From the NCBI RefSeq assembly GCF_001436395.1, contig NZ_AZGJ01000003.1:1-64000 (forward strand): a stretch of 64,000 nt of DNA, written 5' to 3'. The notes below the pieces were generated by a model, which searched no databases, was not told where the DNA came from, and worked only from the letters and a program-made list of their open reading frames with translations. The DNA comes from Secundilactobacillus malefermentans DSM 5705 = KCTC 3548 (GTDB lineage Bacteria; Bacillota; Bacilli; Lactobacillales; Lactobacillaceae). Position numbers and translations under genes: made by a program. How positions within the stretch are numbered: position 1 is the first letter of the stretch; every line of letters begins with the position of its first letter. Below, in pieces: positions 1 to 64,000 of this stretch.

Positions 1-54
1 AATTTGTTCTTGCAATTTGGGAACGAATGTTTTGTCCCAGCCCCGCTATTTATT

Positions 55-1806
55 TTATGACTCTTTTTCAAATTCCTTTAAAGTCTTCAACTCTTGTGCA
101 TAATAACGTTTGCGGAATCGGCTAATTGCTTCATCAGTGAATTTATCTGGATCTAATTCCAATTTTTCAACGGGAATTGGTCGTTCGCCGGTAATTTGAA
201 CATCGATCAAGACCGGTTCACCCCGTTTGGTAATTTCGCGGGCTTCATCAAAGGCTTTCTGTAACTCCGATTGTTTCGTTACGGAAATTCCAGTAACACC
301 ATGGGCTTCCGCAACCTTAGCAAAGTCGACGTTCCCCAAACTAACCCCAAAACGGCGCTGCTCATCGTCCTCTTGTTCATCAACGATAAATCCTAATTCC
401 TCATTTTTGAACACGACGTTAATAATTGGCAAGTGATAAAGGTTCTCTGTAATCAAATCTTGCATGACCATCGATTCAGCGCCATCCCCAGCTAAACTGA
501 AAACTTGTTTATCCGGAAAACTAAGCTGGGCTGCAATGGCACCCGGTAGGCCCGAGCCCATTGTTGCAAATAGTCCAGAAGTGTACGAACGCTGCTTACC
601 CGTATTCTTGATGAGTCGAACTGAATTTTGTGTGACATCACCAACATCAATCGAGAAGAGGGCATCATCAGTTGCAATCCGATTGATTTCTTTAAATACT
701 GGCTCGAACCGCAGCTCGCCATCAGTCTTGTTCATCATCTGCTCATTGTAGTCACGCCAGTTGTCTGCGTTGGCAATATTAGCTTGATACCAGTCACTGT
801 CTGCCGCCTTCTCCGCGCGATCATTAAGCTTGCGAAGGGCCTTTTTGGCGTCCGCCCACATCGCAACTTCGGTCTTATGCCGCTTCCCTAAAACGGCAGG
901 ATTACTGTCAATTTGAATAAATTTGGCGTTTGGATTAAATAAGATCTCCGCAAATGGGAAATTAGAACCGACAAAGAGAATAAGGTCCGTCTCAGCCATG
1001 GCTTCATTTGCAGGCTTTGAGGCCACTCGCATGGCAGAGCCAAGTAAAGCTGGGAAATCATACGGAATGACATCCTTTGCTAAAGCAGCGTAAGCGATTG
1101 GCAACTGTAGCTTTTGGGAAAGTTCCATTGCCTCATCGGCTGCGCCACGGACACCCTGTCCAATATATAAAATTGGTTTCTTTGCCTGTTTGATTAACGT
1201 CAAGGCGTCATCAACTTGTTCATCGGTTGGCGCAGGCGCTTCCGCCTTACGGAAATTAGCAGCTGCAGAATAGTAGCCATCAGCTGGAATTTCCTTATCT
1301 GCTAAATCATTAGGAATCACGACCACTGCTGGTCCATGATTAACGTAGGCCTGACGAACGGCTTCATCAACCACGTGTGGCAGACTTTCCGCCGTCATGA
1401 CCGTTCGATTATAGACTGCGCCATCCCCAAACAGTTGCGCCTCATCCTGTTCCTGGAAGAAATCCATGTTCATCTGTGCTTGACCAACCTGGCCAACAAT
1501 AAATAACGTTGGCACCTTATCCATTTTGGCATCGTAAACGCCTTGGTAGAGGTGGGTTGCGCCAGGGCCAGCTGAGCCAAAAGCAACGCCAATTTTACCT
1601 GTAACACGACCATCGCTAACAGCTGCCAATGCACCAACTTCTTCGTGACGAACATGAATATATCTGATATGACCCGCTGTTTCTTCATCCCGTAATGCGT
1701 AAACGAGGCTATTAATGCTGCCCCCTGGAATTCCGTAAATGTGATCAACGTCCCAACTTTCAAGTGTCTTTAACATTGCAATCCCTGATTTAATTGTTTC
1801 TACCAT
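55..1806 (-). CDS. pox: pyruvate oxidase (TPP/FAD-dependent)
   Basis: Converts pyruvate, phosphate and O2 to acetyl phosphate, CO2 and H2O2 in the cytoplasm. The 583-residue protein has the three-domain layout of thiamine-diphosphate enzymes: an N-terminal PYR domain with the HEEVGA glutamate (about residue 56), a central FAD-binding domain, and a C-terminal PP domain with the GDGAESMVMQD thiamine-binding motif. Its length is close to the well-studied Lactobacillus plantarum enzyme (about 600 residues). I chose the ATG at 1806 because a GGGAGGT ribosome binding site precedes it; a longer in-frame reading to 1851 has none. It is transcribed alone. H2O2 production and aerobic acetate formation fit the neighbouring heme-uptake genes, but a link is inference. 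A related acetolactate-synthase-type activity is less likely given the POX-like sequence. Confidence 0.93.
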   Translation of the reverse strand: MVETIKSGIAMLKTLESWDVDHIYGIPGGSINSLVYALRDEETAGHIRYIHVRHEEVGALAAVSDGRVTGKIGVAFGSAGPGATHLYQGVYDAKMDKVPTLFIVGQVGQAQMNMDFFQEQDEAQLFGDGAVYNRTVMTAESLPHVVDEAVRQAYVNHGPAVVVIPNDLADKEIPADGYYSAAANFRKAEAPAPTDEQVDDALTLIKQAKKPILYIGQGVRGAADEAMELSQKLQLPIAYAALAKDVIPYDFPALLGSAMRVASKPANEAMAETDLILFVGSNFPFAEILFNPNAKFIQIDSNPAVLGKRHKTEVAMWADAKKALRKLNDRAEKAADSDWYQANIANADNWRDYNEQMMNKTDGELRFEPVFKEINRIATDDALFSIDVGDVTQNSVRLIKNTGKQRSYTSGLFATMGSGLPGAIAAQLSFPDKQVFSLAGDGAESMVMQDLITENLYHLPIINVVFKNEELGFIVDEQEDDEQRRFGVSLGNVDFAKVAEAHGVTGISVTKQSELQKAFDEAREITKRGEPVLIDVQITGERPIPVEKLELDPDKFTDEAISRFRKRYYAQELKTLKEFEKES

Positions 1807-1919
1807 GATAAGACCTCCCAGAAATCTTTCCCTTACTTTTTGTAAGTGCAATCATTCTAATCTTAACCTGTAAAAGATTCAATTAAAAAGGCTTTCAATA
1901 AATTTAGCAATATGACCCG

Positions 1920-2675
1920 TTACACTTGAACGACGTACTGACCGTATCCAGGAACCGTCACAACGTGAACCGTCATCCCAAAGGCTGCTGATAGCAGTGA
2001 CTCGTTTAATAGCTGTTCTGGTCTACCAGACGCGATTAATTGGCCATTCTTCAACAGCCAAATTTCATCACTAATCTTCATCGCCTGATTGATATCATGC
2101 AAAATGAGAATCACCGTCATTTTCTTGTCGGCTTGTAACTTCTGAATGAGGGCCATCAGCTCAGTCTGATACCGAACATCTAAGTACGTTGTCGGCTCAT
2201 CAAGAAATAGGTATTCTGGCTCCTGTGCAAGCGCCATTGCAATCCAGACCCGCTGCTGTTGCCCACCAGATAGTGACGCAATATTCCGAGTCGCCATTTT
2301 CGTCAGCTGAACTTGTTCCAAAAATGGCGCAACCTCTTCATCACTAATTGTAGCTAAAAGTGAATGGAATGGTCGCCGGCCCATTTTAACAACATCACTC
2401 ACGGTCATTTCATCCAAAACGTGATGCTGTTGAGAAACAATGGCAATTTTAGTCGCCCGTTCTTTCGCATCTAAATCAGCAAGTGGCTGATTATCTACCA
2501 AAATCTGGCCGCTATCCGGTATTAATTGGCCCGTCAATAGTTGCAATAGCGTCGTTTTTCCAGCACCATTTGGTCCAATAATTGATAAAATTTTTCCTTG
2601 CGGCACCTTCGCAGAGAAGTGGTTGATTAGGGGATGATTCGCGTTATAAGAAAAATTAACTTGCTTTAGTTCCAT
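1920..2675 (-). CDS. heme/iron-siderophore ABC transporter ATP-binding protein
   Basis: Cytoplasmic ATPase of an iron-compound importer (FecE/FhuC/BtuD type), 251 residues. Walker A GPNGAGKT lies at residues 34-41, the ABC signature LSGGQQ at 135-140, Walker B YLFLDE at 155-160, and the switch histidine in ILHDINQA. Its start overlaps the end of the permease gene by 20 bases, a sign of translational coupling. It is the last gene of a five-gene operon (6535 to 1920) whose other members are NEAT proteins, an IsdE-like binding protein and a FecCD permease, so heme is the most likely cargo. The sequence of the ATPase alone does not fix the substrate. Confidence 0.92.
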   Translation of the reverse strand: MELKQVNFSYNANHPLINHFSAKVPQGKILSIIGPNGAGKTTLLQLLTGQLIPDSGQILVDNQPLADLDAKERATKIAIVSQQHHVLDEMTVSDVVKMGRRPFHSLLATISDEEVAPFLEQVQLTKMATRNIASLSGGQQQRVWIAMALAQEPEYLFLDEPTTYLDVRYQTELMALIQKLQADKKMTVILILHDINQAMKISDEIWLLKNGQLIASGRPEQLLNESLLSAAFGMTVHVVTVPGYGQYVVQV

Positions 2676-3618
2676 TAAATCCCCTCCTTTGAACCAAGAA
2701 GACTAGGAATGGCCCACCGATAATGGTCATGATTGTGGCAGCTGAGATTTCACTTGGTAGGACAACCAACCGACCAACCGTGTCAACAATCAGTAACAAC
2801 CACGCGCCGCCCAAAATAGAAAATGGAATCAGCGTTTGATAATCGTGTCCCACTAATTTACGCCCGATGCTGGGAACAATAATGCCGATAAAGGGAATCG
2901 TACTGACGGCAGTCGTCACCCCCGCAGAGAGCACGACCACCAAAGTAAGTAAGCTCAATCGAATTAAAGTTGCCGGAACGCCAACACTCGCTAATTGCTG
3001 ATCCGGCAATTTGAGGTAATTTGCCCAAGGCGCTAATAGAAGCGCCACAAATAAACCAATGCAGCCAATGACCAATAGCGTCAACACTTTTGGCCACGTA
3101 ATGCCATTAAATCCCGTTACAATTCCAGTACTAATTCCCTGCGTAAATAGCTGCTTAAGGCCAACAAACGTCAAATTTAGCGCCACCCCGACGATAATTA
3201 ATTTGTATGGGGTTCTCAATGTCTGCTTATTTATTAGAAGCCATAATGCCAATCCACCGCCAATAAACGCCAAAATTAAATTTCGCATTGGAAAAGTTGG
3301 CAGGAACAGTCCTCCCAGCAAAATGAGAAGATCACCGCCACTCGTCACACCTAAAATAGTTGGATCTGCCAGTGAATTACTGAAGACTGATTGGCTCAAT
3401 GCGCCAGCAGCCGCAAGCATCCCCCCACAGATTAAACTCGCAATCCAACGCGGGGCGCGAAAATTCAAAATCGTGTTGACTGCATCAGCATTATTTCCAT
3501 TTATTGCCCGCCACAAATCAAGCGGTGTCAAAAAATCGACACCGCTCATAAGGGCAACCATACTCGTTATCACTAATCCAATAACAACAACTAAATAAGC
3601 AATCGTTTCTTTTTTCAT
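2656..3618 (-). CDS. FecCD-family ABC transporter permease (heme/iron uptake)
   Basis: Integral membrane permease of 320 residues with about nine to ten hydrophobic segments and the family landmarks FRAPRWIASLICGGMLAAAG near the N-terminus and a PFIGIIVPSIGR-type loop near residue 245, typical of FecCD/BtuC importers. It would form a homodimeric channel with the ATPase encoded downstream. It starts 4 bases after the binding-protein stop codon, so the two are translated together. In staphylococcal Isd systems the equivalent gene is isdF; the same role is inferred here from the flanking IsdE-like and NEAT genes. Confidence 0.9.
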   Translation of the reverse strand: MKKETIAYLVVVIGLVITSMVALMSGVDFLTPLDLWRAINGNNADAVNTILNFRAPRWIASLICGGMLAAAGALSQSVFSNSLADPTILGVTSGGDLLILLGGLFLPTFPMRNLILAFIGGGLALWLLINKQTLRTPYKLIIVGVALNLTFVGLKQLFTQGISTGIVTGFNGITWPKVLTLLVIGCIGLFVALLLAPWANYLKLPDQQLASVGVPATLIRLSLLTLVVVLSAGVTTAVSTIPFIGIIVPSIGRKLVGHDYQTLIPFSILGGAWLLLIVDTVGRLVVLPSEISAATIMTIIGGPFLVFLVQRRGFNGTKAS

Positions 3619-3622
3619 TAGC

Positions 3623-4507
3623 TTAACCCCTTGGATATAACCAATTTGAAATCCGTTTTAGCGCTGTTGAAGCGTGCATATTCGCCGTTGCATCAAAATC
3701 TGGCTCCTGCAAATCGTACACGCGCTGGCTTTTTACTGCAGCCGTTTGTCGCCAAACAGTATTTGTCTTAAACTCCGAGTTAAATTGAGCTGTCACCATT
3801 TTTGGCATTGCATGTTCAAGTCGCAAAATAACTTGCGGATTGGCCTTTTTGATGGCTTCATTGCTAGGCTGAATAACTTCTTGGGACTTCGATGTAAAGA
3901 CGTTTTGTCCCCCAGCCAATCGCACCAAATCGCCAATATACGATTGATTCGTTTCAACCATGTATCCAGCGCCGGGAAGCCCCATTAATACTAAGACTCG
4001 TGGTTTAGCGTGCCCATTTGAAGTTCGACGGGCTTGTTTGATTGTTTGATTTATTTGAGCAACTGCTTGGCGACTTTCCGTTTGCCGGTGATAGTGTTTG
4101 CCCATTTTCTGAACGGTTTGTTTTAAATCAGCAACACTCGTCAAATTTAGGAAGTGAGGCGTCAAATGTTGTTGCTTAAAGCTCTTCCCAAATTGATCTT
4201 TCAGCGTGGTGACTGAATAAATGGCCGTTGGGTGCAAGGATGCAATTTTTTCCGCACTCGGACTCATCGGATTGCCAATTCTAGTCGCCGCTTTATATCG
4301 CGCTGGCATTTTATTGCTCGTGGTTGGTACCCCAACCAAGGGCAGCTTGAGTCGATCCGCAATTTGAACCACTGCATATGTGGTTGCAACAATCCGGGGC
4401 TGTTTAGTCGCTTTTGACTGCTGATGCATTGCAAAAATACCACCCGAAAACCCGATTATTGCGATCACTCCAATAGTAATTAATGCAATTTTTCGTGGTG
4501 ATTTCAC
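3623..4507 (-). CDS. isdE: IsdE-like heme-binding protein of ABC importer
   Basis: Extracytoplasmic substrate-binding protein of 294 residues. The first about 27 residues form a hydrophobic anchor; no lipobox cysteine is seen, unlike Staphylococcus aureus IsdE, so it is probably tethered by an uncleaved N-terminal helix. Two motifs match the IsdE heme ligands: methionine 81 in GNPMSP and histidine 232 in RLEHAMP. The segment LVLMGLPGAGYMVETNQSYIGDLV also resembles IsdE closely. It should take heme from the NEAT surface proteins encoded just upstream and deliver it to the FecCD permease. Family assignment and ligand identity rest on recall of the IsdE sequence; substrate is therefore inferred, but the match is specific. 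Confidence 0.85.
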   Translation of the reverse strand: MKSPRKIALITIGVIAIIGFSGGIFAMHQQSKATKQPRIVATTYAVVQIADRLKLPLVGVPTTSNKMPARYKAATRIGNPMSPSAEKIASLHPTAIYSVTTLKDQFGKSFKQQHLTPHFLNLTSVADLKQTVQKMGKHYHRQTESRQAVAQINQTIKQARRTSNGHAKPRVLVLMGLPGAGYMVETNQSYIGDLVRLAGGQNVFTSKSQEVIQPSNEAIKKANPQVILRLEHAMPKMVTAQFNSEFKTNTVWRQTAAVKSQRVYDLQEPDFDATANMHASTALKRISNWLYPRG

Positions 4508-4520
4508 TTATAACGTCCCC

Positions 4521-5324
4521 TTATTTTCGATTGAGTAACCAGAGGCTCGTGCCACCAACCACCACAATAATCGCTAAAACGCCCCCAATGAGTAATGGCA
4601 AATTAATGCCCGCTTTACTCTTGTCGGGCGAATCTGCCGTCTTCCTCGTTTGATGATTAGCCGTTTGATTGCGTGGTTCTGGCGCGGATGCCACGGAAGA
4701 TGACTGAGATGAGGAAGAATTTGAATTAACTTTAGTCTTTTGCTTGGACGATGCTGATGAAGCTGCCTTGGGACTTGAACTAGCAGCTTTCGTTGCTGCC
4801 TTTTGACTGCCACTACTGCTCGTTGCGCTTGCCTGACTGGTTGATACCGCGGTAGTGGCCTCAGCTTTTTTTCCTAAACTAGGTAGTCCCGTTGTACTAA
4901 ATTTAAACGTGATTAAGTGCGTCGCCTTGTACACCTTTGGTACATTGATCTTCAATTTTGCGTTAATTTTCTTCTTTAAGTTGGTTGTGGTAAACGTGTA
5001 ATAGTAGTTGGAGTTCCCTTTTGCATCCTTGTTTTTGCGAATGTTTTTGGGCTTACCGCCATTCACGCTGGTCACCGTTACTGGATAACTTGTTAATTTT
5101 TTGGCCGTTCTAATGCGCATTGTCACGACGTACTTGTGGTTCTTAACTTTTACACTGGCGGGATGGACAAAGTAGCCACTCGCAATGGAAGTTTTCGTTG
5201 TTCCGTATGTTAATGCCTGATAGTTTAGCGATTTTGCTTGCACCGATTCGGAGCCCACGTGCAGACCTAGTGCCAGTGCAATCAAAGCAATCCCGCTAAT
5301 TAATAACCAATGAAGGTGTTTCAT
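4521..5324 (-). CDS. membrane-anchored single NEAT-domain protein
   Basis: Surface protein of 267 residues: signal segment (residues 1-30, VQA cleavage site), one NEAT domain (about 33-145), a serine/alanine/lysine-rich linker (150-235) and a C-terminal transmembrane helix (about 243-264) ending in NRK. There is no LPXTG motif, so it is held by the membrane helix, close to the importer. The last NEAT strand pair reads VPKVYKATHLITFKF: tyrosine 132 could be the heme ligand, and the usual second tyrosine of YxxxY is histidine 136. Its start overlaps the upstream gene stop by 4 bases (ATGA). Likely a heme relay between the LPXTG-anchored NEAT protein and IsdE; this order is inference. Confidence 0.83.
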   Translation of the reverse strand: MKHLHWLLISGIALIALALGLHVGSESVQAKSLNYQALTYGTTKTSIASGYFVHPASVKVKNHKYVVTMRIRTAKKLTSYPVTVTSVNGGKPKNIRKNKDAKGNSNYYYTFTTTNLKKKINAKLKINVPKVYKATHLITFKFSTTGLPSLGKKAEATTAVSTSQASATSSSGSQKAATKAASSSPKAASSASSKQKTKVNSNSSSSQSSSVASAPEPRNQTANHQTRKTADSPDKSKAGINLPLLIGGVLAIIVVVGGTSLWLLNRK

Positions 5325-6535
5325 TTTTGTGCACTCCTTCTATACAATAGACCACCAATAAATGTAAGGGACGTCAAGATGCCAATGACTGAAATGAGTT
5401 GCGACTGATGCTCACCCGTTTGGGGTAACTTGTTGGCACTGGCTGTATTTGAAGACTGACTCTTATCTGGTGTTTGGCTATCAGTGGTTGACGTACTATC
5501 CGCCTTTGTACTATCTGTTTTTGGTTTATCCGCTCCACTTTTAGCGCCGGCAAATTTGAACCGAACTTCAAAGTCTTGGCTAATATTCATGCTGGGAACC
5601 GTCACGTGAATCGTCCCATCAATCACTTTGTCTAAATCAGTTAATGAGTCAACGTTAAAGATGTAAGTGACCGTTTGATTTTTGTCGGTACTTCCATACG
5701 TAATATCAGTCACTTTTTGACCTGCAACAGTGAGGGGCACAACTCCTTTACTGCCCATCCCTAAACTTTTGGCGTAACTAACGACCATGGTGACTTTATA
5801 ACTGCCATCTGAATTTTTAGTAACGGCTGCCTGGTGGGTGTAATACTGGTCCGCCGTGGAAGGTTGATTGCTATCGGCTTGAAGGACTGTATAGGTGAGC
5901 GAAGTTTGGGTTGGATCAGAAGCGGCGGAAGCGCTAGATTGAGAATCATCATCTTCCGGTCCGGTAGCAGTCGCATCAACTTCTGAGCTAAAGCTTGACG
6001 AACTACTGGATTCTGCCGTTTTGTCTGGGACTGGCGCGGGCGTTGATGATTCTGGTTCGGCCGGCTTTGAAATGAGGTCGTTTTTCTCCCATTCCATTTT
6101 TAGTCTTGCAGATTTTAGTCTTGCAGATTCACTCAGTTTTAAATGAAACGCAGGGACTTCTATATCGAATGTCACGGGAACTATGCCAACTTGTGAAGTT
6201 AACGTAAAATTTTCATTAGTTATTGTGTCATCAACTTTTTGACTTGAAACTGCTACCCCTCTAGCTGTCATATTTTTTATATACTGTGCGCCATTAACAC
6301 AGGGAAGTGACACTGAATAATTGCCATTTTTAATGACGACAATGGCCGGTTTGGGAAAATATTGATTCGCTACTGATGCTGTTTCTGTTCCTTGTTTTAG
6401 TAGTGAAACTGGTACCGTATACGTTCCATCCGCCAAATTGGCCGCCTGAACATTTTGTGAAGCGGTTACTTTTAACAAGAAAAATAATGTTGCTACCAAA
6501 CTAATTAGAATAATCCTTAACTTTTTCGATTTCAT
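5321..6535 (-). CDS. LPXTG cell-wall-anchored protein with two NEAT domains
   Basis: First gene of the heme operon, 404 residues. It has a signal peptide (1-31), NEAT domain A (about 33-153), an acidic serine-rich linker (155-210), NEAT domain B (about 212-330), a second linker, and a sortase signal: LPQTG at 370-374, a hydrophobic helix and RRSAQK. Neither domain keeps the YxxxY heme motif; domain B reads VPSMNISQDFEVRF, with isoleucine and phenylalanine at the tyrosine positions. It may therefore bind a heme protein rather than heme itself, as some non-heme NEAT domains do. Domain A holds a tandem SARLK duplication. The SD AGGGGAG sits about 9 bases before the ATG. Confidence 0.83.
   Translation of the reverse strand: MKSKKLRIILISLVATLFFLLKVTASQNVQAANLADGTYTVPVSLLKQGTETASVANQYFPKPAIVVIKNGNYSVSLPCVNGAQYIKNMTARGVAVSSQKVDDTITNENFTLTSQVGIVPVTFDIEVPAFHLKLSESARLKSARLKMEWEKNDLISKPAEPESSTPAPVPDKTAESSSSSSFSSEVDATATGPEDDDSQSSASAASDPTQTSLTYTVLQADSNQPSTADQYYTHQAAVTKNSDGSYKVTMVVSYAKSLGMGSKGVVPLTVAGQKVTDITYGSTDKNQTVTYIFNVDSLTDLDKVIDGTIHVTVPSMNISQDFEVRFKFAGAKSGADKPKTDSTKADSTSTTDSQTPDKSQSSNTASANKLPQTGEHQSQLISVIGILTSLTFIGGLLYRRSAQK
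6101..6130. repeat. 15-bp in-frame tandem duplication
   Basis: Two adjacent 15-base copies (6101-6115 and 6116-6130) differ only at the last base. On the coding strand they add a second SARLK pentapeptide near the end of NEAT domain A (residues 137-146 region). The near identity points to a recent slippage event. Confidence 0.85.
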
Positions 6536-7078
6536 CTTCTGGTTCTCCCCTGAAATATAATATAAAAACTATTTAAATATTAACACAAAAAAGGAATATT
6601 AATAGCTTGCTTGAATACTAATTAACAAATATATTCGGGATAATAGCTCGTTAAAAGTCATTAAATACACGATTATTCTGACTTTCTATTCTAATTAGCA
6701 TGTTTATATGTGATTTAAATATTATAAATAAAATTGATATTTTATTTTACCATCTGTTTGAAGACAAATATTTTTTATAAAAACAGTAACACGATTAGAA
6801 CTAAATTTTAATGTGATTAGCTATTTCTTTTCATTAATATAAGCAACACAAAAAGAGCTAATTGCAATTAAGCAATTAGCTCTTTTTCGTAGGAATATAT
6901 TGGGGATTCCTACTTTATGATACTTCAATATGAAGTAATGTGAAGCAAAATTGGTTGTTAGGTAACTTGGTATGCCTAAACTATAAGAGAAAATAGCTAA
7001 TAAAACAAGAAAATAACACCTTTTCCCGCCAACTTTTTATTATTTTAAGAATTTCCTTATGGATTTAATAGGTATACT
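6536..7078. other. AT-rich intergenic region, promoter of the NEAT operon
   Basis: No open reading frame of note. On the minus strand a TTGTGT / TATATT pair about 18 bases apart (around 6553-6582) is a plausible promoter for the heme operon, and a tatttaaata palindrome overlaps it, which could be an iron-regulator site; I could not match a Fur box. The rest holds the strong hairpin at 6850-6887 and a weak TAGGAAT/ATTCCTA inverted repeat near 6891-6913. Confidence 0.45.
6850..6887. terminator. strong bidirectional intrinsic terminator
   Basis: Perfect 16-bp stem (6850-6865 with 6872-6887) and a 6-base loop, flanked by A-run and T-run so it could act on either strand. On the minus strand it lies downstream of pepC and upstream of the heme operon, separating the two. 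Confidence 0.85.
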
Positions 7079-8413
7079 CTACGCTAACGAATCCCACGAT
7101 GGTAAAATGGTCGGTTCCTGATCTAATACCGCCAAGGTTTCGGCATCTAGATACTTCTTATTGACCACAACTTCATAAACATAATCGTTCATCCAGCTAT
7201 CAGCCATCACGAAGTAACCCTTATCGCCGTTCTTTTCACCCCAACTATTTTCAACCTTCCAACGGTTAGGCACCCCGTTGACAAGATTGACACCCGTAAA
7301 GGTCATCGCATGTGACACATTTGCCTGCCCATATTCAAGGCGTTGGGCCTTCGTCATTGAAAGATCGACATCAAATAGTTCAGATTCCCGATAAAGTTGC
7401 GAATCCAGTAATCCTTCAGAACGGTTCATTTGCTCAAGCACGTCATTCCCAAACCACACTGTTTCGCCATCTTGAAGTTGATCAATCGTTGCTTTCTTCA
7501 TTTTATCAAGCGTCACGTTTAGTAACCGAATTGGCCGACCGCCGACGATGTTTTCCTGACTTGGCAAACGATACAGTTTATTGAAATCCCTATCGGGTGC
7601 ATTTGATAGGACAACGTAATCATCAAAATTGATATCGAAGTACTTATCATAGAAGGCTTGTGGCGTTAAATTCTCATCCCTGTGATACTTTTTCTCGTCA
7701 TCGCGATATTCCAAATCAAAGCTAACAGGTGGCTCGCCAAATGAGTAGGCTGCCATTCGATAAACTTCCGATAAAAATTCCTGTCGTTGCGCTGCAATTT
7801 CAGTTTCATCTTTGCCATCATGAACAAGTTGTCGTAAAACCATGGCATCTTTTCGCAGCTTCAAATCTAACGCTTCACCAAATGAACTCGAATCATTGGT
7901 GTTCGCGGTTTCTGGCATCACATAATCCGGAACAACGCCATACTTTTGGACTAGTGAGGCTGCCATATCCCACTGGCCACCATCTTCACCTGGACGAGCT
8001 AGGAATGCGGCGACTGCCCGATCATCAGCAGGCAGTTCAGCGGTATTCAAAATATTATCATAGAAAATATTGGCGCGTTCAACCTTATCCCAGAAAAACA
8101 GATAGTTTTGTGAAAGCTCAAAATCCTTGACCTTATATTTAGCACCCATTGCATGCCGCAACGTGTTCAACGTTGCAAATTCCCAGCAACGGCCACTATG
8201 ACGTTGATTCGTCACTCTTCCAGTTTCTAATTCAACGGAAAATGTTCGGTGCAAACGCGTTAACGCGGCAGTATCCTCTGAAGCCTGTTTAATTCCATTT
8301 TTCATGACGGCGCGGCTAATCACCGCTGCCTCCGGTCGTTTATGTAAATCTTCGTGTAACGCAGCCCGCTTTTCGTCGCTTAAGGGCGTGCGATTAAGTA
8401 ATTTTTCGCTCAT
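7079..8413 (-). CDS. pepC: C1B (bleomycin-hydrolase-type) cysteine aminopeptidase
   Basis: Cytoplasmic peptidase of 444 residues that removes N-terminal amino acids from peptides. The catalytic cysteine is in SGRCWEFATLN, the histidine in VSHAMTFTG and the asparagine in WKVENSWGEK, the three signatures of the PepC family; length matches PepC (about 449). Lactobacilli also carry PepE/PepG paralogues of the same fold that act as endopeptidases, and the CWEFATLN variation leaves that open. I start at 8413 because AAGGAGG is correctly spaced there; the longer in-frame ATG at 8431 lies inside that site. A promoter and 5' hairpin lie directly upstream. Confidence 0.87.
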   Translation of the reverse strand: MSEKLLNRTPLSDEKRAALHEDLHKRPEAAVISRAVMKNGIKQASEDTAALTRLHRTFSVELETGRVTNQRHSGRCWEFATLNTLRHAMGAKYKVKDFELSQNYLFFWDKVERANIFYDNILNTAELPADDRAVAAFLARPGEDGGQWDMAASLVQKYGVVPDYVMPETANTNDSSSFGEALDLKLRKDAMVLRQLVHDGKDETEIAAQRQEFLSEVYRMAAYSFGEPPVSFDLEYRDDEKKYHRDENLTPQAFYDKYFDINFDDYVVLSNAPDRDFNKLYRLPSQENIVGGRPIRLLNVTLDKMKKATIDQLQDGETVWFGNDVLEQMNRSEGLLDSQLYRESELFDVDLSMTKAQRLEYGQANVSHAMTFTGVNLVNGVPNRWKVENSWGEKNGDKGYFVMADSWMNDYVYEVVVNKKYLDAETLAVLDQEPTILPSWDSLA

Positions 8414-8439
8414 GAAAACAGCCTCCTTCAAATAAAAAA

Positions 8440-8462
8440 GTGCATCCTTTTTAGGGATGCAC
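8440..8462 (-). terminator. hairpin at the 5' end of the pepC transcript / lepB terminator
   Basis: 8-bp stem (8440-8447 with 8455-8462), 7-base loop, followed on the minus strand by TTTTTTATTT. It can end lepB transcription, but it also falls right after the pepC -10 box. Confidence 0.7.
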
Positions 8463-8464
8463 CA

Positions 8465-8493
8465 AGTTTAGCGCTGCAAATTTACAAGTGCAA
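8465..8493 (-). promoter_or_regulatory. predicted sigma-A promoter of pepC
   Basis: On the minus strand TTGCAC (8493-8488) and TAAACT (8470-8465) are separated by exactly 17 bases. The start point would fall at about 8458-8460, inside the hairpin. Confidence 0.6.
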
Positions 8494-8520
8494 CACTTTT
8501 ATTAAATTTTAATGAGAATT

Positions 8521-9123
8521 CTAGTAACCGAGTGAGTTCACGTTTGCTCGCTTCGTCTTGGTAGATGACCAAACTGGGACCTTCACAACGCCCGCAATCT
8601 TGTCTTTATCAACAAATCCCCAATAGCGACTATCATTAGAAACGCTACGGTGATCACCTAAGACAAAGTATTTTCCCTTTGGTACAGTGACTGAGCCGTT
8701 ACCCCATTTAAATCGTTTAGACAGTGTCTTCAAGTTCCATGAACTGTGACCAGAACCATCAGTCGTCCCACTTGTTCGCTCGGACTCACTGATAAAGTTT
8801 TGCTTAATCTTCTTATTGTTAACGTAAATTGTACCGTTCTTGTAGGACACGGTGTCCCCAGGCAATCCAATCACCCGTTTGACGTAATCCGTGCCAGGCT
8901 TGGCGCTAGGATCTTCTCCGTGCGCGTCAAACACGATAACACTGAGGTGCTTTACCTTAGCTTGATTAAAAATCCAAACCCGTTGATTATTTTCTAGGTT
9001 GGGCTGCATCGATGGGCCATCAACCTTCACTGGAGATAATACATAGTTCTTTAATAAGAGTGCCAACAACAACCCAATTGCAATTGGAATCACCCAACTA
9101 AAAATCTCTCTTAATACTTTCAT
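8521..9123 (-). CDS. lepB: signal peptidase I
   Basis: Membrane-bound Ser/Lys protease that removes signal peptides from exported pre-proteins. The 200-residue protein has one N-terminal transmembrane helix (about 7-25), the nucleophile serine 38 in GPSMQP, the general-base lysine 82 in DYVKRVIGLPGD, and the conserved GDHRSVSNDSR box. This is the usual length for the Gram-positive type with a single anchor. An SD GGGAG precedes the ATG. Exported proteins in this window (NEAT proteins, the 61.3-kb exported protein) are possible substrates. Confidence 0.93.
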   Translation of the reverse strand: MKVLREIFSWVIPIAIGLLLALLLKNYVLSPVKVDGPSMQPNLENNQRVWIFNQAKVKHLSVIVFDAHGEDPSAKPGTDYVKRVIGLPGDTVSYKNGTIYVNNKKIKQNFISESERTSGTTDGSGHSSWNLKTLSKRFKWGNGSVTVPKGKYFVLGDHRSVSNDSRYWGFVDKDKIAGVVKVPVWSSTKTKRANVNSLGY

Positions 9124-9253
9124 TTTATAATATATGCTCCCGTTATTATTTCGTTTATTTTTAATTTAACTAGGCAACAAACGGCCAACAGTATAATATT
9201 AACATTAAACCTACTTTTACTAAAACTAATTTACTCAATTTTAAGGAGTTACC

Positions 9254-9859
9254 ATGCCAAATAATACCGTGGAACATCAGACGTTATCGCTGGATGACGT
9301 GGAAACGAATTACCGATACGTTGATTGTACGTTTACGTACTCCAATAAGTCAATTCGATTGACCAACGTCACGCTCAGCCATTGCAAATTCGAGCAATCT
9401 AACTTTGACGATGCCGAATGGAGTGGTTGCACGCTTGATCATCTCGACTGGCTCAATATCACCGCCCACAATAACGCCTTTTTCGATTGCGTTTTTCAGG
9501 ACAGCCTTTTGATGGGCGCCGACTTTACTGGCAGCCAGTTCAAACGAACCACTTTTGATTCCTGCAAGGCAACCTACCTGAATTTGAGTGAAACAGGAAT
9601 CGAAGCAGTCACATTTAACGAGTCGCAATTAATTGATTCGGCCTTTCAAGCAATCAAGGTCAAAAAGCACCTCACTTTCAAGGGCTGCGAGCTAACGGGA
9701 ATCGATTTATCCGATTCTAATTTGAGCAAAGTCGACATTTCGGCATCCTACTTCGACACCTTGCAACTAACGCTCGACCGCATTGCTGGCCTAACGATTA
9801 GTCCACTTCAAGCGACTCAAATCATTACCCTTTTAGGCGTCAAAATCAGTGATAGATAA
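9254..9859 (+). CDS. pentapeptide-repeat protein
   Basis: A 201-residue cytoplasmic protein with irregular A/C/S-x-F/L-x-x repeats from about residue 22 to 175 (for example CKFEQSNFDDAEWSGC, MGADFTGSQFKRTTFDSC, GIDLSDSNLSKVDIS), which fold as a right-handed quadrilateral beta-helix. Related proteins such as Qnr, MfpA and McbG mimic DNA and protect gyrase, but many family members have other or unknown roles. The SD AAGGAG precedes the ATG. A Bcr/CflA exporter starts 14 bases downstream with its SD overlapping this stop codon, so the pair is an operon; a combined self-protection and efflux role is possible but unproven. Confidence 0.85.
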   Translation: MPNNTVEHQTLSLDDVETNYRYVDCTFTYSNKSIRLTNVTLSHCKFEQSNFDDAEWSGCTLDHLDWLNITAHNNAFFDCVFQDSLLMGADFTGSQFKRTTFDSCKATYLNLSETGIEAVTFNESQLIDSAFQAIKVKKHLTFKGCELTGIDLSDSNLSKVDISASYFDTLQLTLDRIAGLTISPLQATQIITLLGVKISDR

Positions 9860-9873
9860 AGGAGTCCTCATTC

Positions 9874-11061
9874 GTGTCAGAAACAGCCACACCAAAAAAT
9901 TCACTTTGGTTCTCGATTTTGTTGGGAACCTTAAGTGCCACGGGTCCACTCGCTATTGACCTTTACTTACCTGCCTTACCGCAGATGACGACTGAATTAC
10001 AAACAACGACTTCGCTGGCGCAGCTGAGCATTACGAGTTGCTTAATTGGACTTGCGATTGGGCAAATTATTATTGGCGGTCTAAGTGATCATTTTGGGCG
10101 CAAAAATCCACTCATCATAGGCTTCTTTCTGTTTGGCCTAGCCTCACTTGCCATTTCATTCACGTCATCAATTACGCTACTAATTATCTTGCGGTTTGTG
10201 CAGGGAATCTGTGGTGCAAGTGGTCAGGTCCTGTCTCGAGCCGTTGCCCGCGACTTATTCTCCGGCCACAAATTAACTCGCTTCTATGCCATTTTAAATT
10301 CAATTAACGGGGTCTTCCCAATCATTGCGCCAATTATTGGTGGCCTGATGATCCATTTTATGCCGTGGCAGGGAGTGTTCGTCCTGTTGGGCATTATCGG
10401 CTTCGTCCTGGTTGTCCTCATCATGGTTGGCTTACCCGAAACCCTGCCAACTGAGCATCGAACCGTTGGCAACTTTTGGCAGTCCCTCAAGGGGATGGGC
10501 AGCGTCTTCTCAATTCCCCATTTTGCCACCTGGACGATTGCAACTGGCTTAATATATGGTGCTTTGTTCAGTTACATTTCGGCGTCATCGTTCATCTTTG
10601 AAAAAACGTTCCACCTCAGTCCTCAGATTTTCAGTTTGTTCTATGCGCTAAATGGGCTGGGAATGATTCTCGGTAACAACATCCCCGGCTGGCTAACGGC
10701 GCGTTACTCTGACCGTACACAGGTTAGAGGGGCCTTAATTGTCACTATTTTGGCAAGTGCCGGATTACTGATTAGCGCCACCATGAAGCCCCAACTAATG
10801 GTTGTTGTCGCATTGATCTGGGTGTTTGTGATTATGAACGGAATGCTGCTGACGTTAACAACTTCCATCATTATGAATCTCACCGATCGCCATGCAGGTA
10901 GTGCCTCTGCAATGGTGGGTCTATCCCAAAATGCCTTCGGGAGCATCGCCTCACCGTTAGTCGGCGTTCTGGGAACTGGCTATGCACCAATGGCCGGATT
11001 GATTATGCTGACCAATTTGGGTGCATTAGGCTTGATGGGGCGAAAGAAAAAGACGACTTAA
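9874..11061 (+). CDS. Bcr/CflA-family drug-resistance MFS exporter
   Basis: Twelve-helix major facilitator of 395 residues. The N-terminal helix contains GPLAIDLYLPALPQM, and loop 2-3 has GGLSDHFGRKNPLI (MFS motif A); an RFVQGICGASGQVLSRAVARDLF stretch is typical of the Bcr/CflA subfamily of proton-driven drug exporters. Translation starts at GTG 9874 after an AAGGAG at the upstream stop codon. It is co-transcribed with the pentapeptide-repeat gene. The substrate cannot be told from sequence; known members export bicyclomycin, chloramphenicol, sulfonamides or cysteine-containing dipeptides. Confidence 0.9.
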   Translation: MSETATPKNSLWFSILLGTLSATGPLAIDLYLPALPQMTTELQTTTSLAQLSITSCLIGLAIGQIIIGGLSDHFGRKNPLIIGFFLFGLASLAISFTSSITLLIILRFVQGICGASGQVLSRAVARDLFSGHKLTRFYAILNSINGVFPIIAPIIGGLMIHFMPWQGVFVLLGIIGFVLVVLIMVGLPETLPTEHRTVGNFWQSLKGMGSVFSIPHFATWTIATGLIYGALFSYISASSFIFEKTFHLSPQIFSLFYALNGLGMILGNNIPGWLTARYSDRTQVRGALIVTILASAGLLISATMKPQLMVVVALIWVFVIMNGMLLTLTTSIIMNLTDRHAGSASAMVGLSQNAFGSIASPLVGVLGTGYAPMAGLIMLTNLGALGLMGRKKKTT

Positions 11062-11124
11062 CGATTTTGGCATTCCACCTACAATCAGGTACAATTGAGT
11101 TAATATCGAATTGGAGGAATTACT

Positions 11125-11625
11125 ATGTCAGCCAAACAACTTACGTGTAACGAGACGTTCGCCAGTGCAAGTCACCGAATCTTTTTATCTGATCTAAATG
11201 AGCACGAAACCGTTTTTGGTGGTCGAATTCTGTCATGGGTTGATGATAGTGCCTCCATTTCTTGCGAGCGAGCCTCCCGACAAGTGACCGTCACCGCTAG
11301 TCTCGACCACATCAACTTCATTCACCCAGTTGTCCTTCAGGATGGCTTGGATCTTCAATCCTACGTTACCGGCGCTGGCCATCGCTCTCTTGAAGTATTC
11401 GTCAAAGGAGTTGGAGAACACTTATTAACCGGCGAGAAATTTTTAGCCTTCTCCTGTTTCTCTACCTTTGTGACGCTGAGCAAAAGTCCAAATCCTGCCC
11501 TACCGGAAATAGTGCCAGTTACTGACGAGCAAAAATTCATTTGTGCTGGTTATGATGAGCGCAACGCGGCACGGAAGGCTGGTCGTGCGGTTCAGAAAGA
11601 TTTGATGGATCATTTAGAATTGTAA
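11125..11625 (+). CDS. acyl-CoA thioesterase (hotdog fold, YkhA/YciA type)
   Basis: Hydrolyses acyl-CoA esters in the cytoplasm. The 166-residue protein contains the family signature HETVFGGRILSWVDDSASISCERAS (about 33-57), in which the glycine-rich turn and the aspartate of the WVDD segment line the active site, followed by SLDHINFIHPV. It has its own SD (GGAGG) and follows the exporter gene by 63 bases; a strong terminator follows. Physiological acyl chain unknown. Confidence 0.88.
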   Translation: MSAKQLTCNETFASASHRIFLSDLNEHETVFGGRILSWVDDSASISCERASRQVTVTASLDHINFIHPVVLQDGLDLQSYVTGAGHRSLEVFVKGVGEHLLTGEKFLAFSCFSTFVTLSKSPNPALPEIVPVTDEQKFICAGYDERNAARKAGRAVQKDLMDHLEL

Positions 11626-11638
11626 TATCGACTAAAAA

Positions 11639-11674
11639 GTGGCCGAGACAAAACAAAAGTTTTGTCTCGGCCAC
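11639..11674. terminator. bidirectional terminator between convergent genes
   Basis: Perfect 16-bp stem (11639-11654 with 11659-11674) with an AAAA loop, A-run before and T-run after. Separates the thioesterase gene from the convergent flavoprotein gene. Confidence 0.9.
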
Positions 11675-11728
11675 ATCTTTTTACTATTACTTTTCCTAAT
11701 CAGGCTCCAAAAGGCACCTTCTATATTA

Positions 11729-13207
11729 TTAACTATTTATTTTTTCAGTCTTAACATACTTTGCTGCATTTCGACCCGAGTTACGGCCTGAATAGAAGGC
11801 GAACCCAACACAGGTTCCAGGCATGTTTGGACCATAAGTATCTCCGGCAAGGCCAGCTGAATCATTACCACCTGCGTATAAGCCCTCAATAACAGTTCCC
11901 TTCTCGTCCTCAACCTCATTTTCAGGTGTAACTTGTAAGCCACCCATCGTACAGAAAGCGCCAACGTTCAACTTAAACCCATAGAACGGACCCTTTGCAA
12001 CGGGAACAAGGTACTCGGCATCCTTACCAAAGTCACCATCAACGCCGTTCTCGCAATAGCCATTATAGTCTTTAACCGTCTCCGTCAATTGGCTAACGGA
12101 TAGGCCCATCTTTTGAGCAAGTTCTTCGACTGTGTCCGCTTTAAAAATGAAAGGCTTGTTGGCTGCAACTGCTTCATCAATCTCATCCTGCAGCTTTACC
12201 ATCTTTTCACCACGTTTGACGTAAACGCCTAAGCCCATGAAGTTACCGTCCTTAGCCATTTTATCAATCACGCCTTGATCCAAAATACTGTAGGTTTCAT
12301 TTTGCGTGTAAAGCGCGTTTCCGGCATATGAGAAATTGTAAACAACGGATTCATCAACGAATCGTTTCCCATCTTCGTTTACCCAAAGAAGCGGTTGTTG
12401 ACCGGCAGCGGTGTTCATCTGGGATGCCATAAATTTGAAAGCTGGCTCATCTGGATCCTTTAGGTAGCCGCCAAATAGCATTGCTAATCCTGTTCCATAT
12501 TGCTTAGCACCCACGTTCCAGGCCAAATTCAATCCATCGCCAGTTCCCTTGCCTGAACTAACAGGAATTAAACGTGAATCATCATAATGGGTGAGATTTT
12601 TGATCATCTCTGGATTATTTAGGTAACCACCAGTTGCGAGAACGACTGATTTCGTTTTGATATCTTCAGACTCACCAGACTTAACGTCCTTAATTGTGAT
12701 GGCATCAATTGCGCCCTCACCGTCACGATGTAACTTAGTGGCCGTTGTCAGGGTCAATAGCTCAACGCCAAGCTTTTCCGCCTTAGGTTGTAAAGCATCG
12801 TGAATAACAGCGTTGCCCATCCCTTTGTAAATGTGCCAAGTCGCTTCACCGGCACCCATGGCTTGGACGCCTTCGTATTCGACACCTTGGTCCTTCAACC
12901 ATTTGACGGTGTCAGCACTATCGTCCACGTAACGGCGCCAAATACGAGAATCAGCGCGATACTTAGAATACTCGACCTCTTCCTTGAGAACTTCCGTCCC
13001 AGAAACATGGATTCCCTGTTCCTTTTGAAGGTATGAATCAACGGCGAACAAGCCTTCCGTGTAGTTACTACTCCCGCCAGTGCTCTTTCCTTTTTCAAGT
13101 AGTAAAACTGAGGCGCCATTTTGGGCAGCCTCTAAGGCAGCTGAAGTTCCAGCTGCACCAGTTCCAACAACGACAACATCATATTCTGTTTTTTTACTGA
13201 TTGTCAT
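11729..13207 (-). CDS. FAD-dependent reductase of the fumarate reductase flavoprotein family
   Basis: A 492-residue flavoprotein: dinucleotide-binding VVVVGTGAAGTSAALEAA at the N-terminus (11-28), the capping-domain segment LWVNEDGKRFVDES (274-287) and the FAD-closing segment GLYAGGNDSAGLAGDTYG (442-459). It lacks the extra FMN-binding domain of hydroxycinnamate reductases and the heme domain of Shewanella fumarate reductase. The position of the catalytic histidine in HTMGG of fumarate reductases is cysteine 419 (FCTMGG), and the usual R-L-G-G after it is replaced by M-P-G-T, so the substrate is probably not fumarate. A divergent LysR regulator suggests induction by the substrate. It has no signal peptide. 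Confidence 0.82.
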   Translation of the reverse strand: MTISKKTEYDVVVVGTGAAGTSAALEAAQNGASVLLLEKGKSTGGSSNYTEGLFAVDSYLQKEQGIHVSGTEVLKEEVEYSKYRADSRIWRRYVDDSADTVKWLKDQGVEYEGVQAMGAGEATWHIYKGMGNAVIHDALQPKAEKLGVELLTLTTATKLHRDGEGAIDAITIKDVKSGESEDIKTKSVVLATGGYLNNPEMIKNLTHYDDSRLIPVSSGKGTGDGLNLAWNVGAKQYGTGLAMLFGGYLKDPDEPAFKFMASQMNTAAGQQPLLWVNEDGKRFVDESVVYNFSYAGNALYTQNETYSILDQGVIDKMAKDGNFMGLGVYVKRGEKMVKLQDEIDEAVAANKPFIFKADTVEELAQKMGLSVSQLTETVKDYNGYCENGVDGDFGKDAEYLVPVAKGPFYGFKLNVGAFCTMGGLQVTPENEVEDEKGTVIEGLYAGGNDSAGLAGDTYGPNMPGTCVGFAFYSGRNSGRNAAKYVKTEKINS

Positions 13208-13310
13208 GGTAAAACCTCCATCTATATAGTGAATAATTGAGCATTAATTTGAAAACAATCCCCATCCCATGTAGAATTAATAAGATCGTAATTGCTATTT
13301 CGACTACATC

Positions 13311-13324
13311 ATAAAGCGTTTACA
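13311..13324. promoter_or_regulatory. weak cre-like / inverted-repeat site
   Basis: ataaagcgtttaca contains the CG core and right half of a catabolite-responsive element but lacks the leading TG; it also holds TAAA-gcg-TTTA. It lies between the divergent flavoprotein and LysR genes, so it could be a CcpA or LysR site. Confidence 0.3.
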
Positions 13325-13343
13325 TTTTGATTAAAACGGGGAT

Positions 13344-13366
13344 AAAAGTTCGGTACCCGAACTTTT
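13344..13366. promoter_or_regulatory. 23-bp palindrome upstream of the LysR gene
   Basis: Two perfect 10-base arms (13344-13353, 13357-13366) around a 3-base centre, ending 12 bases before the LysR ribosome binding site. Suited to a LysR operator used for autoregulation, or a hairpin in the leader. Confidence 0.5.
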
Positions 13367-13390
13367 AGTTCTCCTACTGGAGTGAATAAT

Positions 13391-14290
13391 TTGGATATCA
13401 ATTTATTAAAAACCTTTCTTAGTGTCGTTCAGTTAGGTAGCTTTTCCAAAGTTGCTGATAAGGAATTTCTATCACAGCGGGCCGTTTCAAAACAGATTTC
13501 CAAATTAGAGGCCGATCTTGGTGTTGCTTTATTTACTAGAAACGCGAACCAAATCCAACTAACGCCGCAGGGAAAATTCTTTTTTTCATCCGCTCAAGAT
13601 ATCGTCAATAACTATTCAACAGCCGTCTCTGAGCTAAATCAAATGAACCAACAATCTCCGGAAACGTTGCGGTTAGGCTACTTTTCAGCATTTGAAAAAC
13701 AATTATTAGAAAATGCACTCTTTCCCGTCGTCGCCAATCATCCCAATCTGCATTTAACGGTACGAGAAGAGAGCAACGAACATTTAACTGAAAGTGTCTC
13801 AAATGGCAGCCTGGACGCTGCACTTTCCATCTCATATGGGCGGCCCGCTTTGGCGTCCACCTCCCGCTTGACGGAGAAACCTATTTTTCAAGGTGAAATG
13901 GTCATGGGCGTTAGTAATCTCGATCCGTTGAGCCAACAAACCGCGCTCAGTCCAGCTGACTTGGCTGACAAATCCATTCTCTACTACAGTCCGGAAAGCT
14001 CCACCTTTTTGTTGGAAAGCTTTCTTGCGAGCGTCCCCTTCATCACAAACTTTGAACAGATCAAACGGGTAACGAGCCTTGAGCAAATGGCACTACTAGT
14101 ATCGCTTAACCAAGCATTTGCCTTTTTCCCGCAAGGACTCATTGCTGGTACCAACCAGGAACTGGCTAACCTGACCCTTTTGCCAATTTCTGACAGCAAA
14201 AGTCAAACCTATCAGATCGTGGTGATTTATAATACAGAAAATAAGAATCCAAATTTAAAACGCTTTTTGAAAACATTACCAAAAGACTAA
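13391..14290 (+). CDS. LysR-family transcriptional regulator
   Basis: About 299 residues with an N-terminal winged helix-turn-helix (DINLLKTFLSVVQLGSFSKVADKEFLSQRAVSKQISKLEADLG) and a C-terminal periplasmic-binding-protein-like effector domain (about 90-295). I place the start at TTG 13391 because GGAG (13379-13382) is 8 bases upstream; the in-frame GTG at 13382 overlaps that site. It is divergent from the flavoprotein gene 174 bases away, the usual layout for a LysR regulator and its target, so it probably activates the flavoprotein gene in response to its substrate. Confidence 0.88.
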   Translation: MDINLLKTFLSVVQLGSFSKVADKEFLSQRAVSKQISKLEADLGVALFTRNANQIQLTPQGKFFFSSAQDIVNNYSTAVSELNQMNQQSPETLRLGYFSAFEKQLLENALFPVVANHPNLHLTVREESNEHLTESVSNGSLDAALSISYGRPALASTSRLTEKPIFQGEMVMGVSNLDPLSQQTALSPADLADKSILYYSPESSTFLLESFLASVPFITNFEQIKRVTSLEQMALLVSLNQAFAFFPQGLIAGTNQELANLTLLPISDSKSQTYQIVVIYNTENKNPNLKRFLKTLPKD

Positions 14291-14353
14291 TTTTACCTAA
14301 AAATTTTAATGGATTACTAAAGAATCAATTATCAATTACGAACAAGTGGTGTA

Positions 14354-16981
14354 ATGAATTCAGTCATTCGGTCAGGGGAAACTGACACTTGTTGCAAATT
14401 CGGGGGTATTTTCTTGGAGTCATTTAAAACAAAACACGTTAATTCTAAATGGTCGTTATCCGGCCTAGCATTTGTCATACCGTTTATCATGGTTTGTATC
14501 GTTTTTGCATCAAAAAAAATCACACCTTTTGGCAGCCATAACCTGCTCTTCAGTGACATGGGTGCCCAGTATTTACCATTCTTATCTGCATTTCGGCACC
14601 AACTATTAACGCATGGCGTTCACTTATTTTCCTTTGGGTTATCGCTTGGTGACAACGTAACGCCACTAATTGCCTATTATTTATTGAGTCCGTTTAATTT
14701 ACTCGTTTTACTATTTCCACAAAATCTATTACCGACTACGATTAGTGTGATCATTATTTTTAAAATTGCATCAATCGGGTTAACAACCAGTATTTTTTTG
14801 AGACGCGTTTATCAGTCAACTAGTTATTCAATCGTCTGGTTCTCCACCGCCTTTAGCCTGTGTGGCTTTGTTGCCATGAATTTTTACACAATTATGTGGC
14901 TGGATGCCCTCATTTTATTGCCTTTAGTGGCACTTGGAATCCATCGACTCATTGATAAAAATCGATTTGATTTATATATCGTGACACTTTTATTAAGTAT
15001 CGTGACCAACTACTATTTGGGCTATATGACTTGCCTATTTTCCGTGCTGTACTTCTGCTACCTTATTTTCAAAAATTCAGAAGTCCGCTTTACTGCCACT
15101 TTGAAACAGTCATTGACTAAGATCCGGGACTTCTTTAGCGCCTCCCTGCTAACTGGGGGTGTAAGTGCCATCTTGTTGATTCCCACTTTTAAGGCGATGC
15201 TGGCTACCGGAAAAGGCACCTTTGATGCAGCCAGCTTCAATTTGTTACCGACATTTGGGCTTGGCGCACTGTCACAGCTTGAACCCGCAAGTAGTAACTA
15301 CCTCATCCGTATTTTTCACTATCCCAGTTTCTATGTGGGCATACTGGTCTTTCTTTTGCTTATTACGTACTACTACACTGAGGAAATTCCTCAGCACTAC
15401 AAAAATATGTCGGCGGGTCTACTGGGTATTTTGTTTTTAAGCATGTGGGTGCGTGTCCTCAATACCGGCTGGCATATGCTTCAGCAACCTGCTGGCTTTC
15501 CATTTCGAAACGTCTTTTACTTTTCATTCGTGTGCGTCTTTTTAGCTTTTGAAGCATGGCAAACGCACCCAGGAAAGGTGTTAAACGACATGCAAAAGTT
15601 GGCGGTGATTGGGACAGCCATTGGCATTATCGTTCTCGGCAAAATTGGATTCTTCATTGATGCCAAAATTGTCGGTCCCGACTTTTCTTCCACAATTACG
15701 CGGTTAGCTCCTCCGATTCACTTAACACTGCTGACCTGCCTGCTGATCATTATTGAGGCCACTTTCCTATTTTTAAAGCGCCAAACCTACACAACATTGA
15801 CCATCATTACCCTCATTTCGTTCGCTGAAATCGGCGGTAACTTCTTCAAATCAATGTATGGGATGGCCTTTGGTAATCAGCAACTCTATTCCAAATACTT
15901 CCAAATTGAGTACAATCAGCTAGATAAACTAACGGACAAAGATCAATCATTTTACCGGTTGAATAATCAAAGTTCACTGGTCGATGCAGCGATGGGAACT
16001 AAATATAATAACTATAATGATTCGCTGTTATTTAACTATTTTGGTGTAAGCTCATACAGCTCCACGCTAGATAATCAAACGCGCGATATGCTCCACCGAC
16101 TTGGCTTATTCAGCAAAAACGTCCGTAGAATTTCCTCACAGGGTATCTCACCACTCGTCGATACCTTACTTGCGATGAAATACACCAACTATCCGAATCA
16201 ACCTTCACCAATGCGGAATCCCAATTACGCTGGAATCGGCTTCTCAACTCCCGAGAACCTTGCAACCGTTAATTTATCAACCAATATTTATCAAAACCAA
16301 TTACGCTTACTAAAGCAACTTAACGCCCCTGCGCAAACGATTCTGCCGCCAACAATTCTTAGCGAACAGGTCACGAGGTCGCAGGAAAATCCAACTAACT
16401 ATTTGCACACCCTGCGCCTGAAGGTTGCCACAACGGGACCACTATTTGGCTATTCAAGTCATGTCATTTATCCAAGTCTCCGGATAAACGGCATCAATCA
16501 GCCCCCTCGAATCCATGCTACCGGTCACCGATATTTAATGAAGTTCGGGTCTCATCGTAAAAATGAACTCGTGACGATTTCATTTGCTAGTAAGCATCAG
16601 CACTTGAGTCACAACACCCAATTCTTCTCATACGACGAGAAAAAATACGCCACCTTTATCAGGAGTCTGAGGATTCGCCAGTTCAAATTAGATTCAGTTT
16701 CAACCCCAACCCACATCTCTGGAATGGCAACTGGCACAACTAAAAATAAGATCCTCTTCCTTTCCATTCCAAAGGAAACTGGCTGGTCCGCGAAAGTAAA
16801 CGGCAAATCGGTTCAAATTAAATCGGTTGCCTCTCACTTGATGGGCATCCCGCTCAAACAGGGCAATAACGCCGTCAATTTAACGTATACGGTCCCAGGC
16901 TTCAAAGCCGGAGCCATCATCTCAACGATTTCTCTTCTCGGCCTCTGCCTGTTTACGTGGCAAGTTCGGCGTAAAAAATAA
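14354..16981 (+). CDS. YfhO-family large membrane protein
   Basis: An 875-residue membrane protein with about a dozen hydrophobic helices in the first 500 residues, an extracytoplasmic domain of about 300 residues (roughly 515-840) and a last helix near 845-868. The FSDMGAQYLPFLSAFRHQL and LGDNVTPLIAYYLLSPFNLL segments are typical of YfhO (GT-C-like fold), a family linked in Firmicutes to glycosylation of lipoteichoic acid or other surface polymers. No good SD precedes ATG 14354; a TTG at 14414 behind a GGGGG run is an alternative start. It stands alone and ends in a strong terminator. Confidence 0.8.
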   Translation: MNSVIRSGETDTCCKFGGIFLESFKTKHVNSKWSLSGLAFVIPFIMVCIVFASKKITPFGSHNLLFSDMGAQYLPFLSAFRHQLLTHGVHLFSFGLSLGDNVTPLIAYYLLSPFNLLVLLFPQNLLPTTISVIIIFKIASIGLTTSIFLRRVYQSTSYSIVWFSTAFSLCGFVAMNFYTIMWLDALILLPLVALGIHRLIDKNRFDLYIVTLLLSIVTNYYLGYMTCLFSVLYFCYLIFKNSEVRFTATLKQSLTKIRDFFSASLLTGGVSAILLIPTFKAMLATGKGTFDAASFNLLPTFGLGALSQLEPASSNYLIRIFHYPSFYVGILVFLLLITYYYTEEIPQHYKNMSAGLLGILFLSMWVRVLNTGWHMLQQPAGFPFRNVFYFSFVCVFLAFEAWQTHPGKVLNDMQKLAVIGTAIGIIVLGKIGFFIDAKIVGPDFSSTITRLAPPIHLTLLTCLLIIIEATFLFLKRQTYTTLTIITLISFAEIGGNFFKSMYGMAFGNQQLYSKYFQIEYNQLDKLTDKDQSFYRLNNQSSLVDAAMGTKYNNYNDSLLFNYFGVSSYSSTLDNQTRDMLHRLGLFSKNVRRISSQGISPLVDTLLAMKYTNYPNQPSPMRNPNYAGIGFSTPENLATVNLSTNIYQNQLRLLKQLNAPAQTILPPTILSEQVTRSQENPTNYLHTLRLKVATTGPLFGYSSHVIYPSLRINGINQPPRIHATGHRYLMKFGSHRKNELVTISFASKHQHLSHNTQFFSYDEKKYATFIRSLRIRQFKLDSVSTPTHISGMATGTTKNKILFLSIPKETGWSAKVNGKSVQIKSVASHLMGIPLKQGNNAVNLTYTVPGFKAGAIISTISLLGLCLFTWQVRRKK

Positions 16982-17029
16982 TCAAAAAATCGTCAATTCT
17001 ATTAAGTTAGAATTGACGATTTTTTGATT
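16981..17029. terminator. bidirectional terminator between convergent genes
   Basis: About 20-bp stem (16981-17000 with 17009-17029) and an 8-base loop, rich in A on the left and T on the right. Shared by the YfhO gene and mnmG. Confidence 0.88.
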
Positions 17030-17034
17030 GATAT

Positions 17035-18948
17035 TTAGTTTGCGATTTTTGCGATTTTTCCCTGTTCAATATAAACCGTTAAGATTGCAATATCAGCGGG
17101 ATTAACACCACTAATTCGAGTTGCTTGGGCAATCGTAACTGGTCGAATCTTATTCAATTTCTGGTGGGCTTCAGTGGCCAAACCATCAATTGCATCATAA
17201 TCAATTCGATCAGGAATCTTCTTATCTTCCATTTTCTTCATTCGGGCAACGTTAGCTTCCGCCTTTTTGATGTACCCAGCATACTTAATTCGAACTTCAA
17301 CTTGCTCCACAACGCGGCGGTCAAGAGGTTCTGCTGATGCTGGAATAAATTTCAATAAGTCATTGTATGAAACGAGTGGTCGACGAAGAAATTCTGCGGC
17401 CAAAACGCCATCCTTCAATGCCTTTTCGTTATGAGACTCAACGAATGCATTAACTTCAGCTGATGGCTTAACTCGAACGCTATTGAGGCGCTCAAGTTCT
17501 GTTTCAACTGCTTGCTTCTTCGCTTCAAACTTAGCAAGTCGGTCATCCGAAATTAGGCCAAGATCATAGCCCTTTTCAGTTAACCGCATGTCAGCGTTAT
17601 CGTGACGTAAAATCAAGCGATACTCTGCTCGACTCGTCAATAGACGATATGGCTCGTTGGTTCCCTTTGTAACAAGGTCATCAATCATAACGCCAATATA
17701 AGCCTCTGATCGTTTCAAGGTAAATTGACCCTTGTCTAGCGCACGTAATCCAGCGTTGATTCCGGCAATCAGTCCTTGACCAGCTGCCTCTTCGTAACCA
17801 GAAGTTCCGTTGGTTTGGCCAGCGGTATAGAGGTTCTTGATGAGCTTAGTTTCCAGGGTTGGCTTTAATTGGTATGGTGAGACGACATCGTACTCAATTG
17901 CATATCCGGGACGCATCATTTCGGCATTTTCTAATCCCTTGATGGAGTGAAGAATTTTCTGCTGAATTTCCTCTGGCATCGAAGTTGAGAGACCTTGAAC
18001 GTACCATTCCTTGGTGTGACGACCTTCTGGTTCCAAAAATAGTTGGTGCCGCTTCTTGTCCGCAAAACGAACAATCTTATCCTCAATTGAAGGACAGTAG
18101 CGGGGGCCAACCCCTTCGATAACACCTGAGAACATGGGTGCCCGGTCGAGATTATCCCGAATAATTTTATGAGTCGTCTCGTTCGTGTACGTGAGCCAAC
18201 ATGAGAGTTGATTTTTCAGTGAAAGATAGTCTTCATCTGAAGATTCAAAACTAAAGTGGTTCACATCTTCATCACCAGGTTGCTCTTCTGTTTCATCATA
18301 GTTAATGGTTGTTCCATCAACCCGTGGTGGTGTTCCAGTTTTGAATCTGACCAAATTAAGGCCCAGATCCTTTAAGTTTTCAGATAGTTTCATCGCTGGT
18401 TGTGAGTTGTTAGGGCCAGAAGAATACATCAATTCGCCAATGATAATCTTCCCGCGAGCGGCAGTTCCGGAACTGACCACAACCGCCTTTGCGTGATACT
18501 TTGCACCGGTATTTGTGATAACGCCACGGCACTCGCCATCCTCAACGATTAGCTCATCAACGATTCCTTGACGCAAGGTCAAGTTCGGTTCATTTTCGAT
18601 GGTGTTTTTCATTTCCGCATGGTAAGCATGCTTGTCAGCCTGTGCTCGTAAAGCACGTACGGCTGGACCCTTACCCGTATTCAGCATTCTCATCTGAACG
18701 TAGGTCTTATCGATGTTGCGTCCCATTTCGCCACCAAGGGCGTCAATTTCGCGAACAACGATTCCCTTTGCCGGCCCACCAACTGATGGATTACATGGCA
18801 TGAAGGCGACCATGTCCAAATTAATCGTCATCAAAAGGGTTTTGTTCCCCATTCGGGCAGCTGCAAGAGCCGCTTCTGATCCTGCGTGCCCAGCACCAAC
18901 GACGATAACATCGTATTCCTCGCCACTATAGGCTTTTACCCCAGTCAT
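17035..18948 (-). CDS. mnmG: tRNA uridine-5-carboxymethylaminomethyl modification enzyme MnmG
   Basis: FAD- and NADH-dependent partner of MnmE that makes cmnm5U34 in tRNAs reading split codon boxes. The 637-residue protein has the N-terminal [22 protein letters not shown] motif, the conserved SVGGPAKG and [18 protein letters not shown] boxes, and a helical C-terminal domain that contacts MnmE. The start at 18948 is chosen for its AAGGAG; a longer reading frame to 19005 runs through the parS-like palindrome. It is downstream of mnmE on the same strand. Confidence 0.96.
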
Positions 18949-18967
18949 TTCTTTTCTCCTTTTAAAT

Positions 18968-18983
18968 TGTTTCATGTGAAACA
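18968..18983. promoter_or_regulatory. parS: parS-like centromere site
   Basis: Sixteen-base palindrome TGTTTCATGTGAAACA, one base from the ParB-binding consensus TGTTTCACGTGAAACA. It lies in the 63-base gap between mnmE and mnmG, about 4 kb from oriC, where parS sites cluster in Firmicutes. parA and parB themselves are not in this window. Confidence 0.75.
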
Positions 18984-19011
18984 TTTTTGATTGTTTGGGT
19001 GACACTTTTAC

Positions 19012-20403
19012 TTACTTTCCGACACAAAATTGACTAAATAACTGATCAAGCAGTTCGTCTTGATAACTGTCACCCGTAATTTCACCCAGTAGGTTCCAGC
19101 AACGGGTCATATCAATTTGCACAAGGTCAACGGGCATCCCTGCTGCGATACCGTGAAGCACGTCTCCTAAAGCATCGTTGGCCTGATTAAGTAAGCCAAT
19201 GTGACGAGCATTTGTCACCATAACGCTGTTTTGATTGCTCTCAATACCCTCATCAAAGAATAGACTTGCGATTCGTTCCTCAAGTTGATCTAATCCTTGG
19301 TTGGTTAGAACGGAGGTCCCGATAATATCTTCCGGTTTTGCCCAGTCAGCCAAATCTTCATTGGACACTTTTCGCTCCAAATCGGTCTTGTTTAAAATGA
19401 TGAGTCGCTTGTCATCATCCGTAATATCAAGCAAATTACGATCTTCATCAGTTAGTGGCTCACTCGCATTAATGACGACCAATACCAAATCTGCCGTATT
19501 GATTGCTTTTCGTGACCGTTCGACACCAATTTTTTCAACTTTGTCTTCGGTATCTCGGATTCCTGCCGTATCAACCAATTTCAACGGAACACCGCGAACA
19601 TTAACGAATTCTTCGATAACATCCCGTGTCGTTCCCGCAACGTCAGTGACAATTGCCTTGTCCTCATGAAGCAAATGGTTCAAAAGACTTGATTTCCCAA
19701 CGTTAGGACGTCCCACAATGGCAGTTGCTAATCCATCACGAAGCACTTTTCCCTGTTTTGCGGTTTTTAACAATCGCTCAATTGACTGACGAACCTCAGT
19801 TGCTTTTTCTCTCAGTAATTTGGTAGTTAACGTTTCGACGTCATCATATTCTGGATAATCGATGTTAACTTCAACTTGAGCCAACACTTCCAAAATATCT
19901 TGGCGCAAATTCTTAATTAGCCGTGACAAACTGCCATCTAGTTGGTTCAGGGCAACCTTCATCGACTTGTCCGTTTTTGCGCGAATCAAGTCCATAACTG
20001 CCTCTGCCTGAGATAAATCTAATCGGCCATTCAAAAAGGCCCGTTTTGTAAATTCACCTGGTTCGGCCATTCGTGCGCCATTACTCAAAATTAGCTGCAA
20101 GATTTCATTTGTCGCAACTAACCCACCGTGACAGTTAACTTCTACCACGTCTTCTTTAGTGTACGTTTTAGGTGCCCGCATTACTGAAACCATAACCTCG
20201 TCTACTTCATCTTTGGTTTTTGGTTCAATAATGTGACCATAATTAATGGTATGACTGGCAACCTTTGCCAAGTCTTTGCCTCTATATACTTTTTCTACAA
20301 TGCTGATTGCGTCCTCACCACTCACTCGAATGATGGAAATACCGCCTTCGCCAGGTGGCGTTGCAACGGCTGCAATCGTATCAAATTCAGTTGTCGTTGA
20401 CAT
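19012..20403 (-). CDS. mnmE: tRNA modification GTPase MnmE
   Basis: GTPase that with MnmG installs the carboxymethylaminomethyl group on U34 of tRNA. The 463 residues show the N-terminal formyl-THF-binding domain, a helical domain, an inserted G domain with [10 protein letters not shown] (P-loop), DVAGTTRD (switch I), DTAGIRD (G3) and NKTD (G4), and the C-terminal CVGK motif whose cysteine is conserved. The SD AGGAGG precedes ATG 20403. It lies downstream of jag behind a terminator-like hairpin. Confidence 0.96.
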
Positions 20404-20437
20404 ACTTTGTACCTCCTAATTGCTCATGACTGCACAA

Positions 20438-20485
20438 AAAAAGTGCCCACTCCATGCCACCTAATAGCATGGATAAAGCACTTTG
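20438..20485 (-). terminator. terminator downstream of jag
   Basis: Two-part stem on the minus strand (AAAGTGC with GCACTTT, and CCATGC with GCATGG inside) followed by a run of seven T. Confidence 0.65.
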
Positions 20486-20570
20486 ACTACTTTATCTTTT
20501 AAGATAAGAATGATTGCTTCTAATATAAAATGGATTCGCTACTTTGTCAATTAAAACCCAGCTGTTCGGT

Positions 20571-21290
20571 TTACAATTTTGGGGCAATGACAACTGAGCG
20601 CCGTGGCTCTTTGCCAGCTGAATATGTAATAACGTGGTGGTTTTGTCCAAGTGTTGAATGAATTTGTTTGCGTTCAAATGAAGGCATTGGGTCTAAATAC
20701 ACGGGCTTGCCCGTCGCAACGACTTCGCGAGCCATATTATCAGCAAGTCGGATAAGCGTCTCAGCTCGTCGCTCACGGTAACCAGCAACGTCCAATTCCG
20801 CGTCTAAATGCGCTGCACCCTTATGGTTCAAGAAAATCTGTGCCAGGCTTTGTAGTGCGTTAATTGTCCGTCCGTGCTTCCCAATTAAGAGACCTTCCGC
20901 TTCGGTCGTAAATCGAACCGTCACCTTGCGCTGCTGCAGGTCTACTTCTGTGGTGGCATCCACTCCGAGTTGAGAGACAATGTCCAACAAGTAACCCTCT
21001 AACTCATCAATTGCCTGCTCATTTGACTCAGATTTATGCTGTGGCTTTTGGGTGGCTACTTTCATTCGTTTCGGCTGCTTTTTAACAGCCTGTTTAACTG
21101 GCTTATCATCAACGACTTTTTTAGGTGCCCGCTTGATGATGCTTACTTCCGCCTGTCGTTTGCCAATTCCCAAGAATCCGTGCCGAGGCTGAACCTCGAT
21201 TGAAATGTCTGCGTGCTCACGATCTAGCTGCATAGTTGAAAGGCCAGCCTCAATTGCTGTCTCAACCGTTGCGCCTTTAAAAACCGTCAT
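20571..21290 (-). CDS. jag: RNA-binding protein KhpB/Jag
   Basis: A 239-residue RNA-binding protein with an N-terminal Jag_N domain (FKGATVETAIEAGL), a basic linker rich in lysine, a KH domain with GKHGRTINALQSLAQ, and an R3H domain (RERRAETLIRLADNMARE). In streptococci and lactobacilli it pairs with KhpA and influences cell division and peptidoglycan synthesis. The ATG at 21290 has AGGAGG 5 bases upstream; the longer frame to 21353 has no such site. It follows yidC, the standard order, but a hairpin terminator separates them. Confidence 0.93.
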   Translation of the reverse strand: MTVFKGATVETAIEAGLSTMQLDREHADISIEVQPRHGFLGIGKRQAEVSIIKRAPKKVVDDKPVKQAVKKQPKRMKVATQKPQHKSESNEQAIDELEGYLLDIVSQLGVDATTEVDLQQRKVTVRFTTEAEGLLIGKHGRTINALQSLAQIFLNHKGAAHLDAELDVAGYRERRAETLIRLADNMAREVVATGKPVYLDPMPSFERKQIHSTLGQNHHVITYSAGKEPRRSVVIAPKL

Positions 21291-21392
21291 GAAATTTCCT
21301 CCTAATTGCTCGATAACTCTTTTATCAATGATTTCCAGATTCGATTTTATCATATTAAACGCATGAATAGCGGCTTAATTGGACAAAAAATA

Positions 21393-21427
21393 AAAAGCTA
21401 GGACAAAAGTTACTTTGTCTTAGCTTT
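21393..21427 (-). terminator. terminator downstream of yidC
   Basis: About 15-bp imperfect stem followed on the minus strand by T-rich sequence; lies between yidC and jag. Confidence 0.75.
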
Positions 21428-21443
21428 CGAATTTTCTAAACGA

Positions 21444-22277
21444 TTATTTACGACGACTCTTTCGAGCTCGTTTCATCGCCTTTTTAACAGTTCGTTCATG
21501 ATCCAACTGTTCTTGTTGCTTCTGATCCCGTTCCTTCTTAATCTTCCATGGGTTTTGAATCGTCAACGTCTGTCCAGCTTGGAAGGCGTTGGTGATGACC
21601 CAGTAAAGTGAAAGGGCTGAAGGAACATTTAAGGCGGTGAAGAAGATAACGACCGGCATTCCGACCGTCATCATCGTCGTCATTCCGCTACTTTCTGGTT
21701 GTGACTTCATTGAAAGCCACGAACTGAAGAAGGTAAATACTGCAGCCAAGATTGGAAGGACAAAATAAGGATCTTTGTCACCGAGTTTTAACCACAGGAA
21801 TGAACCTGTTCTTAAAACCTCAGTCCGCCAGATAGCTTGATACAGCGCCCAAATAATTGGCAATTGCACAATCAATGGTAAGCACCCCGCAACTGGATTC
21901 ACACCAGCCTCAGAATATAATTTTTGTTGTTCTTCTCGAAGTTTCTGCATTGTTTCCGTGTCACGAGAAGAGTATTTCTTTTGTAATGCTTTAAGTTGTG
22001 GTTGGACTTCTTGGGTTCTTCGCATACTTCGCGTCTGGAAGATCATCAAAGGTAAGATGACGATTCGGACCAAAATAGTAAAGACGATGATTCCCAATCC
22101 ATAACTACCGTTAAATAGATGAGACAACCAGATAATAGCTCGCGAGAAGTTTAGGACAATTAAACCGTCCCAAATTCCCGTACTATTACTTGTGATTGGC
22201 TTATTACTACAAGCGGATAGCAGGAGAACTAATCCAACGAGTCCCAGCATCAATAGGATACGTCTATATTTTTTCAC
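21444..22277 (-). CDS. yidC: membrane protein insertase YidC
   Basis: Inserts and folds membrane proteins with or without SecYEG. The 277-residue precursor has a lipoprotein signal with lipobox LLLSAC (cysteine about 23), five hydrophobic segments after maturation, the conserved hydrophilic-groove arginine in the [23 protein letters not shown] region, a coiled-coil cytoplasmic hairpin, and a basic tail (RARKSRRK). The size matches Gram-positive YidC1/YidC2 (SpoIIIJ/YqjG). Its start overlaps the rnpA stop by 4 bases, so the two are coupled. Confidence 0.94.
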
Positions 22278-22636
22278 TGTTTTTCCTCACTATAATTAGA
22301 GTCAAGTAGCTTTGCTAACTTCAATACGTGGATCAAGTGATGTTTAGTTTCTTCCATTGATAACTGGTCAGCCCTAGGACGAGCAATTACCAAAAAATCG
22401 ACATCTTGCTTTAAATCTGGTTTCAATTCTAACAGTGTCTGCCGAATTCTTCTCTTGACCCAGTTACGGTGAACCGCATTCCCAATCTTTTTGCCAACTG
22501 AAATTCCAACCCGAAAATGGGGCTGATCTTTTTTATCCATAGTATAGATAACAAATTGGCGGTTTGCGACCGAGTTACGCGTTTCAAAAACTTTTTGAAA
22601 CTCCGCTTCTTTTTTTACACGGTATGATTTTCGCAT
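22274..22636 (-). CDS. rnpA: ribonuclease P protein component
   Basis: Basic 120-residue protein subunit of RNase P, which trims the 5' leader of pre-tRNA. It starts [17 protein letters not shown] and carries the RNR-like signature in [19 protein letters not shown], which binds the RNA subunit and metal. It follows rpmH in the conserved rpmH-rnpA-yidC order. An internal terminator-like hairpin between rpmH and rnpA probably tunes the ratio. Confidence 0.95.
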
Positions 22637-22705
22637 GATACATCTCCAAAATGTGTCGAATCATCTGATACAAAAAGGCCCGACCAAATTCAGTGAAAAA
22701 GAAAA

Positions 22706-22727
22706 GACCACTGAACGGTCAGTGGCC
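22706..22727 (-). terminator. terminator between rpmH and rnpA
   Basis: 9-bp stem (22706-22714 with 22719-22727), ACGG loop, followed on the minus strand by TTTTCTTTTT. Likely partial read-through into rnpA. Confidence 0.7.
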
Positions 22728-22862
22728 TTATGCAGATAATACTTTTCTGCCTCTTTGGCGTCTACGAGCTAATACGTTACGACCGTTGCTGGTACTCATA
22801 CGCTTGCGGAAGCCGTGAACACGTGCACGATGACGACGCTTTGGTTGGTAAGTTCTCTTCAT
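22728..22862 (-). CDS. rpmH: 50S ribosomal protein L34
   Basis: A 44-residue, highly basic ribosomal protein. Reading the minus strand from 22862 gives [20 protein letters not shown] and ends in GRKVLSA, a nearly universal L34 sequence of normal length. An AGGAGGTGT ribosome binding site lies upstream. It marks the left border of oriC, as in most bacteria. Confidence 0.97.
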
Positions 22863-23353
22863 AAGGACACCTCCTACTTAACTAGCTTTTTGAGCTGATT
22901 TATTTACATCATAGATTTCCTAAATGCATTTCCTGAATATAATATCATATTATAGCCAAACTTCAAAGGGCTAATTTAGATTTCTCTGTGATTTTTTAAT
23001 TTTTAAATTTTGTTTCATGCACAGAGCCTGTGGATAACTTGTGCATATCTTTATTATTATCCACTGGAAACTCACAGGCTCATCCCCCAATTCACAGGCA
23101 CTGGAAAAAGAGCCTCCTCACCTTGTTAATACTGTGGATAACTTGTGAAACACTTGTTGCTATGCACTTCCTTTTACACAACGTTCTGTGGATAACTTGA
23201 AGATTATTGAAAAACTTCTGACTTATCAACAGCCCTGTGGAAAACTTTTCGACAGCCTGTGAAACATTTATGAACAGGTTCGTTTACCTGTGGAAAACTC
23301 TAAAACTTCATGCTAAACTGAATTTACTATTTCACATAGGAGGAGGAAAAAAA
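22863..23353. other. oriC: oriC, left part: DnaA-box region upstream of dnaA
   Basis: Perfect DnaA boxes (TGTGGATAA) at 23029, 23133 and 23187. One-mismatch boxes lie at 23057 (TTATCCACT), 23223 (TTATCAACA), 23236 and 23289 (TGTGGAAAA). AT-rich sequence at 22930-23020 precedes the boxes. This is the usual origin half between rpmH and dnaA and also contains the dnaA promoter, which is probably autoregulated by DnaA. Confidence 0.9.
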
Positions 23354-24694
23354 TTGCTTGATCTTCAAACAGTATGGGGAGCAATCGCCGAAAGTTTTCG
23401 AAAAGTCTCGACACCCGTCACTTATTCGACCTGGATTGCGAGCGCTCAACCTATTTCATTAATTAATCATCAGCTAACGATCAAGCTGCCGTCTGCCCTA
23501 CATAAAGATTATTGGGAAAGTAATCTGACACAGGAGCTGGTTGAATTTGCCTACCAAGCAACCCATGAGGATATTCAGCCAGATTTTGTTGTCGACATAG
23601 ATCCAGTTGAAACTGCTACTCGCAAAACAACCAGCGATAACGCTAATGAGAATGTTCCGACATTTATGAAGGAAACGAAACTAAATCCCAAGTATACGTT
23701 TGATACCTTTGTTATTGGTAAAGGAAATCAAATGGCTCACGCCGCTGCGTTAGTTGTTTCAGAAGAACCTGGTGCAATGTATAATCCACTCTTCTTTTAT
23801 GGTGGTGTTGGTTTGGGCAAGACCCACTTGATGCACGCCATTGGTAACAAAATGATGCTCGATAGACCCAACACTCGCGTTAAATACGTGACCAGTGAGG
23901 CATTCACCAATGACTTTATTAACGCTATTCAAACCAAGACACAGGAACAATTCCGTCAAGAATATCGAAATGCCGACCTCTTATTAGTCGATGATATTCA
24001 ATTTTTTGCTGATAAAGAGGGAACTCAGGAGGAATTTTTCCATACCTTTAACTCCCTATATGATGATGGCAAACAGATTGTATTGACTTCTGACCGGCTA
24101 CCACGGGAAATTCCAAAGCTGCAAGATCGGTTAGTTTCCCGATTTGCATGGGGATTATCCGTTGATATTACGCCTCCTGATTTGGAAACTAGAATCGCCA
24201 TTTTACGAAATAAAGCCAACGCTGATCATATTGATATCCCAGATGACACACTGAGCTACATCGCTGGTCAAATTGACTCCAACGTTCGTGAATTAGAGGG
24301 TGCTTTGGCACGAGTTCACGCTTATTCCAAACTCAAAAACACCCCTATTTCAACGGATCTAGTCGCTAAATCGTTAAAGAGTCTCAATCTTGGAAACTCT
24401 CACGCTGAGATTACCATTCTGTCTATTCAAAATGCCGTTGCAAGCTACTATCACGTCTCACTTGCCGACCTTAAAGGAAAGAAACGAATGAAATCAATCG
24501 TGATGCCGAGGCAGATTGCCATGTACCTTTGCCGGGAACTGACTGACAATTCGCTTCCTAAAATTGGGACTGAGTTTGGCGGTAAGGATCACACAACCGT
24601 TATCCATGCTTACGAAAAAATCACTGAATCTCTTAAAAATGATACCAATCTTCAAAACGAGATTTCTGACTTAAAAAATGAACTTAAAAGATAG
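23354..24694 (+). CDS. dnaA: chromosomal replication initiator protein DnaA
   Basis: AAA+ ATPase that binds DnaA boxes and melts oriC. The 446-residue protein has the N-terminal helicase-loader domain, Walker [11 protein letters not shown], Walker [11 protein letters not shown], sensor motifs, and a C-terminal DNA-binding domain with the signature [27 protein letters not shown]. The start is TTG 23354, preceded by a very strong AGGAGGAGG; upstream in-frame codons would encode a non-homologous extension through DnaA boxes. DnaA boxes flank it on both sides. Confidence 0.97.
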
Positions 24695-24696
24695 TA

Positions 24697-24753
24697 AAAA
24701 GGCAATCACTTATCCTAAATTAAAAATTTGGGATTAATGACTGCTTTTTTTTC
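24697..24753 (+). terminator. terminator downstream of dnaA
   Basis: Long imperfect stem pairing AGGCAATCACTTATCC-like sequence with GGATTAATGACTGCT, followed by eight T. Confidence 0.7.
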
Positions 24754-24779
24754 GTATTTTAGGCTATCATGGGAATAGT

Positions 24780-24973
24780 AACTTTATTTGCTAATTCTCG
24801 CGGTTGTGGATAAATGTAATTTTTTTGTAAAGTTATCCACAAGTTATGCACAGGCCAATTTTCACGGTGGGGCTCACTTCTACATAGTTATCCACCGTAT
24901 CAACTGCCCTACTACGACTACTATCTTTTTATTAATTAATATAAATACATCCCTAAGGAGTGACACACTTATT
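24780..24973. other. oriC: oriC, right part: DnaA boxes between dnaA and dnaN
   Basis: Perfect boxes at 24805 (TGTGGATAA) and 24833 (TTATCCACA); one-mismatch boxes at 24844 (TTATGCACA) and 24888 (TTATCCACC), next to T-rich sequence at 24814-24832. Bipartite origins flanking dnaA are known in Bacillus; which half is unwound here cannot be told by eye. Confidence 0.85.
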
Positions 24974-26113
24974 ATGAAATTTTCAATTCGCCGTTCAGTT
25001 TTCATCAAGGAATTATCAAACGTCCAACGCGCCATTTCATCAAAAACAACGATTCCAATATTAACGGGACTAAAACTAGTTGCCACAGATAACGGTCTGA
25101 CACTTACTGGATCTAATGCTGATATTTCAATTGAAACGACCATTTCTGCGAGCGATGAAGATAACGCATTAGCAATCGCAAGTACGGGTGCCATTGTGTT
25201 ACCTGCCCGATTCTTTAGTGAAATCATCAAACGACTACCAGAAGAAACATTCCAATTAGAAGTAACTGAAGGATTTCAAACTGAGATTACTTCTGGTTCT
25301 GCATCCTTTAATGTTAATGGGCTAGATGCCAACAACTATCCTCACCTACCTGAAATTGATACAACTGATGCCATCAAATTAGATGGTGCGGTTTTCCGCG
25401 AATTAATCAGTCAAACGGTTATTGCCGTTTCTAATCAAGAAAGCCGGCCAATCTTAACTGGGGTCCATTTTGTCTTGGATGAAAATCAATTCTTGGCGGT
25501 TGCTACCGATAGTCATCGATTAAGCCAACGAAAAGTTAACTTACAAACGGGATCGACTTCTAAGTATGATGTTATTATTCCTGGTAAGAGTTTAGTTGAA
25601 CTCTCCCGAATGATTGGTGACGAATACGATCAAGTTGAAATGCGCCTTTCTGAAAATCAGGCCCTATTCATCTTGGGAGAAACCTCTTTCTACACACGTT
25701 TGTTAGAAGGAACTTACCCTGATACATCCCGACTCATCCCTAAAGAAGCGGAGACGACACTTGAATTCGAAGCACCCGCTTTGCTTGCTGCAATTGAGCG
25801 AGCATCCCTTCTTTCACATGAATCGCGCAATAACGTCATCAAATTAATCATTAAGCCTAGCGAAAAGTCAGTTGTGATTTACGGCAACTCACCCGATGTT
25901 GGTAAAGTTGAAGAAGCATTAGTTCCTAACACTGTGGAAGGTTCGGAAATAGAAATTTCATTCAACCCAGATTACATGAAGGACGCCCTTCATTCATTTG
26001 GTCAATCAACCATTAAAGTTTCGTTTACCTCAGCGTTACGACCATTTACCTTAGTTCCAACTGAGGATGATGAAAACTTCATTCAATTGATTACGCCAGT
26101 TAGAACGTTCTAA
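24974..26113 (+). CDS. dnaN: DNA polymerase III sliding clamp (beta subunit)
   Basis: Ring-shaped dimeric processivity clamp. The 379 residues have three repeated clamp domains, beginning MKFSIRRSVFIKELSNVQRAI and ending FIQLITPVRTF; the C-terminal hydrophobic pocket that binds polymerase, MutS and others is conserved. The ATG at 24974 is preceded by AAGGAG at a fairly long distance (13 bases); the reading frame extends upstream to 24788 through DnaA boxes, which I take as non-coding. Confidence 0.97.
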   Translation: MKFSIRRSVFIKELSNVQRAISSKTTIPILTGLKLVATDNGLTLTGSNADISIETTISASDEDNALAIASTGAIVLPARFFSEIIKRLPEETFQLEVTEGFQTEITSGSASFNVNGLDANNYPHLPEIDTTDAIKLDGAVFRELISQTVIAVSNQESRPILTGVHFVLDENQFLAVATDSHRLSQRKVNLQTGSTSKYDVIIPGKSLVELSRMIGDEYDQVEMRLSENQALFILGETSFYTRLLEGTYPDTSRLIPKEAETTLEFEAPALLAAIERASLLSHESRNNVIKLIIKPSEKSVVIYGNSPDVGKVEEALVPNTVEGSEIEISFNPDYMKDALHSFGQSTIKVSFTSALRPFTLVPTEDDENFIQLITPVRTF

Positions 26114-26131
26114 ACGACGAAAATAATCGCG

Positions 26132-26167
26132 AAAAGCCACCAGAAATTTCATTTCTTGGTGGCTTTT
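26132..26167. terminator. terminator downstream of dnaN
   Basis: About 16-bp stem with GCCACC/GGTGGC core, short TTC loop and T-run. Confidence 0.88.
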
Positions 26168-26322
26168 TGTGTGGTTTTAAATTTTCCAGCTGAAAAGTTG
26201 AAAAATACCTAATTTTAATTTTAAAGCCGTTATTTTTCGTTCTCAGGAATTTTAGACAGTTTGATATTCAGAACCTTAAATTTCATAAAAATGCGCAGAG
26301 AGCGTTATATGGTGTCGTAAAC

Positions 26323-26351
26323 TGTACAATCGGTCTGATAAAGGGTATAAT
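26323..26351 (+). promoter_or_regulatory. predicted promoter of the S4-recF-gyrBA operon
   Basis: TGTACA (26323-26328) and TATAAT (26346-26351) with a 17-base spacer, 28 bases before the S4-domain gene. The 26168-26322 stretch upstream has no other recognisable feature. Confidence 0.6.
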
Positions 26352-26379
26352 ATTCGTATGTGAAAAGGTGGGTGGAAAG

Positions 26380-26598
26380 ATGAAAAAAGACGTTACCATT
26401 GATACACCCTATATAACATTAGGACAGTTACTCAAGGCGGAAGCAGTCATTAGTTCGGGCGGTCAAGCAAAATGGTTTTTGCATGACAATGATGTTTTAG
26501 TGAACGGTGAGCGCGATGATCGTCGGGGTAAGAAGCTTTACGAAGGCGATACGGTTGCTGTACCTGATGTTGGATCATTTACGATTCATTCAAAGTAG
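26380..26598 (+). CDS. yaaA: S4-domain RNA-binding protein YaaA
   Basis: A 72-residue protein consisting of one S4 RNA-binding fold (TLGQLLKAEAVISSGGQAKWFLHDNDVLVNGERDDRRGKKLYEGD). In Bacillus the homologue sits between dnaN and recF and has been connected with 50S ribosome assembly. The start at 26380 follows AAAGGTGGGTGG; a GTG 12 bases earlier lies inside the SD. It is separated from recF by 8 bases. Confidence 0.92.
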   Translation: MKKDVTIDTPYITLGQLLKAEAVISSGGQAKWFLHDNDVLVNGERDDRRGKKLYEGDTVAVPDVGSFTIHSK

Positions 26599-26606
26599 GG
26601 TGAAAC

Positions 26607-29706
<3,100 letters not shown>

Positions 29707-29757
29707 GTAACCAACCTAAATTGAGTTGGATTTGAATTAAGACTGGAGGTTGCAAAT

Positions 29758-32268
29758 TTGGCTGATGAAGAATTACCAAGCCGGCGGATAGAGGACGTTG
29801 ATTTATCCAAAACAATGAGAACGTCATTTTTGGATTACGCAATGAGTGTTATCGTTGCGCGTGCCCTGCCGGATGTCCGAGATGGATTGAAACCCGTTCA
29901 CCGACGGATTTTGTACGATATGAACGAACTGGGTGTGACACCTGATAAACCCTACAAAAAGTCTGCCAGAGTTGTTGGTGACGTTTTAGGTAAGTATCAT
30001 CCCCATGGAGATACTGCCGTTTACGAGTCAATGGTTCGAATGGCGCAGGACTTTAGTTATCGGTATATGCTTGTTGATGGTCACGGAAACTTTGGTTCTG
30101 TCGATGGTGACGGTGCTGCGGCGATGCGTTATACCGAAACGCGTTTAAGCAAAATCGCGATGGAAATGTTGCGCGATATCAACAAAGATACAATCGATTA
30201 CCAAGATAACTACGATGGAACTGAACGCGAACCTTCTGTGCTTCCTGCTCGTTTCCCTAACTTATTAGTGAACGGTGCGTCAGGAATTGCGGTTGGGATG
30301 GCAACAAACATTCCCCCTCATAACTTATCAGAGGTTATCAGCGCGATTCATATTTTGATGGATAATCCTGATGCAACAACTGCCGATTTGATGGAGGCTG
30401 TTCCAGGGCCTGATTTCCCAACTGGTGGCGTTGTCATGGGAAAATCTGGGATTCGGAAAGCTTATGAAACTGGTCGTGGATCAATTATCGTCCGTGCTAA
30501 GGTCGAAATTGAAGAGCAAAAGAACGGCAAACAGCGGATTATTGCAACTGAAATTCCATACATGGTCAACAAGGCCAAGCTAATTGAGCGAATTGCTGAG
30601 TTAGCTCGTGAGAAGCGAATTGAGGGCATTACTGATATAAACGATGAATCTGATCGTGAAGGAATGCGGATTGTCATTGATGTTCGTCGTGATGCAAGTG
30701 CTGAAGTTATTTTGAATAACCTATACAAAATGACCATGATGCAAACATCCTTTAGCTTCAACATGTTGGCAATTGTTAAAGGTGCCCCAAAGATTCTCAG
30801 TTTGAAGGAAATTCTTGTTTACTATCTTGAACATCAAGTTGAAGTTATTAAGCGACGGACTGCTTTTGAATTGAAGAAGGCTGAGGCTAGAGCACATATC
30901 CTTGAAGGATTGAAGATTGCGCTAGACCATATTGATGCCATTATTAGCATCATCCGTAATTCTCAAACTGGTGAAGTTGCCAAGGATCGGTTAATGAACG
31001 AGTACAAGTTAACTGATAAGCAGGCTCAAGCAATCTTGGACATGCGTCTTGTTCGATTAACTGGTTTGGAACGGGATAAGGTTGAAAAAGAATATAACGG
31101 TTTGATATCAGACATTGCTGGTTATAAAGAAATTTTGGCTAGTCGTGATCGGGTTAACGAAATCATTTATCAAGAATTACTAGATGTTCAATCCAAATTT
31201 GGTGACAAACGTCGGACAGAATTGATGGTTGGCGAAGTCTTGAGTCTTGAAGATGAAGATCTAATCGCTGAGGAAGACGTAATTATCACGTTGACCCATA
31301 CCGGGTACATCAAACGCCTACCAACTTCAGAGTTTAAAGCGCAGAACCGTGGTGGCCGTGGGGTTCAAGGAATGGGCGTGCATAACGATGACTTTATCGA
31401 GCACCTTGTTTCTGCCTCAACCCATGACGTTCTGTTATTCTTCACGAATGCTGGAAAAGTTTACCGAATGAAGGGTTACGAAATTCCTGAATACGGTCGT
31501 TCCGCAAAGGGAATTCCAGTGATTAACCTGCTGGGTATTAATACTGGTGAGCAAGTGCAAGCCGTGATTAATATTTCTGGCGGCGGGGATGAACAGCGCT
31601 ATCTGTTCTTCACAACCGTTCACGGAACTGTTAAACGGACGCCAGTTGACGAATTCACCAATATTCGGAGTAATGGACTAAAGGCAATCACCCTTAAAGA
31701 AAATGATGAGCTGATGAACATCGCCATCATTACCGATAGCGATAACATGATTATCGGAACTCATTTGGGATATGCCGTTAGCTTCAAGTCTGGTGATGTG
31801 CGTTCAATGGGACGTTCAGCTGCCGGAGTACGAGGAATTCGTCTGCGTGATGACGATTACGTTATCGGTGCTGATATTCTTCAACCAGATAGTAAAGTGT
31901 TTGTCATTTCCGAAAAAGGATTTGGTAAACAAACCCCTGCAAATGCCTACCCAATTAAGGGTCGTGGCGGTAAGGGAATCAAGACCGTTAACGTTTCCGA
32001 AAAGAACGGACCGTTGACAGGACTTGCAACTGTCTCAGGTGATGAAGATATTATGCTTGTGACGAATAAAGGCGTCATGATTCGATTCGGTGTCGAGAAG
32101 GTTTCGGAGACGGGACGAGCAACACTCGGAGTTCACTTGATTCGAATTGATGAGGATACAAAGGTTGCAACGATGGCTGTCGTTGAAAAAGAAGCGCCAG
32201 CTGATGAACAACCAACCGATGAAGATGAGACAGCGGAGACGCCAAAATCAGATTCAGAAGACGAATAA
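29758..32268 (+). CDS. gyrA: DNA gyrase subunit A
   Basis: DNA-cleaving subunit of gyrase, 836 residues. The catalytic tyrosine is residue 125 in [11 protein letters not shown], the gyrase box is [10 protein letters not shown] near residue 520, and the C-terminal beta-pinwheel repeats and an acidic tail follow. In the quinolone region the sequence is [10 protein letters not shown], with threonine at the position of Escherichia coli Ser83. Translation starts at TTG 29758 behind TGGAGG. A clear terminator ends the operon. Confidence 0.97.
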
Positions 32269-32272
32269 TTTC

Positions 32273-32310
32273 AAAAAAAGATTAGAACGAAAAATGTTCT
32301 AATCTTTTTT
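32273..32310. terminator. terminator downstream of gyrA
   Basis: 15-bp stem GATTAGAAC/GTTCTAATC extended by A/T runs, 7-base loop, ends in TTTTTT. Confidence 0.9.
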
Positions 32311-32379
32311 AATACAGTCAGCTAGTCAATTTCGTAATTAAGGGAGTAACGCAAATAACATCTCTTGCAACGTCCCGTA

Positions 32380-32408
32380 TTGCACTTTGATTTTTATCAT
32401 GATATACT
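32380..32408 (+). promoter_or_regulatory. predicted promoter of rpsF-ssb-rpsR
   Basis: TTGCAC (32380-32385), 17-base spacer, TATACT (32403-32408). Start point at about 32415. Confidence 0.7.
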
Positions 32409-32414
32409 ATTTAT

Positions 32415-32504
32415 CTGTGAGTGCCGTCAATTTGACGGTAACTCTCCTTACTCATCTAAATCTCAAGAGGATGGGTCTGAAGTCCATAAGGAGGTGTAAT
32501 TTTC
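32415..32504 (+). promoter_or_regulatory. structured leader of rpsF (candidate S6:S18 autoregulatory element)
   Basis: Ninety-base leader with a CCGTCA/TGACGG hairpin (32424-32438) and an ACTCATC/GATGGGT pairing (32449-32478) before the GGAGGTG ribosome binding site. A conserved leader at this place binds the S6:S18 complex in many Firmicutes; I cannot confirm the match without a covariance model. Confidence 0.45.
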
Positions 32505-32801
32505 ATGGAAACTACTAAATATGAAATTACCTACATCATTCGTCCTGACCTTGATGACGCTGCTAAGACTGCCTTAGTAGAACGTTTCGACAAGATCTTG
32601 ACTGACAACGATGCTAGCGTAATTGATTCAAAAGATTGGCAAAAGCGTCGTCTTGCTTATGAAATTGGTGGCTATAACGAAGGTGTTTACCATATCGTTA
32701 ACTTAACAACTGCTAATGCAGAAGCATTGAACGAATTTGACCGTCTTTCAAAGATCAATGATGATATTCTTCGTCACATGATCGTTAAGCGCGAAGCTTA
32801 A
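32505..32801 (+). CDS. rpsF: 30S ribosomal protein S6
   Basis: A 98-residue ribosomal protein of the 30S platform that pairs with S18. The sequence [18 protein letters not shown] and the [25 protein letters not shown] core are typical; length is normal. First gene of rpsF-ssb-rpsR, with a strong AGGAGGTG site. Confidence 0.97.
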
Positions 32802-32849
32802 TTTACCGATAATTCAATTATCAATAATTAATGAGGGGAGCAAACAGTT

Positions 32850-33398
32850 ATGATCAACCGAGCAGTACTTACGGGACGCTTGACAAGAGATGTTGATTTA
32901 CGTTACACACCAAGTGGTGCAGCAGTAGGAAACTTTACGTTGGCTGTTGATCGGCAATTTACCAATCAAAGCAACGAACGTGAAGCGGACTTTATCAACT
33001 GTGTTATTTGGAGAAAGTCTGCTGAGAACTTCACCAACTTCACCCACAAAGGGTCGTTAGTTGGTATTGAAGGTCGCATTCAGACTCGAAATTACGAAAA
33101 TCAACAAGGTACAAGAGTTTACGTGACTGAGGTTGTTGTTGAAAACTTTGCACTATTAGAGCCACGTTCGGCTTCAAATAATGCGGGTGGTAACAACAAT
33201 TTCAGTGCTCCTAGTGATAATAATGCTCCTCAAGGAGATACCAATCCATTTGGCACGCCTAATCAAGGTGGGTCAGCACCTGCTGCTGGTAACAATACCA
33301 ACAACAGTGCCCCATCAGCTGATAACAGCAACCAAAATGATCCATTTGCAAATAATGGACAATCAATTGATATCTCTGATGATGATTTACCATTCTAA
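32850..33398 (+). CDS. ssb: single-stranded DNA-binding protein
   Basis: Tetrameric SSB, 182 residues: an OB-fold from 1 to about 108 ([23 protein letters not shown]), a flexible asparagine/serine/glycine-rich linker (115-172), and the acidic tip DDDLPF that recruits partner proteins. It lies between rpsF and rpsR as in most Firmicutes. Confidence 0.97.
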
Positions 33399-33438
33399 GA
33401 TCAAGATTTGATCTTGGTTAATCAAGGAGGGAAAACAC

Positions 33439-33678
33439 ATGGCTCAACAAAGAAGAGGTGGCCGTCGTCGCCGTAAGGTTGACTTCATCGCCGCAAATCA
33501 TATCGAATACATCGATTACAAAGATACTAACTTACTAGAACGTTTCGTTTCAGAACGAGGCAAGATTTTACCACGTCGTGTTACTGGTACTAGTGCCAAG
33601 AACCAACGTCGTTTAACGATTGCTATCAAGCGTTCAAGAATCATGGGCTTAATGCCTTTCGTTTCAGAAGAAGGCTAG
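33439..33678 (+). CDS. rpsR: 30S ribosomal protein S18
   Basis: A 79-residue basic protein of the 30S subunit and partner of S6, with the signature [35 protein letters not shown]. No zinc-binding cysteines are present, so it is the zinc-independent form. A good AAGGAGG site precedes it and a strong terminator follows. Confidence 0.97.
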
Positions 33679-33687
33679 TCAATATTA

Positions 33688-33722
33688 AGAGGTTAAAGCT
33701 GAAAAGCTTTAACCTCTTTTTT
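33688..33722 (+). terminator. terminator downstream of rpsR
   Basis: Perfect 13-bp stem (33688-33700 with 33705-33717), GAAA loop, T-run. Confidence 0.92.
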
Positions 33723-33810
33723 GGCCTTTAGAGGGACTTCTCCGCTTGCTTTTTTGAACGGTGTGAATGTGCTAAAATAAAGCTACCATTGAAACATAAG
33801 AGGAGTAAAT

Positions 33811-35835
33811 ATGAAAAGAATATTTTCTTGGGATAATTTACCAGAGTTCTTACGGAATGAACGATTACGAGGAATTACCATTTTCATTGGCGTCTTGTCG
33901 CTGGTGGGTCTTTGGCTCGCCTTTATTTACAGTTGGATTTTAGGGGTTATCGGTGTGTTCGCCGTCTTATTGGGGTTAATATTCTCCTTTAACACAATGA
34001 GTGAAATTGGAAAAGATACCAATCGTTATATATCAGATTTATCTTATCGAATTAAACATGGTGAACAAGAAGCATTGATTGAAATGCCCGTTGGAATCGT
34101 TATTTTCAGCAAAAACGATGAAATCGAGTGGGTAAATCCCTACTTACAAAATTACTTTGGTGATCAAATCGTGCTGGGTAAAAAAATTGAGGACGTGGAT
34201 GAGTCACTGGCAAAATTAATTAGTGACCATGCCGAAGATGGCGAAAACTCTACTGTTTCGTGGGGAGACTATAAGATTTCTCTAGTGGTTCAACGAGAAT
34301 TGGGCGTTGCCTACATCATGGACATTACCCACTATGAAAACATTGCACAGCTCTATAACGATGAAAAGTTAGCGCTAGGACAGATTTTTTTGGATAACTA
34401 TGATGAAATCACTCAGTCAATGACTGACCAAGAAATTTCAAATTTACGTAACTATGTAACCAATGAATTATCGCGGTGGGCACAAGACTTTGGGATGTAC
34501 ATCAAGCAACTTGATGATGATCATTTCTTCTTGTTGACCTATTCGAAGACGCTAAAGGCAATTGAAGAGGACAAGTTTAAGATTCTGGACATTATTCGGG
34601 AAAGCACGTCTAAACAAAACTTCCCGTTGACCTTAAGTATTGGGATTGCCTATGATGATTTAAATCTAAATCGATTGGCTGACCAGGCACAAAGTAACCT
34701 TGATTTGGCACTTGGTCGAGGTGGTGACCAGGTGGTTGTTAAGCCTCAGGATGAAGAAGCCCGCTTTTATGGCGGAAAGACGAACCCAATGGAGAAGCGG
34801 ACGCGGGTTCGTGCGCGGATGATTTCGCAAGCACTGCAAGAGCTCATGAATGAGTCTGATCAAGTTTTTGTTCAGGGACATTTGCACCCAGACATGGATT
34901 CCGTTGGGGCCTGTCTAGGGATTAGGCGAATTGCCAAAATGAATAACAAGGATTGCTGGATTGTTCTTGATCAAGAAAACGTCCATTCTGATATTAAACG
35001 GTTGCTGGAAGCCTTGAAAGAATATCCTGAAATTACTGATTCAATCATCACACCAGAAGAGGCCGTAGAAAAGGCGACTAAGCAAAGTCTGCTGATCATG
35101 GTGGATCATTCCAAGACATCCCTTTCAATCGCACCAGAGCTCTATAATAAGCTAGAAAACCGGGTGATGATCATTGACCATCATCGTCGAGGAGAACAAT
35201 TCCCCGAGAATCCAATTTTGGTTTATATCGAACCTTATGCGTCATCAACTTGTGAACTGATTACTGAAATGTTTGAGTACCAGTCTCAAGAAGAAGAACC
35301 AATTAACAAAATTGAAGCAACTGCCATGTTGACTGGGATCTTTATTGATACTAAATCCTTCTCACTACGAACAGGAACCCGAACCTTTGACGCAGCGAGT
35401 TACTTGAGGTCTGCGGGAGCAGATTCCGTTCAAATGCAAGAACTGATGAAGGAAAACGTGGACAGTTACCTACAACGGAATCATTTGATTGAAATGGTTG
35501 AATTTATCGATAAAGATAAAGCAATTATTGCGGGTGAAGAGGATCAAATTTATGATTCAGTGACCGCTGATCAGGCCGCAGACAGCCTCCTATCAATGAC
35601 GGGTGTCGATGCCTCGTTTGTCATCACAAAGCGTGACGACGGTCGAGTGGGCGTTTCAGCCCGAAGTCTTGGTGACTACAACGTTCAATTGATTATGGAA
35701 AAAATGGGTGGTGGTGGTCACCTGTCCAGTGGGGCAACCCAAATTGAAGATAAAACGGTTGCTGAAGTTAAACAGGGATTAATCGATATTTTAACTGAGG
35801 ATGACGAAACCGAAACTGATTCCGATGCTGAATAA
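33811..35835 (+). CDS. gdpP: cyclic-di-AMP phosphodiesterase GdpP
   Basis: Membrane-bound enzyme that cleaves c-di-AMP and so adjusts cell-wall and osmotic homeostasis. The 674-residue protein has two N-terminal transmembrane helices (about 18-55), a PAS-like domain (85-150), a degenerate GGDEF domain (to about 305), and a DHH-DHHA1 module with HPDMDSVGA, MVDHSKTS and IIDHHRRGE metal-binding motifs and GGGGHLSSGAT near the C-terminus. Followed closely by rplI and dnaB, the conserved order. Confidence 0.95.
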   Translation: MKRIFSWDNLPEFLRNERLRGITIFIGVLSLVGLWLAFIYSWILGVIGVFAVLLGLIFSFNTMSEIGKDTNRYISDLSYRIKHGEQEALIEMPVGIVIFSKNDEIEWVNPYLQNYFGDQIVLGKKIEDVDESLAKLISDHAEDGENSTVSWGDYKISLVVQRELGVAYIMDITHYENIAQLYNDEKLALGQIFLDNYDEITQSMTDQEISNLRNYVTNELSRWAQDFGMYIKQLDDDHFFLLTYSKTLKAIEEDKFKILDIIRESTSKQNFPLTLSIGIAYDDLNLNRLADQAQSNLDLALGRGGDQVVVKPQDEEARFYGGKTNPMEKRTRVRARMISQALQELMNESDQVFVQGHLHPDMDSVGACLGIRRIAKMNNKDCWIVLDQENVHSDIKRLLEALKEYPEITDSIITPEEAVEKATKQSLLIMVDHSKTSLSIAPELYNKLENRVMIIDHHRRGEQFPENPILVYIEPYASSTCELITEMFEYQSQEEEPINKIEATAMLTGIFIDTKSFSLRTGTRTFDAASYLRSAGADSVQMQELMKENVDSYLQRNHLIEMVEFIDKDKAIIAGEEDQIYDSVTADQAADSLLSMTGVDASFVITKRDDGRVGVSARSLGDYNVQLIMEKMGGGGHLSSGATQIEDKTVAEVKQGLIDILTEDDETETDSDAE

Positions 35836-35924
35836 TTTTAGTGTCACAACGTTCAATTATATGATAAAGTTTTAAACAGAGCCGAGAACGGTCGGCGTAG
35901 ATGATTAAGAAGGAGTGGATCACT

Positions 35925-36377
35925 GTGAAAGTAATCTTTCTACAGGATGTTCGTGGCAAAGGAAAACGCGGCGAAATTAAGGATGTTCCGGATGGGTACG
36001 CCCAAAACTTTTTAATTAAAAATGGTAAGGCGAAATCCGCTACTAAATCCGCAATGAGTCAACTTGAAGGTCAACAAAAGGCCGAAGTTAAGCACGAAGA
36101 AGAGCAGCTTGAGGAAGCTAAAGAGCTACAAAAACGGCTTGAAAGTGATAAGACGGTTGTTGAGCTAAAAGCAAAGGCCGGAACTGATGGCCGATTGTTT
36201 GGCTCAATTCCTAGTAAGCAAATTGCGCAGGCACTCAACCAACAATTTGGCTTAAAGCTAGACAAGCGCAAGATTGAATTAAACGAACCAATTCGCGCAA
36301 TGGGATATACGAATGTACCAGTTAAGCTTCACCAAAATGTGACCGCAAAAATTCGGGTACACGTTTCTGAAAAATAA
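35925..36377 (+). CDS. rplI: 50S ribosomal protein L9
   Basis: A 150-residue protein with an N-terminal domain that binds 23S rRNA ([30 protein letters not shown]), a long charged connecting helix ([21 protein letters not shown]) and a C-terminal domain ending IRVHVSEK. The GTG at 35925 with AAGGAG upstream is preferred over ATG 35901, which lies before the ribosome binding site. Confidence 0.96.
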
Positions 36378-36395
36378 GCTGGTCCTTTGATGAAG

Positions 36396-36430
36396 AATCT
36401 CAAAATCAATCGCTGGTTTTGAGATTTTTG
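36396..36430 (+). terminator. weak terminator between rplI and dnaB
   Basis: 10-bp AATCTCAAAA/TTTTGAGATT stem, 11-base loop, short T-run. Probably partial. Confidence 0.5.
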
Positions 36431-36454
36431 TCGTTTAGATTTAGGAGAACAAGA

Positions 36455-37834
36455 ATGAATAACGAGATTATTAATGATCAAACCCCACCACAAAATATAG
36501 AAGCAGAAAAAGCCGTTTTAGGTGCTATTTTTCTAAGCACAGATGCGCTAGTGGATTCGATGGAATACCTCCAACCGGATGATTTTTACCGCCGTGCTCA
36601 TCAGCTTATTTTTGCTGTCATGGTTGATCTAAATGATCGGGATGAGGCAATTGATGCGGTGACTGTCAGCGACGAGCTAACCACCCGTAATCAGCTGGAG
36701 GACATCGGTGGCGTGAACTACATCGCCGAACTGGCATCTTCAGTTCCAACGGCAGCTAACGCTATTTACTACGCAAAAATCGTCTCTCAGCAGGCAATTC
36801 TCCGCCGGTTAATTAAAACAGCAACCGACATTGTGACGCAAAGTTACTCGCAAGATGAATCTGTCGATGACCTGCTAGCGCAGGCTGAACAAAGCATCAT
36901 GAACGTGGCTGAGGATCGAAATTCCTCTGGTTTTAAGCCAATCAAGGATGTTTTGACGAGCACCTTTGAAGAAATCGATAAACTTGCCCAACAAAAAGAC
37001 ACGGTTACCGGTCTTTCAACGGGTTATCGTGATTTAGATAAGATTACAACTGGGCTTCATGAAGATGAATTAATGATTTTAGCGGCGCGTCCAGCCGTTG
37101 GTAAAACTGCATTTGCGTTAAATATTGCCCAAAATGTGGGAACAAAAACTGACAAAACAGTGGCCATTTTTAGTTTGGAAATGAGTGCTGAATCACTGGT
37201 TAACCGGATGCTTTGTGCTGAAGGCAGTATTGATGCCAACCATTTAAGAACGGGTCAGCTAACTGAAGAAGAATGGCAAAATTTGGTGGTTGCGATGGGA
37301 AGCCTTTCCAAAGCAAACATTTACATCGATGATACGGCCGGCATCAAAATGTCCGAAATTCGGGCAAAATGTCGCCGATTGGAAAAGGATCGAAATGGTG
37401 AACTTGGACTAATCGTCATTGATTACCTCCAACTAGTTGAAAGTACGGGTGCTGAAAACCGGCAACAAGAAGTTTCCGCTATTTCACGGCAATTAAAGAA
37501 ATTAGCCAAAGAACTTCACGTTCCAGTTATCGCGCTTTCCCAATTGTCACGTGGGGTTGAGCAGCGTCAGGACAAACGACCAGTGCTTTCTGATATTCGG
37601 GAATCTGGTTCAATTGAACAAGATGCCGACATCGTTTCATTTTTATATCGGGATGATTATTATGATCGTGACGATGATGATGACGACGGTGGTGACGAGG
37701 TGCAGGACGTTGGACCGGTTGAAGTTATTATTGAGAAAAACCGTTCGGGTCCACGAGGAACAGTTAAGTTACTCTTCGTGAAGTCGTACAACAAGTTCTC
37801 ATCGATTTCAAACGTCCCTGATCAACGAGGTTAA
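36455..37834 (+). CDS. dnaB: replicative DNA helicase DnaB
   Basis: Hexameric fork helicase (called DnaC in Bacillus), 459 residues. It has the N-terminal DnaB_N domain (PQNIEAEKAVLGAIFLS), a linker, and the RecA-like domain with Walker A ARPAVGKTAFALNIA, Walker B LIVIDYLQLV and the arginine-finger region. No intein is present. The acidic DRDDDDDDGGDE loop near residue 425 is a variable insert. ATG 36455 follows AGGAG; the longer frame to 36419 lies in the terminator. Confidence 0.96.
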   Translation: MNNEIINDQTPPQNIEAEKAVLGAIFLSTDALVDSMEYLQPDDFYRRAHQLIFAVMVDLNDRDEAIDAVTVSDELTTRNQLEDIGGVNYIAELASSVPTAANAIYYAKIVSQQAILRRLIKTATDIVTQSYSQDESVDDLLAQAEQSIMNVAEDRNSSGFKPIKDVLTSTFEEIDKLAQQKDTVTGLSTGYRDLDKITTGLHEDELMILAARPAVGKTAFALNIAQNVGTKTDKTVAIFSLEMSAESLVNRMLCAEGSIDANHLRTGQLTEEEWQNLVVAMGSLSKANIYIDDTAGIKMSEIRAKCRRLEKDRNGELGLIVIDYLQLVESTGAENRQQEVSAISRQLKKLAKELHVPVIALSQLSRGVEQRQDKRPVLSDIRESGSIEQDADIVSFLYRDDYYDRDDDDDDGGDEVQDVGPVEVIIEKNRSGPRGTVKLLFVKSYNKFSSISNVPDQRG

Positions 37835-37840
37835 GGTTAA

Positions 37841-37880
37841 AGGCTGGGCAAAGCATTGCGCTTTGCGACCAGCCTTTTTT
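37841..37880 (+). terminator. terminator downstream of dnaB
   Basis: Two-part 14-bp stem (AGGCTGG-GCAAAGC with GCTTTGC-CCAGCCT), loop ATTGC, T-run. A second imperfect hairpin lies at about 37895-37926. Confidence 0.85.
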
Positions 37881-37976
37881 TACCGAATTAAACAAAAAAA
37901 CAGGCCAGCCTCTCGGGCTAACCTGTTGATTTTATATATGATTCAATTCTATATATTCCAAGGGGAGGAGGAGTAC

Positions 37977-38075
37977 ATGAAAAGAAGTGTTTGGGGGAAG
38001 GTTAGAAACTTATTTCTAACTTATGAACATAGTATAATCAAAAAGTTTGAAGAAAATGTGACAAATAAACCATGA
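37977..38075 (+). CDS. small basic peptide, 32 residues, unknown
   Basis: ATG 37977 follows an excellent AGGGGAGGAGG site, and TTGATT/TATATT boxes 18 bases apart lie about 15 bases before that, so the ORF has the marks of a real small gene. The product has an N-terminal MKRSVWGKVRNLF and ends ENVTNKP; it is lysine/arginine-rich, could form an amphipathic helix and has no cysteine or clear signal peptide. I recognise no family. It is followed 46 bases later by an MFS transporter on the same strand. Confidence 0.5.
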   Translation: MKRSVWGKVRNLFLTYEHSIIKKFEENVTNKP

Positions 38076-38121
38076 CTTATTAAAGGTTTAATTAAGGAAA
38101 ACAAAAGATGGAGGTGATTTT

Positions 38122-39294
38122 GTGCATGAATCACGCTTAAAGTGGCTACTAACGGGCGCCATGCTCAATAGTATTGGAACGAGTTTCATCTGGCCGTTAA
38201 CGACCATTTACATGCATAATGCGCTTGGCAAATCACTGACAGAGGTTGGTGTCATTCTCTTAATGTATTCGATTGCGAACGTGATTGGCAGTTATATTAG
38301 TGGCCGCTTGTTTGATCAACTGAATCCCCAACTTCTGACGCTACTTGGAGTGGGCGTTTCAGGTTTGGCAATGGCAACGCTAATCTTCCTCCATGGTTGG
38401 CCGGCGTATCCGATTGGGCTTGTCGCAATTGGATTCGGGACGGGATGGATCATCACCCAGGTCAACTCTTTGGGAACCACGATCCATTCAAAAGATGGCC
38501 GCTACGTCTTCAACATGCTCTATTTTATGCAAAATTTGGGGGTCGTTTTTGGAACGTCACTGGTTGGCTTCGTATACGATATCAGTATGTCGCTGCTATT
38601 TGTGATTACAACGGTGCTGTACGTCCTATTGTTTATCGTGGTGGCCGTTTACTATAAGGTGCCAGCCCTTGCCAAACGCCGTAAGCCAGACGGCGCCAAA
38701 CAGCTCGTTCGACTTCCAAAGGCAAATAACTGGGTGATTTATACCTTCTTTTTCACCTTAGTCATCATTTGGATTATGTACGAACAATGGGTATCCAACT
38801 TGTCCGTCTATATGACCGGAATGGGAATTCCGATGCGAAATTATAGTCTATTATGGACTTTAAACGCAGGATTAATTGTAATTTTCCAACTCATTCTTAA
38901 TCGGTTGGCGCACTACATGAAAAATATCTACATTCAAGTGTATGCGGGAATTTTCTTTGTTGCGATTTCGTTTGTGACGCTGATGTTTGCCCATGATTAT
39001 ATGCACTTTATATTGGCGATGGTGATTCTAACGATGGGGGAAGCAACGGCGTTTCCAGCCATGCCAGCAATTATTAACGAATTGACACCAGTGGCGGTTA
39101 AAGGTAAGTATCAAGGCTTACTCAACTCCTGGGCCTCATTTGGTAAGGCGATTGGTCCCTTGTTTGGTGGACTAGTCATTGAGGGATTGAGTTACTCATG
39201 GCTGTTTCTGATTGCGGCAATTGCCAATTTTGGCCTATTAATTTTAAATTTGATTATCGTCCATTTAAAAAGAAATGAAACGGAAGTCTATTAG
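38122..39294 (+). CDS. MFS transporter (multidrug-type)
   Basis: Membrane transporter of 390 residues with twelve predicted helices; MFS motif A-like ISGRLFDQLNPQ lies between helices 2 and 3. It starts at GTG 38122 right after GGAGGTGA. It resembles the MDR subgroup found in lactobacilli, but no substrate can be assigned. Flanked by two small genes (37977 and 39357) on the same strand; the upstream peptide might be its cargo or leader, which is speculation. Confidence 0.85.
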   Translation: MHESRLKWLLTGAMLNSIGTSFIWPLTTIYMHNALGKSLTEVGVILLMYSIANVIGSYISGRLFDQLNPQLLTLLGVGVSGLAMATLIFLHGWPAYPIGLVAIGFGTGWIITQVNSLGTTIHSKDGRYVFNMLYFMQNLGVVFGTSLVGFVYDISMSLLFVITTVLYVLLFIVVAVYYKVPALAKRRKPDGAKQLVRLPKANNWVIYTFFFTLVIIWIMYEQWVSNLSVYMTGMGIPMRNYSLLWTLNAGLIVIFQLILNRLAHYMKNIYIQVYAGIFFVAISFVTLMFAHDYMHFILAMVILTMGEATAFPAMPAIINELTPVAVKGKYQGLLNSWASFGKAIGPLFGGLVIEGLSYSWLFLIAAIANFGLLILNLIIVHLKRNETEVY

Positions 39295-39356
39295 TGTTAA
39301 TTTTGAAACACAGCGGTGCTATACTTGTTTTAGCATCTTGATTGGAGTAGAGGAGT

Positions 39357-39626
39357 ATGAAACGAATTTTTCGGGGAATCGTGGGGATTGCCGCTGGAAT
39401 TATTATCGGTAGCTCTTTCTTTGTAATGACCAGTTCTAAGCAAAATCAGTTTGAAATTTCGACAAATTATGTGACACCGGATGCCAGCCAAACAACGTTG
39501 GTTGCCACTGAGGGCCATTCAGTTGCCGTGCAAAATGAGGGCACAACGACCCACAAGGTAACAACGAAAGTCCGAGTCCAAAAAATTAATCAGCCAAAGC
39601 ACCACATTCCATTTTCACGACAGTAA
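39357..39626 (+). CDS. small exported or membrane-anchored protein, unknown
   Basis: An 89-residue protein with a basic start and one hydrophobic segment (residues 7-25, GIVGIAAGIIIGSSFFVMT), followed by a threonine/glutamine-rich extracellular tail with no cysteine and a basic end. The segment could be an uncleaved anchor. GAGGAG lies just before the ATG. No family recognised. It stands between the MFS gene and the T-box leader and may have its own promoter. Confidence 0.6.
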   Translation: MKRIFRGIVGIAAGIIIGSSFFVMTSSKQNQFEISTNYVTPDASQTTLVATEGHSVAVQNEGTTTHKVTTKVRVQKINQPKHHIPFSRQ

Positions 39627-39730
39627 AAGATCAAAATTCATTTTTTGTATAAAGTGTCGATAAGCCTGCTAACTCATTGAATTTTAATAATGTATAAATG
39701 GGTTGATTAAATGAATATTATAATTAATTG

Positions 39731-39759
39731 TTGACAGTTTTATGCAAAAGAGGTAACTT
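39731..39759 (+). promoter_or_regulatory. predicted promoter of the T-box/oppA unit
   Basis: Perfect TTGACA (39731-39736), 17-base spacer, TAACTT (39754-39759). Confidence 0.7.
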
Positions 39760-39765
39760 TATCAG

Positions 39766-40036
39766 CATAGATTTTCATAATAATGAATAACGATGAAGAG
39801 AAAAGTAATCAAGTCAAACACGCTCAGCAAGTTTAGGTTAATGGAAGCTAAACCGGTTTGAAATGGTGAAACGAGTCTCGAAGTTGTACTAAGAAGATTA
39901 GTGCTGATTGGTGCCCATTACCGCACCGGAGTTTGAATACGAACTCCCAGAGGAAAGTCGTGTGAGCGGCTTTCAAATAAAAGGTGGTAAAGCGACAGTC
40001 GCCCTTGGTTCTTAATGGACCAGGGGCGACTTTTTT
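39766..40036 (+). promoter_or_regulatory. T-box riboswitch upstream of a peptide-binding protein
   Basis: Stem I begins around 39787 with GAAGAGAAAAGTA (AGTA motif), a distal GTTTAG/CTAAAC hairpin, and a returning strand with GAAACGAG, where the specifier is probably CGA (Arg) or ACG (Thr). The T-box core AAGGTGGTAAAGCGAC is at 39981-39996: its TGGT pairs with the tRNA ACCA end. The terminator follows at 39998-40036 (12-bp stem, six T). Uncharged tRNA would favour antitermination and expression of the downstream transporter. Confidence 0.88.
39998..40036 (+). terminator. conditional terminator of the T-box
   Basis: GTCGCCCTTGGT pairs with ACCAGGGGCGAC, followed by TTTTTT; mutually exclusive with the antiterminator that includes the TGGT bulge. 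Confidence 0.85.
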
Positions 40037-40071
40037 AGTACCCCAATTTAAGACAAAGAAGAGAGGTCAAC

Positions 40072-40242
40072 ATGATGGAGAGTATGAAACAAGCACAAGT
40101 TAAAGGGTTAAATAGAGTCCGCCGCAGCTTCCGATCTGGCATGGTTTTGCGATGCTACAAGTTGACTAATCACTATTTGAACTTAACGGGGGAAATATCA
40201 CATGAACAAGAAAAACACGCTATTAACGGTTGCACTTGGTAG
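40072..40242 (+). CDS. possible arginine-rich leader peptide, 56 residues
   Basis: Begins with ATG 40072 behind GAGAGG, after the T-box terminator, and overlaps the first 41 bases of the peptide-binding-protein gene in another frame. Residues 14-27 contain six arginines (NRVRR, FR, LR) encoded by rare-type AGA and CGA as well as CGC. No homologue recognised. It may act in translational coupling or as an attenuation leader, or may be spurious. Confidence 0.35.
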   Translation: MMESMKQAQVKGLNRVRRSFRSGMVLRCYKLTNHYLNLTGEISHEQEKHAINGCTW

Positions 40243-41827
40243 TTTATTATTAATTTTGGCAGGTTGTACGAGTGGCAACGCCGATTCAACTTCAACTAAT
40301 TCAAACAAAACATTAAACGTCACACTTGGTGGGAATCCTGCTACGGCGGATCCTGCACTATCGGGGGACCGTTTCAGTTCCGCAATCATTGGCCAAACGT
40401 ATGAGGGGCTTTATGCTTACGACAAAAAGGGCAACGTCATTCCTGGCGTTGCGACTAAGTTAGTTAAGCCAACCAATAATGGCACGGTCTATACTTACAA
40501 TTTGAAAAAGGATGCCAAATGGTCAAACGGCGACGAGGTTACCGCACAGGACTTTGTGACGTCATTTGAACATGAAGTTGATCCAACATCTAAGTCACAA
40601 ATTGCGAGTGACTTTAAGTATTTCAAGAATTACAATGCCGTTCAATCCGGCAAAATGAAGCCGAGCGCCTTAGGGGTTAAGGCACTTAGCGAGAAGAAAC
40701 TGCAAATCACATTATCAAAACCACAACCTTGGTTGAACGATATTTTAGCTTCAAAAGGGTACCCAATTAACACAGCCGCCTTCAAGAAGTATGGCAGTAA
40801 GTATGGAACCTCATCAGCTAAAACAGTGACCAACGGCGCCTACAAGCTAGTTAACTGGAACGGAACATCTGACGACTGGGAATACGTTAAAAACACCCAC
40901 TATTGGGATGCTAAAAACGTGAAAATTAATAAGGTTGCCGTTCAAGTTGTTAAGGAACCTGGCACAGCTCAAAACCTGTTTACGTCTGGCAAGGTTCAGG
41001 AAACGGCTTTGAGTGGGACCTACGTTAAAAATAACGAGAACAACAAGAGTTTGAAGACCACGTTAAACGGGTCAATGCGTTTCTTGGAGTTCAACGATAA
41101 GAAGGCCGTTACGCATAATGCGAACGTTCGTAAGGCATTCTCATACATCATCAATCGTGAATCAATTACGAAGAACGTCCTTCAAGACGGTTCAGCCCCG
41201 GCAACCAGCCTAATTCCAAAGGGGGATGCCAAGGATCCTCAGACGGGTGAAGACTTCACCAAAGAAGTTGGTAATTTGCTGAGTTATAACCCTAAAAAAG
41301 CAACGGTCCTTTGGAATAAGGCCAAGAAGCAACTTGGAAAGAAAACTGTTAACCTTCAAATCCTATCTGCTGATACAGATGATGAAAAGCATGTCGCCCA
41401 GTACCTGCAACAACAAGCAGAAAAGTACATGCCAGGACTTCACGTGACGGTTCAATCATTACCTTTGGCGCAACAAATTGCCAAGGGCGCTAAGATGGAC
41501 TACGACATCGATCTTGATGGCTGGTCAACCAATTGGTACGATCCGTTAGACTTCCTCCAAATGGCTGATGGATCAAACCCCGTCAACTTCACAAAGTGGG
41601 ACGACAAGACGTATCAAAACATGATTAAAGAGATTAACGATACTTCGAACCACACGACTCAGCAACGTTGGGATTTGATGAAGAAAGCAGATACCTACGT
41701 GACAGAAAATGCTGGTTTGGTTCCACTTTATCAACAAGCTAAGGCCTACCTAGTGAGTGATAAGGTCGGTGGCATGGATTACTCAATGATCACGGAAGCA
41801 CAGTACAAATACGCCTACTGGAAGTAG
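40202..41827 (+). CDS. oppA: oligopeptide ABC transporter substrate-binding lipoprotein
   Basis: Extracellular lipoprotein of 541 residues, SBP_bac_5 family. Lipobox LILAGC with cysteine 22, then a serine/threonine/asparagine linker and the family segments TADPALSGDRFSSAIIGQTYEGL and AKWSNGDEVTAQDFVTSFE. It captures peptides for an Opp/Dpp permease; no permease or ATPase genes are nearby, so it is an orphan receptor that must share a transporter encoded elsewhere. Control by a T-box indicates a link to starvation for one amino acid. The SD is GGGGGAAA before ATG 40202. Confidence 0.9.
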   Translation: MNKKNTLLTVALGSLLLILAGCTSGNADSTSTNSNKTLNVTLGGNPATADPALSGDRFSSAIIGQTYEGLYAYDKKGNVIPGVATKLVKPTNNGTVYTYNLKKDAKWSNGDEVTAQDFVTSFEHEVDPTSKSQIASDFKYFKNYNAVQSGKMKPSALGVKALSEKKLQITLSKPQPWLNDILASKGYPINTAAFKKYGSKYGTSSAKTVTNGAYKLVNWNGTSDDWEYVKNTHYWDAKNVKINKVAVQVVKEPGTAQNLFTSGKVQETALSGTYVKNNENNKSLKTTLNGSMRFLEFNDKKAVTHNANVRKAFSYIINRESITKNVLQDGSAPATSLIPKGDAKDPQTGEDFTKEVGNLLSYNPKKATVLWNKAKKQLGKKTVNLQILSADTDDEKHVAQYLQQQAEKYMPGLHVTVQSLPLAQQIAKGAKMDYDIDLDGWSTNWYDPLDFLQMADGSNPVNFTKWDDKTYQNMIKEINDTSNHTTQQRWDLMKKADTYVTENAGLVPLYQQAKAYLVSDKVGGMDYSMITEAQYKYAYWK

Positions 41828-41890
41828 ACTAAACGATTGGTAAGAAAGCTCAAACTAGGGCACGAGTTTGAGAAAACTAAATAGATAAAT

Positions 41891-41928
41891 AAAACCACTT
41901 AGCTGACTGAGAGCTCTAAGTGGTTTTT
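41891..41928. terminator. bidirectional terminator oppA / TetR gene
   Basis: 12-bp AAAACCACTTAG/CTAAGTGGTTTT stem with 13-base loop and T-run, between convergent genes. Confidence 0.85.
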
Positions 41929-41930
41929 GT

Positions 41931-42479
41931 TTAGCTAAAATAGTGTTGCATGTTCTGCAATATTTGGCCGATTTCATGGTAATTGGGAATCTTTTCCTGT
42001 TCTAAAACGTAATTAATAATCGTTAGAAAAAGGGAGAGGGTGATTGCCTTTTCCAGCACCGATGATTCGTGATGGGTCAATTGGTCGATATTATCTGAAA
42101 TAATGGTTTTAATTTCACTCTGAAGCGTTAAAGAACCAATTTGAATGGTATTTAAAGCCTTGATGGTGTCACGTTGATTCAAGAAAACCTGCTTTAACTC
42201 GGGGGTCATTATCTTAATGATTTCCCCAAAATCAAGACCACTATCCATTAGTTGAATGCGTTTTTCAACGGCTTGGCGGTAGTCGGCCGAAAGGCTTTTG
42301 ATTAGTTTTTCAGCCAGGTCGTACTTGTCGGCATAGTGTTTATAAAAGGTGAGCCGATTAATCATCGCATTTTCGGCAATTTTGGTAACGGAAATAGCGT
42401 TAAATCCCTCTTGATTTACTAAATCAATGAAACTTCTTTTAATGGCAATTTCAGTTCGTCTAATACGCAAATCAGTCAT
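41931..42479 (-). CDS. TetR-family transcriptional regulator
   Basis: A 182-residue regulator with an N-terminal helix-turn-helix (AIKRSFIDLVNQEGFNAISVTKIAENAMINRLTFYKHYADKYDLAEKLI, residues 13-62) and a helical ligand domain of unknown ligand. It is divergent from the acyltransferase/GT8 operon with a 232-base gap, which suggests it represses that operon and itself. Close to the start a GTTAATTAAC palindrome could be the operator. Confidence 0.88.
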   Translation of the reverse strand: MTDLRIRRTEIAIKRSFIDLVNQEGFNAISVTKIAENAMINRLTFYKHYADKYDLAEKLIKSLSADYRQAVEKRIQLMDSGLDFGEIIKIMTPELKQVFLNQRDTIKALNTIQIGSLTLQSEIKTIISDNIDQLTHHESSVLEKAITLSLFLTIINYVLEQEKIPNYHEIGQILQNMQHYFS

Positions 42480-42534
42480 AAGTAAAAGCCTTCCTAATTA
42501 AAGTTTTAGTCAACAATATTATAATATATGTCGC

Positions 42535-42544
42535 GTTAATTAAC
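42535..42544. promoter_or_regulatory. candidate TetR operator
   Basis: Ten-base perfect palindrome gttaattaac between the TetR gene and the divergent operon. Short and AT-rich, so chance is possible. Confidence 0.3.
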
Positions 42545-42592
42545 ACTTGTTAGTTTATGTAGCTTAAATCCCAATAGAATAGGGAATTAGGC

Positions 42593-42620
42593 TTGAAATT
42601 TCTGACTTTTGGGATAATAT
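42593..42620 (+). promoter_or_regulatory. predicted promoter of the acyltransferase/GT8 operon
   Basis: TTGAAA (42593-42598), 16-base spacer, TAATAT (42615-42620), about 92 bases before the first start codon. Confidence 0.5.
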
Positions 42621-42711
42621 ACTAAGGTGAATTCAGCAACGCAGGTTGACGAATTTTGCGGCTAAGCTTAGTCTGATACACATACCAATCGTTGGGAGGT
42701 GAGATAACGGT

Positions 42712-43485
42712 TTGAGAGGGAAAAAGGCGCCAAAAACTTACTATTATCAGTCATTTACGGATGATTTTGTGACCAGCAAAAATCAGGATCAAAAACTACC
42801 TAGTGCGTACAGTTGGTCGCACAATAGTTGGGGATTCCGCTGGTTATCAAGGTTTCTGTACGGCTTGTTTTGGCTGTTTGGCGTTTTCTATTGTAAGTGG
42901 GGACTCCATGTGACAGTGAAGAACCAGAAAGTACTGAAACCGTACCGTCATCAGGGTTACTTCGTTTATGGGAATCACACGCAGCCGGTTGGGGATGTTT
43001 TCACACCCCTGCAGGTCATGGCGCCTAAACGAACCTACATGATGGCAGGCATGGCAAATCTAGGCATTCCAGTTCTTGGAAAATTGATCCCAATTGCGGG
43101 TGCGCTAATTTTGCCAGATTCGATTCACCAAATGGGTCAATTTAATCGGGAAATTGAGTCGCTCATTCAACGGAATCAGGCTGTGACTATTTATCCGGAA
43201 GCGCACGTTTGGCCGTACTACACGAAAATTAGACCATTTCCGGATGGCGCTTTTCACTACCCGGTTCAATCGCAGGCAGCTGCGTTTGCGATGACCACGA
43301 CGTACCAAAAGCGGCGCTGGGGGTCGAAACCGCGATTAACAGTCTATGTGGATGGCCCATTTTTGCCGGATCAAACACTGAACAAAAAGGACCAACGCAA
43401 GAAGTTGAATCAGGAAGTTCATGATTGTATGGTTATGAGAAGCAAAGAAAGTCATTATGAAACCGTTCATTATCAAAGGGGGTGA
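42712..43485 (+). CDS. PlsC-like lysophospholipid acyltransferase, first of operon
   Basis: A 257-residue acyltransferase-like protein with a hydrophobic segment near residues 41-58 and the PlsC blocks in order: GNHTQPVGD (catalytic histidine), a central KLIPIAGALILP segment, and TIYPEAHVWP (block III). The acid of the usual HX4D motif is one residue late here (HX5D; glycine at the normal place), a difference from its partner at 45281. Start is TTG 42712 after GGGAGGTGA. First of four tightly packed genes, so it probably acylates the glycolipid or polymer made by the two GT8 enzymes; the substrate is unknown. Confidence 0.78.
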   Translation: MRGKKAPKTYYYQSFTDDFVTSKNQDQKLPSAYSWSHNSWGFRWLSRFLYGLFWLFGVFYCKWGLHVTVKNQKVLKPYRHQGYFVYGNHTQPVGDVFTPLQVMAPKRTYMMAGMANLGIPVLGKLIPIAGALILPDSIHQMGQFNREIESLIQRNQAVTIYPEAHVWPYYTKIRPFPDGAFHYPVQSQAAAFAMTTTYQKRRWGSKPRLTVYVDGPFLPDQTLNKKDQRKKLNQEVHDCMVMRSKESHYETVHYQRG

Positions 43486-43490
43486 GATAG

Positions 43491-44321
43491 TTGAACATTT
43501 TATACTGTGGGAACGACAAGATGGCGGATGGACTTTTAATTTCAATCATCTCGCTATTGAAGCATACGAAAGAGCCGTTGCATATTTTTGTGTTAACGGC
43601 GGCAATCAAGACGACGCAACTAACGTATCACGCGATTGATGATGCGACGATTCAATTTCTAAACGAGCGGGTTCAGCTTGAACGTCCCGATAGCACCGTG
43701 ACAAAGGTGGATGTGACGAAAGAATTCATGGACAATCCACCAACAGCCAATATGAACACCATGTTTACGCCATATTGCATGATCAGACTCTACGCTGATT
43801 TGATTCCGTCTTTACCTGATAAACTATTATATTTAGATACTGATATTATTTGTCACCAAGATTTTCATTCATTCTATTATCAGGAAATGGGTCAAACTGA
43901 AGTGATGGGCGTCTTAGATCGATATGGAAAGTGGTTATTTCATCGAAGAGCCGATTCTCTGGACTATATGAACTCTGGCGTTTTGCTCCTGAATTTGGCG
44001 CAAATTCGACAGACAAGATTATTCGAAAAATGTCGGCAAATGTGCGCAACTAAGTGGCTCTTCATGCCAGATCAATCAGCACTTAATAAACTAGCAAAAT
44101 CCAAGAAAATCGTATCAAAGCGATTCAATGAACAGAAACGACTCCGAAAGAACACCGTTTTTCAGCACTTTACCACGAGTTTTAGATTTTGGCCTTGGAT
44201 TCACACGCAGAAGGTAAAGCCTTGGCAAGTTGACCAAATGCACGAGGTTCTGAACCTGCACGCCTATGATGATATTCTGGCTGAGTATCAAGAATTACAA
44301 CCAAAGCTGAGGAGGCTTTAG
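43491..44321 (+). CDS. glycosyltransferase family 8 protein
   Basis: A 276-residue GT-A fold enzyme that transfers sugar from a nucleotide-sugar. The N-terminus ILYCGNDKMADGLLISIISLLKHTKEPLHI is typical of GT8, the metal-binding DxD is in YLDTDIICHQDF, and YMNSGVLLLNLAQIRQ and the C-terminal QHFTTSFRFWPW follow. It starts at TTG 43491 behind GGGGGTGAG, 5 bases after the acyltransferase stop. The acceptor is unknown. Bacterial GT8 enzymes include LPS galactosyltransferases and glycosyltransferases acting on surface proteins or lipids. Confidence 0.87.
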   Translation: MNILYCGNDKMADGLLISIISLLKHTKEPLHIFVLTAAIKTTQLTYHAIDDATIQFLNERVQLERPDSTVTKVDVTKEFMDNPPTANMNTMFTPYCMIRLYADLIPSLPDKLLYLDTDIICHQDFHSFYYQEMGQTEVMGVLDRYGKWLFHRRADSLDYMNSGVLLLNLAQIRQTRLFEKCRQMCATKWLFMPDQSALNKLAKSKKIVSKRFNEQKRLRKNTVFQHFTTSFRFWPWIHTQKVKPWQVDQMHEVLNLHAYDDILAEYQELQPKLRRL

Positions 44322-44325
44322 CGAT

Positions 44326-45276
44326 ATGCAAGATATAAGAGAGACGATTCCATTATTTTTTTCAGTAGATGATCGGTACGTTCCCTATTTGGGCGTCATG
44401 ATCAATTCACTAATTGCGTCTGCATCACCAAAATACGATTACAAAGCAATTATTCTGTACCAAGATATAACTGAGCGCAATCAGAAACGCCTTAAAGAGC
44501 AAGAAACAGCATCCTTTACACTTGAATTTGTCCCAATGGCAAACGTCTTAGAACGCCAAATGACGGCGGATAACGCAAAATTACGTGGCGACTATAGTAC
44601 GTTAACCATTTACTTCCGGTTATTTATTGCGGACATGTTCCCGCAATTTGATAAGGCCATTTATTTGGATGCGGATATGTTGGCACCGGGCGATATTTCG
44701 GAACTATATGAAATGGAATTGGGCGATAATTTAATTGCCGCAGCACCGGATACATTTACCGCTAGTATTCCGGAAGGCGTCAACTACGATAACAATGCGG
44801 TGGGCGTTCCCGCTGGCAAGTATGTTAATTCCGGTGTCCTCTTGCTTAATTTAAAGCAATTTAGGGCAACTAATTTTAGCAAACAGTTTTTAGAACTGTT
44901 TAATCGTTACCACTTTAGTGTCATTGCACCGGATCAGGACTATTTGAACGCATTAGCTTACCAAAAGACCCTCTATTTGGATCCAAAGTGGAATGATCAA
45001 ACAGCGGTTCCTGAGATGTTGACGGCTGATCCTAAAATTATTCATTACAACTTATTCAAGAAGCCAACGCACTATGAAAATGTTCCACATGAAACATTTT
45101 TCTGGGAAACCGCCCGTAAATCAGGCTTCTATGATGAGCTTTTAGAAATGAAAAAGCATTACTCATCAAAAGACGTTCAGCAAGATCAAACCAATTTGGT
45201 GAGTCTAATTAAAATGGCAAATAGTGTTCCTGATGAGGAGATTACCTTTAAAAAGGTGTTGAACGGAGGGGAGTAG
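44326..45276 (+). CDS. glycosyltransferase family 8 protein
   Basis: A 316-residue enzyme with the GT8 motifs ETIPLFFSVDDRYVPYLGVMINSL at the N-terminus, DxD in YLDADMLAPGDI, YVNSGVLLLNLKQF and IHYNLFKKPTHYE near the C-terminus. It starts 4 bases after the previous stop, so it is cotranslated. Sequence differs enough from the first GT8 to suggest successive sugar additions rather than a recent duplication. A parS-like 16-mer lies inside the gene (45081-45096). Confidence 0.88.
   Translation: MQDIRETIPLFFSVDDRYVPYLGVMINSLIASASPKYDYKAIILYQDITERNQKRLKEQETASFTLEFVPMANVLERQMTADNAKLRGDYSTLTIYFRLFIADMFPQFDKAIYLDADMLAPGDISELYEMELGDNLIAAAPDTFTASIPEGVNYDNNAVGVPAGKYVNSGVLLLNLKQFRATNFSKQFLELFNRYHFSVIAPDQDYLNALAYQKTLYLDPKWNDQTAVPEMLTADPKIIHYNLFKKPTHYENVPHETFFWETARKSGFYDELLEMKKHYSSKDVQQDQTNLVSLIKMANSVPDEEITFKKVLNGGE
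45081..45096. promoter_or_regulatory. second parS-like site inside the GT8 gene
   Basis: TGTTCCACATGAAACA; its complement TGTTTCATGTGGAACA matches the mnmE-mnmG site at 15 of 16 bases. Located within coding sequence, as parS sites often are. Confidence 0.5.
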
Positions 45277-45280
45277 GCAC

Positions 45281-46156
45281 ATGGATGCTAGCAAATTAGT
45301 GGCGGGAAACCGCGAAGAAGTCATTCAAAATATTAAACAAGCAGTCGCTGAACAGCGATTTAACGACAAAGTGGAAACCAATGATCCGGTCATGACCATG
45401 CAGCAGCAAGAAAAAGTGGTGAATCATTACCTCCATTACTATGAAAATTGGCGGTATAAGGTTAAAAATGTTGCCGCAAGAAGCATGCTACGAGTGGCCT
45501 CAAAGTGGATTATGCGCACGACTAAGGTTGTCGGAAGCGAGAATATTCAAGCGATTAAAAGTGGAGCGATTGTCACGAGCAATCACTTTAGTCCAATCGA
45601 AAATACGGTTGTCAGTAAGGCCATGCGGGTGAGTGGTAAGTCACGACTATTTATCGTGAGTGAAGCGACTAACCTTGAAATGAAGGGATTTGTTGGTTTC
45701 GTCATGAATTTTTACGATACGATTCCAATGAGTACGAGTACCCAGTACATGGCGCGACCGTTTCCAAATATGTTGGCAGATATTTTAGAAAAGAAGCATT
45801 TTATCCTAATCTATCCGGAACAGGAAATGTGGTTTAACTATCGTAAGCCGCGGCCACCAAAGCGTGGGGCGTACTATTACGCTGCGAGATTCAATGTTCC
45901 AATCATTTCGTGTTTCGTTGAAATTGTGGATACCCATCAGCAAGTTAGCGTTGATTTCAACGAGGTGCAGTTCATCATGCATATCCTGAAACCAATCTAT
46001 CCCGATGCGACTAAAAATGTGCATGAAAATAGTTTGGCGATGATGCAACAGGATTATGATCAAAAGTGTGCGGCGTACGAGCGCGCATATGGGAAAAAAT
46101 TGACCTACGAATTTACGCCTGGTGATATTGCGGGTTGGATTCCGCAGGAGGCTTAA
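45281..46156 (+). CDS. PlsC-like acyltransferase, last of operon
   Basis: A 291-residue protein with PlsC features: SNHFSPIEN (a regular HX4E motif), a middle FVMNFYDTIPMSTSTQ segment and LIYPEQEMWFNYRKPRPPKRGAYYYA (block III and substrate pocket). The first about 75 residues are a helical extension absent from short PlsC enzymes. It is 4 bases from the second GT8 stop. Likely adds or exchanges an acyl chain on the product of the operon. Confidence 0.8.
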   Translation: MDASKLVAGNREEVIQNIKQAVAEQRFNDKVETNDPVMTMQQQEKVVNHYLHYYENWRYKVKNVAARSMLRVASKWIMRTTKVVGSENIQAIKSGAIVTSNHFSPIENTVVSKAMRVSGKSRLFIVSEATNLEMKGFVGFVMNFYDTIPMSTSTQYMARPFPNMLADILEKKHFILIYPEQEMWFNYRKPRPPKRGAYYYAARFNVPIISCFVEIVDTHQQVSVDFNEVQFIMHILKPIYPDATKNVHENSLAMMQQDYDQKCAAYERAYGKKLTYEFTPGDIAGWIPQEA

Positions 46157-46160
46157 AAAA

Positions 46161-46190
46161 ACGCCACTACAAAAATGTAGTGGCGTTTTA
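46161..46190. terminator. bidirectional terminator after the GT8 operon
   Basis: Perfect 10-bp CGCCACTACA/TGTAGTGGCG stem, AAAA loop, A-run before and T-run after; shared with the convergent ClC gene. Confidence 0.9.
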
Positions 46191-46196
46191 ATTTGG

Positions 46197-47720
46197 TTAA
46201 AGGTACGTTTCCTTAAATTGATTGATTTTTGGCCGATGGTTACTATCAAATAGAAGTGTCAGCTGATCACCAACAGCGAGGGTTAAGTCACCATTTGCAA
46301 CGAGTTCACGATTATGTCGATGCACACGCGTTAGAATCACGCCGGCGGGCCAGTCAACACCACGAACCTCTTTGCCAGCGATTAAACTTGCTGGTGAGAT
46401 AGTAATGGTGAGTTCATCTAACTTTGCAGCCGGGGTGCTAATTTGATTTTTGAGAGCAATTTGAGAAGCCAGTGCGTTGTAAATTGGCGAACCACCCAGC
46501 CAATCGACCATTAAATAGGCGATTAGCGCAACGATGATGAGGGGCAATAAGTGAATAATTGAGCCCACCATTTCGGTAATGAGGATAATCGCGGTAAAAG
46601 GAGATTTACTGATACCGGCAAAATAGCCCGCCATGCTGACGATGATGAGGTTGGGGATGTACATATTTGGCATCAAATGAAAACTAACGGCAAGCGTCGC
46701 GATTAGCGCACCAATTGCAGCGCCAAGGGCGAGGATTGGTAAGAAAATGCCACCTGGAACGCCCGAACCAAAGGAAATGGCCGAGTAGATAAAGCGGACA
46801 AGCACGACACCGAGTAAAAATAGGAGTGTCCAGCGGTGGGTCCCTAAAAGCTTGATGACGTCGTTTCCTCCACCAATGACGGCTGGCCACAAAATGCCTA
46901 ATGGCCAAATCAGGAGAAGCATAATGCCGCCGTGGTAGCGCCTCGGCAACCATGGAATTTTTGAATAGAGACGTGGCATATTTAACGTCACAACTTGATA
47001 GAGACGTCCTAAAAGACCCAACAGAATTCCTAAGGGGATTAGAAGCCAGAAGTATTGAAGGGGCAGGGTGTGCGTGTAAACGACATCTAGGACGGGTTTT
47101 AGACCGAAGACTTGCTCGGAAACTAGGTCAGCAGCAAGTGCACTACTTAGTGCGCTCAACCAAAGTAAAAGTGAAAAGCTATGCGCGACTTCTTCCAAAA
47201 TAAACATGGCCCCCGCCAAAGGAGCTCCAAATGCGGCTGACAAACCAGCGCTGGCACCTGCAGCAATCATTAACCGCCACCGTTGTTCATCTAAATGGCG
47301 GCCTTCTGCGTACCATTGTCCAACCAGGCTACCCAGTTGAATTGAGGGTCCTTCTCGTCCCAGCATGCCGCCAGAGCTGATCATAAGGACCCCCGCTATG
47401 TATTTGCGCCAGAGTAAGGGGAAAGCCTTGAGTGAAAGTTGCCCTGATAGTTGCAACTCCACTTCCGGAATTCCTGAACCCATAATGTGTGAATGACCTT
47501 TGATGAGGTGCCCAACGATACCAGCAACTAGCAAAATCACAACTAAGAGGAATAGGGCGTTTGGCCAATTAACAGATAGTTGGTACATTCTTTTCCAAAT
47601 GAGGAGGCCGTGCTGAATGAGCCAGCGAAAGGAGCTCACCACAATTCCGGCAAAAAGACCGACTAAGAAGCTGTCGGCCACAATTTTAATTTTTGATCGA
47701 TCAATTTTTTTTCGTTCCAT
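46197..47720 (-). CDS. ClC-family H+/Cl- exchange transporter with TrkA-C domain
   Basis: A 507-residue ClC protein. The selectivity and gating motifs are all present: GSGIPEVE, GREGPSIQLGS (gating glutamate) and GGIFLPILALGAAIGA, and the internal EE of MFILEEVAHSF fits the proton-pathway glutamate of exchangers rather than channels. The C-terminal about 75 residues form a TrkA-C (RCK_C) domain (VRGVDWPAGVILTRVHR) that may bind a nucleotide or ligand. Neither ATG 47720 nor an upstream TTG at 47732 has a strong SD, so the start is uncertain. Possible role in acid tolerance. Confidence 0.9.
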   Translation of the reverse strand: MERKKIDRSKIKIVADSFLVGLFAGIVVSSFRWLIQHGLLIWKRMYQLSVNWPNALFLLVVILLVAGIVGHLIKGHSHIMGSGIPEVELQLSGQLSLKAFPLLWRKYIAGVLMISSGGMLGREGPSIQLGSLVGQWYAEGRHLDEQRWRLMIAAGASAGLSAAFGAPLAGAMFILEEVAHSFSLLLWLSALSSALAADLVSEQVFGLKPVLDVVYTHTLPLQYFWLLIPLGILLGLLGRLYQVVTLNMPRLYSKIPWLPRRYHGGIMLLLIWPLGILWPAVIGGGNDVIKLLGTHRWTLLFLLGVVLVRFIYSAISFGSGVPGGIFLPILALGAAIGALIATLAVSFHLMPNMYIPNLIIVSMAGYFAGISKSPFTAIILITEMVGSIIHLLPLIIVALIAYLMVDWLGGSPIYNALASQIALKNQISTPAAKLDELTITISPASLIAGKEVRGVDWPAGVILTRVHRHNRELVANGDLTLAVGDQLTLLFDSNHRPKINQFKETYL

Positions 47721-47785
47721 AACTATAGTCAAGTCCGTTTCGTGAATAAGCTTATAAATAAGTTTACCACACGCGTGGAAGCTGA

Positions 47786-47941
47786 TTAGGACTTATTTGG
47801 ATTTCCACAATAGCCGTCACAGGCGCACTTATCTTCACTGATCATGGGGCAGTGACAAATACCATCAGAGCTGGCGCAACCACAGCCGGGTTCACAAACC
47901 ATTCCTTCGTGACAATACGGGTTCTTGGTTTCATTCATCAT
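47786..47941 (-). CDS. nine-cysteine metallothionein-like small protein
   Basis: A 51-residue protein with nine cysteines and two histidines in closely spaced pairs: PYCHEGMVC, PGCGC, GICHC, DKCAC, GYC. Spacing CxC and CxxxxxC suits a metal-thiolate cluster, as in metallothioneins, though I see no direct match to SmtA. A good AGAGGTG precedes ATG 47941. The remaining residues are polar with no signal or hydrophobic core, which fits a cytosolic metal buffer. Convergent or divergent genes do not suggest a partner; ClC transporter is downstream on the same strand. Confidence 0.8.
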   Translation of the reverse strand: MMNETKNPYCHEGMVCEPGCGCASSDGICHCPMISEDKCACDGYCGNPNKS

Positions 47942-48037
47942 AAACACCTCTTTCTGATTGTAGTATATAACTTGTAAGTGGATTATTTAACCCAAAATTA
48001 ATCTGATGGGCTTAAACTCAAAGTAGCTGAAATAAAA

Positions 48038-48079
48038 AAACAGCAATCACGGCGATTTAACGCAGCGTGATTACTGTTT
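48038..48079 (-). terminator. terminator downstream of tRNA-Lys
   Basis: 14-bp stem with one mismatch (48038-48051 with 48066-48079), followed by seven T on the minus strand. Confidence 0.85.
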
Positions 48080-48094
48080 AGTGTTTTTATATGA

Positions 48095-48167
48095 TGGGCA
48101 GTCAGGGGATCGAACCCTGGACCCACGGATTAAGAGTCCGTTGCTCTGCCAGCTGAGCTAACTGCCC
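48095..48167 (-). tRNA. tRNA-Lys (anticodon CTT)
   Basis: 73-nt cloverleaf on the minus strand: acceptor GGGCAGT/ACTGCCC, D-arm GCTC-AGCTGGCAGAGC, anticodon loop CTCTTAA with anticodon CTT, T-arm with GGTTCGATCC. Discriminator A; the CCA end is not encoded. Confidence 0.97.
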
Positions 48168-48532
48168 ATATAATTTGCGTTAACAAAACTTGCTCGTTAA
48201 CAACGATAATAATATTACCATGTAGCTTTTAGCAACGCAACACCTTTTTTTAAAAATTCATTTACAATCTCCGTACAATTTGACGACAAATGACCCAAGA
48301 AATGCCGAGTTTATGCGTCAGTAGGTAGTCTGTGCTATAATGACTTTAATTCTAATTATTTTAAAAATTGGAATAAAAATCTATCCTAAATGGCCGAAAA
48401 TGGTGATCTAGGGATGTTTATTCATTCTAGCTGGACGCTCCTGGCAGAGTGACTTAATCGGAATGAGCGAAACGATAATTTGAAATTAAAAATTTAAAAC
48501 GAGAAATGAAAATCCTTTAAGGAGGAACATCC
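48168..48532. promoter_or_regulatory. walR upstream region with extended -10 promoter
   Basis: TGCTATAAT (TATAAT at 48336-48341 with an upstream TGn) is a strong extended -10 on the plus strand, 190 bases before walR, giving a long leader. The tRNA-Lys promoter must lie in 48168-48260 on the minus strand. I see no protein gene or riboswitch here. Confidence 0.5.
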
Positions 48533-49246
48533 ATGAAGAAAATTCTAGTTGTCGATGATGAAAAACCAATTACTGATATTGAGAAATTTAATTTAACTAA
48601 AGAAGGTTACGAGGTATATGTTGCCTCTGACGGTGAAGAAGCAATCCAACAAGTTGAGGATGTTAACCCAGACCTCATTATTTTAGACCTAATGCTTCCA
48701 AAGATTGATGGACTAGAAGTTGCCCGTCAGGTAAGAAAGAACCACGACATGCCAATTATCATGGTCACTGCAAAAGATTCTGAGTTAGATAAGGTGCTAG
48801 GACTCGAACTTGGTGCTGATGATTATGTTACCAAGCCATTCTCAAATCGTGAATTGATTGCGCGTGTTAAAGCTAATTTGCGTCGTCAAAATACGGTTTC
48901 TAACGCTCAGGCAGATGATAATGAAACCCAAGATATTGAAGTTGGGGACTTAGTTATTCATCCAGACGCCTACTCCGTTTCAAAACGTGGCGAAAATATC
49001 GAATTAACCCATCGTGAATTTGAACTACTACACTATTTGGCATTACACCTAGGTCAAGTAATGACCCGTGAGCACTTACTGCAAACAGTTTGGGGCTACG
49101 ACTACTTTGGCGATGTCAGAACGGTTGATGTGACGGTTCGACGTTTACGAGAAAAGATTGAAGATAATGCGAGTCACCCAACATGGTTGGTGACTCGCCG
49201 GGGCGTAGGGTATTACTTACGCAACCCAGATAACGAACAAAGCTAA
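48533..49246 (+). CDS. walR: response regulator WalR
   Basis: OmpR-family regulator (YycF/VicR), 237 residues. The receiver domain has DDEKP, the phospho-acceptor aspartate in [13 protein letters not shown] and the lysine in TKPF; the C-terminal winged helix contains the recognition region [19 protein letters not shown]. It controls peptidoglycan hydrolases and is usually essential in low-GC Firmicutes. First gene of walRKHIJ. Confidence 0.96.
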
Positions 49247-49270
49247 TTTGCACGGAGGAGTCAAAAAAGC

Positions 49271-51154
49271 GTGAATACAAAACTGCGTTGGTATCAGTCC
49301 ATTCATTATAAAATTGCGCTCGTATTTGCGCTAATGCTGATAGTGACCCTGGAAATTGTTGGGGCAATTTTCGTTCAACAGCTTGAACGACAAAATATTA
49401 ATACATTTAAATCACAGATGACCTTACCGCCGTACGTTAGCACTTCGTTGGCAGATCAGTTAGTGCGCAGTAATTCTGGTGCCGCAAATAAGCGAATTAG
49501 AATTATTTTGCAAGACGTGAATGCGCCTAATAACGCGCAAATTGAGGTCATTGATAGTAAGGGAACCATCCGTGGAACAAATGAAATTAACGATCAATCC
49601 GTTGTCGGCCAGAAAACGACTGATAGTGGGATTAAGAGCGTTATTTATAATACAAGAAGTGCGGGAATTGACCGGACGACCGTTGATAGTGGGGACAATC
49701 ACTACTATATGACGGTAAAACCGATTATTCGGAGCCAAACTGCCGGCAGCAATAACAACACGCCTGTCGGGGTTATTTACATGCGGGCTAGTTTAGATAG
49801 CGTTTATAGCAACATCAATACAATTACGTTGATCTACGTCTTTGCGGCACTGATTGCGATTGTCCTTGGCTTAATGCTGGCAATCGTTATTTCGCGAGCA
49901 ATTACCCGGCCCATCGATGAAATGAAGAAACAGACTTTGCGAATTGCGAGAGGGGACTACTCTGGCCAAGTTCACGTATATGGAAATGATGAACTCGGAC
50001 AACTTGCTGGCGCCGTTAATAACCTGTCTGTCAGAGTTGAAGAAGCTCAGGAATCAACTGAATCAGAGCGACGTCGTTTGGATTCCGTTATGTCCCATAT
50101 GACTGACGGTGTTTTAGCAACCGATCGACGAGGAAACGTCATCACGATTAATGAAATGGCGAATGATTTCTTGGATCTAGAAAATGATGATGCTGTTGGC
50201 AAATCAATCCTAGATATCCTGGATATTCGCAAGGAATACTCATTGCGAGATCTCCTCGAAAATCCAGACGAAATTATTCTCGATTTTTCAACTGATGAAC
50301 ATGACTTAATTTTGCAGGCTTACTTCTCATTGATTCAAAGGGAATCTGGCTTCATTAGCGGACTCGTCTGTGTCCTTCATGATGTCACTGAGCAGCAAAA
50401 GATTGATCAGGATCGAAAACAATTCGTGTCAAACGTTTCTCATGAGTTAAGGACACCGCTGACAAGCGTGCGTTCTTACGTCGAGGCTTTATCTGACGGT
50501 GCCTGGAAGGATCCGAAGATTGCACCCAAGTTTTTAAAGGTGACCCAGGAAGAAACTGACCGAATGATTCGAATGATTAATGACCTATTAACGCTGTCAC
50601 GAATGGATTCCGGAACACAAAAGATGAATTTAGAACTCGTCAATTTGAACGAGCTATTTAACTATGTCCTCGATCGCTTCGACATGATTATTACGAGTAA
50701 CGAAAAGAAGAGCGATGAGGAAGAACCGGAAAAGAACTACTCAATCAAGCGTAATTTTACCAAACGCGATTTATGGGTAGAAATTGACACGGACCGATTT
50801 ACTCAGGTTCTTGATAACATCATGAATAACGCCATCAAGTATTCGCCAGATGGTGGCGTCATTACCTGCCGTTTGGTGGAAACCCATAACAACGTCATCA
50901 TCAGTATCAGTGACCAAGGATTGGGAATTCCGCGGGCGGATCAGACCCACATTTTCGATCGATTCTATCGAGTTAATAAGGCCCGGGCTAGAGCACAAGG
51001 TGGAACTGGACTAGGGTTGGCAATTTCACGAGAAACTGTCCAAATGCTGGGTGGCCGAATTTGGGTTGATAGTCACGAAGGCCGAGGCTCAACTTTCTAC
51101 ATTACGCTACCTTATGAACCGTACGAGGGGGACCTTTGGGATGAAAGTAACTAG
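49271..51154 (+). CDS. walK: sensor histidine kinase WalK
   Basis: Membrane kinase of 627 residues partnering WalR: transmembrane helix 1 (about 13-32), an extracellular sensor domain (to about 183), transmembrane helix 2, a HAMP domain, a PAS domain (about 265-370), a dimerisation/HisKA segment with the phosphorylated histidine in NVSHELRTPLTSV, and an ATPase domain with NNAIKYSPDGG, DQGLGIP and GGTGLGLAIS. Starts at GTG 49271 after GGAGG. Confidence 0.96.
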   Translation: MNTKLRWYQSIHYKIALVFALMLIVTLEIVGAIFVQQLERQNINTFKSQMTLPPYVSTSLADQLVRSNSGAANKRIRIILQDVNAPNNAQIEVIDSKGTIRGTNEINDQSVVGQKTTDSGIKSVIYNTRSAGIDRTTVDSGDNHYYMTVKPIIRSQTAGSNNNTPVGVIYMRASLDSVYSNINTITLIYVFAALIAIVLGLMLAIVISRAITRPIDEMKKQTLRIARGDYSGQVHVYGNDELGQLAGAVNNLSVRVEEAQESTESERRRLDSVMSHMTDGVLATDRRGNVITINEMANDFLDLENDDAVGKSILDILDIRKEYSLRDLLENPDEIILDFSTDEHDLILQAYFSLIQRESGFISGLVCVLHDVTEQQKIDQDRKQFVSNVSHELRTPLTSVRSYVEALSDGAWKDPKIAPKFLKVTQEETDRMIRMINDLLTLSRMDSGTQKMNLELVNLNELFNYVLDRFDMIITSNEKKSDEEEPEKNYSIKRNFTKRDLWVEIDTDRFTQVLDNIMNNAIKYSPDGGVITCRLVETHNNVIISISDQGLGIPRADQTHIFDRFYRVNKARARAQGGTGLGLAISRETVQMLGGRIWVDSHEGRGSTFYITLPYEPYEGDLWDESN

Positions 51155-52448
51155 AAAAATATTTTTACCAGTGGCGCTCCTGGTTGCGGTCGTTCTTAGC
51201 ATGATTTTGTCGTGGTTTATTTGGACAAATAATCCAGTGAGGTATGAACGTAACAAGGAAGATACCGTGACGAGTACGAGTACCCAACGGGATTTGAGTA
51301 CGAAATCAATTCGTGATATTTATTTGCCAGTTCAGGTCATCACAACGGATGTTGGTGGCAATCAAAATTTGGTGAATAATCACAAGGTTAATTTAGTGAC
51401 TGAAATTCGGGACCGAATGAGTACTTGGAAATCGAATCGAATGGTTTTAGTTAAATCACGCTCTAAGTCCGACTATTTAGCGCAATTGCGCCGGCCGGAC
51501 ACCGTGATGATGAATTACGATAGTAGCATTACCGTGAAGGTTTTCAATCGCGTCTTTAAGAACCAGTTGAAGGGTGTTCGCAATCGAAAATTTAACCGAA
51601 TTCAAATCAAAATGGACGATGCGAAGCACATTTATCTTCTAAACGATAACGGTTATCGAATTTATCGGGTTACTGTTAGTGGTCAAAAATTGAGTAAATT
51701 ACGCAGCGTTTTAAAAACAAACTTAATTAAGTATCCAATTAATCTCAAGATGGTCAGTGATCAACCAACTGTTTTCATTAACAAAGGCCTAAAAATGCCG
51801 CGGTATAGCTACATGATTAACAAACAGGATGCCAATAACTTTGTTAACCGGCTGATGAGTTCAGATAATGACAACATTTCAATTAAGAAACGTCAAAATG
51901 TGACAACGTATGATGATGGCTCTTACCATCGTTTGCAAGTGAATACGAAAACGGGATTTGTCACTTACGGTGATTACAGCTCAATGAAGTCGATTAATAC
52001 GTATACAAACATGTTGCTGCGATCATATGGTGACCTGAAAAAGATTGGCATTCCGTTAGATAACACGCGATTCTACTATTACAATAAAAAAACGAGTAGC
52101 GTTGCCTACCGTGGCTTCGTTGAAGGCTTCCCAATCTTTAATCAAGCAGAATATGGGACTGCACGCATTCAGTTGCAGGGTCAAAGCATCAAACGTTACA
52201 ACTTCTCGCTGTACGGATTACAGGTGCCGGTTCCTTCAAGACAGAAAGATAAGGACCTGCCGACAACCCAATCGATGCTGGATCAGCTGAAACAGGCGGG
52301 TATTAAGGAAGCGGATGTTGATAATATTCAACTAGGCTATGAATGGAAGCAGAATAAAGCGTCAAGTGAAGTCGTTGACTTAAACCCAACTTGGTACGTG
52401 AGATATCAGGGAAAATGGCGGACTTACGAGTCATTGTTGAGTAACTAA
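51141..52448 (+). CDS. walH: WalK accessory protein WalH (YycH)
   Basis: A 435-residue single-pass membrane protein (helix about 5-27) with a large extracellular domain; homologue of YycH, which in Bacillus lowers, and in Staphylococcus raises, WalK signalling. ATG 51141 overlaps the end of walK by 14 bases with GGGGGACC upstream. Position between walK and walI supports the call. Confidence 0.9.
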   Translation: MKVTRKIFLPVALLVAVVLSMILSWFIWTNNPVRYERNKEDTVTSTSTQRDLSTKSIRDIYLPVQVITTDVGGNQNLVNNHKVNLVTEIRDRMSTWKSNRMVLVKSRSKSDYLAQLRRPDTVMMNYDSSITVKVFNRVFKNQLKGVRNRKFNRIQIKMDDAKHIYLLNDNGYRIYRVTVSGQKLSKLRSVLKTNLIKYPINLKMVSDQPTVFINKGLKMPRYSYMINKQDANNFVNRLMSSDNDNISIKKRQNVTTYDDGSYHRLQVNTKTGFVTYGDYSSMKSINTYTNMLLRSYGDLKKIGIPLDNTRFYYYNKKTSSVAYRGFVEGFPIFNQAEYGTARIQLQGQSIKRYNFSLYGLQVPVPSRQKDKDLPTTQSMLDQLKQAGIKEADVDNIQLGYEWKQNKASSEVVDLNPTWYVRYQGKWRTYESLLSN

Positions 52449-52477
52449 TTTGAGCAATCAGGAAAGGAGGAAATTGT

Positions 52478-53299
52478 GTGGATTTTCGACGAATTGAATG
52501 GATATTCTTAGTGATCTTTGTTGCGATTGATATTTTCTTATTTGTGTCGTTTAGGCAAAGTGGGACTGTTCAAACAAGTGGCAGTGCCCAAACTGGCGAT
52601 TCAAATGGGACCATCATCAAGGAAATGAAAAGTGATCAAATTAAATTTAGCCAACCATCTGCAAAAAGTTCTGATGGATACTACATTTCGAGTAGTAATA
52701 ATAATGATTTGGAAGATAAGGCCGGTTCACTGCTTGGTCAATCAACGAGTTACAGTGATGACCAGTTGACCAGCACGTTCAAGACCCCAGTTGCCATCAG
52801 TAATTCAACGGCAGAAAAGGCAACTGACATCATGATGAAGGATTCTAGTCAGGTTTCTCATGGGAAGGAATACCATTACAGCAAGCAATTATCGACCAAA
52901 AATCAGATAATTTACGTGCAAGATGTGACCAATGGTTCCATTTATTCTCAAATGGGTGAAGTTCGCTTTAAAGTTAGCAATAACGAAATCACCGGATATA
53001 CTCAAGGATATTTGAGTGACGTCCAGTCTTTACGTGAAAAAACCGACACAATTTCCGAACAACGGGCCTTAATTTGGTTGTATCAATATAATGAAATTCC
53101 AAACGGGGCACAGATTCAGTGGACGAAACTTGGATATACAAAACTACTGTCCATTCAGGAAAGTAGCGTGTACGTGCCAACTTGGATTATTGCGATGAAG
53201 ACCAATAACACGACGGGGACGTACCTGAGACGTGTTAATGCGTTTACTGGTGCCATTCTTAAAAGTGAAACGTCAGCCAAATCGGTAACGACTGATTAA
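52478..53299 (+). CDS. walI: WalK accessory protein WalI (YycI)
   Basis: A 273-residue single-pass membrane protein (helix about 8-26, IEWIFLVIFVAIDIFLFVSF) with a YycI/YpmB-like extracellular domain. It works with WalH and WalK in the membrane. Start is GTG 52478 after AAAGGAGG. Fourth gene of the walRKHIJ operon. Confidence 0.9.
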   Translation: MDFRRIEWIFLVIFVAIDIFLFVSFRQSGTVQTSGSAQTGDSNGTIIKEMKSDQIKFSQPSAKSSDGYYISSSNNNDLEDKAGSLLGQSTSYSDDQLTSTFKTPVAISNSTAEKATDIMMKDSSQVSHGKEYHYSKQLSTKNQIIYVQDVTNGSIYSQMGEVRFKVSNNEITGYTQGYLSDVQSLREKTDTISEQRALIWLYQYNEIPNGAQIQWTKLGYTKLLSIQESSVYVPTWIIAMKTNNTTGTYLRRVNAFTGAILKSETSAKSVTTD

Positions 53300-53341
53300 A
53301 AAATAGTGTATAATCGAGCCATAATTAAAGATAACGGAATA

Positions 53342-53376
53342 AGAGCTGGTGGCAGAACCATTGTCCCGGCTTTTTA
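53342..53376 (+). terminator. possible weak terminator before walJ
   Basis: Imperfect hairpin AGCTGG...CCCGGCT followed by five T. A TATAAT-like box lies just upstream at about 53310-53315, so walJ may have its own promoter. Confidence 0.4.
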
Positions 53377-53394
53377 CATAAAAGGGAGCACTTA

Positions 53395-54204
53395 ATGACA
53401 ATGAATGATGGACTAAAAGTCAGCGTATTAGCCAGCGGTAGTACTGGCAATTGCACATACATTGAAACGGGTCAGCACAAGGTATTGGTTGACGCCGGAT
53501 TAAGCGGCAAGAAAATTGAAGGATTAATGGCATCAATTGGCAAAAGTCTGAATGATGTCGATTCTCTGTTTGTGACCCACGAACACAGTGATCACCGCAA
53601 AGCAGTTGGCATTTTAGCACGACGCTATCCACAACTAAACGTGTACGCCAACAAGGGAACTTGGGATGCGATGGCTAACCGAATCGGGGAAGTTGCTGCT
53701 GACCAAAAGAACCTATTTGCACCAGATACCACTCTATCAATGGGTGACCTGGACGTTGAAAGTTTCAGCGTGTCTCATGATGCAGCCGAACCTCAATTTT
53801 ACTCATTTCATCATAATGGGAAGTCGTTTGTCATCTTGACGGACACGGGAATGGTCTCAGAGCACGTTGAGGGCACGATTAAGGACGCAGATGGCTACTT
53901 GCTGGAATGTAACCATGATCTTGAAATGTTACGTCAGGGAAGCTATTCATGGCCATTGAAGCAACGGATTCTAAGTGATAAGGGGCATTTGTCCAACGAG
54001 GATAGCGCTAACGTGATGATGGATGTGCTTGGCAACCATACGAAGCGCATTTTCCTTGGCCATTTAAGTCAGGAAAATAACATCAAGACGCTTGCCCATT
54101 TGACGGTGGCTTCAATGATGGCGAACCACGATTACGGCGTGGGACACGACTTTCAGTTACTCGATACGGATCCTGATAAGGCATCAGGAATTGTTTCTCT
54201 TTAA
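53395..54204 (+). CDS. walJ: metallo-beta-lactamase-fold exonuclease WalJ (YycJ)
   Basis: A 269-residue enzyme with the MBL-fold motif VTHEHSDHRKAV (HxHxDH) at about 59-70, and downstream metal-ligand histidines and aspartate (VSHDA, ILTDTG, NHDLEM, GHLS). Homologues act as 5'-3' DNA exonucleases in mismatch repair and have been tied to coordination of cell division with replication. It is last in the walRKHIJ set. Confidence 0.92.
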   Translation: MTMNDGLKVSVLASGSTGNCTYIETGQHKVLVDAGLSGKKIEGLMASIGKSLNDVDSLFVTHEHSDHRKAVGILARRYPQLNVYANKGTWDAMANRIGEVAADQKNLFAPDTTLSMGDLDVESFSVSHDAAEPQFYSFHHNGKSFVILTDTGMVSEHVEGTIKDADGYLLECNHDLEMLRQGSYSWPLKQRILSDKGHLSNEDSANVMMDVLGNHTKRIFLGHLSQENNIKTLAHLTVASMMANHDYGVGHDFQLLDTDPDKASGIVSL

Positions 54205-54323
54205 TAAAATTTAATAATTTAACGAGAATTTAGCGACTTTATTCAAACATTTTTCACAAGTTAACGGTAATATAGACTTGTAAAAGGTTTAAATAAGGGC
54301 GTTTTTCTTTTGCGCTAAATCCA

Positions 54324-54355
54324 AAGGGAGGTCAGGCGAAAGCCGAATCAATATG
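54324..54355 (+). promoter_or_regulatory. htrA translation start with hairpin between SD and ATG
   Basis: The only SD-like site, AAAGGGAGG, ends 21 bases before ATG 54353, too far for usual initiation. GGC-GAAA-GCC at 54335-54344 lies between them and would shorten the effective distance if folded. Confidence 0.45.
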
Positions 54356-55618
54356 GATAATAATAATAATGAGAACCAAAACTTAGATAACCAAGATCAA
54401 CCAACTCGTGCTAAGCGAGGCGGCGGTATGCTAACAAAGGTTGCCATAACAGCATTAATTGCCGGTTTACTTGGTGGGGGCATTGCCTATGGGGGAATGA
54501 CCTACTTTAATAATCACGTGAATACAACTTCAGTTCCTAGTGGCTCAAACAGTGGTGGTACAGCATCGACGAGCAACGTGAAGGTTAACGTTAGTTCTAA
54601 ATCTGAAACTGCGTTCAAAAATGTGAAGGGTGCCGTTGTTTCGGTTATCAATTTGCAAAAAGAAAGTTCAAGTAGCGATGGATTGGGAAGTTTGTTTGGC
54701 GAGAGTAGCAGTGAGTCATCATCGTCCTCTAGCAGCTCCTTAGAGGAAAGTTCAGAGGGTTCAGGTATCGTTTATAAGAAATCTGGGAACTCGGCTTACA
54801 TCGTCACAAATAACCACGTGGTATCTGGTTCAAACGCGCTAGAAGTCATTACTAGTTCTGGTAAGAAGAAGGAAGCCAAAATTGTTGGTAAGGATAGCGT
54901 GACTGATTTAGCCGTTATTAAGGTTAATTCAAGCGATATCAATAAGGTTGCCACGTTTGGTGATTCATCAGCTATCAAGGTTGGTGAAACAGCGCTTGCG
55001 ATTGGATCGCCACTTGGTTCAGAGTACGCAACCTCATTGACACAAGGAATTATTTCAGCTAAGAAGCGAACGGTTGAAACAACGAATGGGACTGCAACGG
55101 TTATCCAAACGGATGCCGCTATCAACCCAGGTAACTCGGGTGGTCCACTGATTAATTTAGGTGGCCAAGTTATCGGGATTAACTCGATGAAGTTAGCTTC
55201 TGACAGCTCAGGTACTAGCGTTGAAGGGATGGGCTTTGCCATTCCAAGTAATGAAGTTGTGAAGATTATTAATCAACTCATTAAGAGTGGTAAGATTACC
55301 CGACCAGCATTGGGAATCAAGTACGTTGATTTGTCGGAAATCTCTAAGACCCAACAAAAATCAACGCTTAAATTACCAAGTAGCGTTTCTTACGGTGCCG
55401 TTGTGATGGCAGCGCCAAGCAGCAATTCGCCCGCAAGCAAGGCCGGCATTAAGAAGTACGATGTCATTACGGCCCTTGGGAGTAAAAAGGTAACTGAAAA
55501 TACGACGCTACGTGATCTTCTGTATAATTACAAAGTTGGCGATAAGGTCAAAGTGACCTACTACCACAACGGAAACAAGAAGACTGAGACGGTAACGCTT
55601 AATAAAACTGCTTCATAA
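54353..55618 (+). CDS. htrA: membrane-anchored serine protease HtrA (DegP-like)
   Basis: Quality-control protease at the outer face of the membrane, 421 residues. A cytoplasmic asparagine-rich start is followed by one transmembrane helix (about 31-50), a serine-rich stretch, the trypsin-like domain with catalytic histidine in VTNNHVVSG, aspartate in DLAVIKV and serine in NPGNSGGPL, and one PDZ domain (about 320-410). It degrades misfolded exported proteins and may process peptides. It is placed between walJ and rlmH as in many lactobacilli. Confidence 0.95.
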   Translation: MDNNNNENQNLDNQDQPTRAKRGGGMLTKVAITALIAGLLGGGIAYGGMTYFNNHVNTTSVPSGSNSGGTASTSNVKVNVSSKSETAFKNVKGAVVSVINLQKESSSSDGLGSLFGESSSESSSSSSSSLEESSEGSGIVYKKSGNSAYIVTNNHVVSGSNALEVITSSGKKKEAKIVGKDSVTDLAVIKVNSSDINKVATFGDSSAIKVGETALAIGSPLGSEYATSLTQGIISAKKRTVETTNGTATVIQTDAAINPGNSGGPLINLGGQVIGINSMKLASDSSGTSVEGMGFAIPSNEVVKIINQLIKSGKITRPALGIKYVDLSEISKTQQKSTLKLPSSVSYGAVVMAAPSSNSPASKAGIKKYDVITALGSKKVTENTTLRDLLYNYKVGDKVKVTYYHNGNKKTETVTLNKTAS

Positions 55619-55703
55619 ATGATGCATAAAATAAAATTTCTAAAAACTGGCGATAGACGGCATTTTGAGTCACACAATCGATTGGTTTTAGCATAAAAAA
55701 GGT

Positions 55704-55735
55704 CCGATAGACGAGCGCGTCTATCGGGCTTTTTT
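55704..55735 (+). terminator. terminator downstream of htrA
   Basis: Perfect 10-bp CCGATAGACG/CGTCTATCGG stem, AGCG loop, then GCTTTTTT. Confidence 0.92.
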
Positions 55736-55865
55736 GTCTGTTTTCCGAACTAGGAAAATGAATGCTTGCGGAATCAAGTGTATTTGCAGCGTGAAAGAGA
55801 CGAAAAGTCCGAATAAAAATAGTGGAATAAGGGTAAAACTTCGGGTGAGATAAATCAGAGGAACC

Positions 55866-56168
55866 TGTGGATAACTTTGTGGATAAGTCAAAATTTGTGT
55901 ATATTTTAAAAATGATACTGGTATAACTTTATTTTGCTCAATTTTTAAGTTATCCACAGGCTAATGTGGATAACTTTGTCAACAACTGGGGATAATTCCT
56001 TAATCCCTTGTGGCCGTAAGTGTTTGACTGTAACATAGGAACGCTTGTTTTGTTTAACCTGTTGATAACTATTTTTAGGGGTCTATTATAAATGCCGTTT
56101 TTGAAGCATGTTGACGGTTACAATTAAAATAAAGTGTGAATTAAGTCTGTGGATAACTTTGTGCATAA
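55866..56168. other. dense DnaA-box cluster between htrA and rlmH
   Basis: Perfect TTATCCACA/TGTGGATAA boxes at 55866, 55878, 55950, 55965 and 56148; one-mismatch boxes at 55987 (TGGGGATAA), 56060 (TGTTGATAA) and 56160 (TGTGCATAA); further weaker ones near 56171 and 56191. This equals the number of perfect boxes around dnaA and is about 32 kb from it. The remaining sequence of the 620-base gap is AT-rich with no gene. Confidence 0.85.
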
Positions 56169-56238
56169 CTTGTTGATAGTTCCATTTTTCGGTGGATAGC
56201 GTAAAATGAAAGCAGAAATAATGGCTAAGGAGTCTATG

Positions 56239-56718
56239 ATGAATATTAAAATTATTGGTGTGGGTAAACTGAAGGAAAAATACTTTAAACAGGGAATTGC
56301 TGAATATGCAAAACGATTATCACGTTTTTGTAAGTTTGAAATTGTCGAGGTTCCAGATGAGAAGGCTCCTGAATCTTTGAGTCAGGCCCAGATGGATGAC
56401 GTGATGGCTAAGGAAGGCGAACGTATTTTGGGCAAAATAAAAGACCGCGAGTACGTGTACGCACTCGCAATCTTAGGGAAGGAACGTTCATCGGAGGAAT
56501 TTGCTGCCGAGATCGCGCAATTAACTACTTATGGACATTCTGATATCACGTTTGTCATTGGTGGATCACTCGGATTGACACCAGAGGTCCTTAAACGTGC
56601 CAACACACAGATTTCGTTTGGCCGGTTCACACTTCCTCACCAATTGATGAGACTGGTGCTGACGGAGCAGGTATACCGGGCATTTATGATTAACGAGGGA
56701 AGCCCGTATCATAAGTGA
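56239..56718 (+). CDS. rlmH: 23S rRNA pseudouridine-1915 N3-methyltransferase RlmH
   Basis: SPOUT methyltransferase of 159 residues acting on 23S rRNA position 1915. It begins [16 protein letters not shown] and has the knot motifs [13 protein letters not shown] and [34 protein letters not shown]. The second ATG of a pair (56236/56239) best fits the AAGGAG and homologues. The 3' end of this gene is the insertion point of SCC elements in staphylococci; here the next gene is an unrelated DUF2971 gene. Confidence 0.96.
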
Positions 56719-56794
56719 AGGTTTGCAAACATGTAAGGCTTTACCGGAAATATGGTGAAACTGGTGATTCAAAATTGTTATAGAAGGTGAAGTT

Positions 56795-58102
56795 ATTTTT
56801 AGATTAAGAAATATTGATACTCTTTTGAAATTTAAAGAGTTAGAAAAACAATCCATCTATTTTGCTCCGGCTAGTGTTGAAGATGATATGTATGAAGGCA
56901 GATATCCAATGTATTTTGACGGAAATGAGGCATTGTGGCAAGGTTTCTTTGCTATGTTCTACAAACATATTTCATTTAATCAAGGAATCGTTGGCGAAAA
57001 ATTTGATGAATATGTACCAGCCATGGTCCCATTAAAAACGAATCTCACTAGTAGAAATTATAATTATGATGGAGAGGAATTTAAAGGATATTTAAATATA
57101 GGCGGAGTGAGGGCTTTAATAGCGCTTTTTGCAGCGTCAGGAAAAGTATATGAACGTCAGTTGCGTAAGATAATTACTCAGTATATTTTATTTTTAACTA
57201 TTTTTTACTCGCAGCAATTTGGAGCATTTGTTAATAAGAAAACAGAACTTGAAAAAAAGAATAAACAAATGGTGAAAAAATTGGATAGTGTGCAGAAGAT
57301 AATAAGTACACTCAATAAAGTACCATGCGAAGAAACAAGTCGTGTAGATATTTTGTCAAAATTTACTAGTGACCCTTTATGTTACCAAAATGAGTTGGAT
57401 GTTAATAGTCAGCAATTCGTTAATTATCAAATAAGTGAAAAGTTGATGGACAGTTTTTTTGAAGGATTAAGGAATATGGCATTAGAAAACTGCTACATTG
57501 CTTCATTTACAGATGATTATTCAGACGGACGGATGTGGCATGATTATACTAATTATGAGGGGATTGCAATAGAGTATAAGAATGATGAGTCAATCACTTT
57601 AAGGGATTCTGAAGGAAATAGCAGTAATCATAAGTTTAAAAAAGTGGCATATGAGAATGCACAAAGTTTTAATTTTTTTAGTTCTATAGGAAAACTACCG
57701 GATGCAATGATTACAGGAATATTTGCAAATTATGATTGGGGAAACGATACTCATCAAATAAAAGAAAATCTAAAAGATAACTACTGGAAATGGACCGAGC
57801 AAACAGTATTAACAAAGGATTCTTCGTGGATCACACAAAGAGAGTCGCGTCTTATTATTTCTAATTTTATGGAGGGATATTCTACGACTCAAAGTAGGAC
57901 ATTTTTTTATGATTTTTCAGAATTGAAATCAATAACTTTTGGTCCTAAAACAAGCAATGAAAATAAGATAAAAATAACCAAAATACTCGTTCAGAAATGT
58001 AAGGAGAATGATGTTGCAAATTTTCCTGTATATGCTATGTTCAGAGATGACAAAACTGGAAAGATGGAGCGAGAACTTTTGACAAGTCTCCATGGAAAAT
58101 AA
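56795..58102 (+). CDS. DUF2971-family protein, rlmH-adjacent
   Basis: About 435 residues. The N-terminal FRLRNIDTLLKFKELEKQSIYFAPASVEDDMYEG and the later CYIASFTDDYSDGRMWHDYTNYEGIAIEYKND match the pattern of DUF2971 proteins, a family of unknown function often found near defence genes. The first canonical start is TTG 56825, but the conserved FRLRN strand lies before it; an ATT at 56795 behind AAGGTGAAG may be the real start. A lysine-rich coiled-coil stretch is at about 150-175. The gene is clearly more AT-rich than rlmH and the following genes, which suggests transfer. Confidence 0.7.
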   Translation: MFRLRNIDTLLKFKELEKQSIYFAPASVEDDMYEGRYPMYFDGNEALWQGFFAMFYKHISFNQGIVGEKFDEYVPAMVPLKTNLTSRNYNYDGEEFKGYLNIGGVRALIALFAASGKVYERQLRKIITQYILFLTIFYSQQFGAFVNKKTELEKKNKQMVKKLDSVQKIISTLNKVPCEETSRVDILSKFTSDPLCYQNELDVNSQQFVNYQISEKLMDSFFEGLRNMALENCYIASFTDDYSDGRMWHDYTNYEGIAIEYKNDESITLRDSEGNSSNHKFKKVAYENAQSFNFFSSIGKLPDAMITGIFANYDWGNDTHQIKENLKDNYWKWTEQTVLTKDSSWITQRESRLIISNFMEGYSTTQSRTFFYDFSELKSITFGPKTSNENKIKITKILVQKCKENDVANFPVYAMFRDDKTGKMERELLTSLHGK

Positions 58103-58134
58103 AAGTAGGTGCCTCTTATGGCACCTACTTTTTG
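58101..58134. terminator. bidirectional terminator
   Basis: 13-bp AAAAGTAGGTGCC/GGCACCTACTTTT stem with 6-base loop, between the convergent DUF2971 and DUF2075 genes. Confidence 0.88.
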
Positions 58135-58157
58135 TAAAGTGAAGTAGTATATAGAAC

Positions 58158-59327
58158 TTACTTCCTATCTTCATCCAATTCCATCAATCGCTGTCTCAAC
58201 GCAGGGTCATAGGCCGTCAAATACAGCCCATACTTACCACGCTTCATTAACACGTTCAAAACGTTTGCGATGAAGGTTTTATATTCATCCTGGGAAAATT
58301 GAATATCTTTCCGTTTCTTGAAAATTTCCTTATGAGAATACTTTTCGGGAATGATGGTCATGGTGTCCGCCTTCTTATCGTAGCCAAATGAAGGGCCGAT
58401 AATCATCCCAACGTAATTCAAATCAAATCCCTGCAGCGTGTAAATCGTTCCAACTTGGGTAATCGATCCCTCACGTTTAGCCCACGGGGTGCGTTGTGGA
58501 TCCCATTCATCCCAAGGTAGGCTGAAAGTATCCATTTCAACGTTATGGCGACCATCAATTCGTGGGAAGCCAGAGGTGGCTACGACACGGCTCATGCCAA
58601 ACTCTTTGTTGCGCTTTTTGATAGTTTCAAACAAGTCACCGGCTTTATCAAACACCTTAAACTCAAAGTCGCTATTGTTCGGGAAGGCTTTCAATGGCTT
58701 TTCAGCAGATAAATCGTCCATCCAGGCAACCTGCTCATCACTGGCGACCATTCGGTATTGGAAATCCATATCAAATACTTTGTAGGGGTCCTTACCAATC
58801 GTCTTAAAGAGCAACTCCTTGTCCCAGTACATCTTAGACTGGAAGACCTGGTCGAAATCGTACACGGCGACGACCACTTTGGCCATACTCATCAAATCAG
58901 TTAGTTGATTTTGTCCGCGATAGTGCGCGTAGGGTTCTGATTTGGAATAGAGGAGATGGGCTTCGTCGACAAAAATAACGTCATATTTTTTATGATTCTT
59001 TTGCGCGTCATTAATTAACGCTGTTGGTCGCAAAATGGACTTCACGTTCATATTTGGGATTGCCTCACCAATGTCACGGTAAGCTTTATATAGTTCCGGA
59101 TGGTTAACGACTAATGCGGTCTTATAGCGCTTGTCGGTCATGTATTGGCGAACCAGCTCCATTAAAACGACTGACTTTCCGGTTCCCGCACCACCCTCGA
59201 TAATCGCGATGGAATGGGACTTATCGTTGAGTCCTTTTTCAATGTAATTGTTAATATCTGTGATTTTTGCTTTTTGATCGTCTGAAAGATCATCAACAAA
59301 AAATTGTGCTTTTAAAATCTCATTCAT
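58158..59327 (-). CDS. DUF2075-domain P-loop ATPase/helicase-like protein
   Basis: A 389-residue superfamily-1-like ATPase: Walker A EGGAGTGKSVVLMELV (43-58), Walker B VIFVDEAHLL, motif III-like VVVAVYDFDQVFQS, and a C-terminal YTLQGFDLNYVGMIIGP segment, as in DUF2075/Schlafen-type helicases. No nuclease domain is attached. DUF2075 ATPases are found both singly and with nuclease domains in defence contexts; a function is not established. It is divergent from a NucS-like nuclease 218 bases away. Confidence 0.85.
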   Translation of the reverse strand: MNEILKAQFFVDDLSDDQKAKITDINNYIEKGLNDKSHSIAIIEGGAGTGKSVVLMELVRQYMTDKRYKTALVVNHPELYKAYRDIGEAIPNMNVKSILRPTALINDAQKNHKKYDVIFVDEAHLLYSKSEPYAHYRGQNQLTDLMSMAKVVVAVYDFDQVFQSKMYWDKELLFKTIGKDPYKVFDMDFQYRMVASDEQVAWMDDLSAEKPLKAFPNNSDFEFKVFDKAGDLFETIKKRNKEFGMSRVVATSGFPRIDGRHNVEMDTFSLPWDEWDPQRTPWAKREGSITQVGTIYTLQGFDLNYVGMIIGPSFGYDKKADTMTIIPEKYSHKEIFKKRKDIQFSQDEYKTFIANVLNVLMKRGKYGLYLTAYDPALRQRLMELDEDRK

Positions 59328-59545
59328 GGTGTGGCTCCTAAGTTATTCATTATTTGAGTGCAGTTACTGCTGTTGTATTCCTCAAGGTATTATATCAGTA
59401 AAACGATAAACTGCTTGGAATCTTTGAAAATTTAAGCAAATGGAAAAGGGTAGTTTGCTTTATAAAAAAAGAGGATAATGAAAAATGCTGATTTTAGTAT
59501 CAACAATTTACATGATATGCGTTTTACTTTGGAGGAAAAAATACA

Positions 59546-60487
59546 TTGGAACTTTTTAAGATAGAAAACCAAGACCTGAAAAAGGTAGATGGCAGTAATT
59601 TTGAATTGGAGCGAGAATTACAAAACCTAATTGAAAACAATCTTGAATTAACATTAGGAATTCAATTTGTCGCAAGTGAGTTTGTCGTTGGTAAATACCG
59701 CCTTGATACGGTTGGTTTTGATCAGAGTACGGATTCATTTGTTATTGTGGAGTATAAGAGATCCTCCAAGTATAGTGTCATTGATCAGGGATTTGCCTAT
59801 CTGAATACACTATTAAATCATAAGGCTGATTTTGCACTCGTTTATAACGAACAGTTTCAAGCAAAAAAAGGGATTGAGGATTTCGATTGGACGCAGGTAA
59901 AGGTCATCTTTGTCGCTGGCGGATTTAGCGCCTACCAAATGGATGCAATTAATAATCCTGATTTACCAATTGAATTATTTGAAGCAAAAAAATATCGAAA
60001 TAATCATCTTTCATTGAATCAAATTTTGCGGCCTAGTAATTTAGGGCATTTTGCTCATAATTCTAATAAGAAAGCAGTTCGTGAAGATAAAGGTGTTAAC
60101 TTAGATAATGCTGCCGAACTAATTGCACCAAATGAAGAAAGACTAGTAGCGGCGGGCTCTGAAAGCATCCAGAATCTTTATCAAAAAATGAAAGATGCTT
60201 TGCTGGAGTGGGATTCATCGTTTGAAATAAAGCCAACATCTAAATACATTGGTTTTCGGATTAATCAGCATAAAATTGTAGACTTTCTTCTACAAAAACA
60301 GGCTATGAAAATGTGGATTAATCTTCCTATGGGTGAATTAAAGGATCCTAAGAATCTAATTCGCGATGTCAGTGAAACGGGGCATTGGGGAAACGGAGAC
60401 TATGAGATTCGACTGGAAAATGATAGTCAATTAGAATACGTTTTAAGCTTAGTCAAACAGGTTTGGCAAAAGTATAGTCATTCATAA
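59546..60487 (+). CDS. NucS/DUF91-like PD-(D/E)XK nuclease with DUF5655 tail
   Basis: A 313-residue protein. The N-terminal domain has the PD-(D/E)XK pattern YRLDTVGFD (aspartate 54), VIVEYKRS (glutamate 69, lysine 71) and a glutamine in QGFAYLN (residue 81), as in NucS-like DNA nucleases. The C-terminal about 100 residues (YQKMKDALLEWDSSFEIKPTSKYIGFR to the end) match DUF5655. The start is TTG 59546 behind TTGGAGGAAAA. A role in repair or defence is inferred. The 218 bases between it and the divergent ATPase presumably hold both promoters. Confidence 0.8.
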   Translation: MELFKIENQDLKKVDGSNFELERELQNLIENNLELTLGIQFVASEFVVGKYRLDTVGFDQSTDSFVIVEYKRSSKYSVIDQGFAYLNTLLNHKADFALVYNEQFQAKKGIEDFDWTQVKVIFVAGGFSAYQMDAINNPDLPIELFEAKKYRNNHLSLNQILRPSNLGHFAHNSNKKAVREDKGVNLDNAAELIAPNEERLVAAGSESIQNLYQKMKDALLEWDSSFEIKPTSKYIGFRINQHKIVDFLLQKQAMKMWINLPMGELKDPKNLIRDVSETGHWGNGDYEIRLENDSQLEYVLSLVKQVWQKYSHS

Positions 60488-60498
60488 TCTGAAAAGAA

Positions 60499-61245
60499 TT
60501 ATGCTTTCACAAACACCAGTCTTTCCTTCGTCGACCGTTGCTCATCAAACTGGTAGTCTAAGCGGTTAAATTTCCTCAATTCAGCCGCTTTTTGCACGTC
60601 GTTTTCTGCCATATATCGAACCATTTCTCCCCGGGCCATTTTAGCAAAAGTGGCGCGGATTTTTATTTTGCCATCAATTAGTTGCCCGAAGACAATTTCG
60701 ATAAAGGGCGTATCCGGTGGTAGGTAAGGCCGAATGGCTTTAGCGTATTCCTGAGAGGCCAGATTGATAATGGGTTCGCCGGCGCTGCTACCTAATGCAT
60801 CGTAAAGTTTATCGCCCCAGAAATCATAGAGTCGTTGATGTCCTTCAACCACAAGTGGTGACTGCATTTCCAACCGGTAGGGAACGACACCATCAAATGG
60901 TCGCAAGATGCCATAGAAGCCAGATAATATTTTTAAATTGGCTTGAACGTAATCTAGGGCTGGTTCCGTAAAAAGGTCGGGTGCCATGTATTGATATTGA
61001 ATGCCCGAAAAGGCCATCAGAGCAGGCGTAAGCTGAGTTTCTAAATTGAGGCGTTGCAGCTGATCGTAATTTTCTCGGGCAAGTTTGTCGCTACAATTCC
61101 AAATGGATTTGGGTTCATCATAGTTATGAGATTTTAGTGCAGTCACGATTTTTTTAGTCTCTGATAAATATTGCGGCAATGCTGTACTAGCAAAGTTATC
61201 GGTATCTATTTGCATTTTTTTGGCGGGTGAAATAATAATTTTCAT
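60499..61245 (-). CDS. yaaA: peroxide stress protein YaaA (DUF328)
   Basis: A 248-residue cytoplasmic protein, with the signature MKIIISPAKKM and the later GFYGILRPFDGVVPYRLEM and YDFWGDKL. In E. coli the homologue limits DNA damage during H2O2 stress and can bind DNA; that fits the pyruvate oxidase in this genome. The name is shared with the unrelated S4 gene at 26380. Convergent with the NucS-like gene, 11 bases apart. Confidence 0.92.
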   Translation of the reverse strand: MKIIISPAKKMQIDTDNFASTALPQYLSETKKIVTALKSHNYDEPKSIWNCSDKLARENYDQLQRLNLETQLTPALMAFSGIQYQYMAPDLFTEPALDYVQANLKILSGFYGILRPFDGVVPYRLEMQSPLVVEGHQRLYDFWGDKLYDALGSSAGEPIINLASQEYAKAIRPYLPPDTPFIEIVFGQLIDGKIKIRATFAKMARGEMVRYMAENDVQKAAELRKFNRLDYQFDEQRSTKERLVFVKA

Positions 61246-61315
61246 GAGTCATTTCCTTAGCATTAGTGTAGGTTCATGTATGTAGAATACCGCAAAATTG
61301 AGAATAAGAATACAA

Positions 61316-61353
61316 AAAATCCCCAGGGCTGCGGTTTCAACCTTGGGGATTTG
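61316..61353 (-). terminator. terminator of the exported-protein gene
   Basis: About 11-bp stem with one bulge (AATCCCCAAGG with CCTGGGGATT on the minus strand), then TTTTTTG. Confidence 0.85.
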
Positions 61354-61355
61354 GT

Positions 61356-62261
61356 TTATTCAGTGATGAAATGGACATCTGGTGTTTCGGAATTACGCTT
61401 AGCTAATACCAAGGCATAACCCGCGGCACGACCATTACCACCATCTTCAATAATTGAGCGGTAAGTATCGGGTATGTTGTTAATGAAGTAAATGCCAAGC
61501 TTGTAGCCTGATAATTTGGCACGCTTGGAAGCACTGTAGCCGGCTTTGTTGAGTGCCGTTTGGAGGTAGGCAAGTTTCTTAGCATTGCTGGCAGTCTTAT
61601 GTTTGTAAAGGGTATTCATAGCGCTATTGAGCGGAATAATATCAGTATAACCAGTAGTTGTGACTGAGGTTTGGTCCTCAAACCAAGTCGTCCCCTCATC
61701 GAAAGTGCTGAGGCTTTCGTTGTACGCGGCAATTCTACTAAGATTCAAATCAACCGGTGTCTTAGGGAATAATTTGACGACTGATTTAGCTAGTTTTTGG
61801 TAATTTCCCTTTTGAATATAGCTGGCGTACGTTTTAGTTGAATTAAATTGAGATAGCGCAGCGTAGTTTAATTTGTTGGGATTAGGATTGACACCCGCCT
61901 TTAAGTTCCCCCGCCAAACGTAACCGGTGACTATTTTTCCATTGCCACGCAAAGCGGTTGAAGTTCGGTAGTAAACTGCCTTGGTATTGCCATGTTTCAG
62001 CACTAACTCAGACAATTTAACGAACGTTTGGCTTGGATAATTTTTCAAGTTGATGATTTTCTTTGTATGGCTGGCGTTCCACATGTAAACGGACTTCTTG
62101 CTCGATTTGACGTAGTAAGTTGTGTCAAAAATGCCATATTTCGCGCTAACTTTGGTATAGGTGGTCTTTGCTTGTGCTTGATGTGGCTGGGCAACAAGTG
62201 CACCGCCAAGGCCGAACAAGCCAAAGCAGATGCCTAAGGTGATGATGAGTCTTTTTTTCAT
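61356..62261 (-). CDS. secreted protein of unknown function
   Basis: A 301-residue precursor with a clear signal peptide (residues 1-31, hydrophobic LGICFGLFGLGGALVAQ, cleavage after AQA). The mature part begins with an SLAP/GW-like repeat region (about residues 32-135; tyrosine and lysine-rich, VSAKYGIFDTTYYVKSSKKSVYMWN...) and ends in a separate domain with RSIIEDGGNGRAAGYALVLAK. Such proteins are common in lactobacilli. The start at 62261 is set by GGGAGG; the longer frame to 62300 has none. No function can be given. Confidence 0.75.
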   Translation of the reverse strand: MKKRLIITLGICFGLFGLGGALVAQPHQAQAKTTYTKVSAKYGIFDTTYYVKSSKKSVYMWNASHTKKIINLKNYPSQTFVKLSELVLKHGNTKAVYYRTSTALRGNGKIVTGYVWRGNLKAGVNPNPNKLNYAALSQFNSTKTYASYIQKGNYQKLAKSVVKLFPKTPVDLNLSRIAAYNESLSTFDEGTTWFEDQTSVTTTGYTDIIPLNSAMNTLYKHKTASNAKKLAYLQTALNKAGYSASKRAKLSGYKLGIYFINNIPDTYRSIIEDGGNGRAAGYALVLAKRNSETPDVHFITE

Positions 62262-62487
62262 GATGAATCCTCCCGAGGATAATATGTGATTAATTTGCAT
62301 ACATAGTATAACGCAAATGTGGCGTGGAAATGGGACGTCGTTGCGATCTAATTAAAATCAAAGTTTATTTTCCTTAGTAATTCTCGGGTTAAGTAAGGTT
62401 GCGCCTGTATAAGTGAGTAGTAAATTAGCTGCTCCTATAGTTGTTTGGCCTAGGACATTGGAAACAAATTAATTTTGATGTTTGACT

Positions 62488-62523
62488 AAATAAAGCCCCC
62501 TTCATTTGAAGAGGACTTTATTT
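62488..62523 (-). terminator. terminator of the MFS gene
   Basis: Imperfect stem AAATAAAG...CTTTATTT with central CTTCA/TGAAG, T-rich end on the minus strand. Confidence 0.7.
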
Positions 62524-62550
62524 TTGAACAAAATATTTCTCCTGTAACAC

Positions 62551-63729
62551 TTATTCAGCTGCCTTACTTTTCTTATTCAACCTAATCAGCCAAACCGTCA
62601 GTCCAAACGTAATCACCGTATAAATGGCACCACCAGGCCCTACGGAATTCATACCGATTGAGCTAACTAACACACCGCCAGTTGCGGATCCCAACGCAAT
62701 TCCAAAATTGGAGAAAATCGAATTGAGAGAGGATGCCAGAACGATTGATTGTGGGTAAGCCTCTTCCGCTACTTGTAAGAAGAGGATTTGAATGGGGGAG
62801 CCCAAGAGTGGCATGCTGGTAATCAGCAGCATTAAGACGAGGACGCCCACCCAACTATAAAGGAAGGCAAGGGGCATGATGAGGAGTAGTACAAATTGGC
62901 CAATGTAGACCTGAGGCATGACGTTGAGTCCGGGCCCTTCAGTTAATTTGCCGCTCATCCGGTTGCCAATAATATTGGTAATCCCAAAGACAAATAGGAG
63001 AATTGTCAGCATGCCCGTCGAGAAGTGCAATTGGGTCGTGAGAATGGGGCGCAAATATGTATAGAAGACATAAATAGACGCAAGGTTAAACATCGGCAAG
63101 AACATTCCAACCTGAATTCGACGATCCTTTAATAAGGCTAACTGACCCATAATGCTACTGGCTTGCTGTTTAAAGTCACGAGGCAGTGACGCTAAAATGA
63201 GGCCCATTGTGATAAACGAAATGATAATAATGGTTAAAAATGAGATCCGCCAGCCCAAATTAGTTGAAATCCAGGTGCCCAGTGGAACTCCGAGCACGGA
63301 AGCAATGCTAAATCCAGCGAACACCCAAGATAATAACCACCCTCGTTTTGGCAGTGGGGCGATATGACCGGCAAATGACAGCGCAATTGAGATGGCAACG
63401 CCGGAAACTAACGCCGTGATAATCCGGGAGATGGTAAATACGGTAAAGTTTGGTGAGATGAAGCTTAAAATATTACCAAACGTAAAGATACCCATGAGGC
63501 CAAATAGTCCCCAAAATAGATTATGTTTACCAATTAGCAACGTGATAAATGGGGTGCTGACCGCATATACCAGGGCAAAGATTGTCACCAGATAGCCAAC
63601 CGCAGCAACGGAGACGTTAAACTGCGCTGATAGGTCATCTAAAATTCCGACGATTAGGAATTCACTAATCCCCAGCGTAAACGCAATTAATATAAGAATT
63701 AAACTTTGAATTTTGAATTGTTTCATCAT
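62551..63729 (-). CDS. MFS transporter (AraJ/YdhP-like)
   Basis: A 392-residue transporter with twelve helices; the helix 1 stretch FTLGISEFLIVGILDDLS and the helix 5 sequence GVPLGTWISTNLGWRISFL match the AraJ/DHA1 exporter group. The two adjacent ATG codons (63729, 63726) give similar starts with AGAGAAG upstream. It is a lone gene with terminator downstream; substrate unknown. Confidence 0.87.
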   Translation of the reverse strand: MMKQFKIQSLILILIAFTLGISEFLIVGILDDLSAQFNVSVAAVGYLVTIFALVYAVSTPFITLLIGKHNLFWGLFGLMGIFTFGNILSFISPNFTVFTISRIITALVSGVAISIALSFAGHIAPLPKRGWLLSWVFAGFSIASVLGVPLGTWISTNLGWRISFLTIIIISFITMGLILASLPRDFKQQASSIMGQLALLKDRRIQVGMFLPMFNLASIYVFYTYLRPILTTQLHFSTGMLTILLFVFGITNIIGNRMSGKLTEGPGLNVMPQVYIGQFVLLLIMPLAFLYSWVGVLVLMLLITSMPLLGSPIQILFLQVAEEAYPQSIVLASSLNSIFSNFGIALGSATGGVLVSSIGMNSVGPGGAIYTVITFGLTVWLIRLNKKSKAAE

Positions 63730-63814
63730 TTTACTTCTCTTTCTATACCTAATTATTTGACAGACTTGCTTATATTACAAGGTTTTGGTGATGACGTCTA
63801 TCTTTTCAATAAAA

Positions 63815-63841
63815 AAAGCTCGATTCAGATTGAATCAAGCC
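63815..63841 (-). terminator. terminator of the L32 gene
   Basis: GCTTGATTCA/TGAATCGAGC stem with GAT-type loop, followed by seven T on the minus strand. Confidence 0.75.
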
Positions 63842-63861
63842 CTTACATAAAATATAGTCAC

Positions 63862-64000
63862 CTAAATTACCTTTTTCCCATTATAATAGCCATCCAACGA
63901 CACTCGATGGCTCATATGCGCATCACCAGTTTTTGAATCAACTGAGACATTAGGTTGATCCAATTTTTTTGGTGATCTGCGCTGGTTCTTTTTGGTTTTA
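63862..64000 (-). CDS. rpmF: 50S ribosomal protein L32, 3' part only
   Basis: Forty-five C-terminal residues on the minus strand, from KTKKNQRRSPKK through TGDAHMSHRVSLDGYYNGKKVI to the stop at 63864-63862. The HRVSxxGYYxGK end is typical of L32. No cysteine occurs where zinc-binding L32 forms have C-x2-C pairs, so this is the zinc-independent form. The start is outside the window. Confidence 0.85.
   Translation of the reverse strand, partial: KTKKNQRRSPKKLDQPNVSVDSKTGDAHMSHRVSLDGYYNGKKVI

Follow-up and report, generated by a model that had tools for sequence, protein, structure and literature searches.

A short cysteine-rich gene downstream of tRNA-Lys

The window analysed here is a stretch of 64,000 nucleotides from Secundilactobacillus malefermentans DSM 5705 (contig NZ_AZGJ01000003.1). 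On its minus strand, between a tRNA-Lys gene upstream and a clcA-like chloride channel ORF downstream, we identified an intact ORF of 51 codons (Table 1). This ORF begins with an ATG at position 47941, followed by a second ATG at 47938, ends with a stop codon at 47786-47788 and translates as MMNETKNPYCHEGMVCEPGCGCASSDGICHCPMISEDKCACDGYCGNPNKS. The product, referred to here as the nine-Cys protein and its gene as the metallothionein (MT)-like gene, contains nine cysteines and two histidines among its 51 residues (18% Cys) and includes three CxC motifs, with a core spacing of C-x5-C-x3-C-x-C-x6-C-x-C-x7-C-x-C-x3-C. The original prediction, which put the protein forward as a candidate metallothionein, had given this location and strand, the two flanking genes, a good Shine-Dalgarno sequence and a composition of nine Cys and two His in CxC and CxxxC clusters, all of which were confirmed by direct translation and reading of the region. 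The claim that there is no signal peptide also held, since no hydrophobic leader was found and the Kyte-Doolittle mean over 15 residues peaks at residue 20 with a value of 0.8. Judged on hydropathy only, the protein is a cytosolic-type sequence with no secretion signal. AlphaFold modelled it with hardly any secondary structure (pLDDT 67), which is what a metallothionein without its metal should show.

A possible -10 hexamer precedes the start of the gene; no clear, good -35 element accompanies it, and the hexamer is absent from the output of the consensus scan. Further upstream, a stem-loop followed by a T run is a likely terminator after tRNA-Lys, and thus the MT-like gene is probably transcribed alone. 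This hairpin is long and stable, yet it was missed by the consensus terminator scan. The genome of the window carries a single copy of the MT-like gene.

Table 1. Coordinates of features in the window and at related loci (L numbers)
Feature	Position	Strand	Remarks
MT-like ORF (51 aa, nine-Cys protein)	47786..47941	minus	intact, stop included
Shine-Dalgarno AGAGGTG of MT-like ORF	47945..47951	minus	read directly
Possible -10 hexamer TATACT	47962..47967	minus	read directly; ~20 bases before MT-like start
Stem-loop then T run, likely terminator after tRNA-Lys	48038..48079	minus	fold -22 kcal/mol, z -6.7
tRNA-Lys (CTT)	48093..48168	minus	upstream neighbour of MT-like ORF
clcA-like chloride channel ORF	46197..47732	minus	downstream neighbour of MT-like ORF
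94-aa partner gene (putative)	L034:5670-5954
94-aa partner gene (putative)	L036:5671-5955
94-aa partner gene (putative)	L061:5508-5960
Thioredoxin-type arsenate reductase gene (arsC), Companilactobacillus	L046:799-1212		TIGR02691 above cut-off
Thioredoxin-type arsenate reductase gene (arsC), Companilactobacillus	L049:5509-5922		TIGR02691 above cut-off
Heavy-metal P-type ATPase	L026:1-1329	minus	membrane motif CPG

Distribution, constraint and mobility of the MT-like gene

Among 301 Lactobacillaceae genomes searched at the protein level, 29, from 10 of 40 genera, carry the MT-like gene, with homologues in other genera reaching E-values down to 1e-22. In a scan of named genomes there were 38 MT-like loci, including those of Levilactobacillus, Lactiplantibacillus, Companilactobacillus, Lacticaseibacillus and Lactobacillus species. 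The gene is also carried by two plasmids, one of L. fermentum and one of L. plantarum. The records of these plasmids, whose gene table is incomplete, list no gene over the ORF, in keeping with the suggestion that it is short enough to be missed by automatic annotation. It is an example of a small gene readily overlooked on account of its size. The proposal of a separate family in lactobacilli also agrees with the searches, as the gene was confined to Lactobacillaceae in the samples covered: profile searches of 295 genomes from the order and 398 from the phylum returned no MT-like homologue from beyond the family, the only exceptions being short matches attributable to chance. Weak phylum-level matches (L077-L079) were rejected as relatives because they are short and partial. 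One of these, L079, has the look of a CxC protein, but it comes from translating a longer gene in the wrong frame.

The original prediction was to stand or fall on homologues with conserved cysteines and on the pattern of codon substitution. At least five named genera have such homologues. None of the nine Cys varies in any of the 40 distinct sequences (40 of 40) and the 36-residue core is free of indels, in cores extracted with a pattern that itself demanded the Cys spacing and that 0 loci failed. Across the 40 distinct 36-codon cores, every Cys codon position switches between TGT and TGC. Met14 and Met33 are likewise invariant (40/40), His11 is present in 38 of 40 cores and replaced by Lys in the two plasmid copies, and the other conserved non-Cys positions are G19, D26 and G27. 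The substitution pattern is of the coding type and indicates strong constraint, with a median dN/dS of 0.04 (41 unsaturated pairs, 0.1<pS<0.6); between the window copy and that of a sister genome, pS is 0.86 and pN 0.07. The MT-like gene is therefore a real, conserved gene, beyond what chance would give, and is under purifying selection.

The gene behaves as a mobile, accessory single-gene cassette. Within the genus of the window it is present in 2 of 15 genomes, and the alignment between the window and the sister genome is limited to the MT-like ORF itself (79% over 117 bases), with unrelated flanks. The sister genome has its MT-like gene away from clcA, and its clcA locus has none at the matching place and runs into what, judged by eye, looks like the end of an insertion sequence at the edge of the contig. 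Linkage between the MT-like gene and clcA was rejected, and the clcA-like neighbour is not tied to the gene, because each of the 15 genomes from the genus has clcA. Contexts of the MT-like gene vary both between and within genera. In a gene tree with too few columns for full resolution, the Lactiplantibacillus copies and two Lacticaseibacillus copies nest among those of Levilactobacillus. There was no phage carriage of the gene in phage records or viral contigs.

Metal-related neighbours and a 94-residue protein

Zinc, cadmium or arsenic genes were found no more than 2 kb from the MT-like gene in roughly five of some 20 separate contexts, compared with a background of 2.4% of positions lying as close to such genes along 1.18 Mb of chromosomal sequence from relatives (binomial ~1e-4). 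This excess is supportive and not proof, because the query genes were chosen post hoc from the neighbours, and deciding which contexts count as separate was our own judgement. A Companilactobacillus-like genome (L018) carries a tandem of the MT-like gene, arsR and a CDF transporter gene, and the same arsR-CDF pair lies about 1.1 kb from the MT-like gene in two other genomes. The ArsR protein of L018 has SmtB, CzrA and NmtR as its best matches, and its segment DDPHILDVINETLEHADH aligns with DDIHVATMLKQAIHHANH of CzrA, retaining the D-x-H...H-x-x-H of the CzrA zinc site. The MT-like gene of C. musae (L050) adjoins arsR and a cadmium-family P1B ATPase gene, a cadmium-family P1B ATPase gene is divergent from it at L026 (genome G130), and L. 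plantarum plasmid NZ_CP020094 has a CDF gene 1 kb downstream. In C. huachuanensis and C. nantensis, arsC precedes the MT-like gene by ~80-200 bp in the same orientation. Neither the window nor the Levilactobacillus loci have any of the tested kinds of metal gene within 2 kb of the MT-like gene, and CDF transporters are not enriched in MT-positive genomes (4/29 vs 50/301). Searches upstream of the MT-like genes for CopY, CzrA, AdcR, CsoR, Fur and MerR patterns and for palindromes gave no shared metal-responsive operator.

Further features of these loci were recorded. The heavy-metal P-type ATPase at L026 has CPG (VLGCPGALV) as its membrane motif, where such pumps usually have CPC. An MFS transporter gene is divergent from the MT-like gene at a distance of ~110 bases in several Companilactobacillus (L055, L056, L060 and L018), and regulators of the WYL-domain type are found near the gene in Lactobacillus and Levilactobacillus (L066-L069, L036 and L038).

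In Levilactobacillus, two Lactiplantibacillus and some Lacticaseibacillus, a gene encoding a 94-aa protein lies upstream of the MT-like gene in the same orientation and stops ~15-30 bases short of it. This 94-aa gene was detected in 9 of 301 genomes, including a copy in G277 that matches in two overlapping pieces only, and eight of the nine have the MT-like gene alongside (hypergeometric 3e-9, a value that ignores the relatedness of the genomes). Intact copies were found only directly upstream of the MT-like gene in these 301 genomes. The ninth (L104, genome G053) is a broken remnant with in-frame stops and no MT-like gene beside it, which suggests joint loss. The protein ends in an invariant Cys and its structural model is confident (pLDDT 88); no known relatives were found by sequence, and no neighbour by fold. 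The window's genome lacks the gene. The 94-aa protein may, as a guess, be a metal chaperone.

Interpretation and comparison with known metallothioneins

The mechanisms by which lactic acid bacteria handle heavy metals have been called not well defined (PMC5430759). On the sequence evidence, the nine-Cys protein is very probably a cytosolic metallothionein belonging to a family absent from the Pfam and NCBIfam libraries. We infer metal binding, the identity of the metal and a buffering role; the metal is probably Zn/Cd, and perhaps Cu(I) or As(III). The protein would scarcely fold by itself, with the nine Cys thiolates wrapping a small cluster of soft-metal ions, and the His next to the first Cys would probably join them as a ligand. 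As cellular levels of Zn/Cd-type metals, Cu(I) or arsenite from arsenate reductase increase, the protein may sequester these and so buffer the metal pool, with efflux pumps removing the surplus, and its gene would spread from one lactobacillus to another as an accessory cassette of one gene. A wider reading, of a mobile lactobacillus family independent of both SmtA/BmtA and MymT that works in Levilactobacillus, Lactiplantibacillus and Lacticaseibacillus with the 94-residue protein as a dedicated partner, possibly loading or unloading metal, is a tentative possibility that we consider doubtful. A further MT family in food and gut lactobacilli would suggest that this solution arose again, and it would give genetic access to differences between strains in cadmium tolerance and a clean test of Cys spacing setting metal preference.

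The protein could instead be a Cu(I) metallothionein equivalent to mycobacterial MymT, either as a distant homologue or by convergence, and we judge this unlikely rather than far-fetched. Seven consecutive Cys run parallel in the two proteins, hhalign places three CxC motifs in register, MymT outscores all but 9 of 2000 shuffles, the invariant Met14 and Met33 are possible Cu(I) ligands, and genes for a copper ATPase and for CopY lie 4-7 kb from the MT-like gene on one plasmid. However, 269 of 2000 shuffles with the Cys positions fixed score as well, so that the likeness stops at the cysteines, the hhalign probability is 3%, and the MymT model NF052418 does not match the nine-Cys protein. Moreover, the close neighbours of the gene are zinc/cadmium- or arsenic-type and not copper-type, and a CopY box near the start was not found. 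The arsC genes upstream of the MT-like gene would fit a small arsenite-binding protein that holds the As(III) produced by arsenate reductase, but they occur at two related loci only and the remaining metal contexts are of zinc/cadmium type, making this quite improbable.

Strict spacing and the conserved M14, G19, D26 and G27 suggest one defined structure, as in a small structural zinc protein of zinc-ribbon type, regulatory or other, that does not act as a buffer. Against this stand the patchy presence (~10% of genomes), shifting location and plasmid copies of the gene, the packing of nine Cys within 36 residues in CxC clusters, and the lack of a confident AlphaFold fold or a PDB structural neighbour, and we regard such a role as very improbable. 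There is hardly any likelihood that this small, Cys-rich protein is a disulfide-rich secreted peptide resembling a bacteriocin, given that the invariant Cys count is odd, that it has no leader or hydrophobic stretch, and that no transporter or immunity-like gene is common to the MT-like contexts.

The metallothionein reading can be set against the bacterial metallothioneins named in the literature, which are essentially of two kinds, SmtA/BmtA and MymT (PMC7387436, PMC12193353). Full-text literature searches gave no prior description of a lactobacillus metallothionein; an earlier account in subscription papers is possible. The nine-Cys protein had no match in Pfam or NCBIfam even at E = 10, no Pfam metallothionein model, eukaryotic ones included, matched the family, and the PDB held neither a sequence match to the profile nor a structural neighbour by fold. 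The original prediction had seen no match to the SmtA/BmtA pattern, and we agree: PF02069 matched none of 25 family members and nothing anywhere in the window's genome, and SmtA was aligned by hhalign over one column, with 625 of 2000 shuffles scoring equally well. As positive controls, SmtA scored 75 bits against PF02069 and MymT 99.6 bits against NF052418. Because of the shuffle scores and the lack of a profile match, membership in SmtA/BmtA or MymT is unsupported, yet the build looks metallothionein-like and the spacing MymT-like.

MymT resembles the nine-Cys protein in its length of ~50 aa and its three CxC motifs, whereas its spacers are each exactly one residue longer (7/8 vs 6/7), giving C-x4-CxC-x7-CxC-x8-CxC against C-x3-CxC-x6-CxC-x7-CxC. 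Compared with MymT, the nine-Cys family has C-H-x-G-M-x-C as an N-terminal addition, together with C-x3-C at the C-terminal side. SmtA/BmtA proteins are of similar size, and the SmtB/CzrA-type ArsR beside some copies recalls the smt locus, but their Cys order is unlike that of the family. With eukaryotic metallothioneins it shares CxC richness and folding that is expected only with metal. The ligand set of nine Cys and one His is also that of the Pseudomonas SmtA/BmtA protein PflQ2MT (PF02069), which forms Zn3Cys9His and Cd4Cys9His clusters (PMC7387436). This yields a concrete prediction, that the Cys9His set of the nine-Cys protein would hold three Zn or four Cd ions.
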